A stretch of DNA of 64,000 bases. Source: Ferroplasma acidarmanus Fer1 (GTDB lineage Archaea; Thermoplasmatota; Thermoplasmata; Thermoplasmatales; Thermoplasmataceae). Below the pieces are notes generated by a model, which worked only from the letters and a program-made list of their open reading frames with translations, did no database searches and was not told where the DNA came from. Position numbers and translations under genes: made by a program. This document shows, piece by piece, positions 1 to 64,000 of the stretch. Location: assembly GCF_000152265.2 (NCBI RefSeq), contig NC_021592.1, positions 1,612,001 to 1,676,000 of the forward strand. Direction: 5' to 3'. Positions within the stretch are counted from its first letter, which is position 1. Every line of letters starts with the position of its first letter.

Positions 1-2
1 TC

Positions 3-860
3 TATTTTATACTATTCGGGTTTCTTCTGGCTTTCCTGATAAAATTGCCAACGTTCCCGCTGCATGTATGGCTTCCAGATGCATATTACGATGCACCCTA
101 TTCCGGAACTATAATGCTTTCTGGAGGGCTTGTGGCAATGGGTGGATATGGCCTGCTGGGCATATTATACCCTATAGCCGGGCTCTTCCCAAAATATCTC
201 GTATATTTTATAATATTTCTGGGGCTTATAAGCATAATATACTTCGCATTTTCTGCCCTGTTCCAGCCAGACCTTAAAAGGATGGCAGCCTATGGAAGCG
301 CTGCGGAGATGTCGTTTATAACTATTGCATTTGGAACTGCTTTGCTGTCAACTGGCTATGTGAGAACGCTTGATCTGGCTGGTGGAATGTACCAGATAAT
401 TGCACATACATTCGTTGCGGCACTTATTTTTGCCTCACTTTCACTGGTTTATAAAAGGACAGGAACATCGAGGATCTATGAGCTCGGAGGCCTGAATAGG
501 GAACTGCCAATCCTATCATCTTTCCTGCTGGTCGGTATGCTGGCATCGCTTGGACTACCTTCTCTTGCAGGCTTTATCGGGGAATTTTCAGTTACCATAT
601 CCGCATTCCAGAGCATAGGCCTTTATACTCTGTTTATTGTACTTGGGCTTATTGTCATTGCAGCATTTCTCATATGGGCAGCACAGAGAACCATATTTGG
701 ATATTTCAACGAGAGGCTTGGGCGGCTCAGGGATGTAAATAAACAGGAGTTTCTCATACTGTTTTTCATTATGGTATGTACCATCTTCCTCGGCGTATAT
801 CCAACACTATTCTTTAAGATACTGACGGCATATGCTTCTCATCTGGGGGGATTAATATGA
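3..860 (+). CDS. nuoM: NADH dehydrogenase-like subunit M, 5' end outside window
   Basis: Membrane proton-pumping subunit of a complex I-type NADH/F420H2/ferredoxin dehydrogenase. The frame is open from base 3, so the N-terminal part lies upstream of the window. The visible part (about 285 residues) contains the family hallmark PTFPLHVWLPDA at its start and a run of hydrophobic helices with the conserved LKRMAAYGSAAEMS segment of the antiporter-like family. The stop codon overlaps the nuoN start in an ATGA junction, so the two are translationally coupled. The TTG at base 45 is not the real start because coding similarity continues upstream of it. Assignment to NuoM rather than NuoL rests on its position just before NuoN and on the short C-terminus. 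Confidence 0.9.
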   Translation, partial: YFILFGFLLAFLIKLPTFPLHVWLPDAYYDAPYSGTIMLSGGLVAMGGYGLLGILYPIAGLFPKYLVYFIIFLGLISIIYFAFSALFQPDLKRMAAYGSAAEMSFITIAFGTALLSTGYVRTLDLAGGMYQIIAHTFVAALIFASLSLVYKRTGTSRIYELGGLNRELPILSSFLLVGMLASLGLPSLAGFIGEFSVTISAFQSIGLYTLFIVLGLIVIAAFLIWAAQRTIFGYFNERLGRLRDVNKQEFLILFFIMVCTIFLGVYPTLFFKILTAYASHLGGLI

Positions 861-2263
861 ATTATGAATACCTTTACGCACTAATTTTACTGGGGCTTGC
901 GGGCTTTATAACACTGGCAGCTGGCATTAAAACGGATAATAAAAAAATACTCGGCGGGTTTACATTTATAATAATGATAGTTGCATTTTTTATAATACTG
1001 TTCCAGGTTAAAAATTACAGCATATCATCGCTGAACATATCATCATTCGATTCATACTGGGCTTTAATATTCCTGGTATCTATAATGGTTATAATTATAC
1101 CATCAATGAACGATATTAAGAAGAGATTTGATGTTTATTATGCTATATTGCTATTCACAGCACTATCAATGATCATAGCTGCATTCACCTACAATCTTAT
1201 AATACTGTTCATTTCATTCGAAGGAGTAAGCATTGCAACATACATCTTAACGGCATACAACAAGACAAAAAGGAATCTTGAAGCATCATTAAAATATTTC
1301 ATGGTTAGCACAGTTGGGACATCTTTCAATATTATGGGTATCGCATTTTTCTATCTTTCTACAAGAACTTTCAACCTCAACGCTATTACCACAATAGATT
1401 TTAACAGGTCTCTTTTGCTTGCACTGGTTTTTATAACTATAGGATTTGGATTCAAAATTGCCATATTCCCAATGCAACAGTGGGCAATAGATACATACGA
1501 TGGGGCACCCAATTCCGTTTCTGCTTTTCTTTCCACAGGAGGCAAGTTAGTTGCATATATGATACTATTAAAATTCCTCTTCCTTGGTTTTATACCTGAT
1601 TACAATTATGTGTTCTTCTTCTTCGCAATACTTGCAATACTTACAATGACATACGGCAATCTGGCAGCCCTGATGGAAAACAATCTTAAACGTATACTGG
1701 CATATTCAAGTATAGCGCAGGCGGGGTATATGATACTGGTATTTGCCCTGATTGGATATTCATATTATCCTGCTGTGCTTGTATCAAAGGAGATATTTGT
1801 GAAGTTTGCAATAGCATCGGCAATGTTCTACGCCTTAGCATATATATTCATGAAGGCAGGGCCATTCATAGCAATGAGCCTGTTTAAAAATGATAAGGTG
1901 ATGATAGGCGATATTGCAGGGCTGGCAAAAAAATCCAGATATACTGCCCTATTCCTGGCAATAATGCTTCTGTCACTGGCTGGTGTACCGCTTACCGGTG
2001 GTTTTATTGCGAAATATTTCCTGTTCTTCACACTGATTATCGGAAATCTGTGGTGGCTCGCTGTAATAGCTATAATTAACAGCGCAATTTCCATATTCTA
2101 TTATTTCAGGATAATCATATATTCATACAGGAAGGAAGGGGACAATGATTTCAATATGGCCCCTGGAATCAAGTATAGTGTAATTATAATGGGGCTGGCT
2201 ACACTGGGGCTGGGTGTTTCATTTGCACTGTATACATACCTTGTTGGAATAGCTATAATATGA
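857..2263 (+). CDS. nuoN: NADH dehydrogenase-like subunit N
   Basis: Antiporter-like membrane subunit of the complex I-type dehydrogenase, 468 residues, close to the usual length of NuoN. It has about 13-14 hydrophobic segments, an internal Glu in LFISFEGVSIATYIL as in the first-half proton channel, a lysine in IGFGFKIAIFPMQQWAIDTYDGAPNSVSAFLS and the LKRILAYSSIAQAGYM segment typical of NuoN. It starts within the last codons of nuoM (ATGA overlap). It is followed after 9 bp by a small gene, so the operon continues. Confidence 0.92.
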   Translation: MNYEYLYALILLGLAGFITLAAGIKTDNKKILGGFTFIIMIVAFFIILFQVKNYSISSLNISSFDSYWALIFLVSIMVIIIPSMNDIKKRFDVYYAILLFTALSMIIAAFTYNLIILFISFEGVSIATYILTAYNKTKRNLEASLKYFMVSTVGTSFNIMGIAFFYLSTRTFNLNAITTIDFNRSLLLALVFITIGFGFKIAIFPMQQWAIDTYDGAPNSVSAFLSTGGKLVAYMILLKFLFLGFIPDYNYVFFFFAILAILTMTYGNLAALMENNLKRILAYSSIAQAGYMILVFALIGYSYYPAVLVSKEIFVKFAIASAMFYALAYIFMKAGPFIAMSLFKNDKVMIGDIAGLAKKSRYTALFLAIMLLSLAGVPLTGGFIAKYFLFFTLIIGNLWWLAVIAIINSAISIFYYFRIIIYSYRKEGDNDFNMAPGIKYSVIIMGLATLGLGVSFALYTYLVGIAII

Positions 2264-2272
2264 GGTGATAGG

Positions 2273-2611
2273 ATGAACACAGAAGATGTAATAGAAATAT
2301 TTAAGACATCACTGGTAAACGGTGATGTAAATAATGCTTATAAGATAGTGGAGAGAAACAGGAAGATATACACCAAAAGGGGGTTAAAAACCGCTGAAGA
2401 ATTCATGCAGTACCTTATCGATGCCTTAAAGGGAGACAAAACTCCAGATGATTTATATAACATTTTTTCCGATGAGAAATACAATATATTTCCGTATATA
2501 CACGATTATAAGGGATATGTATTCAACCTGGTTGATACTATATTGTATTCTATAAATAGGTACAATATAAAATATCCATCCTTCGATGGGAAGAGGTGCG
2601 GTGAGATATGA
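2273..2611 (+). CDS. Small hypothetical protein at the end of the nuo operon
   Basis: A 112-residue soluble protein of no family I recognise. It starts 9 bp after nuoN and is preceded by a weak GAGGTGAT Shine-Dalgarno-like site, so it is probably cotranscribed with the nuo genes. The sequence is rich in charged and tyrosine residues and has no membrane segment or cysteine cluster; one Cys lies near the C-terminus. Its last codons overlap the next start (ATGA), supporting both as real genes. A role in dehydrogenase assembly is conceivable from context only. Confidence 0.65.
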   Translation: MNTEDVIEIFKTSLVNGDVNNAYKIVERNRKIYTKRGLKTAEEFMQYLIDALKGDKTPDDLYNIFSDEKYNIFPYIHDYKGYVFNLVDTILYSINRYNIKYPSFDGKRCGEI

Positions 2612-2853
2612 ATTATCTGAATTGCTTTAACAATATAAATACTGCAGATGAAGCCGCGGAGGCCATACATTGCATCCAGAAATGCGGGGAAACGGTACTA
2701 TATAATGATAAGGAAAAACGCCTGGTGTTATGGCGGGAAGCCTATGATAAAAGCCCGGAAGAACATATGATAAAGATCAGCAAATTGCTAAAAATAGATT
2801 CAAGGGAAAGCTATGAGGTGGCAGATAAAACATATAATTTAACAATGTATTAA
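2608..2853 (+). CDS. Small hypothetical protein, last gene of the nuo operon
   Basis: An 81-residue protein coupled to the preceding gene through an ATGA overlap. It carries four cysteines in the first half (two near the start and a CIQKC pair), which could bind a metal, but the spacing does not match a familiar zinc or iron-sulfur motif. No transmembrane segment. It ends four bases into the convergent gene on the other strand, so the nuo transcription unit stops here. Function unknown. Confidence 0.55.
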   Translation: MNYLNCFNNINTADEAAEAIHCIQKCGETVLYNDKEKRLVLWREAYDKSPEEHMIKISKLLKIDSRESYEVADKTYNLTMY

Positions 2854-3185
2854 CTGTATTCTACCTCAGTTTTGTATCCCATGTTTTTGTATTTCTCCAG
2901 AATTTCATCCAGCTTTTTTTGATCAAAATATTTCTCGCTAAAGTTAAGGGATGCTACTTTCTTTTCCTTATTTATTATGACAAAGCCTATAGTTTTGTCT
3001 TCCGGCATAATCTCATCAGTCCTTGCATAGCTTTCAATAAATTCTTCAAGGCTCTCATCAGGCAATGGTGAGGTAAGAACCTCTATCAAGTCCTCGAAGG
3101 AATCTTCAAATTTCGAAGCAAGAACGCAAATCGTCGAAGGGTGTGTTTCACTCATTTTCAGGTTATACATCACGCAGGTTACCAT
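2850..3185 (-). CDS. Hypothetical protein, acidic, 111 residues
   Basis: Soluble acidic protein without a recognised domain. It contains a central DKTIGFVIINKEKKVASLNF stretch that looks like a beta hairpin, followed by a lysine-rich helix. A TATA-like AAATATAAAG about 30 bp upstream of the ATG fits leaderless transcription from this start. It converges on the nuo operon and overlaps its last gene by four bases. The first residues (MVTCVMYNLKMSE) could be dispensed with if Met11 is the true start. Function unknown. Confidence 0.55.
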   Translation of the reverse strand: MVTCVMYNLKMSETHPSTICVLASKFEDSFEDLIEVLTSPLPDESLEEFIESYARTDEIMPEDKTIGFVIINKEKKVASLNFSEKYFDQKKLDEILEKYKNMGYKTEVEYS

Positions 3186-3460
3186 AATTATCGGTATGTA
3201 ATTGTATTACTTTATATTTTTATTTCGTTTTCTTAATTGCAAAATTTCTCGAGGTTCGTGGTCACATTAGATGCATTGTACCCATCCGGTTGGAATAGGT
3301 ATTCAATGCAAAGGAATATTATTGCACATTGGCCCACAAAATATTCTTACGTGCAACTGTAAATATAATAAAAATGTGATGAAATCACGGTATCGTAGTT
3401 CTAAATATAAACGAGAGTAACGCCACAAATTTTATGGGTTTATATATTTGCAACAGCGTA

Positions 3461-3931
3461 TTATGCCGGAACCACAGTTTTTGTTCCCATTGATTGTATT
3501 ATTATGTTGGTAAACAGGTGTTCAATCCCTGCTACAAATTGAATTTTTGTTAATACATTGTATAAGTCTTCCTGGTTTTTTGAATAACCTCTGAGAATCA
3601 GATCATATTCACCTGTGATCATATCAACAGAATAGACTTCATTAATTTTCATCAATTTTCTTGCAATTGTTTCAGAGTTTGTTGCGTTAAATATTCTAAC
3701 CATGGTTATAAATGAAATATTATATCCAAATTTTGCCATGTCTATATTGCATGTAAACTGTTTAATAATACCACGTTCAAGCATACCTGTAATTTTTTTC
3801 TTTACAGTGGGTTCAGAAATACCAGTTTGAGCTGCTATCTCTCGTACTGTAATTCTTGTATTTTTAATCAACATTTTAATGATGGTTTTATCCAGTTTTG
3901 AAATCTCATACTCCATGTAATATAAATTCAT
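3461..3931 (-). CDS. Lrp/AsnC family transcriptional regulator
   Basis: A 156-residue regulator with an N-terminal helix-turn-helix (about residues 12-60: ISKLDKTIIKML, then ITVREIAAQTGISEPTVKKKI) and a C-terminal RAM-type alpha/beta ligand-binding domain (VYSVDMITGEYDLILRGYSKN). Lrp-family proteins bind amino acids and act as small-molecule-responsive regulators. The gene is divergent from an amino-acid permease and a PLP enzyme and shares their 127-bp intergenic region, so it is a likely regulator of that unit and of itself. An alternative start is Met6. Family assignment is firm; target and ligand are inferred. Confidence 0.88.
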   Translation of the reverse strand: MNLYYMEYEISKLDKTIIKMLIKNTRITVREIAAQTGISEPTVKKKITGMLERGIIKQFTCNIDMAKFGYNISFITMVRIFNATNSETIARKLMKINEVYSVDMITGEYDLILRGYSKNQEDLYNVLTKIQFVAGIEHLFTNIIIQSMGTKTVVPA

Positions 3932-4024
3932 TTTAGTTTAAATAATTTGCTAATAATTTTCATAATATAAACATTAAGCTTATGAATTTCAATAAAAAAT
4001 TAAATTATTATCGTATAAATTTTC

Positions 4025-4039
4025 GATTATATTAAATAC
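4025..4039 (+). promoter_or_regulatory. TATA-box promoter of the permease/PLP-enzyme unit
   Basis: The sequence TTATATTAAATA is centred about 27 bp before the ATG at 4059, with no Shine-Dalgarno site between. This is the spacing of an archaeal leaderless promoter. Confidence 0.55.
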
Positions 4040-4058
4040 CTCCTGACATTAATTTTTT

Positions 4059-5477
4059 ATGGATAATTCGAGTAGCCTTAACAAAAATTCAGTCGGAACA
4101 GGCGGGCTAGTTTTTCAAGCTATGGGACAACTATCGCCAATAGGCATCTTTGGTGGGTCAATATTAGGAGCCGCCGCATTTGCTCTGGGAGCCACGCCCC
4201 TTTCTTTTATAATCGGTCTCCTTGCATCACTTCTTGCGGGGAATTCCATATATCAGTATTCAAAGAAAATGGCAAGTGCACGTGGTTATTATGGTTATAT
4301 AGGGGATGGTCTTGGCATGAGCGCAGGATCACTTGCAGCATTTCTCTACATATTATATGAATTTGCGAATCTGCTTTTTATACTTAGCTATTATGTTCTC
4401 ACCTTTTCCCCTACATTGGGATTTGTAAGTGGTTTATCCATTCCGGACTATTACAGCTATCTATATATAATACTGATCTCAATACCAGCTTTTTACGTGG
4501 TTTACAGGGGAATAAAACTTTCTTATAAATCTCAGATAGTTGCAAATATGATACAGATTATTTTCGTGATTACAATATCCATCGCTATAATCGTCTTTTC
4601 ACCTAAAATAGGCTTATTGCCATTTACAGCGTATCATGTAGGTATCAAGGGTGTGTTTTTAGGTTTCATAACCGGGAGCTACCTTTCATTTGCAGGGTTC
4701 GGGTCAATAGTCCCGCTTGGTGAGGAAGCGAGAGCCGGAAGAAAATCCATAGGCAAGGCAGTTCTGTATATAATTCTCATTATGGGTGCTATTTACCTGT
4801 TAGGTTCTTACGCAATGGTAGCAGGCTGGGGAATTAATGCTATGGCTTCATTCAGCAACAGTATTTATCCTGGATTTATTATAGTGGGCAAATTCGGGCA
4901 TCTCCCTACTGATATATTTTTTATTCTCAATTTTTTCGTTGTATACCCGCTCTTTGTTACCATGGGAACTGCACTATCAAGAAATCTCTACGCTATGGCA
5001 AAAGATAACATGCTTCCACATGGGCTTTCTGCAATACATAATACTAACCGGTCTCCACATGTAGCCCTGGGATACATTCTTGTAATATTCACTGGGCTTT
5101 CACTGGTTTCGTCCATTATATTTTTCTATGCCGAGAAAGGATTCTTCAACGGGTTTTTTGACGATTTCCTGTTCTTCGCTGCAGTAAGTACAATCACCAC
5201 GCTTGTAATACATGTAATGGTCAATTTTTCACTTTACTCTAAATTCAGGAAAGAAAGGGAATACAGCGCAGTGAAAGTATCAACACATGTACTTCTACCA
5301 ACAATATCAACCATAATAATAGTACTGGCCATATATTATTCTGTGGTTTCACTGACTTTCCCAATTGCCTATGGACCAATAATAATTCTGACATACGGCA
5401 TAATAGCACTTGCCTACATATTTATAAAGAAAAAGGATATTTTAAAAATACACATAAAGGAGGATTTATATGAATAA
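4059..5477 (+). CDS. APC-superfamily amino-acid permease
   Basis: A 472-residue integral membrane protein with about 12 predicted helices and the APC-family N-terminus: a glycine-rich first helix (GGLVFQAMGQLSPIGIFGGSILGAAAFALG) and a conserved acidic region after helix 6 (GEEARAGRKSIGKAV). It probably imports an amino acid or amine by cation symport across the cytoplasmic membrane. It lies under a leaderless promoter, divergent from an Lrp-type regulator. The last 8 bp overlap the following PLP-enzyme gene, whose AAAGGAGG ribosome-binding site lies inside this gene. Transported substrate unknown; the PLP enzyme next door suggests an amino compound that is then transformed. Confidence 0.87.
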   Translation: MDNSSSLNKNSVGTGGLVFQAMGQLSPIGIFGGSILGAAAFALGATPLSFIIGLLASLLAGNSIYQYSKKMASARGYYGYIGDGLGMSAGSLAAFLYILYEFANLLFILSYYVLTFSPTLGFVSGLSIPDYYSYLYIILISIPAFYVVYRGIKLSYKSQIVANMIQIIFVITISIAIIVFSPKIGLLPFTAYHVGIKGVFLGFITGSYLSFAGFGSIVPLGEEARAGRKSIGKAVLYIILIMGAIYLLGSYAMVAGWGINAMASFSNSIYPGFIIVGKFGHLPTDIFFILNFFVVYPLFVTMGTALSRNLYAMAKDNMLPHGLSAIHNTNRSPHVALGYILVIFTGLSLVSSIIFFYAEKGFFNGFFDDFLFFAAVSTITTLVIHVMVNFSLYSKFRKEREYSAVKVSTHVLLPTISTIIIVLAIYYSVVSLTFPIAYGPIIILTYGIIALAYIFIKKKDILKIHIKEDLYE

Positions 5478-6588
5478 GGAAAAAATAAGGGAATTATTTT
5501 ATAATCTGGATAATGTCAACCATCTTGCAGCCTGCTCTAAATCACCTATGCTTAAGACTGTTAAGTCCAGCATGGAAAATTATATGAAAGATGTAATAGA
5601 GTTGGGGAACCCGTGGAATTTATGGACTGAAAAAGTGGAGAAAGCCCGCGAACTCTTTGCACAGCTCATCCACGCAGATAAAAAAGACATCGCTGCACTG
5701 TATTCCGTATCATCGGCGTTGAATTCAATTATGAGTTCCATGGAATTCTCAAACCGCAATGAAATTGTAACTTCAGACATGGAATTCCCAACAACGAATT
5801 TTGCGTTGTATGGATATTCGAAATTCGGCGCTAAAATAAAAACCATAAAGAGCAGTGGCAATACAATTGACATAGATAATTATAATGGCGCTATTAATAA
5901 AAATACATTGATGACAACGGCCATACACGTATCATCCCTTAACGGGTTCAGGCAGGATGTAGGAAAAATAGCCAGCATTGCACATGAGAATGGCTCATAT
6001 ATCTATGTGGACGATTATCAATCTCTTGGTGGTGTAAATATAGATGTCAAAAAATCAAAGATAGATTTTCTTGCATCCGGGAACCTCAAATGGCTTCTCG
6101 GTGTATCCGGTGTTGCATTTCTCTATGTCAATCCGGAGATAGTTGAAACGTTGAAACCTGCAAACATTGGATGGTTTTCCCAGAAAAATCCATTTGAGTT
6201 TGGTGCTGAATCCTTGAATTATGCTGAAGGAGCGAGGAGATTTGAAAATGGAACATGGGCAATTCCTTCCATATATGCATCAATTGAAGGGATGAAAGCA
6301 ATACTTGATTATTATGATTACATAGAAAAAGAAGACAGGAAGTTGTTTCAGCATGCAATTGATTCGCTGGAGAGGAATGGAATACCAACTATAACACCGG
6401 ATGAAGCTGCAAATATAATAGCCATACCGATGAAAAATCCCGGCGATGCAGAAGCAATGTTAAAGAAAAAATACAAAATTATAACATCTGCAAGGGGGGA
6501 TTCGCTCAGGATCGCACCTCACTTTTATAACACAGAGGAAGAGATAAGTGAAGCCATAGAAAAAATAAAATTCCAGTTTTTTAAATGA
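5470..6588 (+). CDS. Class V PLP-dependent aminotransferase-fold enzyme (isopenicillin-N-epimerase-like)
   Basis: A 372-residue fold-type I PLP enzyme. The pattern YVDDYQSLGG (Asp at about 181) followed by SGNLKWLLG places the Schiff-base lysine at about 207. The CsdA/IPN-epimerase group (COG0520) shows a similar KWLLG pattern. Only one cysteine is present (about residue 22), so the catalytic Cys of a cysteine desulfurase is missing and that function is unlikely. It overlaps the upstream permease by 8 bp and has a strong AAAGGAGG site. A role in catabolism of the transported amino compound (transamination, lyase or epimerase) is inferred from this coupling. Confidence 0.8.
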   Translation: MNKEKIRELFYNLDNVNHLAACSKSPMLKTVKSSMENYMKDVIELGNPWNLWTEKVEKARELFAQLIHADKKDIAALYSVSSALNSIMSSMEFSNRNEIVTSDMEFPTTNFALYGYSKFGAKIKTIKSSGNTIDIDNYNGAINKNTLMTTAIHVSSLNGFRQDVGKIASIAHENGSYIYVDDYQSLGGVNIDVKKSKIDFLASGNLKWLLGVSGVAFLYVNPEIVETLKPANIGWFSQKNPFEFGAESLNYAEGARRFENGTWAIPSIYASIEGMKAILDYYDYIEKEDRKLFQHAIDSLERNGIPTITPDEAANIIAIPMKNPGDAEAMLKKKYKIITSARGDSLRIAPHFYNTEEEISEAIEKIKFQFFK

Positions 6589-6616
6589 TTGCATTTTTAT
6601 ATGCAATTAGTTTTTA
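6589..6616 (+). terminator. Hairpin plus T-rich tract after the PLP enzyme
   Basis: TTGCAT and ATGCAA form a 6-bp stem around a TTTTAT loop, starting at the base after the stop codon. TTAGTTTTT follows. It lies between convergent genes, consistent with termination. Confidence 0.4.
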
Positions 6617-6718
6617 ATATAGTTATACAGACAAGTTGCATGCCAGCCCATGAAAGCGAATTGGATCTTAAAAACAACTAAAATTATGCATAAAAAATTT
6701 TAACAGCCAGAATCTGTT

Positions 6719-7651
6719 TTACAAGAAATTGATTATATGTTCAGACAGGGGAGTGGCTATATCAATGGCAACATCGTTTCTATTTATTTCAGCTATAGAC
6801 GTGTTAAAAAGTATCTGCATGTATTCAATTGTTCGAATTTTCGGGATAAATTGTGTAATGACAAGATGTTTTTTCTCTATCTGAAAATAAGTGGTATCAA
6901 TGTATATTCCACGTGACCCGGCCTTTTCCATTACCTTTCCCAGAATAGGATTATTTATTGTAATCCAGTAAAAATTCCCATCCCCGGGAATTTTCTCTAT
7001 GCCAGGAAGCAATTCTAAGGGTTTCTCAGATATAACTGCCATCCTGAATTGCTTTTTATCAATATAATCTGTTACGAGCCTGCCTATTGATCCTGATGAT
7101 TCCAGATTATCCATTAATTTTCTATCATCATGCGCATCCCTGTGTATTCTGAATCTAATTACACTTAAAGGGCGTATTTTAGAGAAATTAAGTAAAGTTG
7201 CCAGGGCACCGCTGGAAGGGTGAATCGATACATCAGCTACCAGTTTACTTCCAGAAGTTACCGGAATAAAGGCATCGGTAACATTTTTTGAATACCTGTG
7301 CATATAGGAAAAAACTATATTCAACATGCCGTCGGATAAGTATGGACGGTGCATCATAACAGTAGGGATTGAATTTAAACTGGAAATGAATTCAAAAATT
7401 ATGGGGAATTTCAATTTTTCCGTTATTGAGAAATAATTATCTATTTGCTGGAAAGCATCCGGATTAGGAACAAGCATGTGTTCAAAGGATTTATCTACAA
7501 ATGTTTTTATGTATACATCATCTCCTTCTTTCCTGAAGAACAGTGTATAATCCTTGCCAAGGAGCTTAAGGTTCTGTGTCATAAACGAGTCAATATTTAG
7601 CTTAATGTGGCATTCCATATCATTTATACCGGTGGTTTCTGAAATCAACAT
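6719..7651 (-). CDS. Hypothetical protein, 310 residues
   Basis: I do not recognise a family. The protein is soluble, with mixed alpha/beta character and no cysteine-rich or nucleotide-binding motif. The middle part (about residues 120-180) has SGSKLVADVSIHPSSGALATLL and a basic RFRIHRDAHDDRK segment. The C-terminal third resembles an alpha/beta sensor domain but without a diagnostic motif. TATA-like AT-rich sequence lies about 20-35 bp upstream of the ATG. The gene is convergent with the PLP enzyme and ends about 110 bp from an insertion sequence. Probably lineage-specific. Confidence 0.6.
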   Translation of the reverse strand: MLISETTGINDMECHIKLNIDSFMTQNLKLLGKDYTLFFRKEGDDVYIKTFVDKSFEHMLVPNPDAFQQIDNYFSITEKLKFPIIFEFISSLNSIPTVMMHRPYLSDGMLNIVFSYMHRYSKNVTDAFIPVTSGSKLVADVSIHPSSGALATLLNFSKIRPLSVIRFRIHRDAHDDRKLMDNLESSGSIGRLVTDYIDKKQFRMAVISEKPLELLPGIEKIPGDGNFYWITINNPILGKVMEKAGSRGIYIDTTYFQIEKKHLVITQFIPKIRTIEYMQILFNTSIAEINRNDVAIDIATPLSEHIINFL

Positions 7652-7764
7652 AATAAAGTATTATATAATTCTATAAAAATATTTCATATGAACTTGACTT
7701 TACAACTATTTAAAATATTTTTCCTGAAAATAATTGAAATTACAGTGTTGTAACAATATTATTA

Positions 7765-9381
7765 TGTGGGTACACTAATAATTCATATATTTTATTTCTA
7801 TTTTATTCTATATTTCAGGTATTTCTAATGATTATTACAATGCAAATATTTATTAATGTGGGTACACTATATTATTGATGGTATATTACACATTCAAACG
7901 ATCGGGGAAGAACAGGTATCTGGTGCTGAGGTGGAAGAAAAGGATAAATGGCGTGCCTACAATAGTTAAGGAGATCAGCGTTGGCACAGCTGAGAACCTT
8001 GCAAAGATGCTTGAGGACAGCATGGAAAATATTATGCTGAAAAGCTACAGTGCAGGTTCTGCACTTGCTTCACTTTATATGGATAAGGCACTGGGCTTAA
8101 GGGATATTGTTAACAATGCAATGGGCCATAAGGGAAATGGAATGTCCCCTGGAGATTATTTGCTGTTATTTATTATGAACAGGCTATCAGAACCATGCTC
8201 CAAGAATAGTATAGGGAAATGGATGAAAAGGAATTATGCATCCATAATATTCCCTGAAGCATCCTCACAGGATTTCTGGAATATAATGGACAGGTTTGCT
8301 GATAAGAATATAAAGAATATAATGGATAGGGTAAGGGATAGAATTATGGAAATGGGGTATAATACAGGAGATATATTCTTTGATGCATCCAATATGTACA
8401 CATTCATGGAGGAGAACAGCATAGCCAAGAAGGGGCATAATAAGAAGCACAGGTATGATTTAAATCAGGTATCATACTATATAGCTTCAACATACGACTA
8501 CATACCACTGTATGGAGAAGCCTACCCTGGCAATATTCATGATTCCAGAACATTTGAAAATATTGTAAAGAATATACCTGAAGATTCAACGCTTATATTT
8601 GACAGGGGCTACAATTCAAAGGATAATATTGATATGATTTCTAACAGAAGGTACATAGGTGCATTGAAACAATCAGACAACCATAGCATAATGGAGATCA
8701 ATGTAAAGGAAGATTCGTATATTGAATTAATAAGGAATGTTTACGGGAAAGACCATAGAATTATACTGTACCATTCAAAATCACTGGAAACAAGAAAGAA
8801 AAACAAGTTTATGAAGCATCTGGCAAAGGTAATGGTGAAAGCAAAGAAGATTATTGATTCAGGTGATTCAGATTCCATGGAGAAAGCAAGAATATACCTG
8901 GAATCAGAGCACCTGAATGAAACAATACTATTGCCATCACTGGAGATTGACGGTGAAAGGATGGAATACCGTATATCAATGATGGGAAAGAATGCAATAT
9001 TCACAAATATTATAGATAAGGATGCAGAAAGCATAGTAGAATTGTATAAAAAGAGGGCAAGGGTAGAGCACTGCTTCAGGACAATAAATGCAAAGGGCAT
9101 TGCATTTCCACTAAACCACTGGACACCACAGAAGATAAAGGTGCATATGTTCTTCTCATTGATGGCATACTTGTTTTTAGCATTAATTTATAATGAAATA
9201 CATAGGAATAGCAAAACAGCTTCATTAATATCTACTATTGATTACCTAAAAGATATCAATATCAATTATGCCATTAAGGGGAAGATAGTAACAACTAAAA
9301 TAGAATGCAAATCGGATATTGCAGTGCTGATAAAGGATACTATGGAATTTGAAAAACTGGCAAAGTATTAGTGCACCCACA
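7765..9381 (+). mobile_element. IS1634/IS4-type insertion sequence
   Basis: The left end TGTGGGTACACTAATA at 7765-7780 matches the inverted right end (rc TGTGGGTGCACTAATA, ending at 9381) with one mismatch. A second, shorter copy of the left repeat (TGTGGGTACACTA) sits at 7857-7869, just inside. The right repeat overlaps the transposase stop codon. I see no clear target-site duplication, so the outer boundary is probable rather than proven; the inner copy could be the real end. Confidence 0.65.
7878..9371 (+). CDS. IS1634/IS4-type DDE transposase
   Basis: A 497-residue transposase of the IS1634-like branch of the IS4 superfamily. The three catalytic acids are seen in FFDASNMYTF (first Asp), STLIFDRGYNSKDN (second Asp) and YKKRARVEHCFRTIN (Glu, in the Y-x2-R-x3-E-x6 arrangement). 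The start is chosen at the ATG; a TTG lies directly before it. The frame is intact, so the element may be active. It sits in the gap between an orphan gene and the acyl-CoA synthetase, without breaking either. Confidence 0.85.
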   Translation: MVYYTFKRSGKNRYLVLRWKKRINGVPTIVKEISVGTAENLAKMLEDSMENIMLKSYSAGSALASLYMDKALGLRDIVNNAMGHKGNGMSPGDYLLLFIMNRLSEPCSKNSIGKWMKRNYASIIFPEASSQDFWNIMDRFADKNIKNIMDRVRDRIMEMGYNTGDIFFDASNMYTFMEENSIAKKGHNKKHRYDLNQVSYYIASTYDYIPLYGEAYPGNIHDSRTFENIVKNIPEDSTLIFDRGYNSKDNIDMISNRRYIGALKQSDNHSIMEINVKEDSYIELIRNVYGKDHRIILYHSKSLETRKKNKFMKHLAKVMVKAKKIIDSGDSDSMEKARIYLESEHLNETILLPSLEIDGERMEYRISMMGKNAIFTNIIDKDAESIVELYKKRARVEHCFRTINAKGIAFPLNHWTPQKIKVHMFFSLMAYLFLALIYNEIHRNSKTASLISTIDYLKDININYAIKGKIVTTKIECKSDIAVLIKDTMEFEKLAKY

Positions 9382-9518
9382 GAAGATTATTTAGAGAATA
9401 TTGAAAAAGCTTAGTCTATGGCAAATAAAAATTATATGGATGTAAAGTCAAGATGAAATTATATAATACATCACATAATTATATCAATACAATTATGAAA
9501 TTATTAATTTTAGTAGTT

Positions 9519-11198
9519 TTAGAAATCATATGTATAATTATCTTTAACTCCGTTATTTGCCCTTTCCAGTTCCAATTGTTTTAATTCCTTCCGCTTTATT
9601 TTGCCACTGATAGTTTTAGGCAATTCATCTGTGAATTCTATTACTCTCGGGCACTTGTAGGCTGGAAGAAGAGTTTTTACTGTACTATGTATAGATTTCG
9701 CTGTTTCTTCACTTTTTACATATCCATCTTTTAATATTACAAAGGCTTTGATCTTTTCGTATTTCATAGAATCTGGAATACCGATTACAGCAGACTCTAG
9801 AACAGCCTCATTTTTTATTATTGCACTTTCCACTTCAAATGGGCCTACCCTGTAATCGGACGTTTTGATCACATCATCTGTCCTGCTAATAAAGTAGAAA
9901 TATCCATTATCGTCAAAATATGCCTTGTCACCTGTTAAATAATAGCCATTCACGAAAACCGATGCATCCTTTTCCCTGTCCGAATATCCAAGGAAAAGGC
10001 CATATGTTCCCGAGTAATCGCCCACAGCTATATTTCCTATGTTTAACGGGTGGGTTATCAAATTCATATCATCATCCACAAGCACTAGGTTGTAAGATTT
10101 TAAAGGTTTTCCCATTGAACCCGGTACCGGTTCTTCTCCTGCCAGGTTGGCAACCATAGCTGTTGATTCACTCTGCCCGTAAAAATCCCTTATTACAGTT
10201 CCATAGCGTTCTTTCCACTTGTTTATTACTTCGCCATTGAGTGGCTCACCCGCACTCACGGTTTCCTTTAAATGCTTCAGTTCAATATTTAAATTTTTTA
10301 ATGAGATGAACTGCCTCCATGCAGTAGGCGGTGCACAGAATGTGTTAACCTTATATCTGTCTATCAATTCCAGATACCTGGAAGAATTCAACCTGCCCCT
10401 GTAATCTATGGAAAGTACAGTGGCACCTGCACACAGTGGCGCAAAAAAAGAACTCCATGCGAATTTTGCCCATCCGGGAGAACTGAGATTGTTGTGAATA
10501 TACTCTGGCCTTATTCCTATTGCAGTAACGGTGCTTAACTGGCCTATGGGGTATAAAATCGAGCTATGCCTTACTGCCTTTGGCATGCCTGTAGTACCTG
10601 AGGTAAAATACTTAATGAATAAATCATCCTTTCCAAGTTCCGCGGGTTCAGCATTTATCTCCATTTTGTATATTTCATCAAAGCTTATCCAGCCCTCCCT
10701 ATTTCCTATTACCAGTTTTAAAGCTTCTGTGTTAAGTACATGTTCCAATTTTTCAGCGCTTGCCTCATCTGATATTATTACATCCGGGCTATCCTGGGAA
10801 AACCTGTAATTCAGCTCATACTCGGTTAAATTCGCTGCCGTCGGGATAACAATGAAGCCGGCTTTCAGTGCCCCCATCATTACAACCCACTGTTCAGGGA
10901 TAGAGCCTGCCATAATGTATACACTTGAACCCTTATTTATGCCCTCTGCCCTGAGAAAATTAATAAACTGGTTATAGCTTTCATATAGTTTTCTGTATGA
11001 TATTCTTCTCTCCTCGCCTGTGCCCTCATTAATATATATTATTGCATCTTTATCATTTCCGGCAAATAATTTTTCAAAAATTTCCGATACCCAGTTAAAT
11101 GGTTCGTTAATTTTCAGGGATTTTAATTCTCCCAGCATTGTATTCCTCCCTTTTGAATTGGAAAAAATAAATTTCTTATAAAAATCAATAAACTCCAT
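9519..11198 (-). CDS. AMP-forming acyl-CoA synthetase (medium-chain/ACSM-like)
   Basis: Activates a carboxylic acid with ATP and CoA through an acyl-adenylate. At 559 residues it has all adenylate-forming signatures: the P-loop FTSGTTGMPKAVRHS (about 195), TVSAGEPLNGEV, RDFYGQSE (about 340), YYLTGDKAYFDDNGYFYFISRTDDVIK and the C-terminal catalytic lysine in SGKIKRKEL (about 533). The SAGEPL/YGQSE pattern is closer to medium-chain acyl-CoA synthetases than to acetyl-CoA synthetase. It is 62 bp downstream of an APC permease on the same strand and may share its transcript or use its own AT-rich promoter near 11220. Substrate unknown; branched or aromatic acids from amino-acid breakdown are plausible. 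Confidence 0.88.
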   Translation of the reverse strand: MEFIDFYKKFIFSNSKGRNTMLGELKSLKINEPFNWVSEIFEKLFAGNDKDAIIYINEGTGEERRISYRKLYESYNQFINFLRAEGINKGSSVYIMAGSIPEQWVVMMGALKAGFIVIPTAANLTEYELNYRFSQDSPDVIISDEASAEKLEHVLNTEALKLVIGNREGWISFDEIYKMEINAEPAELGKDDLFIKYFTSGTTGMPKAVRHSSILYPIGQLSTVTAIGIRPEYIHNNLSSPGWAKFAWSSFFAPLCAGATVLSIDYRGRLNSSRYLELIDRYKVNTFCAPPTAWRQFISLKNLNIELKHLKETVSAGEPLNGEVINKWKERYGTVIRDFYGQSESTAMVANLAGEEPVPGSMGKPLKSYNLVLVDDDMNLITHPLNIGNIAVGDYSGTYGLFLGYSDREKDASVFVNGYYLTGDKAYFDDNGYFYFISRTDDVIKTSDYRVGPFEVESAIIKNEAVLESAVIGIPDSMKYEKIKAFVILKDGYVKSEETAKSIHSTVKTLLPAYKCPRVIEFTDELPKTISGKIKRKELKQLELERANNGVKDNYTYDF

Positions 11199-11260
11199 AA
11201 ATATGTAACATGCAAAAAAATATAAATTTTATTATTGTTGTGAATAATATCAATATTTGC

Positions 11261-12997
11261 TTATTCGTCTGTCACCCCGCCTGTTGACTGGTATTCTTTT
11301 AATTTGTCCGTATGGTACCCTGTATTTATGGCTATAAAATAGATTGTAAGGCTCATTATGGCCATTATTATATAGTCATAGGGGAATGGTATTGCATTGA
11401 TGCCAAGGGAACCATAATATGACATTATTCCCAGTATAATACTGTAAACTACAATCCAGATTGAAGCCCTTATGTGTATGGATGCGGTTCTTCCAGACAT
11501 CCTGTAAAGCAGATAGGGAGTCACTAAAATGGTAGCTGAAAAGAGCGCAAAATACTCTTCAAATGGCAATAATGAGAGGGCATAAATAATCCCTATAAAT
11601 ATGAAAATTACCCAGTATATAGCAGAAAATAGGGATGCTGATCTCATGTTAATATGGAAAGTCTCCCTCCCATAACGGCTAAGCAGGAATATTGGCAGCC
11701 CGCCATCGACTATTAATAAAAGAAGTGCCACCGTGCTCCATCCTGAAAAATAGACAAGCATTGAGGCTATTACGAATGCCAGAGGTGCCATAACTGTAAG
11801 GAAGGGAGTTTTAAATGGCCTTTCCATTTCCGGTGCCGTTTTTCTTAACGAGGTGTTGGTAATTCCGGCAGCCAGATAGGCAAAAACTGTAAATGACGAA
11901 TTAATTCCCACAAGGGCGTACCAGCTTGGGAAAGGAAGTAAAAACATGGCCCCTATTATGAAAGTTACAACCAGCGAAATCCATGGAGTCCTGAATCTTG
12001 GATGGATCTTCCCGAAAAATGCCGGGATATAATTCATTTTTGCCATTCCATATAATGACCTGGCTGAAGATCCAACATATACTCCAAGAGTGGAAGCCGA
12101 TGATACAACAGCTACTATAATAAGGAATATGGAAAATCCTATAAGAAGGGTCTCATCGGTAGAATGGAAAGCATAGAAGAACGGGTTTGCAGACCATGTT
12201 GATGACAATAAGCCGCTCCAATCGCCTACAGGAACGCCTGCTGCTTTCCAGTTTACTGCACCGATAAATACAATCTGCAGCATAATATATGTCGCCATAG
12301 CAGCCAGCATGGCACTTATCATGCCAAGTGGAACAGACCTTTTTGGATTTTTGGTCTCCCCTGCATAGTCAAGCCCCTGCCTGAAACCTTCATAGGAGAA
12401 TATAACTCCGGCTGGAACCATGGCAGCGAATACTGAGGATGGGCCATATGGAAGAAAGCCATGGGACAGTGCAAAAAAGTTCCTTGCATGGAATATGAAT
12501 GCAAATACAAATATTATTGTCAGAATAATAGCAGCCATTTTAAACCATGTCATTACAGCATTAGATTTCCCAAAGACGTTGACACCAGCATACTGAACTA
12601 TAATAAATAATCCCAGAAGTGCCAGGGCAACTATTACGCCGAGTGGAGTTAGCAGGGCAACAGATGAGTTATAAATTCCCGGAACATAACTGCTGATAAA
12701 TCCTGTAAGCGCAGCTGCTTCAACCGGTGGAGTAGCTATGGCACCGATCATATATGCCCAGCCAAGGTAGAAATTGCTCACAGGGCCATGGGAGAATTCG
12801 TTGAACCTTACCAGTGAACCGCTGTAAGGGAATAAAGTCCCCAGCTCACTGAATACAAGTGCCAGAATTATAAAGAATACTCCGGCTACAACCCATGTTA
12901 GTATTGATGCCGGGCCGGCATATGCAGGGCCAGCAAGAACTCCAAGCAGCCATCCGGATCCGACCATTCCACTGAAACTGATAAGAAATATGTCCAC
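11261..12997 (-). CDS. APC-superfamily amino-acid permease
   Basis: A 578-residue transporter with about 12-14 membrane helices and the APC N-terminal signature FLISFSGMVGSGWLLG. A conserved EGFRQGLDYAGETKNPKRSVP segment follows helix 6. The annotated start is a GTG immediately before this helix, which leaves almost no cytoplasmic N-terminus. Similar sequence (SVKLKKSLSS then VD) continues in frame upstream to a stop at 13067, with no ATG, GTG or TTG. The best-placed upstream initiation site is an ATA at 13046-13048 behind an AGGTG site, so a non-standard start or a sequence change is possible. It is cotranscribed, or nearly so, with the acyl-CoA synthetase. Confidence 0.83.
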   Translation of the reverse strand: MDIFLISFSGMVGSGWLLGVLAGPAYAGPASILTWVVAGVFFIILALVFSELGTLFPYSGSLVRFNEFSHGPVSNFYLGWAYMIGAIATPPVEAAALTGFISSYVPGIYNSSVALLTPLGVIVALALLGLFIIVQYAGVNVFGKSNAVMTWFKMAAIILTIIFVFAFIFHARNFFALSHGFLPYGPSSVFAAMVPAGVIFSYEGFRQGLDYAGETKNPKRSVPLGMISAMLAAMATYIMLQIVFIGAVNWKAAGVPVGDWSGLLSSTWSANPFFYAFHSTDETLLIGFSIFLIIVAVVSSASTLGVYVGSSARSLYGMAKMNYIPAFFGKIHPRFRTPWISLVVTFIIGAMFLLPFPSWYALVGINSSFTVFAYLAAGITNTSLRKTAPEMERPFKTPFLTVMAPLAFVIASMLVYFSGWSTVALLLLIVDGGLPIFLLSRYGRETFHINMRSASLFSAIYWVIFIFIGIIYALSLLPFEEYFALFSATILVTPYLLYRMSGRTASIHIRASIWIVVYSIILGIMSYYGSLGINAIPFPYDYIIMAIMSLTIYFIAINTGYHTDKLKEYQSTGGVTDE

Positions 12998-13146
12998 AGA
13001 GGATAGGGATTTCTTTAATTTTACTGAACTATTTCCGTTATTCGTTATTTTATCACACCTTTTCGGATATTAAATCATGGATATATAAATATGTTGCTTC
13101 CCTTCATGGACATTTTGTACATATTTATCAATGAAACCGGCATTTA

Positions 13147-14412
13147 TCAACTCATTTTATAACCAGCAAGCATGGATTCTAAACCGTCATGCCCCTTTGT
13201 CAAAATTTCTCTATCTCCTTCAAGAACCAGTTCTGCAGGGCGTGATAGGAGATTGTAGTTAGATGCCATGGAAGCCACATAGGCTCCTGCATCTGCAATG
13301 ACCACGATATCTCCAACAGCTGGTTCAGGGATACTTATATCCTTTGCAATATAATCGGTGTTTTCACATACCTGCCCCACTATATCAAATCTGGAAGAGG
13401 ATGTGTTCTCCCCATGCCCGGATAATAATATGCCATGGCGTGCCCCATAAAGTGGAATCCTGATAAGTGTATTCATGCTTGCGTCTATTCCGATTAATTC
13501 CCTATCTGAATGTTTTATGGATGTCACTTTAGAAAGCAATATTGCCGAATCAGCAACTATATACCTCCCCGGTTCAATTATCAAACGCGAATCTTTAAAA
13601 TACCCCCGGTTATTTGAGGCCCTAAAATTATCTGATATGTAACCTGCCGTTTTACCAATATCCAGTGCATGCTCATCTGATGTATATGGAACCCCGAAAC
13701 CCCCTCCTATGTCAATGAAATCAAAGTCGATCCCTGTCCTGTCTGAAATTGTTTCCGCGATTTTAAAGAATAATCCACTAGATTCATTGAAAAATTCCGG
13801 TTCAAGTACATTGGAGCCTGTCATCATATGAATACCAAAGTGTTTCACTCCTGCCTTTATTGCCGCAGAATAAGCTGATATTGCATCATCTACGGATATA
13901 CCGAATTTAACGTTTTTGCCACCTGTTGTAATTCCAGGGAATTCACCCTTTCCTATTCCTGGATTAATCCTGAATGATACGGTTTCAGGAAGACTTCCCT
14001 TTAACAGACCCATCTGCCCTTCATGGTCAAAATTTATTGCTACTCCTTCCTCCTTTATCGTTCTCAGTTCCGTGCCTGAAAGGTTGTTAGGTGTCGCAAT
14101 AATATCACGGCTTCCCAGTCCACACATTATTGCCAGCTTCACTTCATTATAATTTGCCGCATCTATGCCAGTGCCTTCTTTGATTATCTGTGAAACTATG
14201 TATGGATTATAATTGGATTTTACTGCAAAATGAACTTTTATGTTAATACCATTGAAAGCATCCCTGATCCTGCGTATATTTTCCCTTACCCTTGCCATAT
14301 TGTAGACAATAACAGGTGTCCCGTAGGCATCAGATATATTCTTTATGCTTTTTCCAGCAAATTCTGATACATCTGGAGACAATCCAGGATATAATTTTTT
14401 TATATTAACCAT
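13147..14412 (-). CDS. lysA: Diaminopimelate decarboxylase
   Basis: Last step of lysine synthesis by the diaminopimelate route: meso-diaminopimelate to L-lysine and CO2, PLP-dependent. The 421-residue protein has the alanine-racemase-fold barrel with the PLP lysine in VHFAVKSNYNP (K65), the glycine-rich phosphate loop FDFIDIGGGFGVPY, the EPGRYIV motif and the active-site cysteine in GQVCENTD (C349). Length fits LysA. The start ATG is followed by IKKLYPGLS. It stands alone, 146 bp or so downstream of the permease start on the same strand. A related carboxy-diamine decarboxylase is a less likely alternative. Confidence 0.88.
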   Translation of the reverse strand: MVNIKKLYPGLSPDVSEFAGKSIKNISDAYGTPVIVYNMARVRENIRRIRDAFNGINIKVHFAVKSNYNPYIVSQIIKEGTGIDAANYNEVKLAIMCGLGSRDIIATPNNLSGTELRTIKEEGVAINFDHEGQMGLLKGSLPETVSFRINPGIGKGEFPGITTGGKNVKFGISVDDAISAYSAAIKAGVKHFGIHMMTGSNVLEPEFFNESSGLFFKIAETISDRTGIDFDFIDIGGGFGVPYTSDEHALDIGKTAGYISDNFRASNNRGYFKDSRLIIEPGRYIVADSAILLSKVTSIKHSDRELIGIDASMNTLIRIPLYGARHGILLSGHGENTSSSRFDIVGQVCENTDYIAKDISIPEPAVGDIVVIADAGAYVASMASNYNLLSRPAELVLEGDREILTKGHDGLESMLAGYKMS

Positions 14413-14721
14413 TATTTATGAAATGCATACAGGTTTTTAAGGTTATTTTATCAGGCATATGCACGCCAACTGGAAAGCTGGAACTGCTTATTTCCCGGTT
14501 AACTCATAGTGGGCCCATTCAACCGGCCATCAGCATTACTATTATAGCCACGATAAATAACTATTCAGGTAAATTTTTTTCTGATAAGCCATAAATACAC
14601 TTCCATAATTTCCTGTGCGATTTATACGTTTGAATATGTATTTTTTGTTTCTTAAACGTTTAGTAGAGAATTATATAGGTGTGAATAATCACTCTCTATG
14701 GCAGAAAAGATGCTTATAATA

Positions 14722-15969
14722 ACTCGAGTTTTGCGATTTAACTATTAATTGCACCTCCATAAATATTTCTTGTTGACCTGTATGGCTCTTCAATTGACTT
14801 CAGTATAGCATCCAGGAATGATCTCCCTTTATTCTCTATTGCTTTGAACAGATCTGTTAAAATGCTTATAGCCACTTGCTTATGCCTGGGTTCAGGTGTT
14901 CCTTTCCTGATTTTTAAATGGTTCCCCATGGAATTGATTGCAGAGATTTCGAGAAGCAGCTCACCCAGAAGGCTCATCTTCGCCGTACCAAGCAAAGTGG
15001 CATGTTTCCTCTGATAGAGATGCTTTAGCCCGTCCTGCTTTAATTCCTCATGGAATACTTCTATGTCCCATCTTCTCAGGTATTTCCCTATTATTGTTTT
15101 AACTTTCCAGTCTGTCCTGTTCGTAACAAAGAACTTTAAAGAGTTTATTCTCCTTGATACTATTACTTTTACAATACCTGCATTTTTCATTCTGGTGGTT
15201 ATTGCCTTCATGAAATATGTTTTTCCATTTACTGTGTATGATTTCATAGATTTCAGATCAAGTGTATTTGCATAATCCCTCAGCCTGATCCATTTCCCAT
15301 CAATGCATACTGTCCTGTTTGACTTTGCTTCACTTACGTAATCTTTTCCCATACTTTCAAGGAATTTTACCAGTTTTGATGAAAAGTACCAGGAATCAAA
15401 TACAACTGTACTAAACCTCAATCCTGCACCCATAGCTTTTTTTATTGTATTTATCTGCAGGTCTATCTTCGAATCATCTGTTTTAAGTTCCATGGATAAT
15501 GGGAATATCCCTTCATTGCCTGATATTACAGAGGTAGTGTATTGCATACCATATACAGTTTTTCCCTGTGAATGGTCGTAGATCCACTGTGCTCCATCTA
15601 TATGCTTTCCATTCCTCTGGAGTATTGTGTCATCCAGGGAGAGAACAGGACCAGAACAATTCCTGTTGATTAAGGAACATGATATATTGAATATGCCATC
15701 AGCAGGTATATTCCTTAAAAACCTGTTAAGGTTTGACTGGTTTGTATGTTCTACAAATATTCCATTTAAATGTGCTGATGACCTTGTTGAAGATGCTATT
15801 CCAGAGACTATGTACCTGCAGAATTGCCTGAACTGCCTCCTGCCAAATAATGGCCTGAATTCTAAAAGGAGTCTATTCAATACATCAGGTGAATCTACAA
15901 CAGGTATATCGATCATAATATTAAATAGTGAAAATATAGATAAAATTTACCAAAACGCAAAACTCGAGT
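14722..15969 (-). mobile_element. IS4-superfamily insertion sequence with 7-bp target duplication
   Basis: A 1248-bp element with perfect 14-bp terminal inverted repeats (ACTCGAGTTTTGCG at the left, its complement at 15956-15969). TATAATA duplications directly flank it at 14715-14721 and 15970-15976. It carries one transposase gene on the minus strand and splits a DsrE-like gene after its eighth codon. Confidence 0.92.
14738..15916 (-). CDS. IS4-superfamily DDE transposase (ISC1217/IS701-like)
   Basis: A 392-residue transposase with first Asp in LSLDDTILQRNGK, second Asp in VVFDSWYFSSKLVK and the YLRRWDIEVFHEELKQ block with the third acidic residue and trailing lysine, all in IS4 style. Frame intact and terminal repeats perfect, so it may be active. 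The subgroup is uncertain; the DDTILQRNGK motif resembles ISC1217/IS701-type enzymes. The stop codon lies 16 bp inside the left terminal repeat. Confidence 0.85.
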   Translation of the reverse strand: MIDIPVVDSPDVLNRLLLEFRPLFGRRQFRQFCRYIVSGIASSTRSSAHLNGIFVEHTNQSNLNRFLRNIPADGIFNISCSLINRNCSGPVLSLDDTILQRNGKHIDGAQWIYDHSQGKTVYGMQYTTSVISGNEGIFPLSMELKTDDSKIDLQINTIKKAMGAGLRFSTVVFDSWYFSSKLVKFLESMGKDYVSEAKSNRTVCIDGKWIRLRDYANTLDLKSMKSYTVNGKTYFMKAITTRMKNAGIVKVIVSRRINSLKFFVTNRTDWKVKTIIGKYLRRWDIEVFHEELKQDGLKHLYQRKHATLLGTAKMSLLGELLLEISAINSMGNHLKIRKGTPEPRHKQVAISILTDLFKAIENKGRSFLDAILKSIEEPYRSTRNIYGGAINS

Positions 15970-16283
15970 TATAATAATCATATCTGGCGAGAAAGACAAG
16001 ACGAAGGCAATGATAGGCCTTAACCTGGCAAATCACCTTAATGATGAGACAAGGGTAATACTATTCGGAGAGAGCGAAAAGCTTGCTGCATCAGGGGATG
16101 CTGACGTTACTGGATTGATCAAAAAACTTCAGGAAAAGGGAGTTATACCCATTGCATGCAGTGGTTATGCAGAAAATAATTAAATAGATGGTATCCTGAA
16201 AGAAATGAAACTGGAAATTAAACCAATATCCTCAGTAATAGCAGATTACGTTAAAAATGGATATACGCCAATTACTTTTTAAA

Positions 16284-16496
16284 TTAAATATCTATTGAAA
16301 AAATTTTTTTTCTTGATTTTTGCCCTGAAATTAGTTTTATTTTATAAAATTCAACATTATAATATGTTGCCAGCTGTTTCATGATATCATAGTTGGCCTT
16401 ATTATTCTCCCTCGGGGCAGATGTATATATTTTTAATCTGTCGCCTTCAGACTCTATTCTATGTTTTCCGTTTACAACTATCACGTGAATTATCAA
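16284..16496 (-). CDS. DUF167 (YggU-like) family protein
   Basis: A 70-residue member of the small DUF167/COG1872 family. It shows the pattern RLKIYTSAPRENNKANYDIMKQLA followed by VEFYKIKLISGQKSRKKIFSI, which matches the family's PxxGKAN...L..GxxSR..K consensus with substitutions (REN-NKAN). The biochemical role of the family is unknown. It is slightly short at the N-terminus. The stop codon is one base beyond the dead DsrE-like gene's stop, on the opposite strand. Confidence 0.78.
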   Translation of the reverse strand: MIIHVIVVNGKHRIESEGDRLKIYTSAPRENNKANYDIMKQLATYYNVEFYKIKLISGQKSRKKIFSIDI

Positions 16497-16565
16497 TCAA
16501 TAGAAATCATTTAATTATTTATAACATTAACTTTGCCTGAATATATTCAACATAATAGCCAAAGA

Positions 16566-16577
16566 TTAATATAAATA
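16566..16577 (+). promoter_or_regulatory. TATA box of the 126-residue hypothetical gene
   Basis: TTAATATAAATA is centred 20 bp before the ATG at 16592; no Shine-Dalgarno site follows. Confidence 0.45.
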
Positions 16578-16591
16578 CCAATTTCCCCTGT

Positions 16592-16972
16592 ATGTGTAGT
16601 GCAATATCTTTAGGTTACAGTGATTTAATTGATAGTTTCCGTGGCGGGAATCTCGATGGCGTTTATCTGGTAGTCGCAACCGTCATGTCATATACCGGCA
16701 TAATCAGGGCAGTGGACAGCGATTCAATAATAATGGATATCCCGCTCAAGTTTTACGCCGGGGACAACGTAATGTATACTCCCGTAATAATTGGAAGGGA
16801 CGAAGTTCTTGAAATAAAGGAAGTACCTATCAGCGGATACATAAAAATAAAAACAAAAAATGATGGAGAATTCGCAGGAGAAATTGAAACTGCCTTTTCA
16901 AACAGAATGGTGATTGACTCCAATGGGAAAAATATAATAGTGTACTACCAGGATTTTGTAAATATAGAATAA
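16592..16972 (+). CDS. Hypothetical beta-rich protein, 126 residues
   Basis: No family recognised with confidence. The central part (TGIIRAVDSDSIIMDIPLKFYAGDNVMYTPVII) and the C-terminal part (GEIETAFSNRMVIDSNGKNIIVYYQDFVNIE) look like two small beta-barrel, SH3/Sm-like repeats. There is no membrane segment. A TATA box just upstream supports the start. The gene ends 3 bp before the convergent PLD-like gene. A nucleic-acid-binding role is possible but unproven. Confidence 0.55.
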   Translation: MCSAISLGYSDLIDSFRGGNLDGVYLVVATVMSYTGIIRAVDSDSIIMDIPLKFYAGDNVMYTPVIIGRDEVLEIKEVPISGYIKIKTKNDGEFAGEIETAFSNRMVIDSNGKNIIVYYQDFVNIE

Positions 16973-16975
16973 ATC

Positions 16976-17932
16976 TTATTTGGCGGCCTTCTTAACTCCA
17001 TACCTCTTATTTTTTGATGATGTGGTTGCCCTCGCCAGTTTCAGGCTTTTTCTGGCTTTTCTCCAGTCAGAGGCAAATGTATTTTTCAATCTTGAGGTTT
17101 TTAGCAATCCCGATAGAATAATCCCGGTTTCCCTGTTCCTGTTAAGGCTTGACCTTGTAAAATTTTCAGACCCTATGAAAATCTTTTTGCCCGCGATCAT
17201 TTTCGCATGCATATATAATTTATTTGCAGGCATATATTTAACCTTAACTCCGTGTTTTTTAAGCTGCTTTATATCGTCTATATCTGTGGAAGATATGGAA
17301 CTGGGAACGATGAGTTTTACTTTCCTCCCCTTATCCATTAAAACTTTTAGAATTTCTTTGTCATCACCCATTTCTTCCGTTTCTATCAATAACTTTCTTT
17401 CCCTTGAAATAAAATCGCCCAGGGCTTTCTCTGACCCGGGTGAAACAATCAGGTATTTTCTGGGCATCTCGCCTGCGGCTTTATTCTCGAAATCAGCAAG
17501 AAAAATTGTTTTAAGGGATTTTATAATTTTTTTATCAGAGGTAATTGTAAAATATTCCCTGTTGGATGAGAATGCTGCTTCAGTAAAATTAGGTGTTCCC
17601 ACTTCAGCCTGCCTTTCGGATACCATATATTTTGCATGGTCAAAAACATTAGGCTTTTCAAATCTTTCAGGGGCAACTTTTACTTTAGCACCGGTTTTTC
17701 TCAGGTTATCTATCTCTGCGTGTGTGCCATCGCTTCCGTTAATACCATACGGTCTGCCATCAACCATTAAACGTGTATCAACCTTCCTTTTTACAGCATC
17801 AGAAATTGCTTTAAGGATTTCAGGCTCATCAAGCAGGTATGAATTAATATAAACGAACCGCCTGGCTTTTTTTATTAAATTTACAAGTGGCTTTACACCA
17901 TCGTCTGGTTCAACATATACCTTGTATGACAT
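16976..17932 (-). CDS. Phospholipase D-like (HKD family) protein
   Basis: A 318-residue protein with two PLD-type half-sites: HAKYMVSERQAEVGTPNF (His at 99) and HAKMIAGKKIFIGSENF (His at 242). In both, the Asp of the canonical HxKx4D motif is replaced (Glu, Lys), while the His, Lys and GS/GT-N residues remain. PLD-fold enzymes act on phosphodiesters, including nucleic acids; no signal peptide is visible, so a cytoplasmic nuclease or DNA/RNA-processing role is more likely than lipid hydrolysis. The C-terminus is very basic (KARKSLKLARATTSSKNKR), consistent with nucleic-acid binding. Confidence 0.8.
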   Translation of the reverse strand: MSYKVYVEPDDGVKPLVNLIKKARRFVYINSYLLDEPEILKAISDAVKRKVDTRLMVDGRPYGINGSDGTHAEIDNLRKTGAKVKVAPERFEKPNVFDHAKYMVSERQAEVGTPNFTEAAFSSNREYFTITSDKKIIKSLKTIFLADFENKAAGEMPRKYLIVSPGSEKALGDFISRERKLLIETEEMGDDKEILKVLMDKGRKVKLIVPSSISSTDIDDIKQLKKHGVKVKYMPANKLYMHAKMIAGKKIFIGSENFTRSSLNRNRETGIILSGLLKTSRLKNTFASDWRKARKSLKLARATTSSKNKRYGVKKAAK

Positions 17933-18179
17933 ATGTCATCATTGAAAATCCCCTTTATTAATATTTGCCTTAAAACAGTGTAAAGATATGGATAATGCAA
18001 TGTTTTTTCCATGTTATGTATAGAATATTTTACATGGTTTTTATTTGTGCATATACATTATGAAAGATAGTGTGCAATATAAGCCACTTATTTGTGCCTA
18101 AGATATTTATTACAATAACCCGGTTCGCCTCTAATGTTTCTTTTTCCTGCAATAAGTCTATAATAACATAAGTATATGT

Positions 18180-19343
18180 ATGATAATGGAAACAGCTAGA
18201 ATTATTGACGAGTATGATAAATACCGTAATAGCACATTGAATTTGCAGGCATCTGAAAATGTCCTGAGCCCTGATGCCAGAAAGGCTTTGTCCTCCGACA
18301 TGGCTTCCAGATATTCACTCAGTATTGGAGACTACAACGCCTATGGTGGAACGGTATACTTCGACCGCATACTTGACCTACTTAAAGATAATACCTGCAG
18401 GCTGTTCGACAGCAAATACTGTGATCCAAGGCCCTTGAGCGGGCACGTGGCAGCAGAAATGTCGTTATTGTCTGTACTTGGAAAGAATAAAAATGTTATG
18501 GCAATTTCAGAAGAAGATGGTGGATACCCGGGATACTCCGGGGGACATCTTGACCGTGTTCTTGGCTATAAATTCTATGAAGCTCCATATTCCAACTTTG
18601 AACTGGAGTATGACCTTGTGGAAGAAAAAATAAAGGCAAACAATATAGGAACTATAATACTTGGCCAATCCATGTTTATAAAGCCATACGACATGAAAAG
18701 AATCAGTGAAATATGTGAAAAACATGGAACAAAAATCCTGTATGATGCATCACACGTTATGGGACTGCTTGCTGGAAAAGCATTCCAGCCAGATGCATTG
18801 AAATATTCAAATATAGTTTACGGATCTACACATAAAACATTTTTCGGGCCACAGGGAGGAATAATACTTACAGATGAAGAAGACATCTATAATCAAATCG
18901 AAGACAATGCAATATTCAATACAATGGACAATATTAACCTGTCCAGAATCGCATCGTTATCTATAGCAGTGGAAGAAATGCTTAAGTTTGGAAAAGTATA
19001 CGCCGGAAGTGTTGTAAAAAATACTGCAAATCTCTCCCATAGCCTCATTGAAAATGGATTCGGGCTTTTGCCAGGTTCGGAGAACAGTGAAACACACCAG
19101 ATTTTAATTGACCCTGAATATTTAAAAGGCAAGGGTTTCGACTATCACTCGTTTTCAACGCAACTTGAGAAAAACAGGATTATAATTGACCGGTTCGGAA
19201 GGATAGGAACCCAGGAAATTACAAGGTGGGGAATATCAGATATGGAATCGCTTTCGGATATAATTACAGGTATATGCAATAAATTAAATAGGGCTGTAGA
19301 GATTAATGATATGATAGGCGCAAAAGCGCTTAAATTCTGGTGA
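18180..19343 (+). CDS. glyA: Serine hydroxymethyltransferase-like PLP enzyme
   Basis: Fold-type I PLP enzyme of 387 residues with SHMT traits. They are NLQASENVLSP near the N-terminus (family LIASEN), RYSLSIGDYNAYGG, the PLP-aspartate in LYDASHVMGL (D189) and the Schiff-base lysine in YGSTHKTFFGPQGG (K219). It probably interconverts serine and glycine with a pterin carrier. It is about 30-40 residues shorter than typical SHMT and the C-terminal half is divergent, so a related aldolase activity is possible. The next gene (CBS protein) starts 4 bp after its stop. Confidence 0.75.
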   Translation: MIMETARIIDEYDKYRNSTLNLQASENVLSPDARKALSSDMASRYSLSIGDYNAYGGTVYFDRILDLLKDNTCRLFDSKYCDPRPLSGHVAAEMSLLSVLGKNKNVMAISEEDGGYPGYSGGHLDRVLGYKFYEAPYSNFELEYDLVEEKIKANNIGTIILGQSMFIKPYDMKRISEICEKHGTKILYDASHVMGLLAGKAFQPDALKYSNIVYGSTHKTFFGPQGGIILTDEEDIYNQIEDNAIFNTMDNINLSRIASLSIAVEEMLKFGKVYAGSVVKNTANLSHSLIENGFGLLPGSENSETHQILIDPEYLKGKGFDYHSFSTQLEKNRIIIDRFGRIGTQEITRWGISDMESLSDIITGICNKLNRAVEINDMIGAKALKFW

Positions 19344-19347
19344 TATA

Positions 19348-20427
19348 ATGAATGTTGGAGAAATCATGAAAAAGGATCCTATTACTATTGACAGCAATGC
19401 AAAAATTTCAGAAGCAATATCTAAAATGAGGGAGAACGATATACAGCAGCTTCCGGTTCTTTCAGAGGAAAAATACATAGGCATGCTTACCTATAAAAAT
19501 ATTTTAAGAAGGGGAAGTGTAAGGACAAACTCAAAAGCTTATAATTTCTCTATAATTGCACCCAGAATCAACGAAAACTCAAATGTAATGGAAGCAGTTA
19601 AATTATTAGTGGAAAGTGGGCTAAATTCAATACCTGTATTCCAGAAAGAGAAACTCGTGGGCATAGTTACCAGACTGGACATAATCAGGAATCTTTCAGA
19701 TATTTATCCAGATGCAGCAAGAACCAAAAATTATGAAATAATGACAGCAGATGTTGTAACTGTAGATGCAAACGATGAAATCGAAGCTTCCTCACAGAAG
19801 ATCAGGACACTGGACGAATTCGAAATCCCTGTTACCAACAATGGAAAACTTGCAGGCATTTTAAGACTGAAGGATATAATTAACAACATATTAATGGATA
19901 AGCAAAAAATAAGCTACGGGCAGTATACTTCTGGCAAATCAAAGGTAGAGATAGTTGCCTCCTCACTTATGGACAATCCTATCAACAGCACAGAGGATAA
20001 CACTATTGTAGACACGGCCACCCTGATGGTGAAAAATCATCTTCACATAATTCCTATAACCGGGAAAGATTCAAAATTAACCGGTGTAGTAGGTATCACA
20101 GATATACTGAACTCGCTGGAAACCGGCACCGAAGAAGGATTTTACATTGAGATTTCCGGACTAGAGGAACAGGACAGGGACCTTTATGATATCACCTACT
20201 TTATGGCAGATAAATTTATAACCAATATATCAAGGATTATCGGGAACAATGGAAAGTTGCTTTTCAATATAAGGAAATATAAAACAGAGGGAAAGGGGAA
20301 ATATTCTATCAGGACAAAACTTATTACCCCTAAATTTAGCATGGAAGACGATGGTTCAGGATATAACTATGGCAAGTGCATAAGAGATGTTCTAAACAAT
20401 TATGAAACCAGGTTAAAAAATAAATAA
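19348..20427 (+). CDS. Four-CBS-domain protein with C-terminal S30AE/HPF-like region
   Basis: A 359-residue protein. Residues 1-250 hold four CBS motifs (for example MKKDPITIDSNAKISEAISKM, RLDIIRNL, KDIINNILM, ITDILNSL), which form two Bateman modules that usually bind adenine nucleotides. Residues about 262-359 are a separate domain: FYIEISGLEEQDRD, DKFITNISRI, LLFNIRKYKTEGKGKYSIRTKL, GKCIRDVLNNYETRLK. This order resembles the S30AE (ribosome hibernation factor) fold. It is cotranscribed with the SHMT-like gene. The CBS part is certain; the tail is inferred from pattern only and would suggest nucleotide-sensing ribosome control. Confidence 0.8.
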   Translation: MNVGEIMKKDPITIDSNAKISEAISKMRENDIQQLPVLSEEKYIGMLTYKNILRRGSVRTNSKAYNFSIIAPRINENSNVMEAVKLLVESGLNSIPVFQKEKLVGIVTRLDIIRNLSDIYPDAARTKNYEIMTADVVTVDANDEIEASSQKIRTLDEFEIPVTNNGKLAGILRLKDIINNILMDKQKISYGQYTSGKSKVEIVASSLMDNPINSTEDNTIVDTATLMVKNHLHIIPITGKDSKLTGVVGITDILNSLETGTEEGFYIEISGLEEQDRDLYDITYFMADKFITNISRIIGNNGKLLFNIRKYKTEGKGKYSIRTKLITPKFSMEDDGSGYNYGKCIRDVLNNYETRLKNK

Positions 20428-20448
20428 CCATATAGCCATATTTGGCCG

Positions 20449-20475
20449 CACCGGAAATATTAATTTTTCCCGGTG
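20449..20475. terminator. GC-rich hairpin between convergent genes
   Basis: CACCGG and CCGGTG pair around an AT-rich loop in the 117-bp gap between the CBS gene and the M1 peptidase. It could terminate transcription from both sides. Confidence 0.4.
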
Positions 20476-20544
20476 TTATGTAATTTACATTAAAATTTAT
20501 TAAACTAAATATTTATGAAATAAAAATATATCAGAAAATCTCCA

Positions 20545-22932
20545 TTAATTTTTCAATCTTTCAACCAGGTCATGGTTTATGTTAAGGTATTCCATCCCCT
20601 TCTTTATGCCCCTGCTTATTTCCTGTATATTTATTTTTGCTAGTTTTCCCTCTATCTCTTCCATGTGGTTTAATCCGATAAATGGAACTACCATTTCTAT
20701 AACCCTTGAAGAGTAACCGGAACCGGCAAATATTGCCTGGATTTTCTCCATGATATTTTCCAGGTTATTGTAAATATATTCCTTTGCACCGGGATTTGCA
20801 GCTGCCAGCATATAATACCTCAACGAGTCCTGTGCCTTTATTTTCCTCTCAGATATAGCCTTCTCCACGGCATTGAAATTATTGTCTCCGGTAAGCATAG
20901 CCATTGCCTGTATTGTTTTAACCTTATCTTCATCCTGTTTAAACTTTGAAAGCATATCAAGCATTTTTTCTGAATCGTTGTGCACTATGGCATATGATGT
21001 GAGAACAGCAAGGCGCATATCCGGATCTACCTGTTCCAGTGATCCGGCAAATTTTGAGAGCTCTTCCGCATATCCCCTGTTTATTGTAGCAAATCTGTTT
21101 GCAACTATGCCCCTTGCAAGGGAAATGTTGATATTTTCTGATTTTTGCTTATCTCCAAGAATTTTAAGTTTATCAGCAAGATATTCCATATTTGTCCCGA
21201 GTATTTCTGAATTTTTGGGGTCAATAAGATATAATGAGAACAGCTCATTGGATATCTCCCTGATTATTAATGAATCATTCAATTCCATAAACTTATTTAT
21301 TCTGGAAAGGTACTCCTGTAAAGTCAATTTTCCCGCCATCAGGAATGCATGCGAATCATTTAACAGCCCGAATATGTCTTTATTATCCAGTATGGCTATA
21401 TTTTTGATTATATTTTCATACAGTGAATCAGAATAAAGGACACGGTAGAACCCAGTTTCACTGTCATTGAGTTTTATGAATCCCTGCAAATCAATTTCCA
21501 TAGACTCCGAATCGAAAAGTATGCTCTTTACCTCTCCTGCATATTTGGCCGTTAGCGGTATCTTCCACTGGACATTTTGCTTTTTGCCATTTAACAGGAA
21601 CCTGTATTGTGTAAGCTTTATCTTTCCACCCTCTTCCTTTGCCTCAATGATAGGATATCCCACATTCTGTATGAAAGATTCCATTACCTTCCTGACAGGG
21701 CGGTCAGAAACCTTGGCTATAAATTCCCACAGGTCTGACCCTGATGCATTTTTATACTTAAAATTTTCAAGATAAAGATGAAGCCCCTTTTTAAACACAT
21801 CGTCGGTAACAAAGGCATTTATCATTCTTAATATGCTACCGCCTTTGCCATAGCTGATCTCATCAAAAATCTGTGAAATATCGTCCGGATGTTTTACCTC
21901 AACCTCAATAGGATGGGAATTAACCAGTGAATCCCCTTCCAGGGCTCCTGCAGTTTCGCTCACAAGGAAATCAGCAAACATGTCATAATCCACTTCAAGC
22001 TTATTCATTGCTTTATATGACATAAAGGTAGCAAAACTTTCATTTAGCCAGAGATCATCCCACCAGTTCATAGTAACAAGGTCGCCGAACCACTGGTGTG
22101 CAAGTTCATGTGCTATTACTTCTCCCACAGCTTTTTTGACAGAAGATCCTGTGGATGAAGAAATATTAAGGTATATTTCCCTGAATGTTATGGCACCCCA
22201 GTTTTCCATCGCACCTGCGGCAAATTCCGGTACTGATATGAGGTGTTCCTTTGGCAACGGATAATCTATCCCAAAATAATCCTGGTAGAATTCTATAGCT
22301 TTCTTTCCAATTTCCAGAGGGTAATTAGATTCTGTTAAATGGCCTTTCTGTGCAGCAAGAATTAATTTTTTGTTTCCGTTAAATTCCAGAGAACGCTCAT
22401 CAAATTTTCCAATGCCCAGATAAAGAAGATATGTTGACATCACCGGAGTCTGCATAAATTTTATAACAGTCTTTCCATCCACATTTTCCTTTGTCTCCAC
22501 AGGCATATTTGAAATGGCTTCCAGACCCTCATCTACCCTTACTGTAATATCAAAGGCAGCTTTGTATGATGGGTTGTCTATGCACGGGAAGAAACGCCTT
22601 GCGCCTGTTGATTCGAACTGGGTGGTGAACATATCGCCTTCCTCTGTGTGTGCCCTGTAGAATCCCTGGAGCTCCTCAGGTATTTCTCCGGAAAAATCGA
22701 TTTCGGCAATTGAATCTTTTGTGATTATACCGTCAACAACTATCTCCTGGTTTTTTATAAATTCTTTAAAATTTTTAATGCTATTATTTACCTTAATCCT
22801 TTTAATTTTCAGATTTACAGAGCTCAGAATTAATTTTTCCTCATTTCCATTGAACTTTATGGTTTCATGGCACGTATACGTATAATTTTTGCTGTTTATG
22901 TCAAGATCCAAAATATAATTATAAATCTGCAT
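20545..22932 (-). CDS. M1-family aminopeptidase, tricorn interacting factor F2/F3-like
   Basis: Zinc aminopeptidase of 795 residues. GAMENWG (240-246) recognises the peptide N-terminus, and HELAH (275-279) with Glu298 (NESF) gives the HExxH-x18-E zinc site. In Thermoplasma the factors F2 and F3 of this family and length take the short peptides released by tricorn and trim them to amino acids. Tricorn itself is encoded at 46317-49397 in this window. The C-terminal 300 residues form the alpha-helical domain of the family. No signal peptide, so cytoplasmic. The upstream gap with the divergent Sua5 gene (about 215 bp) holds both promoters. F2 versus F3 cannot be decided from the motifs. Confidence 0.92.
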   Translation of the reverse strand: MQIYNYILDLDINSKNYTYTCHETIKFNGNEEKLILSSVNLKIKRIKVNNSIKNFKEFIKNQEIVVDGIITKDSIAEIDFSGEIPEELQGFYRAHTEEGDMFTTQFESTGARRFFPCIDNPSYKAAFDITVRVDEGLEAISNMPVETKENVDGKTVIKFMQTPVMSTYLLYLGIGKFDERSLEFNGNKKLILAAQKGHLTESNYPLEIGKKAIEFYQDYFGIDYPLPKEHLISVPEFAAGAMENWGAITFREIYLNISSSTGSSVKKAVGEVIAHELAHQWFGDLVTMNWWDDLWLNESFATFMSYKAMNKLEVDYDMFADFLVSETAGALEGDSLVNSHPIEVEVKHPDDISQIFDEISYGKGGSILRMINAFVTDDVFKKGLHLYLENFKYKNASGSDLWEFIAKVSDRPVRKVMESFIQNVGYPIIEAKEEGGKIKLTQYRFLLNGKKQNVQWKIPLTAKYAGEVKSILFDSESMEIDLQGFIKLNDSETGFYRVLYSDSLYENIIKNIAILDNKDIFGLLNDSHAFLMAGKLTLQEYLSRINKFMELNDSLIIREISNELFSLYLIDPKNSEILGTNMEYLADKLKILGDKQKSENINISLARGIVANRFATINRGYAEELSKFAGSLEQVDPDMRLAVLTSYAIVHNDSEKMLDMLSKFKQDEDKVKTIQAMAMLTGDNNFNAVEKAISERKIKAQDSLRYYMLAAANPGAKEYIYNNLENIMEKIQAIFAGSGYSSRVIEMVVPFIGLNHMEEIEGKLAKINIQEISRGIKKGMEYLNINHDLVERLKN

Positions 22933-23116
22933 ATGGCTATATCAGATTGTTGCTTATAATTTTTGCCAATAAAAAAATTAATCAATACATTGTAAATTAG
23001 AATCCTGGGCACTATTTTAAGATATTACATGATCAAGTTTTCCCGGTTATATATATTGATCATATTATCCGCATGTTTCAGGAAATATGTCATAAAACAT
23101 GCAACGGGAGTAAAAT

Positions 23117-23128
23117 GGTTATATAATC
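23117..23128 (+). promoter_or_regulatory. TATA box supporting the ATG at 23148 for Sua5
   Basis: GGTTATATAATC is centred about 25 bp before the ATG at 23148 but only about 8 bp before the upstream ATG at 23130. The leaderless geometry therefore favours the downstream start. Confidence 0.55.
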
Positions 23129-23147
23129 ATTGGGAATTTCCATAAAC

Positions 23148-24194
23148 ATGACCAGAATAATACATATAAACAATCAAAACGAAAATTACGCCATTAAGGT
23201 ATGTGCGGGAATTATTAAAAGTGGCGGAACCGTTGTATTTCCCACAGAAACTGTTTATGGCCTCGGGGCGGATGCATTCAATCCCGGGGCATGCTCAAAA
23301 ATATTCATTGCAAAAAACAGGCCTGCAGACAACCCGCTGATAGTACATATATCAAACATGAAGATGCTAGACCAGGTGGCATACATTGATGATGGGCTAA
23401 GGAAAAAAATGGAGAATATATGGCCATCCCCGCTTACACTGCTCTTGAAAAAGAAAGAGTCTGTACCGGATATTGTCAGTGCTGGCTTAGATACTGTATG
23501 TGTCCGTTTCCCGGACAATAAGATAGCGCTGGAGCTTATAGAAGCTTCCGGGCCTATAGCTGCACCCAGTGCCAACATTTCAACAAGGCCAAGCATAGTT
23601 GATTCTGAAACTGCAGTGGAAGAACTGGATGGAAGGGTTGACGCAATAATAGACGCAGGAAGGGTAAGGTACGGCGTGGAGTCCACAATCCTTGACTGCA
23701 CAGCAGAGCCATACAGGCTGCTGAGGGCCGGGGCATTTAGCGTTGAAGATATAGAGTCAATTATAGGAAAAATATATGTAGACCCACTGGCAAAGGGCTA
23801 TAACCAGTCAGATGTTGCACTTACCCCTGGATTAAAATACCGGCATTATGCCCCATCAAAGAAATTATTTCTTATTGAGAACGAAGAAGAATTCAAAAAA
23901 TTCATATCATCAGAAATTTCAAAAGATTTTCTGGTTCTGTGCTCTAAAGAAAACGAAAAATACGCTTCCGGAAAATCAATTGTACTGGGTAGCGATATAT
24001 ATGAAATTGCACATAATTTATTCTACGATTTCAGATACCTGGATAATTCAGGGAAACTATATGGTGTTATCCAGGGATTTCCGGAAAGCGGCATCGGGCT
24101 CGCAGTTATGAACCGGATAAGGAAAGCAAGTTTTATGATAGTAAAGGATAAAGAAAATATAGATAAAATATATAGGGTAATAAATGAAGCTTGA
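23148..24194 (+). CDS. sua5: Threonylcarbamoyl-AMP synthase, Sua5 type
   Basis: Makes threonylcarbamoyl-AMP from threonine, bicarbonate and ATP for the t6A modification at position 37 of ANN-decoding tRNAs. The protein (348 residues from this start) has the YrdC domain with GGTVVFPTETVYGLGADA, KNRPADNPLIVHI and PSANIS, and then the Sua5-specific C-terminal domain from about residue 225 after the linker LTPGLKYRHYAPSK. The start is chosen from the TATA spacing; an in-frame ATG lies 18 bp upstream. It overlaps the following acetyltransferase gene by 11 bp. Confidence 0.93.
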   Translation: MTRIIHINNQNENYAIKVCAGIIKSGGTVVFPTETVYGLGADAFNPGACSKIFIAKNRPADNPLIVHISNMKMLDQVAYIDDGLRKKMENIWPSPLTLLLKKKESVPDIVSAGLDTVCVRFPDNKIALELIEASGPIAAPSANISTRPSIVDSETAVEELDGRVDAIIDAGRVRYGVESTILDCTAEPYRLLRAGAFSVEDIESIIGKIYVDPLAKGYNQSDVALTPGLKYRHYAPSKKLFLIENEEEFKKFISSEISKDFLVLCSKENEKYASGKSIVLGSDIYEIAHNLFYDFRYLDNSGKLYGVIQGFPESGIGLAVMNRIRKASFMIVKDKENIDKIYRVINEA

Positions 24195-25101
24195 CAATTA
24201 CAGGTTAAACTGGGAGGTTATCCTGAAAAAGGAGATAGATTTCCTATCAAAAAAATACCCTGACTTGGATATAAAGGGCAGCTATTCCAGTGTAATTGAA
24301 TTATTAAACGAAAATAAAATCAGATACAGAATTATCATGCATAAGAACGAGCTGGTAGGGTATGCCTATATTATGGACTCTACAGATAAATCAGATAGGC
24401 TTTATGCCGATATTGGCTTTACATCCCCTAAAAAAATAACCGAAGACCGGTTAAAGGAAATTTTTGAATGGCTTACAGGAATCGCTTCAAAGGAAAAGAA
24501 AAAATTAATGTTAAATCCGATTATTAATGGAAATGAGACAAGTGAAAAGTACCTTATGGACTCAGGATTTAAAACTATTGTAAGAAAGAGAATGGTGATG
24601 GACCTCAACGACTATAAATATAATAAACTGGACGAAAAATACGACATTTCAGGAATAGACGATATTAACATGGACTTATATTCCGATGCTGAGTATGAGG
24701 CATTCAAGTATACTTCTGATAAATTTCTTTTCAGCAATAAAAGGGAAGACCGGCTGCAGACTGTAGTTAACCTTTTCAAAGGTGAATACGGTGAGATAAT
24801 TAAGGAGGTTACAGTTATTATAAAAAACAAGGGCAGGATAAGTGGCGCAGTGGTGTCATCACGGCTCGGATTTGACAGGGCCTTCATAGTATCAATTTTT
24901 GTCAAGCGTGCGTACAGGAAAACGGGCATGGGAAAATATTTGCTCTTTACTGCATTGAACAGGCTTAAGGCACTGTCATACCATTATGTTTTTCTCTGGG
25001 TCAATGCAGAAAATTTCGCGAAGGATTTCTATTTGCACTACGGCTTCAAATATGACGATTACCCTGATGAGGTTATATATTACCTTCCAAACGGAAAATA
25101 A
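24184..25101 (+). CDS. GNAT-family N-acetyltransferase
   Basis: A 305-residue protein with a C-terminal GNAT domain: AFIVSIFVKRAYRKTGMGKYLLFTALNRLK contains the acetyl-CoA-binding RxxGxG loop, and NAENFAKDFYLHYGFKYDD is motif B. The N-terminal half resembles a degenerate GNAT repeat (GYAYIMDSTDKSDRLYADIGF). It starts inside the last codons of sua5, so the two are coupled. Substrate unknown; coupling to a tRNA-modification gene is suggestive but not proof of an RNA or ribosomal target. Confidence 0.75.
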   Translation: MKLDNYRLNWEVILKKEIDFLSKKYPDLDIKGSYSSVIELLNENKIRYRIIMHKNELVGYAYIMDSTDKSDRLYADIGFTSPKKITEDRLKEIFEWLTGIASKEKKKLMLNPIINGNETSEKYLMDSGFKTIVRKRMVMDLNDYKYNKLDEKYDISGIDDINMDLYSDAEYEAFKYTSDKFLFSNKREDRLQTVVNLFKGEYGEIIKEVTVIIKNKGRISGAVVSSRLGFDRAFIVSIFVKRAYRKTGMGKYLLFTALNRLKALSYHYVFLWVNAENFAKDFYLHYGFKYDDYPDEVIYYLPNGK

Positions 25102-25169
25102 TTTTTAATTGCCATGGATATATACAAACCCTAACAAAAATTTAAGTCTAACGGTTAAATCAGAGGTAC

Positions 25170-26114
25170 ATGGAGTTATTCAATTTTGCATATTTAGCGA
25201 TATTCTTAATCGCTGTTTCATATATACTCATAAAAAATAGGGAAACATTTCTTATAAAAATACTTGTCTCAATTCCGATAATGGCCGGGCTTGTATATTT
25301 TTCCGGTTCATTCTTTGTTCTTCCAGTATACCTTTTTTCTATGATAGTCAGCACGTATCTATACACTGTATTCTTTTACTTCCCATTTGCCGTAGATTTC
25401 GTTCTTATCATCCTATCAATCTTTGGCAATTTCGTTCCTGTCAGGTTTGTTTTTGCCTCCATATCAATTTCCATACTCCTTTCAATGTTCCTGGATAAGA
25501 ATATGAGAAAATATGATGTAACAAATAACGAAAATAAGGGCAAGGATATACAACGGGAAACATCCCGTGATTATTTCCAGATTTCTACAGGTGTCATTAC
25601 AATTGCAATATTTGCTTTGGATGGAATAAAAGGCAGGATTCTCATACTGCTTGCAATACTTTTAATTTATCTTGGTGGCAATATACTTTATTTAAATAAC
25701 AGGAACAGGCTGGCAGACCTGGTTTACATGATGGAAAGGAAGGACACGAAGTTGGGGCTTGGATCCATGTATCTTGCAGCCGGATTCCTTTTTGTGCTTT
25801 CATTTACCCGATCACTTCAGCTCATATACATCTCAGCATTTTTGATAATGATTGGAGATTCCCTGGCAACTATAATTGGAATGAAAATAAGGAGCAGGAA
25901 GCTCTTCTATAATAGAAGAAAGTCCATGGCAGGATTCCTGGGCATGCTTATCCCATCATTTCTGTTTGGCTTATTCTTCTTTGTTTACTTTATTTCAGCA
26001 TTTTACGCAATCGGCGGGACATTTGCAGAATCCATATCAAACAAAATTGCAGATGACAATATTACGATACCTGTATCTATAGTTATTATACACTTTATAA
26101 TATCAATGGTATAG
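25170..26114 (+). CDS. Polyprenol/dolichol kinase-like membrane protein (Sec59/VTE5 family)
   Basis: A 314-residue integral membrane protein with about 8-9 helices. The segment IGDSLATIIGMKIRSRKLFYNRRKSMAGFLGML matches the family pattern D-x-x-A-x-x-x-G...K(K)T-x-x-G of CTP-dependent polyprenol kinases (dolichol kinase, phytol kinase) and the related CDP-diacylglycerol synthases. It probably phosphorylates a polyisoprenoid alcohol in lipid or glycan carrier metabolism. The conserved Lys-Thr is Lys-Ser here. It starts 68 bp after the acetyltransferase with an AGAGGT site. Confidence 0.7.
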   Translation: MELFNFAYLAIFLIAVSYILIKNRETFLIKILVSIPIMAGLVYFSGSFFVLPVYLFSMIVSTYLYTVFFYFPFAVDFVLIILSIFGNFVPVRFVFASISISILLSMFLDKNMRKYDVTNNENKGKDIQRETSRDYFQISTGVITIAIFALDGIKGRILILLAILLIYLGGNILYLNNRNRLADLVYMMERKDTKLGLGSMYLAAGFLFVLSFTRSLQLIYISAFLIMIGDSLATIIGMKIRSRKLFYNRRKSMAGFLGMLIPSFLFGLFFFVYFISAFYAIGGTFAESISNKIADDNITIPVSIVIIHFIISMV

Positions 26115-26132
26115 ATTATAGTGGACTATGTC

Positions 26133-26146
26133 AAAATATATATACC
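26133..26146 (+). promoter_or_regulatory. TATA box of tRNA-Gly
   Basis: AAAATATATATACC lies about 28 bp before the first base of the tRNA, the expected archaeal spacing. Confidence 0.6.
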
Positions 26147-26167
26147 GTGTTGCGTTGTGGAAATAAT

Positions 26168-26240
26168 GCGAGTGTGGTGTAGCCTGGCAACACGCGAGCT
26201 TGCCAAGCTCGTGCCCCGGGTCCAAATCCCGGCACTCGCA
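26168..26240 (+). tRNA. tRNA-Gly: tRNA-Gly (anticodon GCC)
   Basis: A complete cloverleaf can be folded. Acceptor stem GCGAGTG/CACTCGC with discriminator A, anticodon stem CGAGC/GCTCG with loop TTGCCAA (anticodon GCC at 26202-26204), and T-stem CCGGG/CCCGG with loop TCCAAAT. CCA is not encoded, and no intron is seen. No integrated element abuts its 3' end. Confidence 0.95.
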
Positions 26241-26413
26241 CTCTACTGAACTCTTAGCATATTTATTAGATTTTTGAATTCAATTATAATGTTTAGCACA
26301 TTGCCAGTTTTTAAATGAAAATACAATGCCAGAGTACCTGGCAAAAATTTGTTTCTGAATAGCAGGTGGTAGAATTGTTTATATACTCGAATTTATATAA
26401 TTAAGGGATAAAT

Positions 26414-26749
26414 ATGGAATCAAAACCTTTATGCAAAACTACAGAGATAGAAGAAGGAAAAAGCAGGGAGTTTGAAGTTGGAAACAAAAAGATTCTGGTT
26501 TCAAATGTTGGCGGAAAATTTTATGCCATAGATGCTTTGTGCTCTCACATGGGAGGCGATCTGGGCAAAGGAAAATCTGAAGGCCACGATGTAATATGCC
26601 CAAAACACCATGCAAGGTTCAATGTTCAGACAGGAAAAGTGGATAAAAACATAAATGGCTTTTTCAAGGCTATGACCAGGAAGGAAGCAACTGACCTTAA
26701 ATCATACGAAGTAAAGGAAAACGATGGAGAACTCTCTGTGGAGCTCTAA
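26414..26749 (+). CDS. Rieske-type [2Fe-2S] ferredoxin
   Basis: A 111-residue soluble Rieske protein. The cluster ligands are C43 and H45 (LCSHMGGDL) and C62 and H65 (ICPKHHARF), the CxH-x16-CxxH arrangement. No membrane anchor, so it resembles the ferredoxin subunits of dioxygenases or nitrite-reductase small subunits rather than a bc1 component. It stands 200 bp upstream of a molybdenum hydroxylase and might donate or accept electrons there, which is inference. A TATA-like TTTATATA lies near 26378. Confidence 0.9.
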   Translation: MESKPLCKTTEIEEGKSREFEVGNKKILVSNVGGKFYAIDALCSHMGGDLGKGKSEGHDVICPKHHARFNVQTGKVDKNINGFFKAMTRKEATDLKSYEVKENDGELSVEL

Positions 26750-26923
26750 TTTCTTTATGCCAGCAGATATAGAGCTGCATATATGGTGTATTTAACCAGA
26801 ATTGTACTGATAATGTCAAAAATAACCATAATACTTCTATAAATTCACAAATTTATACATTATTATATTAAAAAATAATTATGAATACTGAAGGACATGC
26901 AAAATTTGGAAATATTAGCAACA

Positions 26924-26935
26924 TTTTTATACAAT
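26924..26935 (+). promoter_or_regulatory. TATA box of the molybdenum hydroxylase operon
   Basis: TTTTTATACAAT is centred about 23 bp before the ATG at 26952; leaderless spacing. Confidence 0.5.
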
Positions 26936-26951
26936 TCTCTATTGTATAACT

Positions 26952-27806
26952 ATGTTTCCCGAGAAATTTGAATACTATGCCCCAGAAAGCATAGAGGAAG
27001 CCACGAAATTTTTGAATGGACACGAAGATGCCAAGGTACTTGCAGGCGGCCAGAGCCTTATACCGCTGTTGAAACTGAGGTTTACATCAATTCCACAGCT
27101 GGTGGATATTGGCAGGCTAAAAGGCATGGATAGCATCTCATTCCAGGGAAATACCCTGAGAATAGGCCCCATGGCCAGAACACACTCAATTGCAGAGGAT
27201 CCCCAGATAAGGAAGAAATTTCCCATACTCAGTGAAGCTGCAGGGCTTATAGCCGACCCGCTTGTGAGAAACATGGGCACTATCGGGGGCGATATATGCC
27301 ACGGCGACCCTTCAAATGATTTCCCTGCTGTTATGCTGGCCCTTAACGCCAACTTTGAAGTAACATCTGCGAAGGGAAAAAGAACAATAAAGGCACAGGA
27401 TTTCTTTACGGATACCTTTACCACCGCACTGAACCCTGGAGAAATACTTACAGGAATAACGATAGAGGACAGGAATTCATCAGGCAGATATATGAAATAC
27501 AAAAAATACGCTGGAGATTTTTCCATCCTTGGCATAGCTGTAGACCTGTCAATAGATTCAGGCAAAATAAAGGAAGCAGGAATAGGGTTGACGAACTGCG
27601 GAGCAACAGCATTAAAAGCTACGGAGGCAGAAAAATTCCTGGTAGGGAAGGAAGTTACAGACGACAATATTGCAAAAGCCGGGGATTTGCTCCTGAAAGC
27701 TGCTGACTTCATGGATGATGACAATGGAAGTGTAAAATTCAAGGAAAAATTGCTTAAATACCTTTTTACAAAGGCTGTTAAAGGAATAGGAGGTGTACCG
27801 AAATGA
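26952..27806 (+). CDS. Molybdenum hydroxylase FAD-binding (medium) subunit
   Basis: A 284-residue subunit of the xanthine dehydrogenase/aldehyde oxidase/CO dehydrogenase family. The FAD-binding motifs are clear: LAGGQSLIPLLKLR (about 31-45) and TIGGDICHGDPSNDFPAVMLAL (about 112). It passes electrons from the iron-sulfur subunit to an acceptor. It is first in a three-gene operon; its stop overlaps the start of the [2Fe-2S] subunit by four bases. A known example in archaea with non-phosphorylated Entner-Doudoroff metabolism is glyceraldehyde oxidoreductase, a reasonable but unproven function here. Confidence 0.9.
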   Translation: MFPEKFEYYAPESIEEATKFLNGHEDAKVLAGGQSLIPLLKLRFTSIPQLVDIGRLKGMDSISFQGNTLRIGPMARTHSIAEDPQIRKKFPILSEAAGLIADPLVRNMGTIGGDICHGDPSNDFPAVMLALNANFEVTSAKGKRTIKAQDFFTDTFTTALNPGEILTGITIEDRNSSGRYMKYKKYAGDFSILGIAVDLSIDSGKIKEAGIGLTNCGATALKATEAEKFLVGKEVTDDNIAKAGDLLLKAADFMDDDNGSVKFKEKLLKYLFTKAVKGIGGVPK

Positions 27807-28282
27807 TGGTTAATATAAAAGTAAATGGAGAAGAATACAAAAAGGATGTTGAACCCAGAACCTTGCTTGCCACATTTATAAGGGATGACCTTAAACTCAC
27901 AGGCACACACATAGGATGCGATACAACAAATTGCGGAGCATGCACGGTGCTTATGGACGGCAGGGCAGTGAAATCATGTACTGTACTGGCTGCACAGGCA
28001 GACGGGCATGAGATCGAGACCATAGAAAATGAGAAAGACGCAGACCTTAAGAAAATTAAGGAAAGCTTTGTTGAGGAAAATGGATTACAGTGTGGATTCT
28101 GCACACCGGGAATGATAATGACCTCGCTTTACATGCTGAGGAACAATAAAAAACCCGATGATGACTATATAAAGAGCAACCTGGCTGGAAATCTGTGCAG
28201 GTGCACTGGCTATGTTTCAATAATAAATTCAATAAAGAAAGCCAGTGAAAAAATAAATACTGAAAAGGTGAGGGTTCCATGA
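27803..28282 (+). CDS. Molybdenum hydroxylase [2Fe-2S] (small) subunit
   Basis: A 159-residue subunit with two [2Fe-2S] clusters. The plant-ferredoxin-type ligands are GCDTTNCGACTVL (C39, C44, C47) and C59; the second set is CGFCTPGMIM and NLCRCTGY. Length and order are standard for the family. Two successive ATG codons stand at the start. It overlaps both neighbours by four bases, showing tight translational coupling within the operon. Confidence 0.93.
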   Translation: MMVNIKVNGEEYKKDVEPRTLLATFIRDDLKLTGTHIGCDTTNCGACTVLMDGRAVKSCTVLAAQADGHEIETIENEKDADLKKIKESFVEENGLQCGFCTPGMIMTSLYMLRNNKKPDDDYIKSNLAGNLCRCTGYVSIINSIKKASEKINTEKVRVP

Positions 28283-30285
28283 CCTATCAGGATAGATTTG
28301 TAAACGGGAAAGGGAGATACCTTGATGATATAGACCTTGACGGAATGCTTTACATGTCCCTGGTAAGAAGCCCCTACGCAAGGGCAAAGGTAAAGAAAGT
28401 TGAAGGCGGATTAACCTCAAAGGACCTTAAGGCTTACTATGCACTTGCAGAAGGTGACCATAAGGAGCCCGTTCTGGCCATAGATGAGGTAAACTACCAG
28501 GGCCAGGCTGTAGCTGCAGTATTCGGGAAAAACAGGTATGAGAGCGAAGATCTGCTTTCCACAGTAAACGTTGAATACGAACCTATGGATGCCATACACA
28601 GCATCCATGATGCCAAAAGCAAGCCACCTATGTATAAAGATACAGCAGGCAACGTGCTTTCACAGGAAGATATAGGTGTCAAATTCAATGAAAAGGATAT
28701 ACAGTACGATGTAAAGGTAACAGATACAATACTCCTTGACAGGGTTTCTGCAAATCCAATGGAAACAAGGGGCATAGTTGCAGATTACCGTGATGGCATA
28801 CTCAATGTATACCTGCCTTCACAATCTATTGTAAGGTCAAAGTCCGGAATAGTGAATTCACTTGGACTTCCACCTGAGAAAGTGAGGGTATTCCTTATAG
28901 ACAATGGAGGAGCATTCGGTGTAAAAGCCCTATTCTATCCTGAATATATCATAGCATGCTATGCTTCAATGAAGTTTGGAAAGCCTGTGAAATGGCAGGA
29001 AACCAGAACAGAGCATCTACAGGCATGCCACGCAGGCAGGGGAGTAGAAGGCACTCTAACACTCTATGCAAAAAAGGATGGTACAATTACCGGCCTTGAC
29101 GGTGAAGTCCTTCTGGACAACGGCCCCTATTTCGTGGATGCTGCTTCAGTTGACCTGGGAAATGTTATTCATGAGATTACCGGGCCATATTTCATAGAAA
29201 AAGCCCACATAGTAGGGAAATACATGCTTACAAACAAGGCTCCCAATGGTTATTACCGTGGTGCAGGCAAACCTGAAGCATCCATATTAATGGAAAGGAT
29301 GATGGACCTGCTGGCAGATAAACTGAATATGGATATTGCCGATGTAAGGCTTAAAAATGCACTTGAAAAGCCATTCAAATCCCCACTGGGGCTTGATGTA
29401 AATTACCCTACAAAGCCTTTCCTGGAGGATGCATTGAAATATTTCAATTACCGTGAATTATCAAAGAAAGAACATGTGGGCATATCCTTGTTCATACTGG
29501 ATGAAGACACTGCACCTGGAGAGAGTGCAAGAATCATAGTTAAAGATGGCAAGGTGCATACTTACATGGGAGGAAACGTATCCGGGCAGGGCCATGAGAT
29601 GTTTGTCAAAAGCATACTCAGCGATGAACTTTCTATAGAGCAGGATTCAATATCCCTGGAGTTGCAGGATACAGAGACCCTTTCAACCGGAGTTGGCACA
29701 TGGGGTTCAAAATCTGCAATGACACATGGTTCTGTATTAATGCAGGCTGCAGAGGAACTTAAAGAGCAGGTAAAAGAAAAATATGGCAAATATTCACCGG
29801 AAATACTCCTGAAGCATGACTTCGACCAGACCTCTTTCTATAAGTTCGATTATAACGATAACCAGGTTAATTTTAATCTGGTTACATCAAAGATCAACGA
29901 AGCCGGCGATATAGAATCCCTGAAAGTAGGCTGCTATTACGACCTCGGCAAAGTCCTGAACATGACAAATGTTATGGGGCAGACAGAAGGAGGGGCATTG
30001 CAGGCTATCGGCGAGGTACTCTCTGAGACACTTAGATATTCAGAGGAAGGCCAGCTAATGACCACAAGCATAACAGATGCCGGTGTTCTTACTGCTGAAC
30101 ATACGCCTGAATTCGATATAAAAATAGTGGAAAATCCCTCGGTACTGAAAGATGGCGCCAAGGGGCTTGGAGAATCGCCTATGATAGGAATACCTGAAGG
30201 CCTTGCACGGTCTCTTGAGACACAGCTGCATACAAGAATAAATGTTATGCCAATTACCAGGGAATTTCTAGCCAGGAACCTTTAG
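28279..30285 (+). CDS. Molybdenum hydroxylase molybdopterin-binding (large) subunit
   Basis: Catalytic subunit, 668 residues, somewhat shorter than the 700-800 usual for this family. It keeps the molybdopterin-contact motif FLIDNGGAFGVKALFYPEY, the NGYYRGAGKPEAS motif and the base glutamate in AKGLGESPMIGIP (E632). The GYYRGAGKPEA sequence replaces the AYRCSFR active loop of true aerobic CO dehydrogenase, so this is an aldehyde or purine-type oxidoreductase. The shorter N-terminus begins directly with RFVNGKGRYLDDI. No cofactor-maturation genes are nearby. Substrate unknown. Confidence 0.88.
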   Translation: MTYQDRFVNGKGRYLDDIDLDGMLYMSLVRSPYARAKVKKVEGGLTSKDLKAYYALAEGDHKEPVLAIDEVNYQGQAVAAVFGKNRYESEDLLSTVNVEYEPMDAIHSIHDAKSKPPMYKDTAGNVLSQEDIGVKFNEKDIQYDVKVTDTILLDRVSANPMETRGIVADYRDGILNVYLPSQSIVRSKSGIVNSLGLPPEKVRVFLIDNGGAFGVKALFYPEYIIACYASMKFGKPVKWQETRTEHLQACHAGRGVEGTLTLYAKKDGTITGLDGEVLLDNGPYFVDAASVDLGNVIHEITGPYFIEKAHIVGKYMLTNKAPNGYYRGAGKPEASILMERMMDLLADKLNMDIADVRLKNALEKPFKSPLGLDVNYPTKPFLEDALKYFNYRELSKKEHVGISLFILDEDTAPGESARIIVKDGKVHTYMGGNVSGQGHEMFVKSILSDELSIEQDSISLELQDTETLSTGVGTWGSKSAMTHGSVLMQAAEELKEQVKEKYGKYSPEILLKHDFDQTSFYKFDYNDNQVNFNLVTSKINEAGDIESLKVGCYYDLGKVLNMTNVMGQTEGGALQAIGEVLSETLRYSEEGQLMTTSITDAGVLTAEHTPEFDIKIVENPSVLKDGAKGLGESPMIGIPEGLARSLETQLHTRINVMPITREFLARNL

Positions 30286-30416
30286 GCAATTATAAATTTT
30301 TTAATTTATCCTGATTTTATTTTTTATAACAGCATATATCCGGAATCTACCTGTTCATATATTTTCTATAGATAAAGGCTATATAGAATTATGAATTACC
30401 TTACAGATTATCGCAA

Positions 30417-33400
30417 ATGATATACAATAATCAATTTAAGGTAGAAGAGACATTGCCTTTTCTAGATGACATTGTAGCGCAATGGTTTAACACAAAATAT
30501 AGCGAATTAAGCGAACCGCAGAAAAAGGCAATACCCTTAATCCACCAGAAAAAGAACGTACTGGTATCATCACCCACGGGAACAGGCAAAACACTCACAG
30601 GTTTCCTTTCAATAATTAATGAACTTTTTAAAAAGGCGAGGAATAACGAACTTGAAGATAAAATATACTGTGTTTACATTTCACCACTGAAAGCCCTTGC
30701 AAATGATATAAATAAAAATCTTAATGAACCTCTTTCAGAGATATATGCCCTGGCTAAGGAAAAAGGGCTGGATATACCAGAGATCAAAGTGGCAGTAAGG
30801 TCTGGAGATACCGCGCAGAGTGAGCGAAATAAAATGCTGCGGAAACCGCCACACATTATAATAACAACTCCAGAATCCTTCTCGCTTGCAATAACTGCAA
30901 CAAAGTTCAAGGAAAAATTCTCCAGCGTTGAATATGTAATACTGGATGAGATACATGAGGTTTCATCCACGAAAAGAGGGTCATTGCTATCATTTAACCT
31001 TGAAAGGCTTGAAAACCTTTCACCAGGATTTGTGCGCATAGGATTATCCGCAACACAGGCTCCTCTGGACCTCATAGGTTCTTACCTCTGTGGCTATAAT
31101 GGTGAACACAAAAGGGATTTTGAGATAATTGAAGTAAATACAAATAAATATCTTGATCTGAGCATAATTACTCCGGTTAAGGATTTAACAATGGTAAGCT
31201 ATGAGGTTGCCAATGAAAAAATGTACGATATATTAGTTGATCTGGTTAACAGCCATAAAACGACTCTTATATTTACAAATACAAGGAGTTCCACAGAACA
31301 TGTGGCGATGCGACTCAAAGCCCGTGGAATAGAGAATATAGAAGCACATCATTCTTCACTGGGGAAACAGACCAGAATTGAGGTTGAAAACAGGTTAAAG
31401 AATGGGGAATTAAAATGCGTCATAACATCCACATCCCTTGAACTTGGAATAGATATCGGATACATAGATATGGTTATACAGATAGGAAGCCCTAAATCTG
31501 TATCAAGGGCATTGCAGCGTATTGGCAGATCAGGCCACGGCGTGAAGGATCTCTCACTGGGGCGGTTTATAGTATTTGACCTGGATGACCTCATGGAATG
31601 TGCTGTGATGACTAAGGCTGCCTATGACCATGAAATTGACAAGGTTACGGTGCCTGAAAATCCCCTTGATGTGCTATCACAGGGCATAATAAGCATGTCA
31701 CTGGAAAAGAACTGGGACGTTGATGTGGCATATAATGTTATCCGGAACTCATTTTCATTCCACACCCTGGAATACGGCGATTATATATCCACGCTGCAAT
31801 ACCTTTCCGGGAAAATAGAAGGGAATACATTATTTTCCAAAATCTGGTACGATGAGGATGAAAAGGTATTCGGAAAGAAAGCCAGTACCAGAATGATTTA
31901 TTTCATGAACGTTGGAACTATACCGGAAGAAGCCAATTACAACGTTGTTAATGAAAAGGGAAGGATGATAGGGCAATTAAGCGATAAATTTGTTGAAAGG
32001 CTCAAGAACGGTGATATATTTGTCCTGGGCGCTAAAACCTATATGTTCCTGAAGGCAACAAAAAATAATATAACGGTTAAAGTGGCAACGGGAATGAAAC
32101 CTACCGTCCCATCATGGACCGGCGAATTATTGCCAAGGAGCTACGATCTTGGCATACTGATAGGAGAATTCAGGAAAACCCTCTATGAAAGAATAAAGAA
32201 CGGCGAGGAAACAGAGAAGTGGCTTATGGAAAATTACCGTGTCGATTCATTCGGTGCCCGTAGCTTAATATCATATGTAAAAACCCAGGGGAATTTCACC
32301 ATCCCCACTGAAGATTTGCTCTATATTGAAGGGTATATAGACAATGACCTCTATAGCATTATATTCCATATACCACTTGGCAGGAGAGTAAACGATGCAT
32401 TATCAAGGGCTTATGGGTTGGCTGTTTCAAATAAATACGGTGCCAACACCAGGATAAGCGTCAATGACAATGGATTTACATTAACACTTAACAGAAAAGT
32501 ACCAATAAAGGACGTAGTAGGGCTTTTAACACCATCAAATTTCCGGGACCTTGTTGACAGATCCATAATCAATACTGAATTATTCAAGCAGCGTTTCAGG
32601 TACTGCGCCACAAGATCATTGATGGTTTTAAGGAAGTATAAACAAACGGATATATCTGTTGCTAGACAGCAACTTCGCAGTGACAGATTACTCAGAATAC
32701 TGGAATCTATGGATAATTTTCCTGTTATAAAAGAAGCATTCAACGAGGTAAAATATGATGTAATGGATGTTGAGCGTGCAGCGTGGTTTGTGAACGATGT
32801 AATATCAAAGAAACATTATAAAATAAAGGATTATTCTACAGAAACAAGCCCATTTTCGTACAATCTTATCCTCTCCGGTGTTTCTGATATAGTTCTAATG
32901 GAGGACAGGTCAAAACTATTAAAAGAACTCAGGAGCAAGCTTCTGGATAAAATATATGGAACCGAGGGCATAGAATTTCTTATAAAGGACTCAAAGCTGG
33001 TTGAGAACTATTTTAAAAATAAGATACCGGCAATTCAGGATATTGAGAGTTATAGGGAATTTCTGGAGCATTTCCTTTATGTTGACCCCTTCAGGAAAAA
33101 ATTTGACTCGCCGCTGGAATATGCTACGATTGATCTGGATGAAATGACCGAACAGCTTATAAATTCAGGGGAACTTGTGTACTGTTTTATACGATCGGAT
33201 CAGTGGGTATCCAGGGAATATTACCCGGTGGTGTATGCTCTCTTCAGGAGGGAAATTGAACCGAATAGCAAAGATACAGAAGTTTACAATCATATAGATA
33301 ATTCAAGTTTTAACGAATTGAAAAAAACAGGAATGCTGGATCAGGATCTGAAGGATAGCCTGATAAAACTTGAATCTGGCTACCGTATCAGAAAAATTAT

Positions 33401-35513
33401 AAAAAACGGGAACCAGTATTACATAAAGAACGGGGAAACGCCTGAAAAACCGGTTAATGGAATGAAACAGGCAGTATCCCTCATTCTTTCATCCTACGGT
33501 CCACTCTCTTTTGATGAATTATTGATCAGGCTCCCTGTTGATAATGGAGAACTGGAAACAACGCTCAGGGAAATGGAGAGAAGCGGTTCTTTAATTTTCG
33601 ATTACATTACCCCGATTTTCATGAAACAGTATATGATGAAGCAGGATTTCGATGCTATTGTAAACAGTACATCATACGACGTTTCAAGAAAGAGGATATC
33701 AAATTTCTCCACAGATGTTGCCAGCATTGAAGATTATTTTGAAAAATACGGTTTTGCTTTCGATGTATATGATATAAAGGTAAGGACATCACATTTTCGC
33801 CTGGAATTACTGGAGAAAGCTATAAAGAATGGAACGGTATTCTATACCAGGGCTATAAAAAATAAATATGTTTACATTGCTAAATGGCTCATGGATATAC
33901 TCTATACTTTAAGAGCAGAAAAGAATGGCCCTGAAGAGGCTAAAATACTTGATTATATTGAAAAAGGCGTAGATACAGAGGAAAAACTTTCTGAAATAAC
34001 AGGATTCGATATAAAGATAGTAAAGGCAGTAATTAAGAATTTGCAGTTTAAAATACAGGTGGTAAACGGGCCTGGTGGGGACATCCAGATTTACAGCCCT
34101 GAAGCAGGGATAGATGTAAACAGCATAATAGAAAAGTTCGGCCCCATTACAGGAAGGGAACTTGCAAGATTTTTCTGGGTTAATCCTGGAAAACTCGATT
34201 ATTCCAGGTTTGCCCCCATTTACTTCAGAAATGAAATTTATTACGGAGAGATTCCTGACGCACCGGAAAATACATCAATAATTGTAAGAAAAAATGACCC
34301 CCTCAGCCTGTATCTCGGGAAATATGTAAGGAATGACGATTATAACGCACGGTTTATTTACCATGGTTCTGAAGAAACAATGTTTTACATGGAAGAGAAA
34401 GAACCCGGATTATGGATTGAGAACCTTGATTTCGAAAGTGGGAAGAACATCGGATTTCTTGAGACAATTCAAAAAGCCGCAGAACGTACAGGAATGGATT
34501 CTATAATAATTGACAGTGCAGATCAGGGCCTTCTGGATACTGCAAGTGGCTATGGTTACAGGGTTTCAGGCAATTATATCTATAAAGGGGATTTTGAAGT
34601 TGTAGATATGGACATGGATGGGCTATTATCTATGGCAGTAAATCTTTATGGATCAAGAAAAGGAACAATGAATTATAACGAACTGACAAAGATGTTCTTT
34701 GGCTTCAGGACAGATATGGAAGCATATTATTCCGGCATCAGGAATGTGGAACTGGAAAATTACTATAGTTCCATGCTCGTGTATACATTTGACGGGCCAT
34801 TCAATGTGCAGGCATATGGTACAAAAAATGTAATAGCCCTTTATAAAGCTATCAGGAAACGTGAGCTCACAGAGGAAGAAGAAACTGTGTATAAATACCT
34901 GATATCAAGGAATGCCACGGAAAATGAATTGGTTAAATCATTAAAAATGAACTCTTTTAAGGTTAAAGAAACTGTAAAATCACTGTACAGCATGAATGCA
35001 ATTGCAAAGGACAAGTCAAAGAAATATATAACCATAACTGATGAATACACAAGGATCGAAGCAATAGAAATCCTGTTAAGGGAACTGGTAAAGAGAATTG
35101 GTTTCTTTGATATAAAAATTTACAGGAACATGGTAGGAATTTACACTGATGTAGAATATAAGCTGGTTGTTTCGAAACTTTTGCATGAACACACAATAAA
35201 GGAGGTATTGGTACCCGGAGAAAACCGGCTCATCTATATAGGCATAGATTTGCCAGGAAAGGCCATTAAGCATAAAATCTCAAGGATAATTCCTCCGAAG
35301 GACATTATAGCGTTAATATTCCCTGAGTTCATTAAGCTAAAATTCCATACGGTGAATAGCTACCTGTTCTTTATGGAGGACTCAATTAAACTTTCTTTCT
35401 CTGTTAAAAAAAGCGGCAGGTACCTTGGTATTAAGAATATTGTTGGAGATGCCAGCTACAGGGATACGGCAAGGATTGAATTCAACAATACCGGCTATAT
35501 ATTATCAAATTGA
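30417..35513 (+). CDS. lhr: Lhr-type large superfamily 2 helicase
   Basis: A 1698-residue ATP-dependent DNA/RNA helicase. The core has Walker A SSPTGTGKTL (K58), DEIH at 177-180, the SAT motif RIGLSATQAPL, and motif VI RALQRIGRSGHG, followed by a winged-helix and Lhr-core domain. Most archaeal Lhr proteins end after about 900 residues. This one has about 800 further residues with several winged-helix-like repeats (for example ELTEEEETVYKYLISRNATENELVKSLK), as in full-length bacterial Lhr but longer. It is a single open frame without lesion. Lhr proteins act in DNA repair; the precise role here is inferred from the family. Confidence 0.85.
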   Translation: MIYNNQFKVEETLPFLDDIVAQWFNTKYSELSEPQKKAIPLIHQKKNVLVSSPTGTGKTLTGFLSIINELFKKARNNELEDKIYCVYISPLKALANDINKNLNEPLSEIYALAKEKGLDIPEIKVAVRSGDTAQSERNKMLRKPPHIIITTPESFSLAITATKFKEKFSSVEYVILDEIHEVSSTKRGSLLSFNLERLENLSPGFVRIGLSATQAPLDLIGSYLCGYNGEHKRDFEIIEVNTNKYLDLSIITPVKDLTMVSYEVANEKMYDILVDLVNSHKTTLIFTNTRSSTEHVAMRLKARGIENIEAHHSSLGKQTRIEVENRLKNGELKCVITSTSLELGIDIGYIDMVIQIGSPKSVSRALQRIGRSGHGVKDLSLGRFIVFDLDDLMECAVMTKAAYDHEIDKVTVPENPLDVLSQGIISMSLEKNWDVDVAYNVIRNSFSFHTLEYGDYISTLQYLSGKIEGNTLFSKIWYDEDEKVFGKKASTRMIYFMNVGTIPEEANYNVVNEKGRMIGQLSDKFVERLKNGDIFVLGAKTYMFLKATKNNITVKVATGMKPTVPSWTGELLPRSYDLGILIGEFRKTLYERIKNGEETEKWLMENYRVDSFGARSLISYVKTQGNFTIPTEDLLYIEGYIDNDLYSIIFHIPLGRRVNDALSRAYGLAVSNKYGANTRISVNDNGFTLTLNRKVPIKDVVGLLTPSNFRDLVDRSIINTELFKQRFRYCATRSLMVLRKYKQTDISVARQQLRSDRLLRILESMDNFPVIKEAFNEVKYDVMDVERAAWFVNDVISKKHYKIKDYSTETSPFSYNLILSGVSDIVLMEDRSKLLKELRSKLLDKIYGTEGIEFLIKDSKLVENYFKNKIPAIQDIESYREFLEHFLYVDPFRKKFDSPLEYATIDLDEMTEQLINSGELVYCFIRSDQWVSREYYPVVYALFRREIEPNSKDTEVYNHIDNSSFNELKKTGMLDQDLKDSLIKLESGYRIRKIIKNGNQYYIKNGETPEKPVNGMKQAVSLILSSYGPLSFDELLIRLPVDNGELETTLREMERSGSLIFDYITPIFMKQYMMKQDFDAIVNSTSYDVSRKRISNFSTDVASIEDYFEKYGFAFDVYDIKVRTSHFRLELLEKAIKNGTVFYTRAIKNKYVYIAKWLMDILYTLRAEKNGPEEAKILDYIEKGVDTEEKLSEITGFDIKIVKAVIKNLQFKIQVVNGPGGDIQIYSPEAGIDVNSIIEKFGPITGRELARFFWVNPGKLDYSRFAPIYFRNEIYYGEIPDAPENTSIIVRKNDPLSLYLGKYVRNDDYNARFIYHGSEETMFYMEEKEPGLWIENLDFESGKNIGFLETIQKAAERTGMDSIIIDSADQGLLDTASGYGYRVSGNYIYKGDFEVVDMDMDGLLSMAVNLYGSRKGTMNYNELTKMFFGFRTDMEAYYSGIRNVELENYYSSMLVYTFDGPFNVQAYGTKNVIALYKAIRKRELTEEEETVYKYLISRNATENELVKSLKMNSFKVKETVKSLYSMNAIAKDKSKKYITITDEYTRIEAIEILLRELVKRIGFFDIKIYRNMVGIYTDVEYKLVVSKLLHEHTIKEVLVPGENRLIYIGIDLPGKAIKHKISRIIPPKDIIALIFPEFIKLKFHTVNSYLFFMEDSIKLSFSVKKSGRYLGIKNIVGDASYRDTARIEFNNTGYILSN

Positions 35514-35680
35514 TATGTACAAAATAATCTATTTAATATGCCCTATTAATTTTTCAAGTTACCTATAATTAGCATTAATTCTCATATCTTATGCCAATAT
35601 GATTAAAAATCATGAATATTGTTAATTTATCATTTTACTTTATTTTGTAGTGAGCATCGTATTTTATAAAATAACTATTT

Positions 35681-35780
35681 TCACTGCCTTTTCGGACACT
35701 TCAGGTTTGATATAGCCATGAGATTGTATGTAATAGCCGTTAAGCCTATTGCAGTGCCATAGTTCCAGTTCCTTGAGTAC
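35681..35780 (-). pseudogene. Remnant of an IS5-family transposase C-terminus
   Basis: Read on the minus strand this gives YGTAIGLTAITYNLMAISN then a few residues and a stop. This aligns with the C-terminus of the intact IS5 transposase at 39435-40346 (DTAIGLKAIAYNLMVISN). The rest of the gene is gone; upstream bases are heavily mutated. It is an old, separate insertion. The rest of 35514-36042 shows no gene I can support. Confidence 0.7.
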
Positions 35781-36042
35781 TAAATTCCCTTACCGGTGAA
35801 TTTCTACAAGAGCTGTAAGTTAGAGACAATTATTTACACTGCCAATATTAGGATTTGTAATATTTACAGCAATCATTAATAAATGATCTGCAAGTGGGGC
35901 ATTACTCAAATATCCAATGGTTGATTATATATAACATTATGAGAATTATTATAGAAATTCTGCCATATCCGAATGGATGAATGAACAATGAATCCAAAGA
36001 TCTTACCTAAAAAACTCCAGAATTAAAGTTTTAAAAATCTTA

Positions 36043-36321
36043 TTATACTATCTGTCTATCAAGATGTTTAAACTTATAGCTTATAGATATTATTATTGCA
36101 CAAACAATCATTAGTGCAAATCCAATACCCATATATATTTTTCCATAGTAAAGGCCAGGCTTTATTGAATCTATCTCTGATTTAGTTAAAAAAGCATGAT
36201 TTTTATAAAAAATGTTAAGATAAACTGCATCGGCATGTAAATAATACCCGTAAATAATAATTATTATGCCAATGAATATGCCAATGATACCGACTATTCT
36301 AACAACTTTATCAATCTTCAT
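36043..36321 (-). CDS. Small two-helix membrane protein
   Basis: A 92-residue protein with two hydrophobic segments: residues about 8-28 (IVGIIGIFIGIIIIIYGYYL) and about 62-82 (GKIYMGIGFALMIVCAIIIS). An external or internal loop of about 30 polar residues separates them. No known family. It stands alone between transposon debris, so it may be a survivor of an older gene cluster. The AT-rich region upstream (36322-36350) could hold a promoter. Confidence 0.45.
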   Translation of the reverse strand: MKIDKVVRIVGIIGIFIGIIIIIYGYYLHADAVYLNIFYKNHAFLTKSEIDSIKPGLYYGKIYMGIGFALMIVCAIIISISYKFKHLDRQIV

Positions 36322-37256
36322 ATTTTTACTTTAATATCATTAGATATAAAAATATTTACATCAGGGCGAGCAGAAATCCTATTTTCGTAATTTTATAAAC
36401 CTACCCTGAGATATATTTCATTTTTTAAAAATAGCAATTTTTATTATTTCATTTGGTGTTTCTACATTCTCTCTACCTGATATCAGTATAGGTCTCCTCA
36501 TTTAAATGTATTAAAATATATTCATATAGACACATTTGCATATCAATTTTCCAATTTTTTACCTCTTTTGTACACTATGTTTCTAATAATTTCGCACTGT
36601 TTTGATAATTTTATATTTTAATTCATTCAATAAATGCCATATCTGTTGCTTAATATATTTGATGCTTCTATGATCTTTGGCTAGTACAGATCCAGCACTA
36701 TTCAACACCTCGTTTTACGATTACCGAAGAACGATTTCCATATATTTCTGTTTATTAATTGCAGATCTCCGAAAAAGTACCTTAATCGCCTTCTAATGTT
36801 CCTACATTGTTATTGAGTTTTCTCCTCCACCACATCGTTAAGAGATCATTCAAACAGCTGCTTTTCCTGTCACTGAATAAAGTATTCATTACATATTTCA
36901 TCATTCTTATTCTATCTTGTATTTTTGTTACCTATTAAATCTGAATTGTCGATAAACTTTGTAATTTTATAGCAAATATGTCACACTTCCACACAACAAT
37001 GAATTTGTTTTCTAAAACTTTTACCTCGTTATTTGCTTTATGTCCTTATTATCATATTCTATGTACTTCCTTAATGTTTTGCATTTACCCATCTTTAATG
37101 CAAAACACAACATTTGGCATACCATTTATTTATCATATTTAGAATTGTCTCCATCACAATACAGAATGTAATGGTTTAGCATATAAATATTTCTATAATT
37201 TCTAGAATGACTTAGAAATTTAATAGTGGCCAGGAATCAGCCAGAAATAATTGACG
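36322..37256. other. Gene-poor, decayed stretch
   Basis: About 0.9 kb of AT-rich sequence without an intact open frame. On the minus strand short interrupted stretches have codon-like character (for example around 36700-36800), as expected of an old decayed gene or transposase, but I cannot identify it. It ends at the target duplication of the nested IS481 element. Confidence 0.4.
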
Positions 37257-37270
37257 CCGTACGTATTATC
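37257..37270 (+). repeat. 14-bp target-site duplication, left copy
   Basis: CCGTACGTATTATC here is repeated exactly at 40690-40703. The two copies bracket the IS481-type element that starts at 37271 and ends at 40689. Confidence 0.85.
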
Positions 37271-37304
37271 TATGATATCACGAATTGAGTTCCTTGTATA
37301 ATGA

Positions 37305-37497
37305 TTTTATCCATAACTCCATTATGGCAATGATCAGGGAATACTGTGAGTTCTTTGTGGGTCAATCCACCGTATATAGTATGTATATCCCTTTTCATAT
37401 TCAAGTATAAAAATAATGTATATTGTGCAAATGCACCGATAATAAGCAAGGCTGTTGGAATATGGAAAGGGAGAGTGTGAACTGGTCTGGAGGTTAT
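37305..37497 (+). ncRNA. Candidate IS110 bridge RNA region
   Basis: Bacterial IS110-group elements encode a structured bridge RNA in the non-coding left end before the recombinase gene. The corresponding 190-bp interval here has no open frame and contains small stem-loops (GTGG-GTCAAT-CCAC near 37357, GTGC-AAAT-GCAC near 37427). Location and length fit; the RNA itself is not demonstrated. Confidence 0.4.
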
Positions 37498-38622
37498 ATG
37501 ATATATGTTGGAATAGATATAGCTAAAAAGAAGTTTGATTATTGCATTATAAACAGTGAAATGAATTTAATAAAAAGGGGAATACTGATAAACAATAACT
37601 ATGGCTTCAGTGAATTTCTAAAGATAATAAAGAATTATAGAAATATAAAAATAGGAATGGAATCAACAAGTATATACCATGTGAATTTATACAATTATTT
37701 AATAGAAAACAGTCGCAGTGCAATAATATTAAACTCTCTGGAGACAAAATTATTGAAGAGTTCAAGGATAAGGAAGAATAAGACAGATAAAATAGATGCA
37801 GAAGCAATAGCAAAATATATTATCATACGTAAAAACAATATAATTACCATGGATAAAAATACTGAGAATACTTACACAAATCTTAAGGAATACGTATACA
37901 CATACATAAGAATAAACAGGAAAATAACAATGGCAAAGAACCAGTTAATAGTAGATATGGATCTATTATACCCCGGATTAACCGCGGTGGCCAATGTTAA
38001 TTCCAAATATTTCATGGAAATAATAAGCAACATAGATCAAATCATTGAAAATAATTATAAAATAAAATATATCAGTGACAGTAAACACAGTGAAATAAGA
38101 AATATCTTAATAAACAGCAATACTAATAATGCAGTCAAATACGACATAGATATAAACATTGAAACACTGGAATTATTGAACAAGCAGTTAATGAAAACAA
38201 AAAATATCATAGAAGATGAGTATAATAGTATGGATTCCAAAATAAAGACAATTCCAGGAATAGGGACTATAACAGGTTCTATAATATTGTCATCTATAGG
38301 AGACATAAACAGGTTTGATTCTATTATAAAGCTAAGGGCCTATTCAGGTATGGATCCAGTGGTTAAACAATCTGGGGATTATAATATTACATCAAAAATA
38401 TCAAAAAGGGGAAACCCGTTAATAAGGTATGCACTGTATTTATCAACTGTATCTGCTATTAGATTTAATCCAGTAATTAAAAGATATTACACAAGGAAGA
38501 AGAATGATGGCATGAAAGGAAATAAGCTATTAATTGCGTGTTCCAACAAATTACTGAATATCATATACTCCGTATTGAAGAATAATAAGGATTTTGAAGA
38601 TCCTCTGAATAATATAAATTAA
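37498..38622 (+). CDS. IS110-family transposase/recombinase
   Basis: A 374-residue DEDD recombinase. The N-terminal RuvC-like domain shows MIYVGIDIAKKKFDY (first Asp), IGMESTSIYH (Glu) and KTDKIDAEAIAKY (last acids). The C-terminal Tnp-20 domain shows IPGIGTITGSIILSSIGDINRF and YSGMDPVVKQSG, with a serine in SKISKRGNPLIRYALY. The start is the ATG directly behind the GGAGGT site at 37489-37494; an in-frame upstream ATG exists but lacks a site. Frame intact, so the element could be mobile. Confidence 0.9.
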   Translation: MIYVGIDIAKKKFDYCIINSEMNLIKRGILINNNYGFSEFLKIIKNYRNIKIGMESTSIYHVNLYNYLIENSRSAIILNSLETKLLKSSRIRKNKTDKIDAEAIAKYIIIRKNNIITMDKNTENTYTNLKEYVYTYIRINRKITMAKNQLIVDMDLLYPGLTAVANVNSKYFMEIISNIDQIIENNYKIKYISDSKHSEIRNILINSNTNNAVKYDIDINIETLELLNKQLMKTKNIIEDEYNSMDSKIKTIPGIGTITGSIILSSIGDINRFDSIIKLRAYSGMDPVVKQSGDYNITSKISKRGNPLIRYALYLSTVSAIRFNPVIKRYYTRKKNDGMKGNKLLIACSNKLLNIIYSVLKNNKDFEDPLNNIN

Positions 38623-39418
38623 AAAATAATTAAAGAAAATACGTATTTTTGAATATCAATAGCGTAAGCTATAGAAGTTATGAATATTTATATGTAAAAA
38701 GTAAAATTAATATAGTATACTATATAAACATTATAATATAGAAAAAAGAGTTAAAGAAAAGGTGAAGTTAAACAATAAAAAAATAAAATACATAATCAAA
38801 CAGAAAGAAAAAGGAGAATCATCTAAGAAATTAGCAATTATTTATGGAGTAACTGTAAGGTACATAAATAAGATCTATTTCAATTATTTAGAATATGGAA
38901 AAGAAGAATTATATAAAACAGGAAGAAAGAAAAAGAATATAGACAGCAATACAGAGGAATTAATAATTAACATAAGGGATAATTATCCTTTATCAGGGCC
39001 ATTGCCGATAGAGAAATACCTTAAGGATAAGGGTATACAAATATCGCATAATATTATATACAGAATACTGTTAAAATACAATATGGTAAATGAGGATATT
39101 AATAAGAAGAACCAGAGAAAATACCTGAAGTATGAGAGGGAACATTCTAATTCACTATGGCATATGGACTGGACCAAGTACAGTGATAGTGAGAAATTGA
39201 TAATAATAGAGGATGATGCTTCAAGGTTCATAGTAGGAATGGGAATATACAATGAGGAAACAATAGATAATACAATAGAAGCACTGGAGATAGCTATACA
39301 GTTATGTGGAAAGCCTGAGGAGATATTAACAGACCATGGAACACAGTTCTTCTCAAATGGAAAGAATGGAATACCTGGAGACCACAATAAGTTCCAGGAA
39401 TATTTAGACAACAATAAT

Positions 39419-40417
39419 TAGGGTGTCTCACATTTTAACAATTGACGATTTTCATTATCTTCCTCGGTTTTTCTCCCAGTTCCCTGTTTGATATTACCAT
39501 GAGATTGTACGCAATGGCCTTTAATCCAATTGCAGTATCATAATCCCTGTTCACAGTGTACCAGATATTCTCGCACTTCAGTATCTCTTCAAGTATGCTG
39601 AAAGTACGTTCTATTTCCCATCTAAGAGGATACATTGAAGCATATTCTTTTCTCAGGTCAATGCCTATTTTCCTGTTTACGGGTAACTTATTAGGAATAA
39701 TTCCCCTTCTTTTATTGGTATCAATTACAGGTAGAGCATGTGTATTTTCAAATATATAATCATAAATATCTGATGCATCGTAAGCTGAATCTGCAAGAAT
39801 ATATGAGAAGCCTCTCACAGAATCCACCATATTATGCGACACATGGGAATCATGCATATTTCCCTTTGTAATAAGCCATTCCATTATAATGAGAGAATCT
39901 ATATCTATTGACATATGGCATTTTCTACCATAAGACCATCCCTTTGTGGTCTTTGACCATCCAGATACAGGGTCTTTATAATTACTCCATACTTTTCTCC
40001 TCATTGCAGTTGAATGCTTGCATGTATGGATTATAAATGAATCTATTGCAGCTATTGATTCAACTGAATAAAGATAGGTAATTTCGTTGTTTACTGCATG
40101 GAGGTCTATCATCCTTGCCCTCCTTGAAAGGGTCTGGAAGCTTGGTATTTCTGTGATACCAGCCATTCTGATATATTCCTCATGGTTTGTGAGGAATATT
40201 CTGGCTGATCTATAAGATATATTGAAAATCTGTAAAACTATCAGTACCTTCAATATCTGTCTATCTGTGTACTTTCTTTTCCTGTCATCAGGCGAAACAA
40301 TATTATCTATGATTTCCATAATCAATGGGATTTGCTGTGAGGGCATATCCCATTATTGTTTTTTTGTTAATAATGTTCGACATTTGTCTGATATTTTATG
40401 AAATGTGAGACACCCTA
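39419..40417 (-). mobile_element. IS5-family insertion sequence with 9-bp target duplication
   Basis: A 999-bp element with perfect 17-bp terminal repeats (TAGGGTGTCTCACATTT at 39419, complement ending at 40417). AACAATAAT duplications lie at 39410-39418 and 40418-40426. A 9-bp duplication is typical of the IS903-like branch of IS5. It interrupts the IS481 transposase gene. Confidence 0.93.
39435..40346 (-). CDS. IS5-family DDE transposase
   Basis: A 303-residue transposase with first Asp in IAAIDSFIIHTCKHS, second Asp in YILADSAYDASDIYDY and Glu in PLRWEIERTFSILEEILKCENIWY. The order and the RWEIERTFS block are typical of IS5. Frame and element ends are intact, consistent with recent activity. 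A remnant of a related element is at 35681-35780. Confidence 0.9.
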   Translation of the reverse strand: MPSQQIPLIMEIIDNIVSPDDRKRKYTDRQILKVLIVLQIFNISYRSARIFLTNHEEYIRMAGITEIPSFQTLSRRARMIDLHAVNNEITYLYSVESIAAIDSFIIHTCKHSTAMRRKVWSNYKDPVSGWSKTTKGWSYGRKCHMSIDIDSLIIMEWLITKGNMHDSHVSHNMVDSVRGFSYILADSAYDASDIYDYIFENTHALPVIDTNKRRGIIPNKLPVNRKIGIDLRKEYASMYPLRWEIERTFSILEEILKCENIWYTVNRDYDTAIGLKAIAYNLMVISNRELGEKPRKIMKIVNC

Positions 40418-40689
40418 AACAATAATATAAAACATATACTGGGGAGGATAGATCATCCACAGACAAATGGTAAACTGGAAAGGCTGAACTATACAATAAA
40501 ACGTTTAAGGCCTTATTTCAGTACCTGGGATGAAGTTTTATATTACTATAATTATAAGAGAAGGCATATGTCATTATCCATAGATGACAGGCCTGTTGTA
40601 ACACCATCTATGGCATATGAAGAAAAAGGAGGTAAGTTAAATGTTAAAGAACAATAAATATATAAAGGAACTAATTACCAGATATCACA

Positions 40690-40703
40690 CCGTACGTATT
40701 ATC
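40690..40703 (+). repeat. 14-bp target-site duplication, right copy
   Basis: CCGTACGTATTATC, identical to 37257-37270. It ends only a few bases before the TATA box of the peptide-transporter operon. Confidence 0.85.
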
Positions 40704-40707
40704 CAAA

Positions 40708-40720
40708 AATATTAAATATA
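40708..40720 (+). promoter_or_regulatory. TATA box of the peptide ABC transporter operon
   Basis: AATATTAAATATA is centred about 24 bp before the TTG start at 40738. It lies immediately beyond the IS481 target duplication, so the upstream promoter context is transposon DNA. Confidence 0.5.
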
Positions 40721-40737
40721 GCAATATTATTAGTCAT

Positions 40738-41724
40738 TTGATCTCATTGAACCCATATCTAGTTGTTAGAAAAGTTATACAGGACGTGGTATTAGTTATA
40801 TTCATTCTCATAATACTGTATATAGTATTTAGACTAATGCCCGGTAGCCCGGTCGACCTATTTTTGCATGGTTTGAAGCATCCAACAGCAGCGGACAAAC
40901 TTAGAATTGAGAAAGAACTAGGTTTGGCTGGTGGTAAATTCTCCCTTAGCGGATTCATTATATATTTAAAGGACATGATTACGTTTCATTTCGGAGATGA
41001 TTATTATACCGGTGAGAGTGTTATATTTATGATAAGCCAGGCTTTACCCTATACATTATTATTGTTCGGAGTTGCAGCGGTATTGTCATTTGTAATAGGT
41101 TTACCGCTGGGTATATACACATCTTTTTTAAAGGGCAAAAAATCAGAAGGTGGTGTGATATCTACAGCTACCATCCTAAATTCAATACCATTTTTTGTAC
41201 TGGCCATTGTAGTTTGGGTTTACTTGGCTGCCTATCTTAAAATATTTCCAATAACTGCAGTCTTCCCTCTTAGATATATTACACATCCTTCGCTTGGAAC
41301 GCTCAAAGTAGTGGCTTATGATTATGCAATGCCCATATTAACTCTCACAGCTATAGAATCGATGGGCCATCTTTTAACTATGAGAGCGGCAATGGTATCT
41401 GTGTTGGGAGAAGATTTTATAACGACTGCGGAGGCTAAGGGAGTAAAAAGGAAAAATATAATGTTGCATCATGCAGCTAGAAATGCAATGGTTCCAATGT
41501 CCACAAGAATGGCACTTGAATTTGCATTTTTAATGAGTGGCGCTGTAATAGTGGAGGTTATTTTTGGCATTCCCGGTATGGGAACAGCACTATATGAATC
41601 GACACTCAAGGAAGATTACCCATTCGCAGAAGGTGCATTGTTTATAATTTCTCTGATAGTAATACTTACGTATTCTATAGTAGATTTTATACACGCATGG
41701 ATAGACCCGAGGATAAAGGTGTGA
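40738..41724 (+). CDS. dppB: Peptide ABC transporter permease, DppB-like
   Basis: A 328-residue permease subunit with six predicted helices. It has the N-terminal FRLMPGSPVDLF motif of the DppB/OppB type and the EAA loop TTAEAKGVKRKNIMLHHAARNAMVP, which contacts the ATPase. It forms the membrane channel for oligopeptide import together with the next gene. The start is a TTG placed at leaderless distance from a TATA box; a second TTG lies 9 bp further. The next gene starts 3 bp after the stop codon. Confidence 0.9.
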   Translation: MISLNPYLVVRKVIQDVVLVIFILIILYIVFRLMPGSPVDLFLHGLKHPTAADKLRIEKELGLAGGKFSLSGFIIYLKDMITFHFGDDYYTGESVIFMISQALPYTLLLFGVAAVLSFVIGLPLGIYTSFLKGKKSEGGVISTATILNSIPFFVLAIVVWVYLAAYLKIFPITAVFPLRYITHPSLGTLKVVAYDYAMPILTLTAIESMGHLLTMRAAMVSVLGEDFITTAEAKGVKRKNIMLHHAARNAMVPMSTRMALEFAFLMSGAVIVEVIFGIPGMGTALYESTLKEDYPFAEGALFIISLIVILTYSIVDFIHAWIDPRIKV

Positions 41725-41727
41725 ATT

Positions 41728-43851
41728 ATGAGTAATAAAAGTTATAGAAAAGAAAAATTACAATTTCGGTTATACAATTTCAAGAAAAATTGGAGATTAT
41801 TTTATAATTCAAAATATGGTAAAGTAGGATTTTATATAGTTCTCATTTTTGTTGTATTAGCTTTAATTTCGCCATTGATAATCCAGCACAGTGATTCTTT
41901 AATATATACGGCTCCTGAAGGGGAGTTTACAGTGGCAGACAGACAGCTATCTTCAAAATTGCCTGTAATAGTTAGTGGAATAAGTGCATCATCCAGCTCT
42001 GCAGATGGAGTATATCTGGTATATACAGCATCCGCTTCAGGAATATATGGTGTAGATGTTTGTAATGGGACTTTTTATCATTTAGATCAGAGTCGCACAC
42101 CCGTAAATAATATAACTGCAATTACTGCAGAAAGTCTAATAAGTGGTGTGCATACATACGTTATAGCAAATACTTCAGGCAACATCCTGATAGGAGAGAC
42201 AACATGGTCTTCAGGGATTGAAGGGCATGGAACACCTACCATGCAGGTTACAAAAATACCTATGAATAATGTAACAGGACTATTTACAAGTGGTTTTACA
42301 GATCATTCACTGATGGCATCGTACACCATTGAATACGATTCAGCATACTATGCCTATCCCGATTATCCTGTGTATATTTATATAATTTCACATAATACTA
42401 CAGGTTATTATTTAAACCAGTATTATATGTATAATCTGTTACACGGCACAAATGGTGCAGAACATTCTATTAAATTGCCATATAACGTAAAACCTACGAA
42501 TTATGAGTTTGATGCAGCAGGCTTTAGTAGCAGTGCAGAAGTTTTTGTTTCCCAGGGGAATCACCTTCTTGGATATACAACTACAGGCAAGCTTGAAACG
42601 AATATCACTTTAAAACAAAATATAAATATGATATACATACCAAGTGCATATAAAACGTCTAACAATTCATATAATAGAGTATTTGTTCAAGGCAATACGT
42701 CCATTTACAGTATTAACACTTTTAATGATTCTGAATCTATGATATTCAATACAGCAAATAGAATAACTACAGTATCCAGCACTGGAGGTTCTACAGGTTA
42801 CCCATCGTATGTGCTTGTAGGAGTATCAAATAAAACAATGTATATATTGGATAAGCCAAACAGTGTCTTAAGAACGATGTCATTGCCTATTAATATTAAT
42901 AGAATTGATGTCTTTTCAGATAATTTCCTTTTAGACAATGATACTGGAGCTTATATATTTTTACCGGCGGATCATATGGCAACCGGGTCTTATGTGTGGA
43001 GCCTGAGCTTTAAAAATGGTTCGTCCCCCTTATTCTTTGCGAACCCGTTAAGCGGTGGAAGAGAATCATTTGCTATTTCACACGGCGATAATATTTCTAT
43101 ATACTCAACTGCAGGCAAGGATCTGAATCCACTACCTCCAACATTGACTCCGGTAGGTGGAAATAGTATACTCCCGCTGGGAACAACTGCACATGGCAAT
43201 GATGCATGGTCGCAATTTATAGGTAGTTTCTTAACAGACATAGAAATAGGAATTACAGTTGGTATAGGTATACTCTTAATATCTTTAGCCATAGGCATGC
43301 TAATAGGTTATTTTGCTGGTATAGTAAGTGCGGGTTTTGAAACACTGTCTCTTGCAATATACCTGATACCCAGCCTTCCTTTACTTATTGTTGTAGCGGC
43401 AATAGTCGGGCCATCACTTACCGGGATAATACTGGTATTAACACTTCTAAGTTGGCCATTTGCAGCGTTTACCCTCATAGGTATAGTCAGAAGCCTCAAA
43501 AATAGGGCATTTGTTGATTCAGCAAAAGTATCAGGAGCAGGCACTTTCCAGATATTAAAGAATCATATGTTAAAAAATGTCACACCTATATTAGTTTATT
43601 TAACGGCAATTAATATTGGAGGGGCAGTGGCAGCAGTATCAACATTACAGGTTCTTGGGATAGCTCCACTAACAGTGCCGACATGGGGAGGAATGCTTGA
43701 TGGGTTCTACTCTGATGCTTTTGCATTGGCTCTGGCACCATGGTGGTTTATGCCCCCAATAATTGCAATTACACTATTCATATTAGCTTTCATATTCCTA
43801 TCCAGAGGAATGGATAACGTTGTAAATCCAAGAATAGGTGGTCGTAGATGA
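41728..43851 (+). CDS. dppC: Peptide ABC transporter permease, DppC-like, with large external insertion
   Basis: A 707-residue protein, more than twice the usual 280-300 of DppC. Helix 1 (about residues 34-54, VGFYIVLIFVVLALISPLII) is followed by about 430 residues rich in Ser, Thr, Asn, Tyr and Gly with repeated beta-like blocks, predicted outside the cell. The normal permease domain occupies residues about 490-705 with the EAA loop VDSAKVSGAGTFQILKNHML. The insertion may be a beta-propeller or beta-sandwich that binds peptides or stabilises the binding protein at low pH; this is inference. Its stop overlaps the ATPase gene by four bases. Confidence 0.87.
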   Translation: MSNKSYRKEKLQFRLYNFKKNWRLFYNSKYGKVGFYIVLIFVVLALISPLIIQHSDSLIYTAPEGEFTVADRQLSSKLPVIVSGISASSSSADGVYLVYTASASGIYGVDVCNGTFYHLDQSRTPVNNITAITAESLISGVHTYVIANTSGNILIGETTWSSGIEGHGTPTMQVTKIPMNNVTGLFTSGFTDHSLMASYTIEYDSAYYAYPDYPVYIYIISHNTTGYYLNQYYMYNLLHGTNGAEHSIKLPYNVKPTNYEFDAAGFSSSAEVFVSQGNHLLGYTTTGKLETNITLKQNINMIYIPSAYKTSNNSYNRVFVQGNTSIYSINTFNDSESMIFNTANRITTVSSTGGSTGYPSYVLVGVSNKTMYILDKPNSVLRTMSLPININRIDVFSDNFLLDNDTGAYIFLPADHMATGSYVWSLSFKNGSSPLFFANPLSGGRESFAISHGDNISIYSTAGKDLNPLPPTLTPVGGNSILPLGTTAHGNDAWSQFIGSFLTDIEIGITVGIGILLISLAIGMLIGYFAGIVSAGFETLSLAIYLIPSLPLLIVVAAIVGPSLTGIILVLTLLSWPFAAFTLIGIVRSLKNRAFVDSAKVSGAGTFQILKNHMLKNVTPILVYLTAINIGGAVAAVSTLQVLGIAPLTVPTWGGMLDGFYSDAFALALAPWWFMPPIIAITLFILAFIFLSRGMDNVVNPRIGGRR

Positions 43852-45968
43852 TTAATGAAGAAGAATCAAATGAAATAAACAAAATACCCTTAAAAATAGA
43901 GAACCTGTCTGTTACATTTAAAACCTTCGGTGGCATGGTTCATGCTCTGACTAACATAAACTTGACTTTGCATGAGGGAGAAACTTTGGGCATTTTAGGC
44001 GAGTCCGGTTCAGGAAAGAGTACAATAGCTATGTCTATAATGTCCCTGCTTGCGCCAAATGCAATAGTTGATGGAAGCATAACATTCAAGGATAACACAT
44101 ATGTTTCAGGCAGTGCCACAAAAATAAGCAGGAAGAGTAAAAAAACATTATATGAAAATCTCCGAAATATGAGGTGGAAGAATATATCAATGGTTTTCCA
44201 GGGTGCTATGAACTCATTTAATCCTGTTTATACTATAAGGAAACAGATTGCAGAGGCATTCAAAATACATACTGATTATACTGATGAAGAAATAGATAAA
44301 AAGCTCCTGGAGACCGTGAAATTAGCTGGATTAAATCCCTCGGTCCTTGATGCATATCCCCATGAATTGTCTGGAGGTATGAAACAGAGGGCGGTAATAG
44401 CAATGGCACTAGCCTTGGGTCCGGATATAGTTATAGCCGATGAACCAACAACAGGTCTCGATGTGATAACACAGGCTGAAATAATTTCTCAACTAAAAAA
44501 GTTAAAACAGGAGAATAAAATAAAATCGTTAATAATTATTTCCCACGATATAGGCGTTATATCCCAGCTAGCAGATCACATAGTTGTCCTGTATGCAGGA
44601 AAAATGATGGAATATGGCACGTCGAGGGATATTTATATTAATTCAAAAAATCCATATTCTATAGAACTTCTAAAGAGTTATCCGAGTATTAGTAATGGAA
44701 AGAAACATGTTAATGGTATTCCCGGTACATTACCAGATCCAATTAAACTTATAAGAGGATGCCGTTTTTATGAAAGATGTTATTTTGCAAACGATGTATG
44801 TAAAGAGAGTGACCCTGAACTAAAGAAAGTGGGAGATGAGCACTATAGTGCATGTTTCTTCGCAGACACACTTAAACCAAATAAATTAAATTCTGAGGAA
44901 TACAATGAAAATTATGTGGTAAGTAATGACAATATAATTGAAACAAAGAATTTAAAAAAATATTTTGATTTAAAAGGAGGTGCAGGTTCACTTTTTGCAA
45001 GATCACACAGTTTTGTACGGGCTGTGGATGATGTAAATATCTACTTAAGGAGAGGTGAAATACTTGGAATTGTTGGTGAATCTGGATCAGGCAAAACAAC
45101 ACTTGGGAGAACTCTCATAAAATTATACGAAGCTACCGGCGGTAATATATATTACCATTTAAACAACAAAACTATAGATATTACAAAATTAACTAAGAAG
45201 AATAGATCAGAGGAAGAATATAAGGAATTTAAAAGAAATATACAGATGATTTTTCAGGATCCCTATGATTCGTTGGACCCGAAGATGACCGTTTTCGATA
45301 TAGTATCAGAGCCTGTAATTGCCCATAGATATACCAATAATCCAGAAGAAATGCAAAATATGGTAGCAGCAGCTTTAAAGCAGGTTAATTTAAATCCACC
45401 CAGCAATTATCTTTACAGGTTTCCCTATGAGCTATCAGGTGGCGAAAAACAGCGTGTTGCAACCGCCAGGGCACTTATTTTAAAAACAAAGTTTATTATT
45501 GCCGATGAGCCCACGTCAATGCTCGACGTTTCTTTAAGGGCCGGATTTATGAACATGTTGAATAATATAAGGAAAACTGATGAGCTATCGGTAATATACA
45601 TCTCACATGATATAGCCTCTGTATATTATTTATCCGATAGAATTGCAGTTATGTACCTGGGTGTTCTGGTTGAATATGGCAATGCAGATGATATAATCAA
45701 TAATCCTTTACATCCATATACAAAAGCTTTAATCAGGGCAATACCTCTACCAACTCCTGATTGGGATCCAGGAGATATAGAAATAATCGGAGAAATAGGA
45801 AATGCTATAAATGTAGAAAAAGGTTGCAGATTCTATGGCCGTTGTATATACCATCAGAAAATATGCAAGGATACTCCGCCTCCATTGAAAGAAGTAAATG
45901 GGCATTCCTATGTATGTCATTTCACCGAAGAAGAATTATTGAGGAACAAAAATGAGTTTAAGCGATAA
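43848..45968 (+). CDS. Peptide ABC transporter ATPase, fused DppD-DppF
   Basis: Two complete ABC ATPase domains in 706 residues. The first has Walker A GESGSGKST (51-59) and signature LSGGMKQR near 172; the second has GESGSGKTT near 410 and LSGGEKQR near 527. Each is followed by the cysteine-containing oligopeptide-transporter tail (GCRFYERCYFANDVC and GCRFYGRCIYHQKIC). In most organisms these are two proteins; the fusion fixes a one-to-one ratio. It energises the two permeases upstream. The stop lies 17 bp inside the following small membrane-protein gene. Confidence 0.93.
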   Translation: MINEEESNEINKIPLKIENLSVTFKTFGGMVHALTNINLTLHEGETLGILGESGSGKSTIAMSIMSLLAPNAIVDGSITFKDNTYVSGSATKISRKSKKTLYENLRNMRWKNISMVFQGAMNSFNPVYTIRKQIAEAFKIHTDYTDEEIDKKLLETVKLAGLNPSVLDAYPHELSGGMKQRAVIAMALALGPDIVIADEPTTGLDVITQAEIISQLKKLKQENKIKSLIIISHDIGVISQLADHIVVLYAGKMMEYGTSRDIYINSKNPYSIELLKSYPSISNGKKHVNGIPGTLPDPIKLIRGCRFYERCYFANDVCKESDPELKKVGDEHYSACFFADTLKPNKLNSEEYNENYVVSNDNIIETKNLKKYFDLKGGAGSLFARSHSFVRAVDDVNIYLRRGEILGIVGESGSGKTTLGRTLIKLYEATGGNIYYHLNNKTIDITKLTKKNRSEEEYKEFKRNIQMIFQDPYDSLDPKMTVFDIVSEPVIAHRYTNNPEEMQNMVAAALKQVNLNPPSNYLYRFPYELSGGEKQRVATARALILKTKFIIADEPTSMLDVSLRAGFMNMLNNIRKTDELSVIYISHDIASVYYLSDRIAVMYLGVLVEYGNADDIINNPLHPYTKALIRAIPLPTPDWDPGDIEIIGEIGNAINVEKGCRFYGRCIYHQKICKDTPPPLKEVNGHSYVCHFTEEELLRNKNEFKR

Positions 45969-46293
45969 GCCTAAACTAAAATTTTCTTTAATACCAATTA
46001 TAATACTAATTGCTATGATATTTATACCGTTGCCTTTTCACTTCTTTTTTAGATTTAATTACATTTATTATATGCCAGTCCTATTTTTTATTGCAGGATT
46101 TTTTGTGATTTTTGTAGGTGCGTGGTACGATTTTGGCGCAAAAAAGTATGTTACATCTTTGTTTCAATCAAGGCAGCACATTGAAGATTCTGATTTTAAC
46201 GATATATATAAGCAACAATTAATTATGACACTGATATTTATTGGCATTGGAATATTGTACATGATTGTTGGGTATGTCATTTTTGTAATATAA
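45952..46293 (+). CDS. Small membrane protein, last gene of the peptide transporter operon
   Basis: A 113-residue protein with three hydrophobic segments: about 13-30 (IPIIILIAMIFIPLPFHFF), 35-60 (YMPVLFFIAGFFVIFVGAWY) and 90-112 (MTLIFIGIGILYMIVGYVIFVI). No family recognised. It overlaps the fused ATPase gene by 17 bp, so it is cotranslated with it. It could be an accessory subunit of the transporter. It converges with the tricorn gene, leaving 23 bp between stop codons. Confidence 0.6.
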   Translation: MSLSDKPKLKFSLIPIIILIAMIFIPLPFHFFFRFNYIYYMPVLFFIAGFFVIFVGAWYDFGAKKYVTSLFQSRQHIEDSDFNDIYKQQLIMTLIFIGIGILYMIVGYVIFVI

Positions 46294-46316
46294 CCAAATT
46301 CTGGATATAAGTATAT

Positions 46317-49300
46317 TTAACTTAACTCCAGTTTTTTATAGTTTTTTGCATCGTTTAAAATCATTTCAATTGCTGTGTCTAATTGCAGATCCTGGGATTT
46401 CAGAAAATTCTGTGGCATATTTTCAACATATATATCAGGTTCAGATCCATAGTTTTCCAACCCATATTTAACGTCTTTGAACCATGTTGCGAACTGTGGT
46501 TGAGTCACTGTTGTATCATCTATGAGTTTGATTTTAGGATTTATGCCTATTACCCCGCCCCACGTCCTTGTACCTATAACTTTTCCAAGTTTCATTAATT
46601 TAAAAACGTGTGTGCCTATATCTCCATCAGAACCGGCATATTCGTTTGTTAATGCTATCATAGGGCCGTTAACAGAGTCAATAGGATAAGGCAGTATTAT
46701 ACCGCGTCTCGGGACGTCATATCCCAATCTCTTCCTAGATAATTTTTCCAGTAACAACTGTGAAACGAAACCTCCACCGTTGAATCTTAAATCAACTATT
46801 AAGCCATCACGGTTTGCTTCACGGTCAAAAATTCTGAAAAACTCATTAAGGCCATTCATTCCCATATCAGGGATATGTATGTACCCAATCTTATCATTTG
46901 TTTTGTCATGTACATATTTTCTATTTGTTTCAACGAAGTTTCTATACCTTAAATATTTTTCGTCTATCATCGTCTTGACATAGTATTTTTTCAATTCGTT
47001 TCCTTTTTCAACTTCCAATGTTATTATTTCTTTTGCATGGTTTAACAATACCCTATCGGGATTATTATCTTCATCAAGAGTCACACCGTTTATTGATTTT
47101 ATAACATCATTCTCCTTTATGTCTGTATATAATAAGGGGGATTTTTCATTTTCATCTGATAAATCACCATTATAAATTTTAGTAATTACATATTTGCCGT
47201 TTTCAAAAGTATAATCGATTCCCAGTTTGCCTATGCCTACGGAATCGATATTTGTCAGGTCGCCTCCGATCTCATAAGAATGCGATGTGCTATACTCTCC
47301 CTGCATTTCTCTCATTAAATCAGACAACTCAAACCTGCTGCTTATTTTATCCAATAGCCTTTTATATTTAAAGTATGGCTCATCGCCGAGTTTTTCCAGT
47401 TTTTCTTTACTCCAAAAGTTTTCCTTTATTAAGTTAAAAGTATCGTATAACATGTTTTTCCATTCATTTAAAGGTTCTACTGTGATACTTAACCTATCTA
47501 TATCTACGGTATCATCTTTTTTACTTTCTATTTCTTTTTTGATAAATTTATTACCTGATTTCCTGATTAATAAAAACTGTTTATTTCCTGATACTGCATA
47601 ATTAACAACATCATTTTCGTACAGTTCGCTTTTTTTATTCTTAAAATCAAATAGATTTACATTACCGGCCTTCTCACCATTGTTAAATAAGTAATATTTC
47701 ATAGACCCCTCTACAGGAAAATAAAATAATAAAACACCATTATTCACCGGAGTAATATTAACATAATCCTCCGCACTTACAGGAAATACCTCGCTTAACT
47801 TTAAAATATTTTTTAGATTATAGTTTCCTAGAGTGTTTACGTTAAATTCTTCAGGTACATCTGAAAATAAAGGCAATACATTTTCCTTTAAAGGTATAGC
47901 ATAGGGTTTTGTTATTTTTGGATAGGCAAAATTAAATGCCAGCTGGTCAGAAACCGGGTCTAAAGACCTTTTAGATAGATAAAATAAGTAGTTGCCATCT
48001 ATGCTAAAAACAGGATTAAAATCAACAGAACCGGATGTTGTTGCATCATATTTTTTGTTACTTTTCAGATCATATAGCTTTATTGAACTGCTACCATTGT
48101 AACCATAATACTCTGTTTCAGGATATGAATATGCAAGCAACATAGAATCATTTGACCATGAAAAATCATTAATTACTCCTGATTTGCTTTCATCTATTTT
48201 ATTTATGCCCCCATCTTTTATATTTAAAATAAATAATTCATACCTGTTGTTTCCTATTGCAATATAATTATTATCCGGTGATACCTTCAGTGAAAAAATA
48301 ATTCCATTTCTAAATTCAAAGCTGTTTCTCAATGTTTTATCTATGTTATATATTAGTATATTATTGTTGTCTTCATTATAATTATAAACCACCACATTAT
48401 TGTTATTCATAAATTCAATTATCTGGTTTTTTAATTTATTTATATTCATTGCCGGTCCATTTTTTATTCCTGTGAATATAGCTTGCCCCCTTGTTATTAA
48501 TCCGATTAAATTTCCAGAATAATTTATTTTATAATCTGTTAAGTAATCGGTTGCTTTTAATATTCTGTTTTCTGTATTTACCGATGGTACGTTTATATCT
48601 ATCTCTAATTTTGTAACTTTATCATTTTCAAGTATAAACAAGGATCCTCCCTTCTGGAAAATTATCCTATTATTATCTGAATTTGCATTTCTTACGTAAT
48701 AATCAGTAAAGTCTGTATGTTTGGTAATATTATTTCCATTCAAGTCTGTGGAATAAATATTTGCAGTGCCCTCGTGGTCTGAAATAAAATATAAATTATC
48801 ATTGCAAATCATTGGAGAATTAACATTTGATTCGAGGTCAACGACTATTTTAAAGTCATTATTTTTTGCGGATAATATTTTGCCCCTGGTTCCACCTTTA
48901 TATTTTTTCCAATGGGGCATGTCTATTGTATTCCTCCCAAGTATTATGTTATTTTTATAGTATATAATAGTTAATGCAGGACCTAAATTCAAAGGTTCCA
49001 GATTTTTATTTATTATCCTAAAAAGCATAGGAGTTCCAAATGGATAATATGCATCTGTGGAAATTATTAGATTGTTGTTTTTATCAAAACCTGCGATAGA
49101 TGTATACATTCTTCTGCTTGTGCTTTTGCCACATAGGTAGGTGATCCTATTCAGATTACCATTTTCAATGTCTATTGAATATATATCCGAGGAGTCGCCT
49201 GATTTACCAGTCATTAGCCTGAAATATACATATTTTTTATCAGGGCTTATCCTTGGATTAGTTATTATTCCTAAATTGTTTGTTAATCGTTCAACATTTT

Positions 49301-49397
49301 TATCATCAATATTATATGTCCATAAATCATTGTCACTAACAAATGCAATTAAATTATCCCTCACGTCCGGATATATTAAATATTTTTCCATATTCAT
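46317..49397 (-). CDS. tri: Tricorn protease
   Basis: Cytoplasmic hexameric serine protease (1026 residues) that cuts proteasome-derived peptides into 2-4 residue pieces. N-terminal six- and seven-bladed propeller regions occupy about 1-640, a PDZ domain about 720-815, and the catalytic core the rest. By alignment with the Thermoplasma enzyme the active site is conserved: S705/H706 (TSHSYEIGGD), nucleophile S923 with D924 (NEYAGSDGD), and E981 (KYGLENYG). D894 corresponds to the S1 specificity Asp, implying cleavage after basic residues. A TATA box at 49411-49420 suits a start at 49391 or 49397. It converges with the peptide transporter operon. Confidence 0.95.
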   Translation of the reverse strand: MNMEKYLIYPDVRDNLIAFVSDNDLWTYNIDDKNVERLTNNLGIITNPRISPDKKYVYFRLMTGKSGDSSDIYSIDIENGNLNRITYLCGKSTSRRMYTSIAGFDKNNNLIISTDAYYPFGTPMLFRIINKNLEPLNLGPALTIIYYKNNIILGRNTIDMPHWKKYKGGTRGKILSAKNNDFKIVVDLESNVNSPMICNDNLYFISDHEGTANIYSTDLNGNNITKHTDFTDYYVRNANSDNNRIIFQKGGSLFILENDKVTKLEIDINVPSVNTENRILKATDYLTDYKINYSGNLIGLITRGQAIFTGIKNGPAMNINKLKNQIIEFMNNNNVVVYNYNEDNNNILIYNIDKTLRNSFEFRNGIIFSLKVSPDNNYIAIGNNRYELFILNIKDGGINKIDESKSGVINDFSWSNDSMLLAYSYPETEYYGYNGSSSIKLYDLKSNKKYDATTSGSVDFNPVFSIDGNYLFYLSKRSLDPVSDQLAFNFAYPKITKPYAIPLKENVLPLFSDVPEEFNVNTLGNYNLKNILKLSEVFPVSAEDYVNITPVNNGVLLFYFPVEGSMKYYLFNNGEKAGNVNLFDFKNKKSELYENDVVNYAVSGNKQFLLIRKSGNKFIKKEIESKKDDTVDIDRLSITVEPLNEWKNMLYDTFNLIKENFWSKEKLEKLGDEPYFKYKRLLDKISSRFELSDLMREMQGEYSTSHSYEIGGDLTNIDSVGIGKLGIDYTFENGKYVITKIYNGDLSDENEKSPLLYTDIKENDVIKSINGVTLDEDNNPDRVLLNHAKEIITLEVEKGNELKKYYVKTMIDEKYLRYRNFVETNRKYVHDKTNDKIGYIHIPDMGMNGLNEFFRIFDREANRDGLIVDLRFNGGGFVSQLLLEKLSRKRLGYDVPRRGIILPYPIDSVNGPMIALTNEYAGSDGDIGTHVFKLMKLGKVIGTRTWGGVIGINPKIKLIDDTTVTQPQFATWFKDVKYGLENYGSEPDIYVENMPQNFLKSQDLQLDTAIEMILNDAKNYKKLELS

Positions 49398-49410
49398 TAA
49401 TAGTCAATCT

Positions 49411-49420
49411 TTATTTATAC
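49411..49420 (-). promoter_or_regulatory. TATA box of tricorn protease
   Basis: GTATAAATAA on the minus strand is about 25 bp before the ATG at 49391 and 19 bp before that at 49397. Confidence 0.5.
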
Positions 49421-49469
49421 ATTTTGTCTACTGTGCCGCCTGAATATCATCGCCTTTATATATTTTATA

Positions 49470-49777
49470 ACTTTGTATGGCTTCATTTCTTCCACTATTC
49501 TATTTTTATACGTAATTGCTGCTCCAACTATATTCTCACCATTAGCAATAAGCTGGGTGCCCTTTCATCGTTATAATACAAAAGCGATTCATTTCTCGTC
49601 TAAACATAAGGCCTTCAAGGCTTTATAGTATGGTTTAATCTTTCGGTTTCCTCCTTTAATTCCGGGGTGTATTATCCATCGCCGCATATGCTTTATATTA
49701 TTGAGATTAATGGATATCAGAAATTTGTTGTGATTATTATACATTGCATTCTGATCCTTGGAAGAGAACGGTGCCAC
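49470..49777 (-). pseudogene. Decayed IS481-type transposase remnant
   Basis: On the minus strand the stretch reads SSKDQNAMYNNHNKF then LNNIKHMRRWIIHPGIKGG. This aligns with SNGKNGIPGDHNKF...NNNIKHILGRVRHPETNG of the intact copy at 50782-51645. Further 3' sequence also aligns, with stops and frameshifts. Only the C-terminal third survives and divergence is high, so it is an older insertion than the two other copies. Confidence 0.75.
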
Positions 49778-49914
49778 ATAGAATGCAATAATAATTTGTG
49801 CTTGCCATATTCGTTGATTGGTTAGACTTTAGGTGTAATTATTTCAGTATAACTTCATTACATCAAAAATTTGAGAATACCAGTGGTAGTATTGTTGTTT
49901 TACGATCCATAAGC

Positions 49915-50215
49915 AGAAAGCCCATGTGTTTTAGCTGCGGGATGAATGCGTAAATTCTATATACTTATAAGATGTCAATCTTCAGGCATTATACTACTTT
50001 TAAGCAAGTTATGCCAGCAAATCCTGAGTATATCATTGATCCGTTAGGACTTGTGTAACAGGTTGGGAACACTGATACTCCTAAAGAGGCAATGTTATAA
50101 CCGGCATTGACCTTAAAACTCAGTAACAGGTTCCTGCAAAACCATCCGGGCTATGGGGGATAAATACGAATCATAAGGAAAAGTAGGAACCCCACTTTAG
50201 CTGTGGGAGTATGTG
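49915..50215 (+). mobile_element. IS200/IS605 remnant: TnpB tail and right-end hairpins
   Basis: Two hairpin-like sequences in the same orientation, CCCATGTGTTTTAGCTGCGGG at 49921 (imperfect; final base of the run is at 49941) and CCCAC-TTTAGCT-GTGGG at 50191-50207, resemble the subterminal hairpin at the right end of archaeal IS605 elements. Between them, from about 50011, a frame reads MPANPEYIIDPLGLV then, after a stop, QVGNTDTPKEAML and a stop, like the C-terminal tail of TnpB. The interval 50100-50207 would be the omega-RNA scaffold. No intact gene is left. Confidence 0.45.
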
Positions 50216-50730
50216 AGACACTACTATTGGCATACTTAACGTTTCTGTAACTCTGAGATTTAGTATGGTATGTTTTATGCTTGTATTTTTAAATTTTATT
50301 AGGTACGAATATAACGGGAGCGTTCACTTATATTTGATGATTAAATTTATTGCAAAGAAAGACTTATCATTTACATAAATTACGGGCACAGCCCGTTATA
50401 GAGAATTACTGGTATAGGATTAATAAGAGCAAAACGAGTAGAATTAAATCGCCAAAAATGAACGAATGATGAATTTTTGTTATAATGATATACGGTAAGC
50501 GCCGAGAATTTTAGAATATAAGAGAATTCCGTGCTTGATTAAGGCACATGTGGTGAATCTACCCATAAAATATATGTGCAGATTTATTTTATAGTATTAT
50601 CCTTTCGTTATGTTTAATAATGTATTTTATTTTTGTATGGTTAATATTCAATTTTATCTGATTATTCTATCGATCACCAAAGGGTTCTTATATTTTACCA
50701 ATTAACCATGTCAAAAATAAAGTAGATAAT
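50216..50730. other. Gene-free AT-rich stretch between transposon remnants
   Basis: No open frame that I can support. One perfect short hairpin, ACGGGC-ACA-GCCCGT, lies at 50382-50396. The last 15 bases (50716-50730) are the left target duplication of the next IS481 element. Confidence 0.4.
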
Positions 50731-51712
50731 TGTACTGTCCCATTATTATTTCCTTTATATACCGTATGAATTTATATTTTTTCATTTTACCACCATTTTA
50801 TTTTTATATGCCATTGCAGGTGTAACTATATTATCACCATCAGATAGGGAATCGTGCATCCTTTCATAGTTGTAATGGTACACTACTTCTTCCCAGGTAC
50901 TGAAATATGGACTTAAACGTTTTATGGTATAGTTTAACCTCTCCAGCTTTCCATTTGTTTCCGGGTGCCTTACCCTTCCTAATATATGTTTTATATTGTT
51001 GTTATCCAAGTATTCCTGGAACTTATTGTGGTCTCCAGGTATTCCATTCTTTCCATTTGAAAAGAACTGTGTTCCATGGTCTGTTAATATCTCCTCAGGC
51101 TTACCGTAAGTGTTTATTGCTATTTCTAAAGCTTCTATTGTATTATCTATTGTTTCCTCATTGTATATTCCCATTCCTACTATGAACCTTGAAGCATCAT
51201 CTTCTATTATTATTAACTTCTCACTGTCACTATATTTAGTCCAGTCCATATGCCATAGTGAATTGGAATGTTCCCTCTCGTATTTTATATATTTCCTCTG
51301 TTTCTTCTTGTTAGTGCTGTTATCCACCATATTTAATAATAACAGTATTCTGTATATATTGTTTTTAGCTATTGTTATTCCTTTTCTTTTAAGGTATTTC
51401 CTTATTCTTTCAGGCCCTGACATAGGGTATTCATATCTTATTTCTTTAACTATTTCTACATCTTTGCTGTTTAATTCCCTATGTTTTCTTTTACCTATTG
51501 TATATTCCCCATTATCCCTGTATTTTTTGTAAATATAATTTACATACCTTGCTGTAATTTTCATTTCCTTAGCTATTTCTGTAGATGATCTCCTTTTATT
51601 TTTCTCCCTTATTATGTATTTTATTTTTTTCTCATTTAACTTCATTCTGGGCTTATATTCTTTTATTATATTTTTAGAGGGTATATATAGGAAATATTTA
51701 CGGGGCAATATA
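50731..51712 (-). mobile_element. IS481-type insertion sequence with 15-bp target duplication
   Basis: A 982-bp element. The ends TGTACTGTCCC...TTTCCTTTATATACC and (complement of right) TATATTGCCCC...TTTCCTATATATACC match over most of 33 bp. AATAAAGTAGATAAT is duplicated exactly at 50716-50730 and 51713-51727. It lies a few bases upstream of the TATA box of the peptide-binding-protein gene. Confidence 0.9.
50782..51645 (-). CDS. IS481-type transposase (rve integrase)
   Basis: A 287-residue transposase with an N-terminal helix-turn-helix (SSTEIAKEMKITARYVNYIYKKY) and an rve DDE domain: HMDWTKY (Asp), LTDHGTQFFSNG (Asp) and RHPETNGKLERLNYTIKR (Glu). The start is placed at the Met of KLNEKKIKYII (51645), aligning with the start of the other copy; an in-frame ATG lies 63 bp upstream near the element end. 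The frame is intact. The middle of the protein is nearly identical to the interrupted copy at 38762. Confidence 0.9.
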   Translation of the reverse strand: MKLNEKKIKYIIREKNKRRSSTEIAKEMKITARYVNYIYKKYRDNGEYTIGKRKHRELNSKDVEIVKEIRYEYPMSGPERIRKYLKRKGITIAKNNIYRILLLLNMVDNSTNKKKQRKYIKYEREHSNSLWHMDWTKYSDSEKLIIIEDDASRFIVGMGIYNEETIDNTIEALEIAINTYGKPEEILTDHGTQFFSNGKNGIPGDHNKFQEYLDNNNIKHILGRVRHPETNGKLERLNYTIKRLSPYFSTWEEVVYHYNYERMHDSLSDGDNIVTPAMAYKNKMVVK

Positions 51713-51731
51713 AATAAAGTAGATAATAAAA

Positions 51732-51743
51732 ATATTTATATAC
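51732..51743 (+). promoter_or_regulatory. TATA box of the peptide-binding-protein gene
   Basis: ATATTTATATAC is centred about 27 bp before the ATG at 51764, leaderless spacing. It begins 5 bp after the right target duplication of the IS481 element. Confidence 0.55.
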
Positions 51744-51763
51744 TACTGTATATTTCTTATTTA

Positions 51764-54700
51764 ATGAAGAAAAAGTTTAATAATACCGAAAAAAATAAAA
51801 AGTTAATAAAGGTATTGGTTGTGATAGCAGTGATTTTTGTTTCTGCTATGTTTGTTGGCGAAGCTTTCCAGGGTGCTATAAACACACTTGGAACAACCCC
51901 CAGCACACAATCAAATACCCAGCCGGATGCGCAGGGCAACGTTTTTTCAACACCGACATATACGAACGGCACATATAAGGTAGCCGAAGTTGGGAATATT
52001 AACCATCTAAGCTTGTTCTCTGCTACCAGTGTCTGTGATTTTGAACTTCTAGACGAAATATATGATACGCCCTATAACTTCTTCCCGAACGAGACAGTAG
52101 GCCCATGGCTAGCTACAGGGGTAACAGGCTATTCTGTTGCCGGACATAACATAACCACAGTTGACCCATTAAATGGAACAAAAATGAATGTTAATTACAT
52201 ATACACATTACATATAAGATCCGGTGTCAAATGGCAGGACTGGACATCTGCAAATGCTGGCGATACATATTCATATCCTCTAACCCAGACATTTTTGGGC
52301 ACAAATGGCAAGCCAGCGGATGTAAACAATACTATAATATATGATACAGCAGTGGGACATAATATAACTGTAGCAACGAAAAACCTTACAATGCAAACGT
52401 ATGACGTACAGTCTGCCGATTTCATACTTTCATGGGAAATATTATTCGAATCTGAAGATTTCGAAGGCGAGTACCCCAGCATTGTTAATATCGTGCCTGT
52501 AAACAATTTAACTGTAGAGTACTACTTAAGTACACCTGTGCCTATATCCTTATTCAAGGAAACGGCACTGGACACGCCGATAATGCCTTACAACGTATGG
52601 GATTCCCATGCATATTCCTCAATTAGCGGTCTGTGGAACTATTCAGCAACACTACCATCATCCGGGGCATACAACACCTGGAATCTGGGATATAACCCTT
52701 CAACAGGATACGCACCTGGATTAGTAGGATCTGGACCATACATGATGTATGCAGGGTTCGGAATGCCAAAGGGTGCATGGATATCCAGCGATTACTGGCA
52801 ATTATATGTAAACCCGGATTACTTTGTGCAGTATGTTCCAAGCCTTTCACAATTTACACCGAAAGTATACAGCATATACGCTGCAATATATACTTCAGAT
52901 TCTGCAGCAGTAGCCTCATTATCTGATGGGCAGACATACGCAATGTTGAATGCCCTTCCAGCTACGTTTATACCGACAGTAAAGGGTATACCCAGTTCGT
53001 ACATATATGATAAGGCCGGAACGGGATACGGGTACCAGCAGGTAAGCTCATATGCAGCAAATGCGCCTTTCAATATTACAGATTTGAGGGTGGCATTGGA
53101 ATACGCAATACCGAAGACGTATCTTGCATCAGTCGTTGCTGAAGGCTACTCAATACCCGGGCCAGACACTCCTGTACCGGATTCAGATATACTGTGGCAG
53201 GCATCCGGTGTTCCATATTACCACTTTGACCTTGCAAAGGCAAAATCGTATATAGACGATGCAATAAATGCAACTAAAGGGATGCCGTCGGCTAATGTAT
53301 TGAGCTATTCAAGAACAACTCCTGGAGTACTTTCAGGAACAACATTGTACTATGGAGGAAAACCGGTTACACAGACAATACAGATAACCTCTGCCTCTGA
53401 AGATCCACTGGGAGTCGAGGGTGCAAACAAGATAGCCACTTACTGGACAGACCTTGGAATCTCTACAACAGTTAAAGAAGAGTCTTTCTCGACATTAGTG
53501 GCTAATTTAGGGGCCCAATCACCGACAAACCCTACAGCATTCCAAGAAATTGATCTAGCGTTATCAGATATAGTGCTCAATCCTGCAGATGATTTATCAG
53601 CATTTGAAAACTCATATCTTGGTGCAGGCACAGGCTTCTACCTCGGTCCGTTCACAACGTTTAATTACACATCAGGCCCAAGCTTTGCAGTAAACCTGAC
53701 AACTGGGAACATAAGTACATCTAGCACAGTCATAAGTGAGAATCCAGCAGCATTCAGCCCAAATATGTCATTAGTGCATGATAAAACTTACAGTGGCGCA
53801 TACGTTACAAACTTCCTGAACAAGCTTGTGAATGAATCATACGTGGAGACAAACGCATCTGCAGAGCATGTGATACTTGATGTATTACAGTATGTTCTGG
53901 CTGACCAGGCAACATTGCAAAACCTTGGATATACTGTGGATCCGATGGCAATAGTCAACTCAACATTTACGGGAATTGACCATGACAGTTTAGCATTAAC
54001 AGGGTTCTGGTACTGGAACTTTATGGACATACACCTTAAAAAGCCTGTAATTGTAACCAAACCAGTTACATTACCATACCAGCTGGAGGTTGGTGTAATA
54101 AGCAATTCCAAGATATACTACAGTGGACAATACGGGAATCTTACTATACAGGTAAGGAATCAGTATGGCCAGGCAATGCCAAATATACCAGTCTCTATTG
54201 GATACATAGCTTCCGATGGTGGAATAGTAAACATTACATCTGTATCCGGGAAAACCAATTCAAATGGCATATACCACTTTGAATTCCTGGTAACTCCTAA
54301 AAATGAGGCTATCTATACAAGTGACTACGCAGGAGATGTACAGTTTACAGTAACAGCTATAGCTCCAAACTCCAGCTACGTAAGTGGAAAAGGATCGTTC
54401 AATGTGGATGTTGAGCCATATGCAGTTGCATATAAAATCGTGAAATATCCTGACTATATATCCACAGCAAATAATACGACCTCGAAAACTACAATGATGG
54501 AGCTTAAGGTATATAATCCTCTTACAGGAACCCCCATATCAGGGTATCAGTACACAGTAGAATCCCTATCCGGATTGGTACAGCTTGTGAATACTACTAA
54601 CCAGGTGTTGACAAACACAACAAACACATACATGTTTGTGGATACAACAGGGCTAAATGGAACAAAAACGGTGCCTATTGCGGATTACAATATGACCAAA

Positions 54701-55861
54701 ATAACAGGGACAACAAACTCAACTGGAGACATAAACATAATGATGGAATACAATTCATCATTTGACTGGAATACAAGCAATGTAGCAGACGGGTTTGCAC
54801 ATACGTATATATTCATGGGTGATTATTCGGGATCAGCTCCAATGGCAGGATTAGCTCCATACATGGATTTAGGCCAGGTCACATCCTCCATGAACCCATC
54901 CGGATTTGGTGTCATACAGCCATTTGAAATACCTGTAATGGTAAATGAATCATCAATGCACGGAGTGCATATATCAGTATCATACAAGGGTACCATAACC
55001 AACAATGGCACGGAAATGATGACCTTAACAGCAACGCAGGATGGGAAACCATTAAGCAACTACAACATAACGGTGACAGCACAGAATGCTCTGGGAGCCA
55101 ATAGAGGATTAGTATATGGCACATCTACATTAGGGACAACATCTGCTACTGATCCAAATTCAGCCTTCGGGTCAACAAGCATGCCTGAATATACGGTGAC
55201 AACAAACAGCGCAGGTGTAGCATATGTTAATTTCACCGCGAGCGAGTACACATACAACTCAACATATGCCTACAAGCTGGTTCCATTCTCATCAACGCAC
55301 CTTGTACCATACGATGAATTCCAGTTAGGGATAATGGGAATGAATGCAACCGGTGCCGAATACTCTGCTGCAACAAGCATAGTATCAACACCATTTGAAT
55401 TCAACAACACAACAAATCCATACATATTCCCGACAGCAACAGTGTACCTCCTGGGCGCATCATACAGCAATGGGTCGTACTTCATACTGAGCGACCACAA
55501 ATACACAATGTACATCAACTCTACCTATAACACAGCAGCAGGCCCCTCATACAAGGATCTATCATTCACAGCATCAACAAACTACGGGCACATATCTGTC
55601 AGTAAGGGCTCAACAGGTTCATCAGGATCATATAAACTGACATACACATCCAAGCCCGTAACCACAATCACAAAGATTACAGTAACTCTGACACTAGCTG
55701 GGTCAGGACAAAAAGAGGCATATACATTCTATGTGCTTCCACACAAAGCACCGTCCTATACACTGTACTATGCAATAATCGGAGTGGTTGCTGTCATAGC
55801 AGCAATATTCATTGCAATGTATGCAATCAGCATGAGGAAGCTAAAGGCTGCTAAAAAATAA
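51764..55861 (+). CDS. Membrane-anchored peptide-binding protein (SBP family 5) with Ig-like domains
   Basis: A 1365-residue extracellular solute-binding protein. Residues about 15-35 are a signal/anchor helix (LIKVLVVIAVIFVSAMFVGEAF). Residues about 65-780 match SBP_bac_5 oligopeptide-binding proteins (YTLHIRSGVKWQDW, SADFILSWEI, VGSGPYMMYAGF, LRVALEYAIPKTYLASVVAEG). Two or more Ig/Big-like segments follow (YGNLTIQVRNQYGQAMPN; TLTATQDGKPLSNYNITVTA), and a C-terminal helix (YYAIIGVVAVIAAIFIAMYAIS) with a basic end anchors it. It is about twice the usual length. No lipobox. The in-frame start at 51614 lies in the IS element and is rejected. It likely serves the permeases at 40738-45968. Confidence 0.88.
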   Translation: MKKKFNNTEKNKKLIKVLVVIAVIFVSAMFVGEAFQGAINTLGTTPSTQSNTQPDAQGNVFSTPTYTNGTYKVAEVGNINHLSLFSATSVCDFELLDEIYDTPYNFFPNETVGPWLATGVTGYSVAGHNITTVDPLNGTKMNVNYIYTLHIRSGVKWQDWTSANAGDTYSYPLTQTFLGTNGKPADVNNTIIYDTAVGHNITVATKNLTMQTYDVQSADFILSWEILFESEDFEGEYPSIVNIVPVNNLTVEYYLSTPVPISLFKETALDTPIMPYNVWDSHAYSSISGLWNYSATLPSSGAYNTWNLGYNPSTGYAPGLVGSGPYMMYAGFGMPKGAWISSDYWQLYVNPDYFVQYVPSLSQFTPKVYSIYAAIYTSDSAAVASLSDGQTYAMLNALPATFIPTVKGIPSSYIYDKAGTGYGYQQVSSYAANAPFNITDLRVALEYAIPKTYLASVVAEGYSIPGPDTPVPDSDILWQASGVPYYHFDLAKAKSYIDDAINATKGMPSANVLSYSRTTPGVLSGTTLYYGGKPVTQTIQITSASEDPLGVEGANKIATYWTDLGISTTVKEESFSTLVANLGAQSPTNPTAFQEIDLALSDIVLNPADDLSAFENSYLGAGTGFYLGPFTTFNYTSGPSFAVNLTTGNISTSSTVISENPAAFSPNMSLVHDKTYSGAYVTNFLNKLVNESYVETNASAEHVILDVLQYVLADQATLQNLGYTVDPMAIVNSTFTGIDHDSLALTGFWYWNFMDIHLKKPVIVTKPVTLPYQLEVGVISNSKIYYSGQYGNLTIQVRNQYGQAMPNIPVSIGYIASDGGIVNITSVSGKTNSNGIYHFEFLVTPKNEAIYTSDYAGDVQFTVTAIAPNSSYVSGKGSFNVDVEPYAVAYKIVKYPDYISTANNTTSKTTMMELKVYNPLTGTPISGYQYTVESLSGLVQLVNTTNQVLTNTTNTYMFVDTTGLNGTKTVPIADYNMTKITGTTNSTGDINIMMEYNSSFDWNTSNVADGFAHTYIFMGDYSGSAPMAGLAPYMDLGQVTSSMNPSGFGVIQPFEIPVMVNESSMHGVHISVSYKGTITNNGTEMMTLTATQDGKPLSNYNITVTAQNALGANRGLVYGTSTLGTTSATDPNSAFGSTSMPEYTVTTNSAGVAYVNFTASEYTYNSTYAYKLVPFSSTHLVPYDEFQLGIMGMNATGAEYSAATSIVSTPFEFNNTTNPYIFPTATVYLLGASYSNGSYFILSDHKYTMYINSTYNTAAGPSYKDLSFTASTNYGHISVSKGSTGSSGSYKLTYTSKPVTTITKITVTLTLAGSGQKEAYTFYVLPHKAPSYTLYYAIIGVVAVIAAIFIAMYAISMRKLKAAKK

Positions 55862-55917
55862 CTTTTTTATTTTATAATGTTTTATTATTACAATATTAAG
55901 AATTTTTTTATTTTATA

Positions 55918-57430
55918 ACCTTAACTCCACAAATTTATAGGGAATACATCCATTATTATTTTTAATTCCCATGTCTTTACAGTTATAATAGCAATGCAAA
56001 CATTAATATTATATATTCCCTATATAGGGTATATGGAAGAATGGGTAAAGGATGTACTGCAAGAAGAAAAAAGGAAAAGGAAGATTCCACTTGAGGTGAA
56101 GAGGCTGAACGGAAATTATTATTTATACCATTCAACAACAAGATATGATAAGGAAAAGCATGGTGCAAGGAAAGTATCTGATTACATTGGAAGAATTACA
56201 GAAAATGGCATAGTAAGCAATGACAAATCCCGGTCTGTGTATGAATATGGAAATTCAGAATTAATATACTCTGTATCAAAGGATATAATTAAATTATTGA
56301 AGAAACACTTCCCTGATACATGGGAATCCATATACGCAATGTCTGTGGTAAGGCTAATAAGCTATACACCGATGAAAAGCATTAAGGAAAGATGGGATAA
56401 ACTGTACATGTCCAGATATATCAATGCGCATGTATCGCCCAATACATTGACAGACCTTCTTATTGAAACAGGTTCAGATATCAGCAGCCAGTATGATCTA
56501 TTCAATGATCTAATGCACGATTCCATGAAGCTTGCATTTGACCTATCATCAATATTCTCAAGGTCAGAGAATATAAATATGGCAGAGAAGGGGCATAACC
56601 ATGAGCACGAGTATATACCGCAGATCAATATTGCAATGGTATTTGACTTAGATTACTATAAGCCTGTTTTTCTTAAATCATTGGACGGTTCTGTAAGGGA
56701 TATAAAATCTTTAAGGAAGGTACTGGAAGAGATTAATTTTAATGGAGTATTAGTAATGGACAGAGGGTTTGCATCATATTCCTTAGCGGATGAAATAAAT
56801 AATAAATTCATAATGCCATTGAGGAGAAATAATAATATTATTGATTATAGCATTGAATTCAAATCAAGCTTCATGTACAGGGACAGGGGAATACTGTGTA
56901 CATCATATAAATATGGAAAATATACTATATACATATTCCAGGACCAGCTGTTAATGTCAGAGGAGGCAAATACATTCATATCACTGATAGCAGACAATAA
57001 GAAGAGCCAGGATGATTATAATAGTGCATCTAAAGTATTCGGCAAGATTGCAATACTCTCAAATATTGATGACAAACCTGAAAATATATACCTAATGTAT
57101 AAGCAGAGGGAAGAGATAGAACAGTCATTTGATGCTATGAAGAATGAATTGGAAAATGACAAATCATACTTAAGCAATGATGATTCCATAAGGGGTTATT
57201 TCTTTATTTCATTTGTATCATTATACATATATTACTCAATATTTGTTCTCATAAGGGCCGCAGGATTGACTGATAAATTATCTGTAAAGGATGCATTATT
57301 AAAATATTCAAGGGTTTACAGGATTATACACAACAGTAAAGAAATTATTTCAGAGGTTCCTGCATCATCCGAAAGGATAGATGAACAATTAGGTACAAAT
57401 ATATTCCCTAAAAAATTGGGGAGTTAAGGT
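55918..57430 (+). mobile_element. IS1634-type insertion sequence with 5-bp target duplication
   Basis: A 1513-bp element with ends ACCTTAACTCC(A/C)CAA as inverted repeats (55918 on; complement ending at 57430). TTATA is duplicated at 55913-55917 and 57431-57435. The transposase stop codon lies inside the right repeat. It separates the peptide-binding-protein gene from the mobile island. Confidence 0.82.
56033..57427 (+). CDS. IS1634-type DDE transposase
   Basis: A 464-residue transposase distantly related to that at 7878-9371. First Asp in MKLAFDLSSIFSRSEN, the MAEKGHNHEHEY motif shared in form with the other copy (IAKKGHNKKHRY), second Asp in GVLVMDRGFASYSL and Glu in MYKQREEIEQSFDAMKNEL. 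Met at 56033 (EEWVKDVLQEEKRKRK) is chosen as start; an upstream in-frame ATG would add 13 hydrophobic residues and is less likely. A palindrome CCCTATATAGGG sits just before the start. Frame intact. Confidence 0.85.
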   Translation: MEEWVKDVLQEEKRKRKIPLEVKRLNGNYYLYHSTTRYDKEKHGARKVSDYIGRITENGIVSNDKSRSVYEYGNSELIYSVSKDIIKLLKKHFPDTWESIYAMSVVRLISYTPMKSIKERWDKLYMSRYINAHVSPNTLTDLLIETGSDISSQYDLFNDLMHDSMKLAFDLSSIFSRSENINMAEKGHNHEHEYIPQINIAMVFDLDYYKPVFLKSLDGSVRDIKSLRKVLEEINFNGVLVMDRGFASYSLADEINNKFIMPLRRNNNIIDYSIEFKSSFMYRDRGILCTSYKYGKYTIYIFQDQLLMSEEANTFISLIADNKKSQDDYNSASKVFGKIAILSNIDDKPENIYLMYKQREEIEQSFDAMKNELENDKSYLSNDDSIRGYFFISFVSLYIYYSIFVLIRAAGLTDKLSVKDALLKYSRVYRIIHNSKEIISEVPASSERIDEQLGTNIFPKKLGS

Positions 57431-57489
57431 TTATAATATTATTTAGCTGTATTTTCCATGTAAAGGTATTAAATATACTAATTTCCGGA

Positions 57490-57984
57490 GGAGATATACA
57501 CAATAATTTTTTAACTGTAAATTACGGAAAAGGTGAAAAGAGCAGGGATGTGTTTTTGGATGATAATACAAGGACAGTAATTATGGATTATTCATTTGTT
57601 AGAAATAATAATGATATTCCATACTTATTCACCACCAAGAAAGGAAAGGTAACTTCAGAATATATGGGGAATATAGCCCAGGATATTAAGAAAAAAACAG
57701 GAGTAATAGAGTTTAGCTGGCATAAATGCAGGCATACATATGCACATAATATGATTAAAAATGACATAGATTTAGAAAGCCTCCGGCAAATGCTGGGCCA
57801 CGAGGATTTGGCTACCACTGGAATATATTCGAGGATGAACACAGAGGAAGCATTAGAAAGGATTAAAAGCAAATCTATAAAATTTTACAATGAGTCTTCC
57901 ATGTTCAAATCTTCCAAACCCTGTGACATTGCTAATGGACTCAAGGGGATTGAAATGGAGTTATACACTTTTCCGGGGGTTTAA
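57490..57984 (+). pseudogene. Tyrosine recombinase, C-terminal fragment
   Basis: From about 57490 the sequence aligns with the middle of the recombinase at 63377-63967, starting at the HNNFLTVNYGKGEKSRDVFL block. It continues through the catalytic boxes SWHKCRHTYAHNM (HxxR), RQMLGHEDLATTGIYSRM (His and nucleophile Tyr) to a natural C-terminus. The N-terminal core-binding domain and the first catalytic Arg are absent, and nothing matching them lies upstream of the IS at 55918. A GTG at 57550 could start a residual product. The end is 2 bp before the next gene, so it was once first in the island operon. Confidence 0.85.
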
Positions 57985-57986
57985 AC

Positions 57987-58151
57987 ATGGCATCTTATAT
58001 AAATTCGAGGTGTTATTATAATTTAAGAAAAAGATTTGGCCATGGAATTGCCAGAACTATTATGAATTACTGGTATTATTACAATGTAGACCCCCCGGAA
58101 GACCAGGATATAGCATTAGAATATTTTATTCTTAAAAGGGATGTTAAATGA
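57987..58151 (+). CDS. Small basic protein, 54 residues
   Basis: Sequence begins MASYINSRCYYNLRKRF and is tyrosine- and arginine-rich at the N-terminus with an acidic C-terminal half (PPEDQDIALEYFILKRDVK). A GGGGGT site lies 5-6 bp before the ATG. It starts 2 bp after the recombinase fragment and overlaps the next gene by ATGA, which supports it as a real gene in a tight operon. No family recognised; such a small basic protein next to a recombinase could be a DNA-bending or directionality factor, which is speculation. Confidence 0.5.
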   Translation: MASYINSRCYYNLRKRFGHGIARTIMNYWYYYNVDPPEDQDIALEYFILKRDVK

Positions 58152-58384
58152 TTTTTAGAATCGATGTGAAAAATAAAAATTCATTCATTCGGGCACCATC
58201 ATATGAGAATGGAAGTAAATACATTATTTTTCCGAAGTTAATTTTAGTTCATAATTTTTTAGCCCAAAGTGGAAGCAGTACAGAGAAGTTCCTATTTATA
58301 AAGGATTTTCAGCAATTTATAGATAGTTTCTCATACAAATGTGGAAGCAGCAAAGTGGAAGCACATGTGAGGTTGCATATATGA
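58148..58384 (+). CDS. Small hypothetical protein, 78 residues
   Basis: Linked by ATGA overlaps at both ends, to the 54-residue gene before it and to the winged-helix gene after it. This is the main reason to accept it. The sequence (FRIDVKNKNSFIRAPSYENG, then PKLILVHNFLAQSGSSTEKF) has no known domain. Its last part contains the repeated GTGGAAGCA motif, so coding and DNA signal overlap. It could be spurious if the repeats are the functional content. Confidence 0.4.
   Translation: MIFRIDVKNKNSFIRAPSYENGSKYIIFPKLILVHNFLAQSGSSTEKFLFIKDFQQFIDSFSYKCGSSKVEAHVRLHI
58269..58363 (+). repeat. Iterated GTGGAAGCA motif upstream of the winged-helix gene
   Basis: GTGGAAGCA occurs at 58269, 58341 and 58355, mostly preceded by AAA or AAT, all in the same orientation. 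A fourth copy is inside the next gene at 58639. The last two are 14 bp apart. They may be binding sites for the adjacent winged-helix protein (operator or iteron). Confidence 0.45.
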
Positions 58385-59448
58385 GAACGTTTAATCCAGG
58401 GCCAGAGTATTCCCAAATCATTTCTTATCTATTAACAGGCAAATCAGCAAGGGAAATTGGAAGAATTATGGGATATAAGTCAGGAGGAACAGTATCCAAG
58501 AAAATTAAAAGGCTTATCAACCATGGATATTTAATAAACCATATAAGCCCTGATAACCGGTTTTATTCAATAACATTGAAAGGCTATTCTATACTGGGCA
58601 ATAAAAGTGTAGATAACTCCCCCACACAGTCAGGCAAAGTGGAAGCACTTACAGAAAAATCTGATAAATTCTACAGGCTCCACGCACTTCAAATCAAATA
58701 CTGGCTAAAAACACCATTGCCGGCAGAGAATATACATATAGTTTCATTCAAGGACCATCCAACACATTTAAGGAATCTAAGGAACTATTCTGATTTAATA
58801 GTAGAATTTAAGGACTTTAACGTAACTGTTTCTACAAGGGCAATAAAGTTTACAAACCTTGAAGTAAGGATGCCCTATAAAGAGGTTGATGATCCTCAAA
58901 TCCTGCTTACAAAAGCTATGGCCCTAATTGAGCCAGAAGTTGAGCATATAGAGTCGCTTCTGTCAAAACATATTCCTGGATTAAAATTAAGAAGGCTGAC
59001 AAACAATGTTCTTGATGCCATAGTAATCAGGGGCGAAATCGCAATTGAAAACGATGAACTGGCCATTAATGTGGGCAAAATCCAGAAAGATACAGGGGAA
59101 AAGCTAAGAATTTATGATCCGGATGATGGCAAAATTTCCGAAATAGTTGACTTCAGCAAAGGACCGGCAGAGTTTGAATCAGTACATCCAAAGAAATTAA
59201 TTGAAAATCTGGAAATATATAAGCAATTTTTAGATGATTTGAATTCCGGAAAATTCTATGACAGAATCAATGAGATAGTAGAGGTGCAGGAGAAAACGAT
59301 GCAGATCCAGGAAAAGCAGGAAGAAATCCAGAAGAACGCTTTTAGCCAGTTTGACGAAAGGATAAATGAGCACTTGAATTTAATGAACAATTTAGCAACC
59401 CAATTTTTCCATGCACTGGACGAATTAAAAAATTATATGATGAGGTGA
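58381..59448 (+). CDS. Winged-helix protein with C-terminal coiled coil, mobile-island type
   Basis: A 355-residue protein. Residues about 10-75 form a winged helix (SYLLTGKSAREIGRIMGYKSGG, KKIKRLINHGYLINHISPDNRFYSITLKG). The middle is an alpha/beta domain of unknown kind (residues 100-270). The C-terminal 70 residues are a heptad-like coiled coil (EIVEVQEKTMQIQEKQEEIQ). The start is the ATG at the ATGA overlap; the longer frame from 58339 lacks support. The layout suits a DNA-binding replication, partition or repressor protein of an integrated plasmid. The resolvase gene follows after 4 bp. Confidence 0.65.
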   Translation: MRTFNPGPEYSQIISYLLTGKSAREIGRIMGYKSGGTVSKKIKRLINHGYLINHISPDNRFYSITLKGYSILGNKSVDNSPTQSGKVEALTEKSDKFYRLHALQIKYWLKTPLPAENIHIVSFKDHPTHLRNLRNYSDLIVEFKDFNVTVSTRAIKFTNLEVRMPYKEVDDPQILLTKAMALIEPEVEHIESLLSKHIPGLKLRRLTNNVLDAIVIRGEIAIENDELAINVGKIQKDTGEKLRIYDPDDGKISEIVDFSKGPAEFESVHPKKLIENLEIYKQFLDDLNSGKFYDRINEIVEVQEKTMQIQEKQEEIQKNAFSQFDERINEHLNLMNNLATQFFHALDELKNYMMR

Positions 59449-59452
59449 AAAT

Positions 59453-60055
59453 ATGATTGTGGGTTTATATGCAAGGGTAAGCACGAAGGATAAGGAGCAG
59501 AATCCTGAAAACCAGCTGATCAGGTTAAGGGAATACTGCAATGCAAGGAAATGGAATTATAAAGAATATATCGATTTTGCATCCGGTTCAAAGAAAGACA
59601 GGCCAGGATTAAAGCAAATACTGGATGATCTGGACAAGCTTGATGGGATACTGGTTTTAAGATTGGATCGATTCGGAAGGTCCTTGCAAAACCTGCTTGA
59701 ATGCTTCAATATTATTAGATCTCAAGGAAAGTTCTTTGAAGCCATCGACCAGGGATTGAAAATCTCGGAGAAAAAGGATCCAATGAATGATTTTATGCTT
59801 GCCATTTTAGGTGCAGCTGCGGAATTTGAAAGGGAATTAATATCTGAAAGGGTAAAAGATGGCATGGCAAGGGCCATGAAGGAAAACAAAAAGATTGGAC
59901 GGCCACGCATTTTAGACAAAAAGAATATAAGTGCTTCAAAGATTATTAAATTAAGGGAAAGCGGAAAATCAATAAGGGAAATATCCCAAATTGTAGGGAT
60001 AAAGAGGTCAACGGTATATGACATAATAAAATCGTCCGAAAAACCTATACGTTAA
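59453..60055 (+). CDS. Serine recombinase (resolvase/invertase family)
   Basis: A 200-residue small serine recombinase. The nucleophile is S10 in GLYARVSTKDKEQNPENQ. Conserved arginines lie in LRLDRFGRSLQNLLE. The E-helix region AAAEFERELISERVKDGMARA follows, and a C-terminal helix-turn-helix (SGKSIREISQIVGIKRSTVYDIIK) completes the resolvase layout. It has a GAGGTG site and starts 4 bp after the winged-helix gene. It could resolve multimers or invert DNA within the island. Frame intact. Confidence 0.92.
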   Translation: MIVGLYARVSTKDKEQNPENQLIRLREYCNARKWNYKEYIDFASGSKKDRPGLKQILDDLDKLDGILVLRLDRFGRSLQNLLECFNIIRSQGKFFEAIDQGLKISEKKDPMNDFMLAILGAAAEFERELISERVKDGMARAMKENKKIGRPRILDKKNISASKIIKLRESGKSIREISQIVGIKRSTVYDIIKSSEKPIR

Positions 60056-60150
60056 AATCAATGATTTCTTTATATATACCCTGGTACTTTTTTTACTGTC
60101 CGGAAAAGAAATCTTTAACGGACACATCTAAGAATGTTTTCTACTCTAAT

Positions 60151-60360
60151 TCATACAACTTTACATTTTCTATATCTATACCAGTTAGTGTCTGTGGTAA
60201 AGCCGGCAACATTAGATAGAGGGACCGATATATTATTTCCTTCAGGCTCGCTCAGAGTAACTTCATTTTGGGAAACACGTACAATAGTTACGTACCTATT
60301 TTTTTCGCCTTTTAGCTGAAGCTTTATATCCTCCCCTTGTTTTCTATTAATTTTTTTTAA
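60151..60360 (-). pseudogene. Truncated duplicate of the 88-residue island gene
   Basis: On the minus strand the frame reads GEDIKLQLKGEKNRYVTIVR and onward to TNWYRYRKCKVV, aligning with residues about 31-86 of the gene at 62408-62674. The first 25-30 residues are missing, so it has no start. A 61-bp block (60254-60314) is identical to 62502-62562, while both flanks have diverged. The 230 bp that follow, up to 60592, hold no gene that I can see. Confidence 0.75.
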
Positions 60361-60592
60361 ATCCGGATTTCTGCTTCAAGGTTCGTTGGCAATCTTGGCA
60401 GCATGAATACTGCATTCGATTCCAGATATCCTTGTATGCATGTGCATCTCATACTCCGAGAAATTAATATATACCCCCAATTCTCCACGAAATCTTAATC
60501 CAAGTATGTAATAGACATACAGGGTATGGCAATAGTTTTGATGTCCACCCTATATATCAAGTCTTTTCTGAACGAATGAAACTTAATATCAT

Positions 60593-61054
60593 TCACTGCA
60601 TATAAGTTCTAACTCTGCCTCTACTATTTACTAATAAATATATAGGTATAGCAAGTGAAACGATAAACGGGATAATAGTAATAATGAAAATCATAGAATA
60701 CGAGAATATTTTAAAAATGTTTGGTTCAATATTAGGTGGAAAAAACGGTAAAATGAATACATAAAGCGATAACATAACAACTAAAAGTATCCATAATGCA
60801 AGATTAGATTTCATATGTTTATGAGTGATTTTACTTTTTAAATAGTCTAAATAGAAAAAAATATCTAACGCTGCAAGTGCTACAAGTATAGCAGGCAGGA
60901 TGCCGGTATAATAATTATATGAGAAGCTTATAATATTGCCTATAGAGCCAAGATAAAGTAATCTATAACTCACTATACTAATCATAAATACCCAAATTAT
61001 TGCAAAAATTCTTAGGTAATTGTTTATCTTTTTTATATTTTCTGACCTGTTCAT
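60593..61054 (-). CDS. Four-helix membrane protein, possible immunity partner
   Basis: A 153-residue membrane protein with four hydrophobic segments (IFAIIWVFMISIVSYRLLYL, GILPAILVALAALDIFFYL, LALWILLVVMLSLYVFILPFF, FIITIIPFIVSLAIPIYLLV) and a basic tail. The start is placed at the ATG behind the GGTGATATT site. This site overlaps the stop codon of the secreted-protein gene upstream, giving a 4-bp gap and coupled translation. No known family. Small polytopic proteins encoded directly after a secreted toxin often protect the producer; that role is inferred. Confidence 0.6.
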   Translation of the reverse strand: MNRSENIKKINNYLRIFAIIWVFMISIVSYRLLYLGSIGNIISFSYNYYTGILPAILVALAALDIFFYLDYLKSKITHKHMKSNLALWILLVVMLSLYVFILPFFPPNIEPNIFKIFSYSMIFIITIIPFIVSLAIPIYLLVNSRGRVRTYMQ

Positions 61055-61058
61055 AATA

Positions 61059-62069
61059 TCACCATGGTGGAGATACGCTTGGCCAAACACTGGCATGCGG
61101 TGCTAAACTTGTGATTTGCAGACCAGTACCCAGGGGTTCAGTTGTTAAAAATGGAAAATATAGCCATCCTCCTGAATATACCAGTTGACCATTAAAATTA
61201 TATGCCTGATTTGAGTGCGCGCCAAGTTCTCCATAGGCTCCTGTATCCCAAAAATCCCACCAATATCCCTCAGAGACGGCTATCTCGACATATGGAACAG
61301 TAGTATCCTGACTGGTGGTATGTAAATTTACAAAACTTGCCCACGAAAACGCAACAACCGCCCCCAATATTCCTGCAACGGCCGCTATGGCTGCAGAAGC
61401 AGCAAAAACAGCTCCTACTGCCAGTCCTGTAACACCCCCTATGAGTGTCATAAGATTGGTAAAGTCACCTGTTCCTATAGGACCCTGAAAAGTATCAGAC
61501 GCATAGAATACCCATGCATTTCCCCATCCATATGATTGATGGTATGTCTCTGGGTCCACAGAGATTAATTTAGCGTTCTTGCCATTAATTATATAAACCG
61601 ATTTGTTCCCTATATTCTTATTCACATTTTCACGATAAATTATCGATTTTATATTAAGGCTATTATCTGTTGTTTCGATATATTCTATATAGTTGGCTCC
61701 TACTAATGTTGTATTTTGATTTCTAGCACCTCGCGGCATTTTGCTGTTATTTATTGTCAATTGTAAATATATCTGATTATTGATTACAGCATATTTTTCT
61801 GTGAAGTTTTTAATTGAGCTTCTATTTAATAATGAGGATTTCGACAAATTAACTGGCTTCCAATTTAAATTCCTGTTTTCAAAATTATTCTGTGCAAACC
61901 TGCTATTTATATTATTTATGGTACTGGCGTTCATTTCAAATTGTGGTAATATGTTATTAGTTGCTGTATTGTTTTGAGCTGTATGCATATTGTCCGTTGC
62001 AGGGACAAAGGCTATCATTACAAATACTGCTGCCATTAATACACCTGTTATTACCCTCTTTTTATTCAC
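61059..62069 (-). CDS. Secreted Gly/Ala-rich protein, candidate archaeocin
   Basis: A 336-residue predicted secreted protein. Residues 1-30 are a signal peptide (NKKRVITGVLMAAVFVMIAFVPA). Then comes an Asn-rich domain to about residue 180. Next are a hydrophobic glycine/alanine hairpin (LMTLIGGVTGLAVGAVFAAS, IAAVAGILGAVVAFSW) and a Trp/Gly-rich C-terminus (YWWDFWDTGAYGELG, YSGGWLYFPF). The hairpin resembles pore-forming bacteriocins. The start is a GTG about 24 bp from a TATATATATTC box; an ATG at 62097-62099 lies within that box. No homologue is recognised, so toxin function is inference. Confidence 0.6.
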   Translation of the reverse strand: MNKKRVITGVLMAAVFVMIAFVPATDNMHTAQNNTATNNILPQFEMNASTINNINSRFAQNNFENRNLNWKPVNLSKSSLLNRSSIKNFTEKYAVINNQIYLQLTINNSKMPRGARNQNTTLVGANYIEYIETTDNSLNIKSIIYRENVNKNIGNKSVYIINGKNAKLISVDPETYHQSYGWGNAWVFYASDTFQGPIGTGDFTNLMTLIGGVTGLAVGAVFAASAAIAAVAGILGAVVAFSWASFVNLHTTSQDTTVPYVEIAVSEGYWWDFWDTGAYGELGAHSNQAYNFNGQLVYSGGWLYFPFLTTEPLGTGLQITSLAPHASVWPSVSPPW

Positions 62070-62087
62070 AACGAAATTAACACATGA

Positions 62088-62098
62088 ATATATATACA
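62088..62098 (-). promoter_or_regulatory. TATA box of the secreted-protein operon
   Basis: TGTATATATATTC-like sequence on the minus strand, about 24 bp from the GTG at 62067-62069. It overlaps the alternative ATG, making that ATG unlikely as the start. Confidence 0.45.
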
Positions 62099-62099
62099 T

Positions 62100-62407
62100 A
62101 TTTCTGTAATAATACTAGTGAATAATTTATTATTTAATAATTTATCGGTTAATTTTTGTAATACAAACTATCCGTGCATCAGTATTTACTGGATTCGAAT
62201 TCATATGAGAATTAAATGTTATAAAAACAGAGCAATTAATTTTGTGGTTTTACACAATATCTAGGTAATTTTTTTTTAATTATATTGTTCTGGTGCATTG
62301 CATTCTTTAAATATTGTAAAATGTGGTATTCAGGAAGGACTTCATTTCAAATTGTTAAACTTTTACCATATTTTAGAATATTTTTCTATTATAATTCTAT
62401 CAAAAAT
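62100..62407. other. Intergenic region upstream of the secreted-protein operon
   Basis: About 300 bp of very AT-rich sequence, with no open frame that I can support. It probably carries the control region of the minus-strand operon at 60593-62069 and the 3' end of the transcript of the 88-residue gene. Confidence 0.4.
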
Positions 62408-62674
62408 TTACATTTTCTTTTGTCTATACCAGTCAGTTTCGGTGGTAAAACCGGCTACATTTGATAGAGGAACTGAAATAACTTCTCCCCCTGGTTCACT
62501 TAGAGTAACTTCATTTTGGGAAACACGTACAATAGTTACGTACCTATTTTTTTCGCCTTTTAACTGAAGCTTTATATCTTTTCCCTGATTCTCTATTAAT
62601 TTTGTTTTGAATTCAGATGGAGTGATCCAGGCACTTTTCTGAATTTCCCCAAATTTATTTCTATCAATTAACAT
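62408..62674 (-). CDS. Small beta-rich island protein, 88 residues
   Basis: Soluble protein with alternating beta-type segments (KLQLKGEKNRYVTIVRVSQNE, VTLSEPGGEVISVPLSNVAGF), probably a small SH3- or Sm-like barrel. A TATA-like TTAATTAAATAG about 28 bp upstream fits leaderless transcription. A truncated copy of the same gene lies at 60151-60360 in the same orientation, so the pair forms a 2.2-kb spaced direct repeat around the secreted-protein operon. Function unknown. Confidence 0.65.
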   Translation of the reverse strand: MLIDRNKFGEIQKSAWITPSEFKTKLIENQGKDIKLQLKGEKNRYVTIVRVSQNEVTLSEPGGEVISVPLSNVAGFTTETDWYRQKKM

Positions 62675-62761
62675 ATACGAATATAGACATTTTCACTATT
62701 TAATTATTGGTATATAGAATTTTAAAAGATAACCACAAAGTTACAATAAGTTTTAAAATTT

Positions 62762-63115
62762 TTATTTATCTAATTTGCTTCCACAATTTTTGCAATACTT
62801 TGCATCCTCATCATTTTTAGTACCGCATACAGGGCATATTTTGTATTGTCCACTGGACTTACTGTTTGTTATTTCATTGATATTTTTAAATTGCCCAGCT
62901 ATGGCATGTCCGTATTCTGTCAGGGAAATATAAATAATCCTTCTACCAATATATTTCTTCTCTGTACGAATGACGCCTTGTTCTTCCAATCTTTTCACAG
63001 TGCTTTCCATAGTGCCTGTAGATGGGACTACTTTCAACAAATCAGTTTTTTTGACTTTATCATGATCTAATAAAAATATTAGTATTGATGGTGCGTACTT
63101 TCCAAGATTAGACAT
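62762..63115 (-). CDS. Winged-helix regulator with C-terminal zinc ribbon
   Basis: A 117-residue protein. Residues 1-75 are a MarR/ArsR-like winged helix (APSILIFLLDHDKVKKTDLLKVV, TMESTVKRLEEQGVIRTEKKYIGRRIIYISLTEYG). Residues about 92-115 are a zinc ribbon (CPVCGTKNDEDAKYCKNCGSKL, two CxxC pairs). The ATG at 63115 with a GGTGAT site is preferred to the GTG at 63130, which lies in that site. A likely transcription regulator of the island; targets unknown. It is divergent from the small gene before the recombinase. Confidence 0.85.
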   Translation of the reverse strand: MSNLGKYAPSILIFLLDHDKVKKTDLLKVVPSTGTMESTVKRLEEQGVIRTEKKYIGRRIIYISLTEYGHAIAGQFKNINEITNSKSSGQYKICPVCGTKNDEDAKYCKNCGSKLDK

Positions 63116-63237
63116 ATCGATAAATATCACCTTTCATATATCTAAAATAGGAAACGGTATTTAAGTTAAACATATATTTCATATTTCAGCTTTCGAAAAT
63201 AGCAATCATTTATATGCAATTATATACTGTCTTTATC

Positions 63238-63369
63238 ATGAGAATTAAAAAAATGATAACCATAAGCCAGGAGAACTATGATTTTTTGAAACAGCACCCT
63301 GAGATTAAACTTAGCGCGTTAGTAGAGAATGGCATAAATGAGTACCGTACTGTTATTAAGAACAGGTGA
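63238..63369 (+). CDS. Small ribbon-helix-helix-like protein, 43 residues
   Basis: Short gene reading MRIKKMITISQENYDFLKQH then PEIKLSALVENGINEYRTVI. A beta strand followed by two helices (ISQENYDFLKQH, LSALVENGINEY) matches the ribbon-helix-helix (CopG/Arc) layout used by small repressors. A TATA-like TTTATATGC lies about 24 bp upstream. Its stop is 7 bp before the recombinase ATG, and AGGTGA at its end can serve as that gene's ribosome-binding site. It is probably a repressor or accessory factor of the recombinase. Confidence 0.6.
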   Translation: MRIKKMITISQENYDFLKQHPEIKLSALVENGINEYRTVIKNR

Positions 63370-63376
63370 TAAATTC

Positions 63377-63967
63377 ATGGTAAACTATACTGATTTTGAA
63401 GATTGGATGTATGAACGCTTTTCAAAAAGCACAATAATAGACACTTTAAGGAAAATACGATACCTGGGAAAGCATTTAGATTTGTCTTCGAGGGAATCAA
63501 TGCTTGAATTTTTAAGGAAAGAAAGGAGAAATGGGTCACCTAAACAGAAAGTAAATGGATATATAAAATATTTAAATCGCCTGCTCACATTCGAAGGACT
63601 TGATAAAATAGATTATATTCCCGAATTAAGAAATAATTCTTTCAGAAAAAGGGCATTTGCCACTGACCAGATCCAAACATTAATTGTGAAAAGTAAGGGG
63701 AAAACAATAGAAGACAAACGTAACCATGCAATGATACTGCTTGCCCTTAATACAGGTTTAAGAAGATCCGAAATATGCAATATAAAAGTAGAAGACATAC
63801 ATAATAATTTTTTAACTGTAAATTATGGAAAAGGTGAAAAGAGCAGGGATGTGTTTTTAGATGACAATACTAGGAAGGTAATAATGGATTACTCATTCAT
63901 TAGAAATAACAACGATATGCCATACCTATTCACAACCAAGAAAGGAAAGGTAACTCCAGGATATTAA
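63377..63967 (+). pseudogene. Tyrosine recombinase/integrase with internal 23-bp deletion, continues past the window
   Basis: XerC/D-like integrase. An N-terminal SAM-like core-binding domain (YTDFEDWMYERFSKSTIIDTLR) is followed by the catalytic domain with the first Arg in NTGLRRSEICNIK. The frame ends at TAA 63965-63967, after KKGKVTPGY. Compared with the copy at 57490, 23 bp are missing between CAGAATAT and CAGGATAT. The sequence then goes on in another frame as the SWH box approaches (63968-64000). The gene is therefore frameshifted before its His-Arg-His-Tyr residues. The ATG at 63377 is chosen over that at 63338, which lies in the preceding small gene. Confidence 0.82.
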
Positions 63968-64000
63968 GAAAAAGACAGGTATAAATGAGTTCAGCTGGCA

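Follow-up and report, generated by a model that had tools for sequence, protein, structure and literature searches.

The gene at positions 41728 to 43851 of the Ferroplasma acidarmanus Fer1 window (the whole stretch of 64,000 nt analysed here) encodes the DppC subunit of an oligopeptide-type ABC importer which, according to structure prediction, carries an eight-bladed beta-propeller outside the cell, in the loop between the helices TM1 and TM2. The initial annotation had described a DppC-type permease with a large extra domain between these two helices, and this was confirmed, the extra part amounting to about 400 residues. The 707-aa frame has no internal stops. The permease genes and the membrane parts of DppC are:

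40738 to 41724, plus strand: DppB permease, 328 aa
41728 to 43851, plus strand: DppC-type permease with extracytoplasmic insert, 707 aa
41812 to 41880, plus strand: TM1 helix, residues 29-51 (AlphaFold2 model; OppC_N match below the cut-off)
43204 to 43836, plus strand: permease core TM2-TM6, residues 493-703
43848 to 45968, plus strand: fused DppD-DppF ATPase, 706 aa

Since the ATPase gene starts at 43848, inside the DppC stop, and DppB ends at 41724, DppC lies in a tight operon, and the company of DppB and oligo_HPY-type ATPases is that of a DppC/OppC permease. In Pfam, residues 520-703 match PF00528 (BPD_transp_1; E 5e-14, 52.8 bits against a cut-off of 26.4) and residues 20-56 match OppC_N with 21.1 bits, not reaching the cut-off of 23.9; between these two segments there was no Pfam match up to E 0.1. 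None of the named NCBIfam permease equivalogs scored above its curated cut-off, the best being Opp4C with 107.8 bits against 350. By sequence, the closest chains of solved structure are those of DppC and OppC, which cover residues 470-703 at most. At the level of structure, the permease fold is like that of E. coli DppC (8z1v, 8z1w) and of M. tuberculosis OppC/DppC (8j5q, 8wd9), with Z 25.5-29.2 over 270-288 residues. The E. coli chain 8z1w_B was aligned with Z 29.2 and rmsd 2.3, and 281 of its 282 residues fell onto about residues 16-703 of our model (VIA-align); the E. coli structures match it from residue 15 or 16 onward. E. coli DppC is 300 aa long and nearly all of it aligns to the permease part of the 707-aa protein, which means that it has no large TM1-TM2 domain.

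The insert and the predicted domain within it were delimited as follows:

41896 to 43167, plus strand: insert with both junctions, residues 57-480, with a conserved AP..(D/E) before and PPT...GG after it
41929 to 43122, plus strand: predicted eight-bladed beta-propeller, residues 68-465, 32 strands (AlphaFold2, Foldseek, VIA-align; blades assigned by hand)

In the AlphaFold2 model TM1 spans residues 29-51, the strands lie within residues 68-465 and the next transmembrane helix starts at residue 493; together with the span of E. coli DppC from 16 to 703, this places the extra domain in the TM1-TM2 loop. The right-hand border agrees with the alignment to five insert-less DppCs, one of them the paralogue from the same genome (at PP...LGT). 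In this alignment the gap opens inside TM1, which leaves the left-hand border to be set by the structure. The TM1-TM2 region of the E. coli transporter faces the periplasm, with the TM4-TM5 coupling helix on the cytoplasmic side (PMC12136057); accordingly, the insert is outside the cell. The size of 430 residues given earlier was close: the insert measures about residues 57-480 from junction to junction, the folded domain being the shorter segment 68-465.

Modelling of the protein alone, which had been proposed as a check, predicted a structured insert, and the expectation of a beta-type folded domain was borne out by a confident all-beta model. It was built from an alignment of 42 sequences and has a mean pLDDT of 84.8, a pTM of 0.71 and 32 strands within residues 68-465; the sole segment with pLDDT under 50 is 194-211. 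A disordered Ser/Thr-rich linker is thus ruled out by the confident fold. The strands form eight four-stranded blades with strand closure in the predicted model, the blades and strands having been assigned by hand, and the last blade is completed by the first strand; both chain ends would therefore leave the propeller on one face, toward the membrane. VIA-align on Foldseek candidates gave Z 28.4 over 330 residues (rmsd 3.2) for Rsa4 (4wju) and Z 27.8 over 339 residues (rmsd 3.3) for Sqt1 (4zov), both on residues 64-463; taken together, the propeller matches cover about residues 62-464 of the model. The best VIA-align row, with Z 29.3, was 7uoo_x, a chain of a pre-60S particle which we take to be Rsa4. 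The designed eight-bladed propeller Tako8 and BamB are among the Foldseek matches listed. Rsa4 and Sqt1 (both WD40-type) and BamB share the fold with 6-11% identity, which implies no common function. A WD40 or PQQ repeat was not found in the insert by Pfam up to E 0.1, and in the viral structure library WD-repeat and PQQ-repeat proteins were among the matches listed, with nothing specific. Based on this model, we assign the insert as an eight-bladed beta-propeller.

A search for the insertion in other genomes, also proposed earlier, found it widely. Some DppC match exists in 108 of 117 genomes of the order and in 309 of 400 genomes of the class sample, insert-less paralogues included in both counts. 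The chosen tree set contains 59 insert-bearing DppCs (58 intact and one split), spread over 20 family codes within the class, which rules out an insert limited to one genome. They group into clade A, which includes the window protein (30 rows), clade B (28 rows) and the single row L127. Fourteen clade-B members were compared with the window protein: their inserts are 10-15% identical to it and their permease cores 28-33%. For the clade-B protein of locus L036, with 13% identity in the insert, a propeller is predicted as well (mean pLDDT 80.9 from 17 sequences); its Z is 21.4 against Apaf-1 and 21.2 against Sqt1. The insert is not a general feature of DppC, as is evident from 27 insert-less rows, among them four from Chloroflexota and an ordinary DppC of 319 aa (L002) from the host genome itself.

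In the permease-core tree with 89 rows, the 27 insert-less DppCs form one side of a branch (94/88, 96% of 200 bootstrap trees), and the insert label requires two changes, forced by the starred branches, because three DppCs of 611-614 aa adjoin L127. These three (L037:6344-8188, L039:6863-8698 and L055:8246-10090) are a separate type with a smaller insert and a clade of their own, paired with a DppB of 530-535 aa. When eight long rows were removed, one change was enough in the resulting 81-row tree (82/99, 81% of bootstrap trees), and several independent gains are unnecessary to explain it. A single gain of the insert is therefore the simplest reading of the trees; it is likely, not proven, with the long branches as a caution. 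Long DppCs may also occur beyond the class. The search across the phylum covered 155 genomes, of which 47 had a match. Of the 29 match rows outside the class, 18 have frames of at most 400 aa and 11 have frames of 436-815 aa; the latter, which include those of G421, G454 and G485, may hold inserts too. Beyond the phylum, the comparison consisted of the four loci from the contig scan, all of them insert-less Chloroflexota permeases.

The probable partner of the permease is a large solute-binding protein (SBP), to which the initial annotation had linked the insert as a guess. The genes downstream of the ATPase are:

45952 to 46293, plus strand: small hydrophobic protein (by eye), 113 aa
46317 to 49397, minus strand: Tricorn protease, convergent neighbour
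51764 to 55861, plus strand: probable partner, SBP_bac_5 binding protein, 1365 aa

The SBP has an Ig-like Big_1 match under the Pfam cut-off and a hydrophobic C-terminal stretch which by eye looks like a membrane anchor. In the window it stands behind Tricorn and the gene 50782-51708, and its pairing with DppC is supported by the loci of relatives, in which the two genes occur together; the genetic tie proposed earlier is thus upheld. We looked for the six window genes in 38 loci with insert-bearing DppCs (24 of clade A, 14 of clade B); as the loci other than the window are at most about 20 kb long, the counts are lower bounds. Downstream of DppC, the ATPases are one fused ORF in 24/24 clade-A and two ORFs in 14/14 clade-B loci. 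The large SBP is present in all 24 clade-A loci, 20 of which were selected because the genome had both genes, and was found by blastp in three of the 14 clade-B loci; its length is 866-1725 aa in the loci read. Of the 24 clade-A loci, 22 have the small hydrophobic protein behind the ATPase gene and at least 13 include Tricorn, which is present in 0/14 clade-B loci. Seven clade-A loci have the full order SBP-DppB-DppC-DppDF-small protein-Tricorn. Putative transposase-like genes, named from their sequence, flank the operon in the window: one region upstream (37423-40346) and the gene 50782-51708 between Tricorn and the SBP gene.

The linkage between the two genes is also seen at the level of genomes. 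Clade-A DppC is present in 38 and the SBP in 37 of the 117 genomes of the order: 35 have both, three have DppC only, two the SBP only and 77 neither (Fisher p 6e-24, kinship ignored). In 33 of the 35 genomes with both, the two genes share a contig and are no more than 12 kb apart. Clade-A DppC and the SBP are both missing from G066, G099 and G101, three near-complete genomes. In the host genome, an SBP frame of ordinary length (608 aa) adjoins the insert-less 319-aa DppC.

The initial annotation had also noted that the insert is rich in Ser, Thr, Asn and Tyr, rightly so (S+T 22.4%, N/Q 10.1%, Y 7.5%), and had suggested that it is adapted to acid outside. This suggestion is not supported for the insert specifically: with D+E 6.8% and K+R 4.2%, its composition matches that of the SBP ectodomain (D+E 7.4%, K+R 3.8%, S+T 21.8%, Y 8.0%) and is no special trait of the insert.

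Based on these observations, we propose as the most likely reading that the propeller acts as an extracytoplasmic cradle for the SBP, comparable in action to the MalF P2 domain, and we give it about an even chance. The propeller would be a permanent cradle beside the translocation pore, which would hold or orient the giant, apparently membrane-tethered SBP over DppB and DppC, so that the peptide may be passed on without loss in an organism without an outer membrane. Once imported, the peptides would be passed to peptidases of the cytoplasm, for example Tricorn, whose gene is often adjacent. That they feed Tricorn is suggested by this neighbourhood, in line with a genome study of Ferroplasma acidiphilum in which peptide transporters and Tricorn are presented together as parts of a peptide-degrading lifestyle (PMC5473848).

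The DppC propeller and MalF P2 are both large extracytoplasmic regions of a permease subunit, but MalF belongs to another permease family, and P2 sits in another loop and is an unrelated, smaller domain. Together with the DppB scoop and the Rv3035-FecB complex, P2 serves as the precedent that favours the cradle. In the maltose importer P2 contacts the SBP (PMC3328499, PMC3150292), and its motion is treated in the second of these papers. In E. coli Dpp, a scoop motif located after TM1 of DppB engages the SBP by entering the cleft of DppA, and the proposal is that it seals the cavity (PMC12136057). In mycobacteria, Rv3035-FecB (PDB 9p3f) is a propeller complexed with an SBP-like protein; unlike the DppC propeller, Rv3035 is a separate protein outside any permease. 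The passages of PMC12802301 on FecB describe its interaction with AftB in envelope synthesis and tie it to no transporter. Taken further, the Thermoplasmata importer could be a pre-assembled machine, in which the DppC propeller keeps the giant tethered SBP captive (in clade A alongside fused ATPases), so that uptake would be independent of free SBP and the coevolving propeller, not the DppB scoop, would be the main SBP contact. We consider this version tentative, and it is probably not correct in full.

The propeller could instead dock another partner outside the cell, for example an extracellular peptidase or the cell coat. BamB, one of the structural matches, acts in protein assembly. Propellers such as Rv3035, whose M. 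marinum orthologue is predicted to be eight-bladed, also act in protein assemblies, and the orthologue is described in this way (PMC12802301); separate secreted propeller proteins exist in the related archaeon 'E-plasma' (PMC10354927). No such partner was found in our loci, which is a weak counterargument as they were scanned for the six window genes only. We regard this possibility as very unlikely.

Whether the insert and the SBP evolve together was analysed in 25 operons. The mean distances were 2.08 for the insert, 1.00 for the SBP, 0.72 for DppDF, 0.66 for DppB and 0.65 for the permease core. The distances of insert and SBP correlate with 0.73, and a partial correlation of 0.28 is left when the core, DppB and DppDF are taken into account (permutation p 0.0015, shared descent ignored). 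The partial correlation with the SBP is 0.51 for the core given DppB and DppDF, and 0.25 for DppB given the core and DppDF. These correlations weakly back a functional linkage, judged from sequence distances, without singling out the propeller.

For the cradle, the evidence points in both directions. In its favour are the strong linkage of the DppC and SBP genes, the partial correlation between insert and SBP, and the ordinary length of the SBP beside the insert-less paralogue. Against it counts that the propeller is the fastest-evolving part (2.08 as opposed to 1.00 for the SBP and 0.65 for the core), which is unusual for a tight conserved interface, that the SBP was found in so few clade-B loci by blastp, and that the ties of the core and DppB to the SBP are about equally strong or stronger.

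The fast evolution is also evident among close relatives. Identity to the two closest congeners is 62% and 50% in the insert and 91% and 85% in the core. The dN/dS of the insert is 0.24 in both comparisons (0.257/1.084 and 0.419/1.718; Nei-Gojobori), a rough value since dS, with 1.08 and 1.72, is near saturation; that of the core is 0.08 and 0.05. All these values are from the NG86 method, YN00 having given a result in one of the four comparisons. The insert thus evolves rapidly yet is under purifying selection. In addition, 41 homologues, which were chosen for having the insert, align in frame through it, and together with the confident fold and the dN/dS of 0.24 this rules out a chance open frame or a misannotated fusion.

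Conservation within the insert was determined in 28 clade-A rows. Of positions 57-480, 52 are conserved at 70% or more, and the best conserved loops are two in neighbouring blades:

42637 to 42675, plus strand: conserved propeller loop, blade 5 a-b, residues 304-316, stalk-side face by hand topology (chosen post hoc)
42781 to 42810, plus strand: conserved propeller loop, blade 6 a-b, residues 352-361, stalk-side face by hand topology (chosen post hoc)

Between the two loop faces of the propeller there is no overall difference in conservation (Mann-Whitney p 0.85; Fisher p 0.24), which also counts against the cradle. A conserved face can therefore not serve as proof of docking, and the patch on blades 5 and 6 is a post hoc observation. 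The position of the conserved residues would suit a propeller which packs on its own permease as a lid or spacer that would stabilise or shield the mouth of the pore and determine how high the long SBP docks, without binding it specifically: 12 of the 52 positions are at the junctions, the two loops lie on the stalk side by hand topology, and fast sequence drift with a kept fold suits a scaffold. The strong co-retention with the SBP gene and the residual correlation with the SBP speak against such a role, as do the paralogous DppCs that do without a propeller in several of the same genomes, and we consider it unlikely.

Propellers often bind ligands, and aromatic and hydroxyl residues are abundant in the insert. 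Its central pocket could thus capture peptides or larger polymers and feed them to the pore or to the SBP. However, no conserved polar set marks the pocket, 34 of the 52 conserved positions being Gly, Pro or aromatic, and a dedicated SBP_bac_5 protein is already encoded; capture by the pocket itself is an improbable explanation.

A propeller DppC across many archaeal families would extend the idea of MalF P2 to peptide importers, and it would offer a natural system for how a permease keeps its binding protein without a periplasm, with the propeller as a domain that could be expressed alone. Further, the recurring Tricorn neighbour suggests a possible role of this protease in digesting imported peptides. 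In open-licence PMC papers, the scope of our literature search, we found no ABC importer permease with an internal beta-propeller. The 'E-plasma' study describes, in the passages concerned, secreted beta-propeller proteins and, separately, oligo/dipeptide transporters, and no propeller within a permease (PMC10354927).

Some individual loci deserve mention. Insertions shortly after TM1 were also seen in DppB, with 292 residues in L126:3577-5514, 141 in L119:13033-14757 and 79 in L036:5953-7428, at the position that the scoop motif occupies in E. coli; in the long DppB of L046 and L037 the extra residues are N-terminal in the alignment. At L129:3101-8197, a single ORF of 1698 aa fuses a long DppB and a long DppC, with matches to the core profile at 295-363, 411-494 and 1476-1698. 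The split insert-bearing DppC (L051:9073-11362) consists of frames of 451 and 278 aa and reflects either a disrupted gene or a fault of the assembly. Finally, locus L098 comes from a genome (G060) labelled as the same species as the window; identity to the corresponding window protein is 37% for its DppC and 79% for its Tricorn, so that either the label or the locus is odd.
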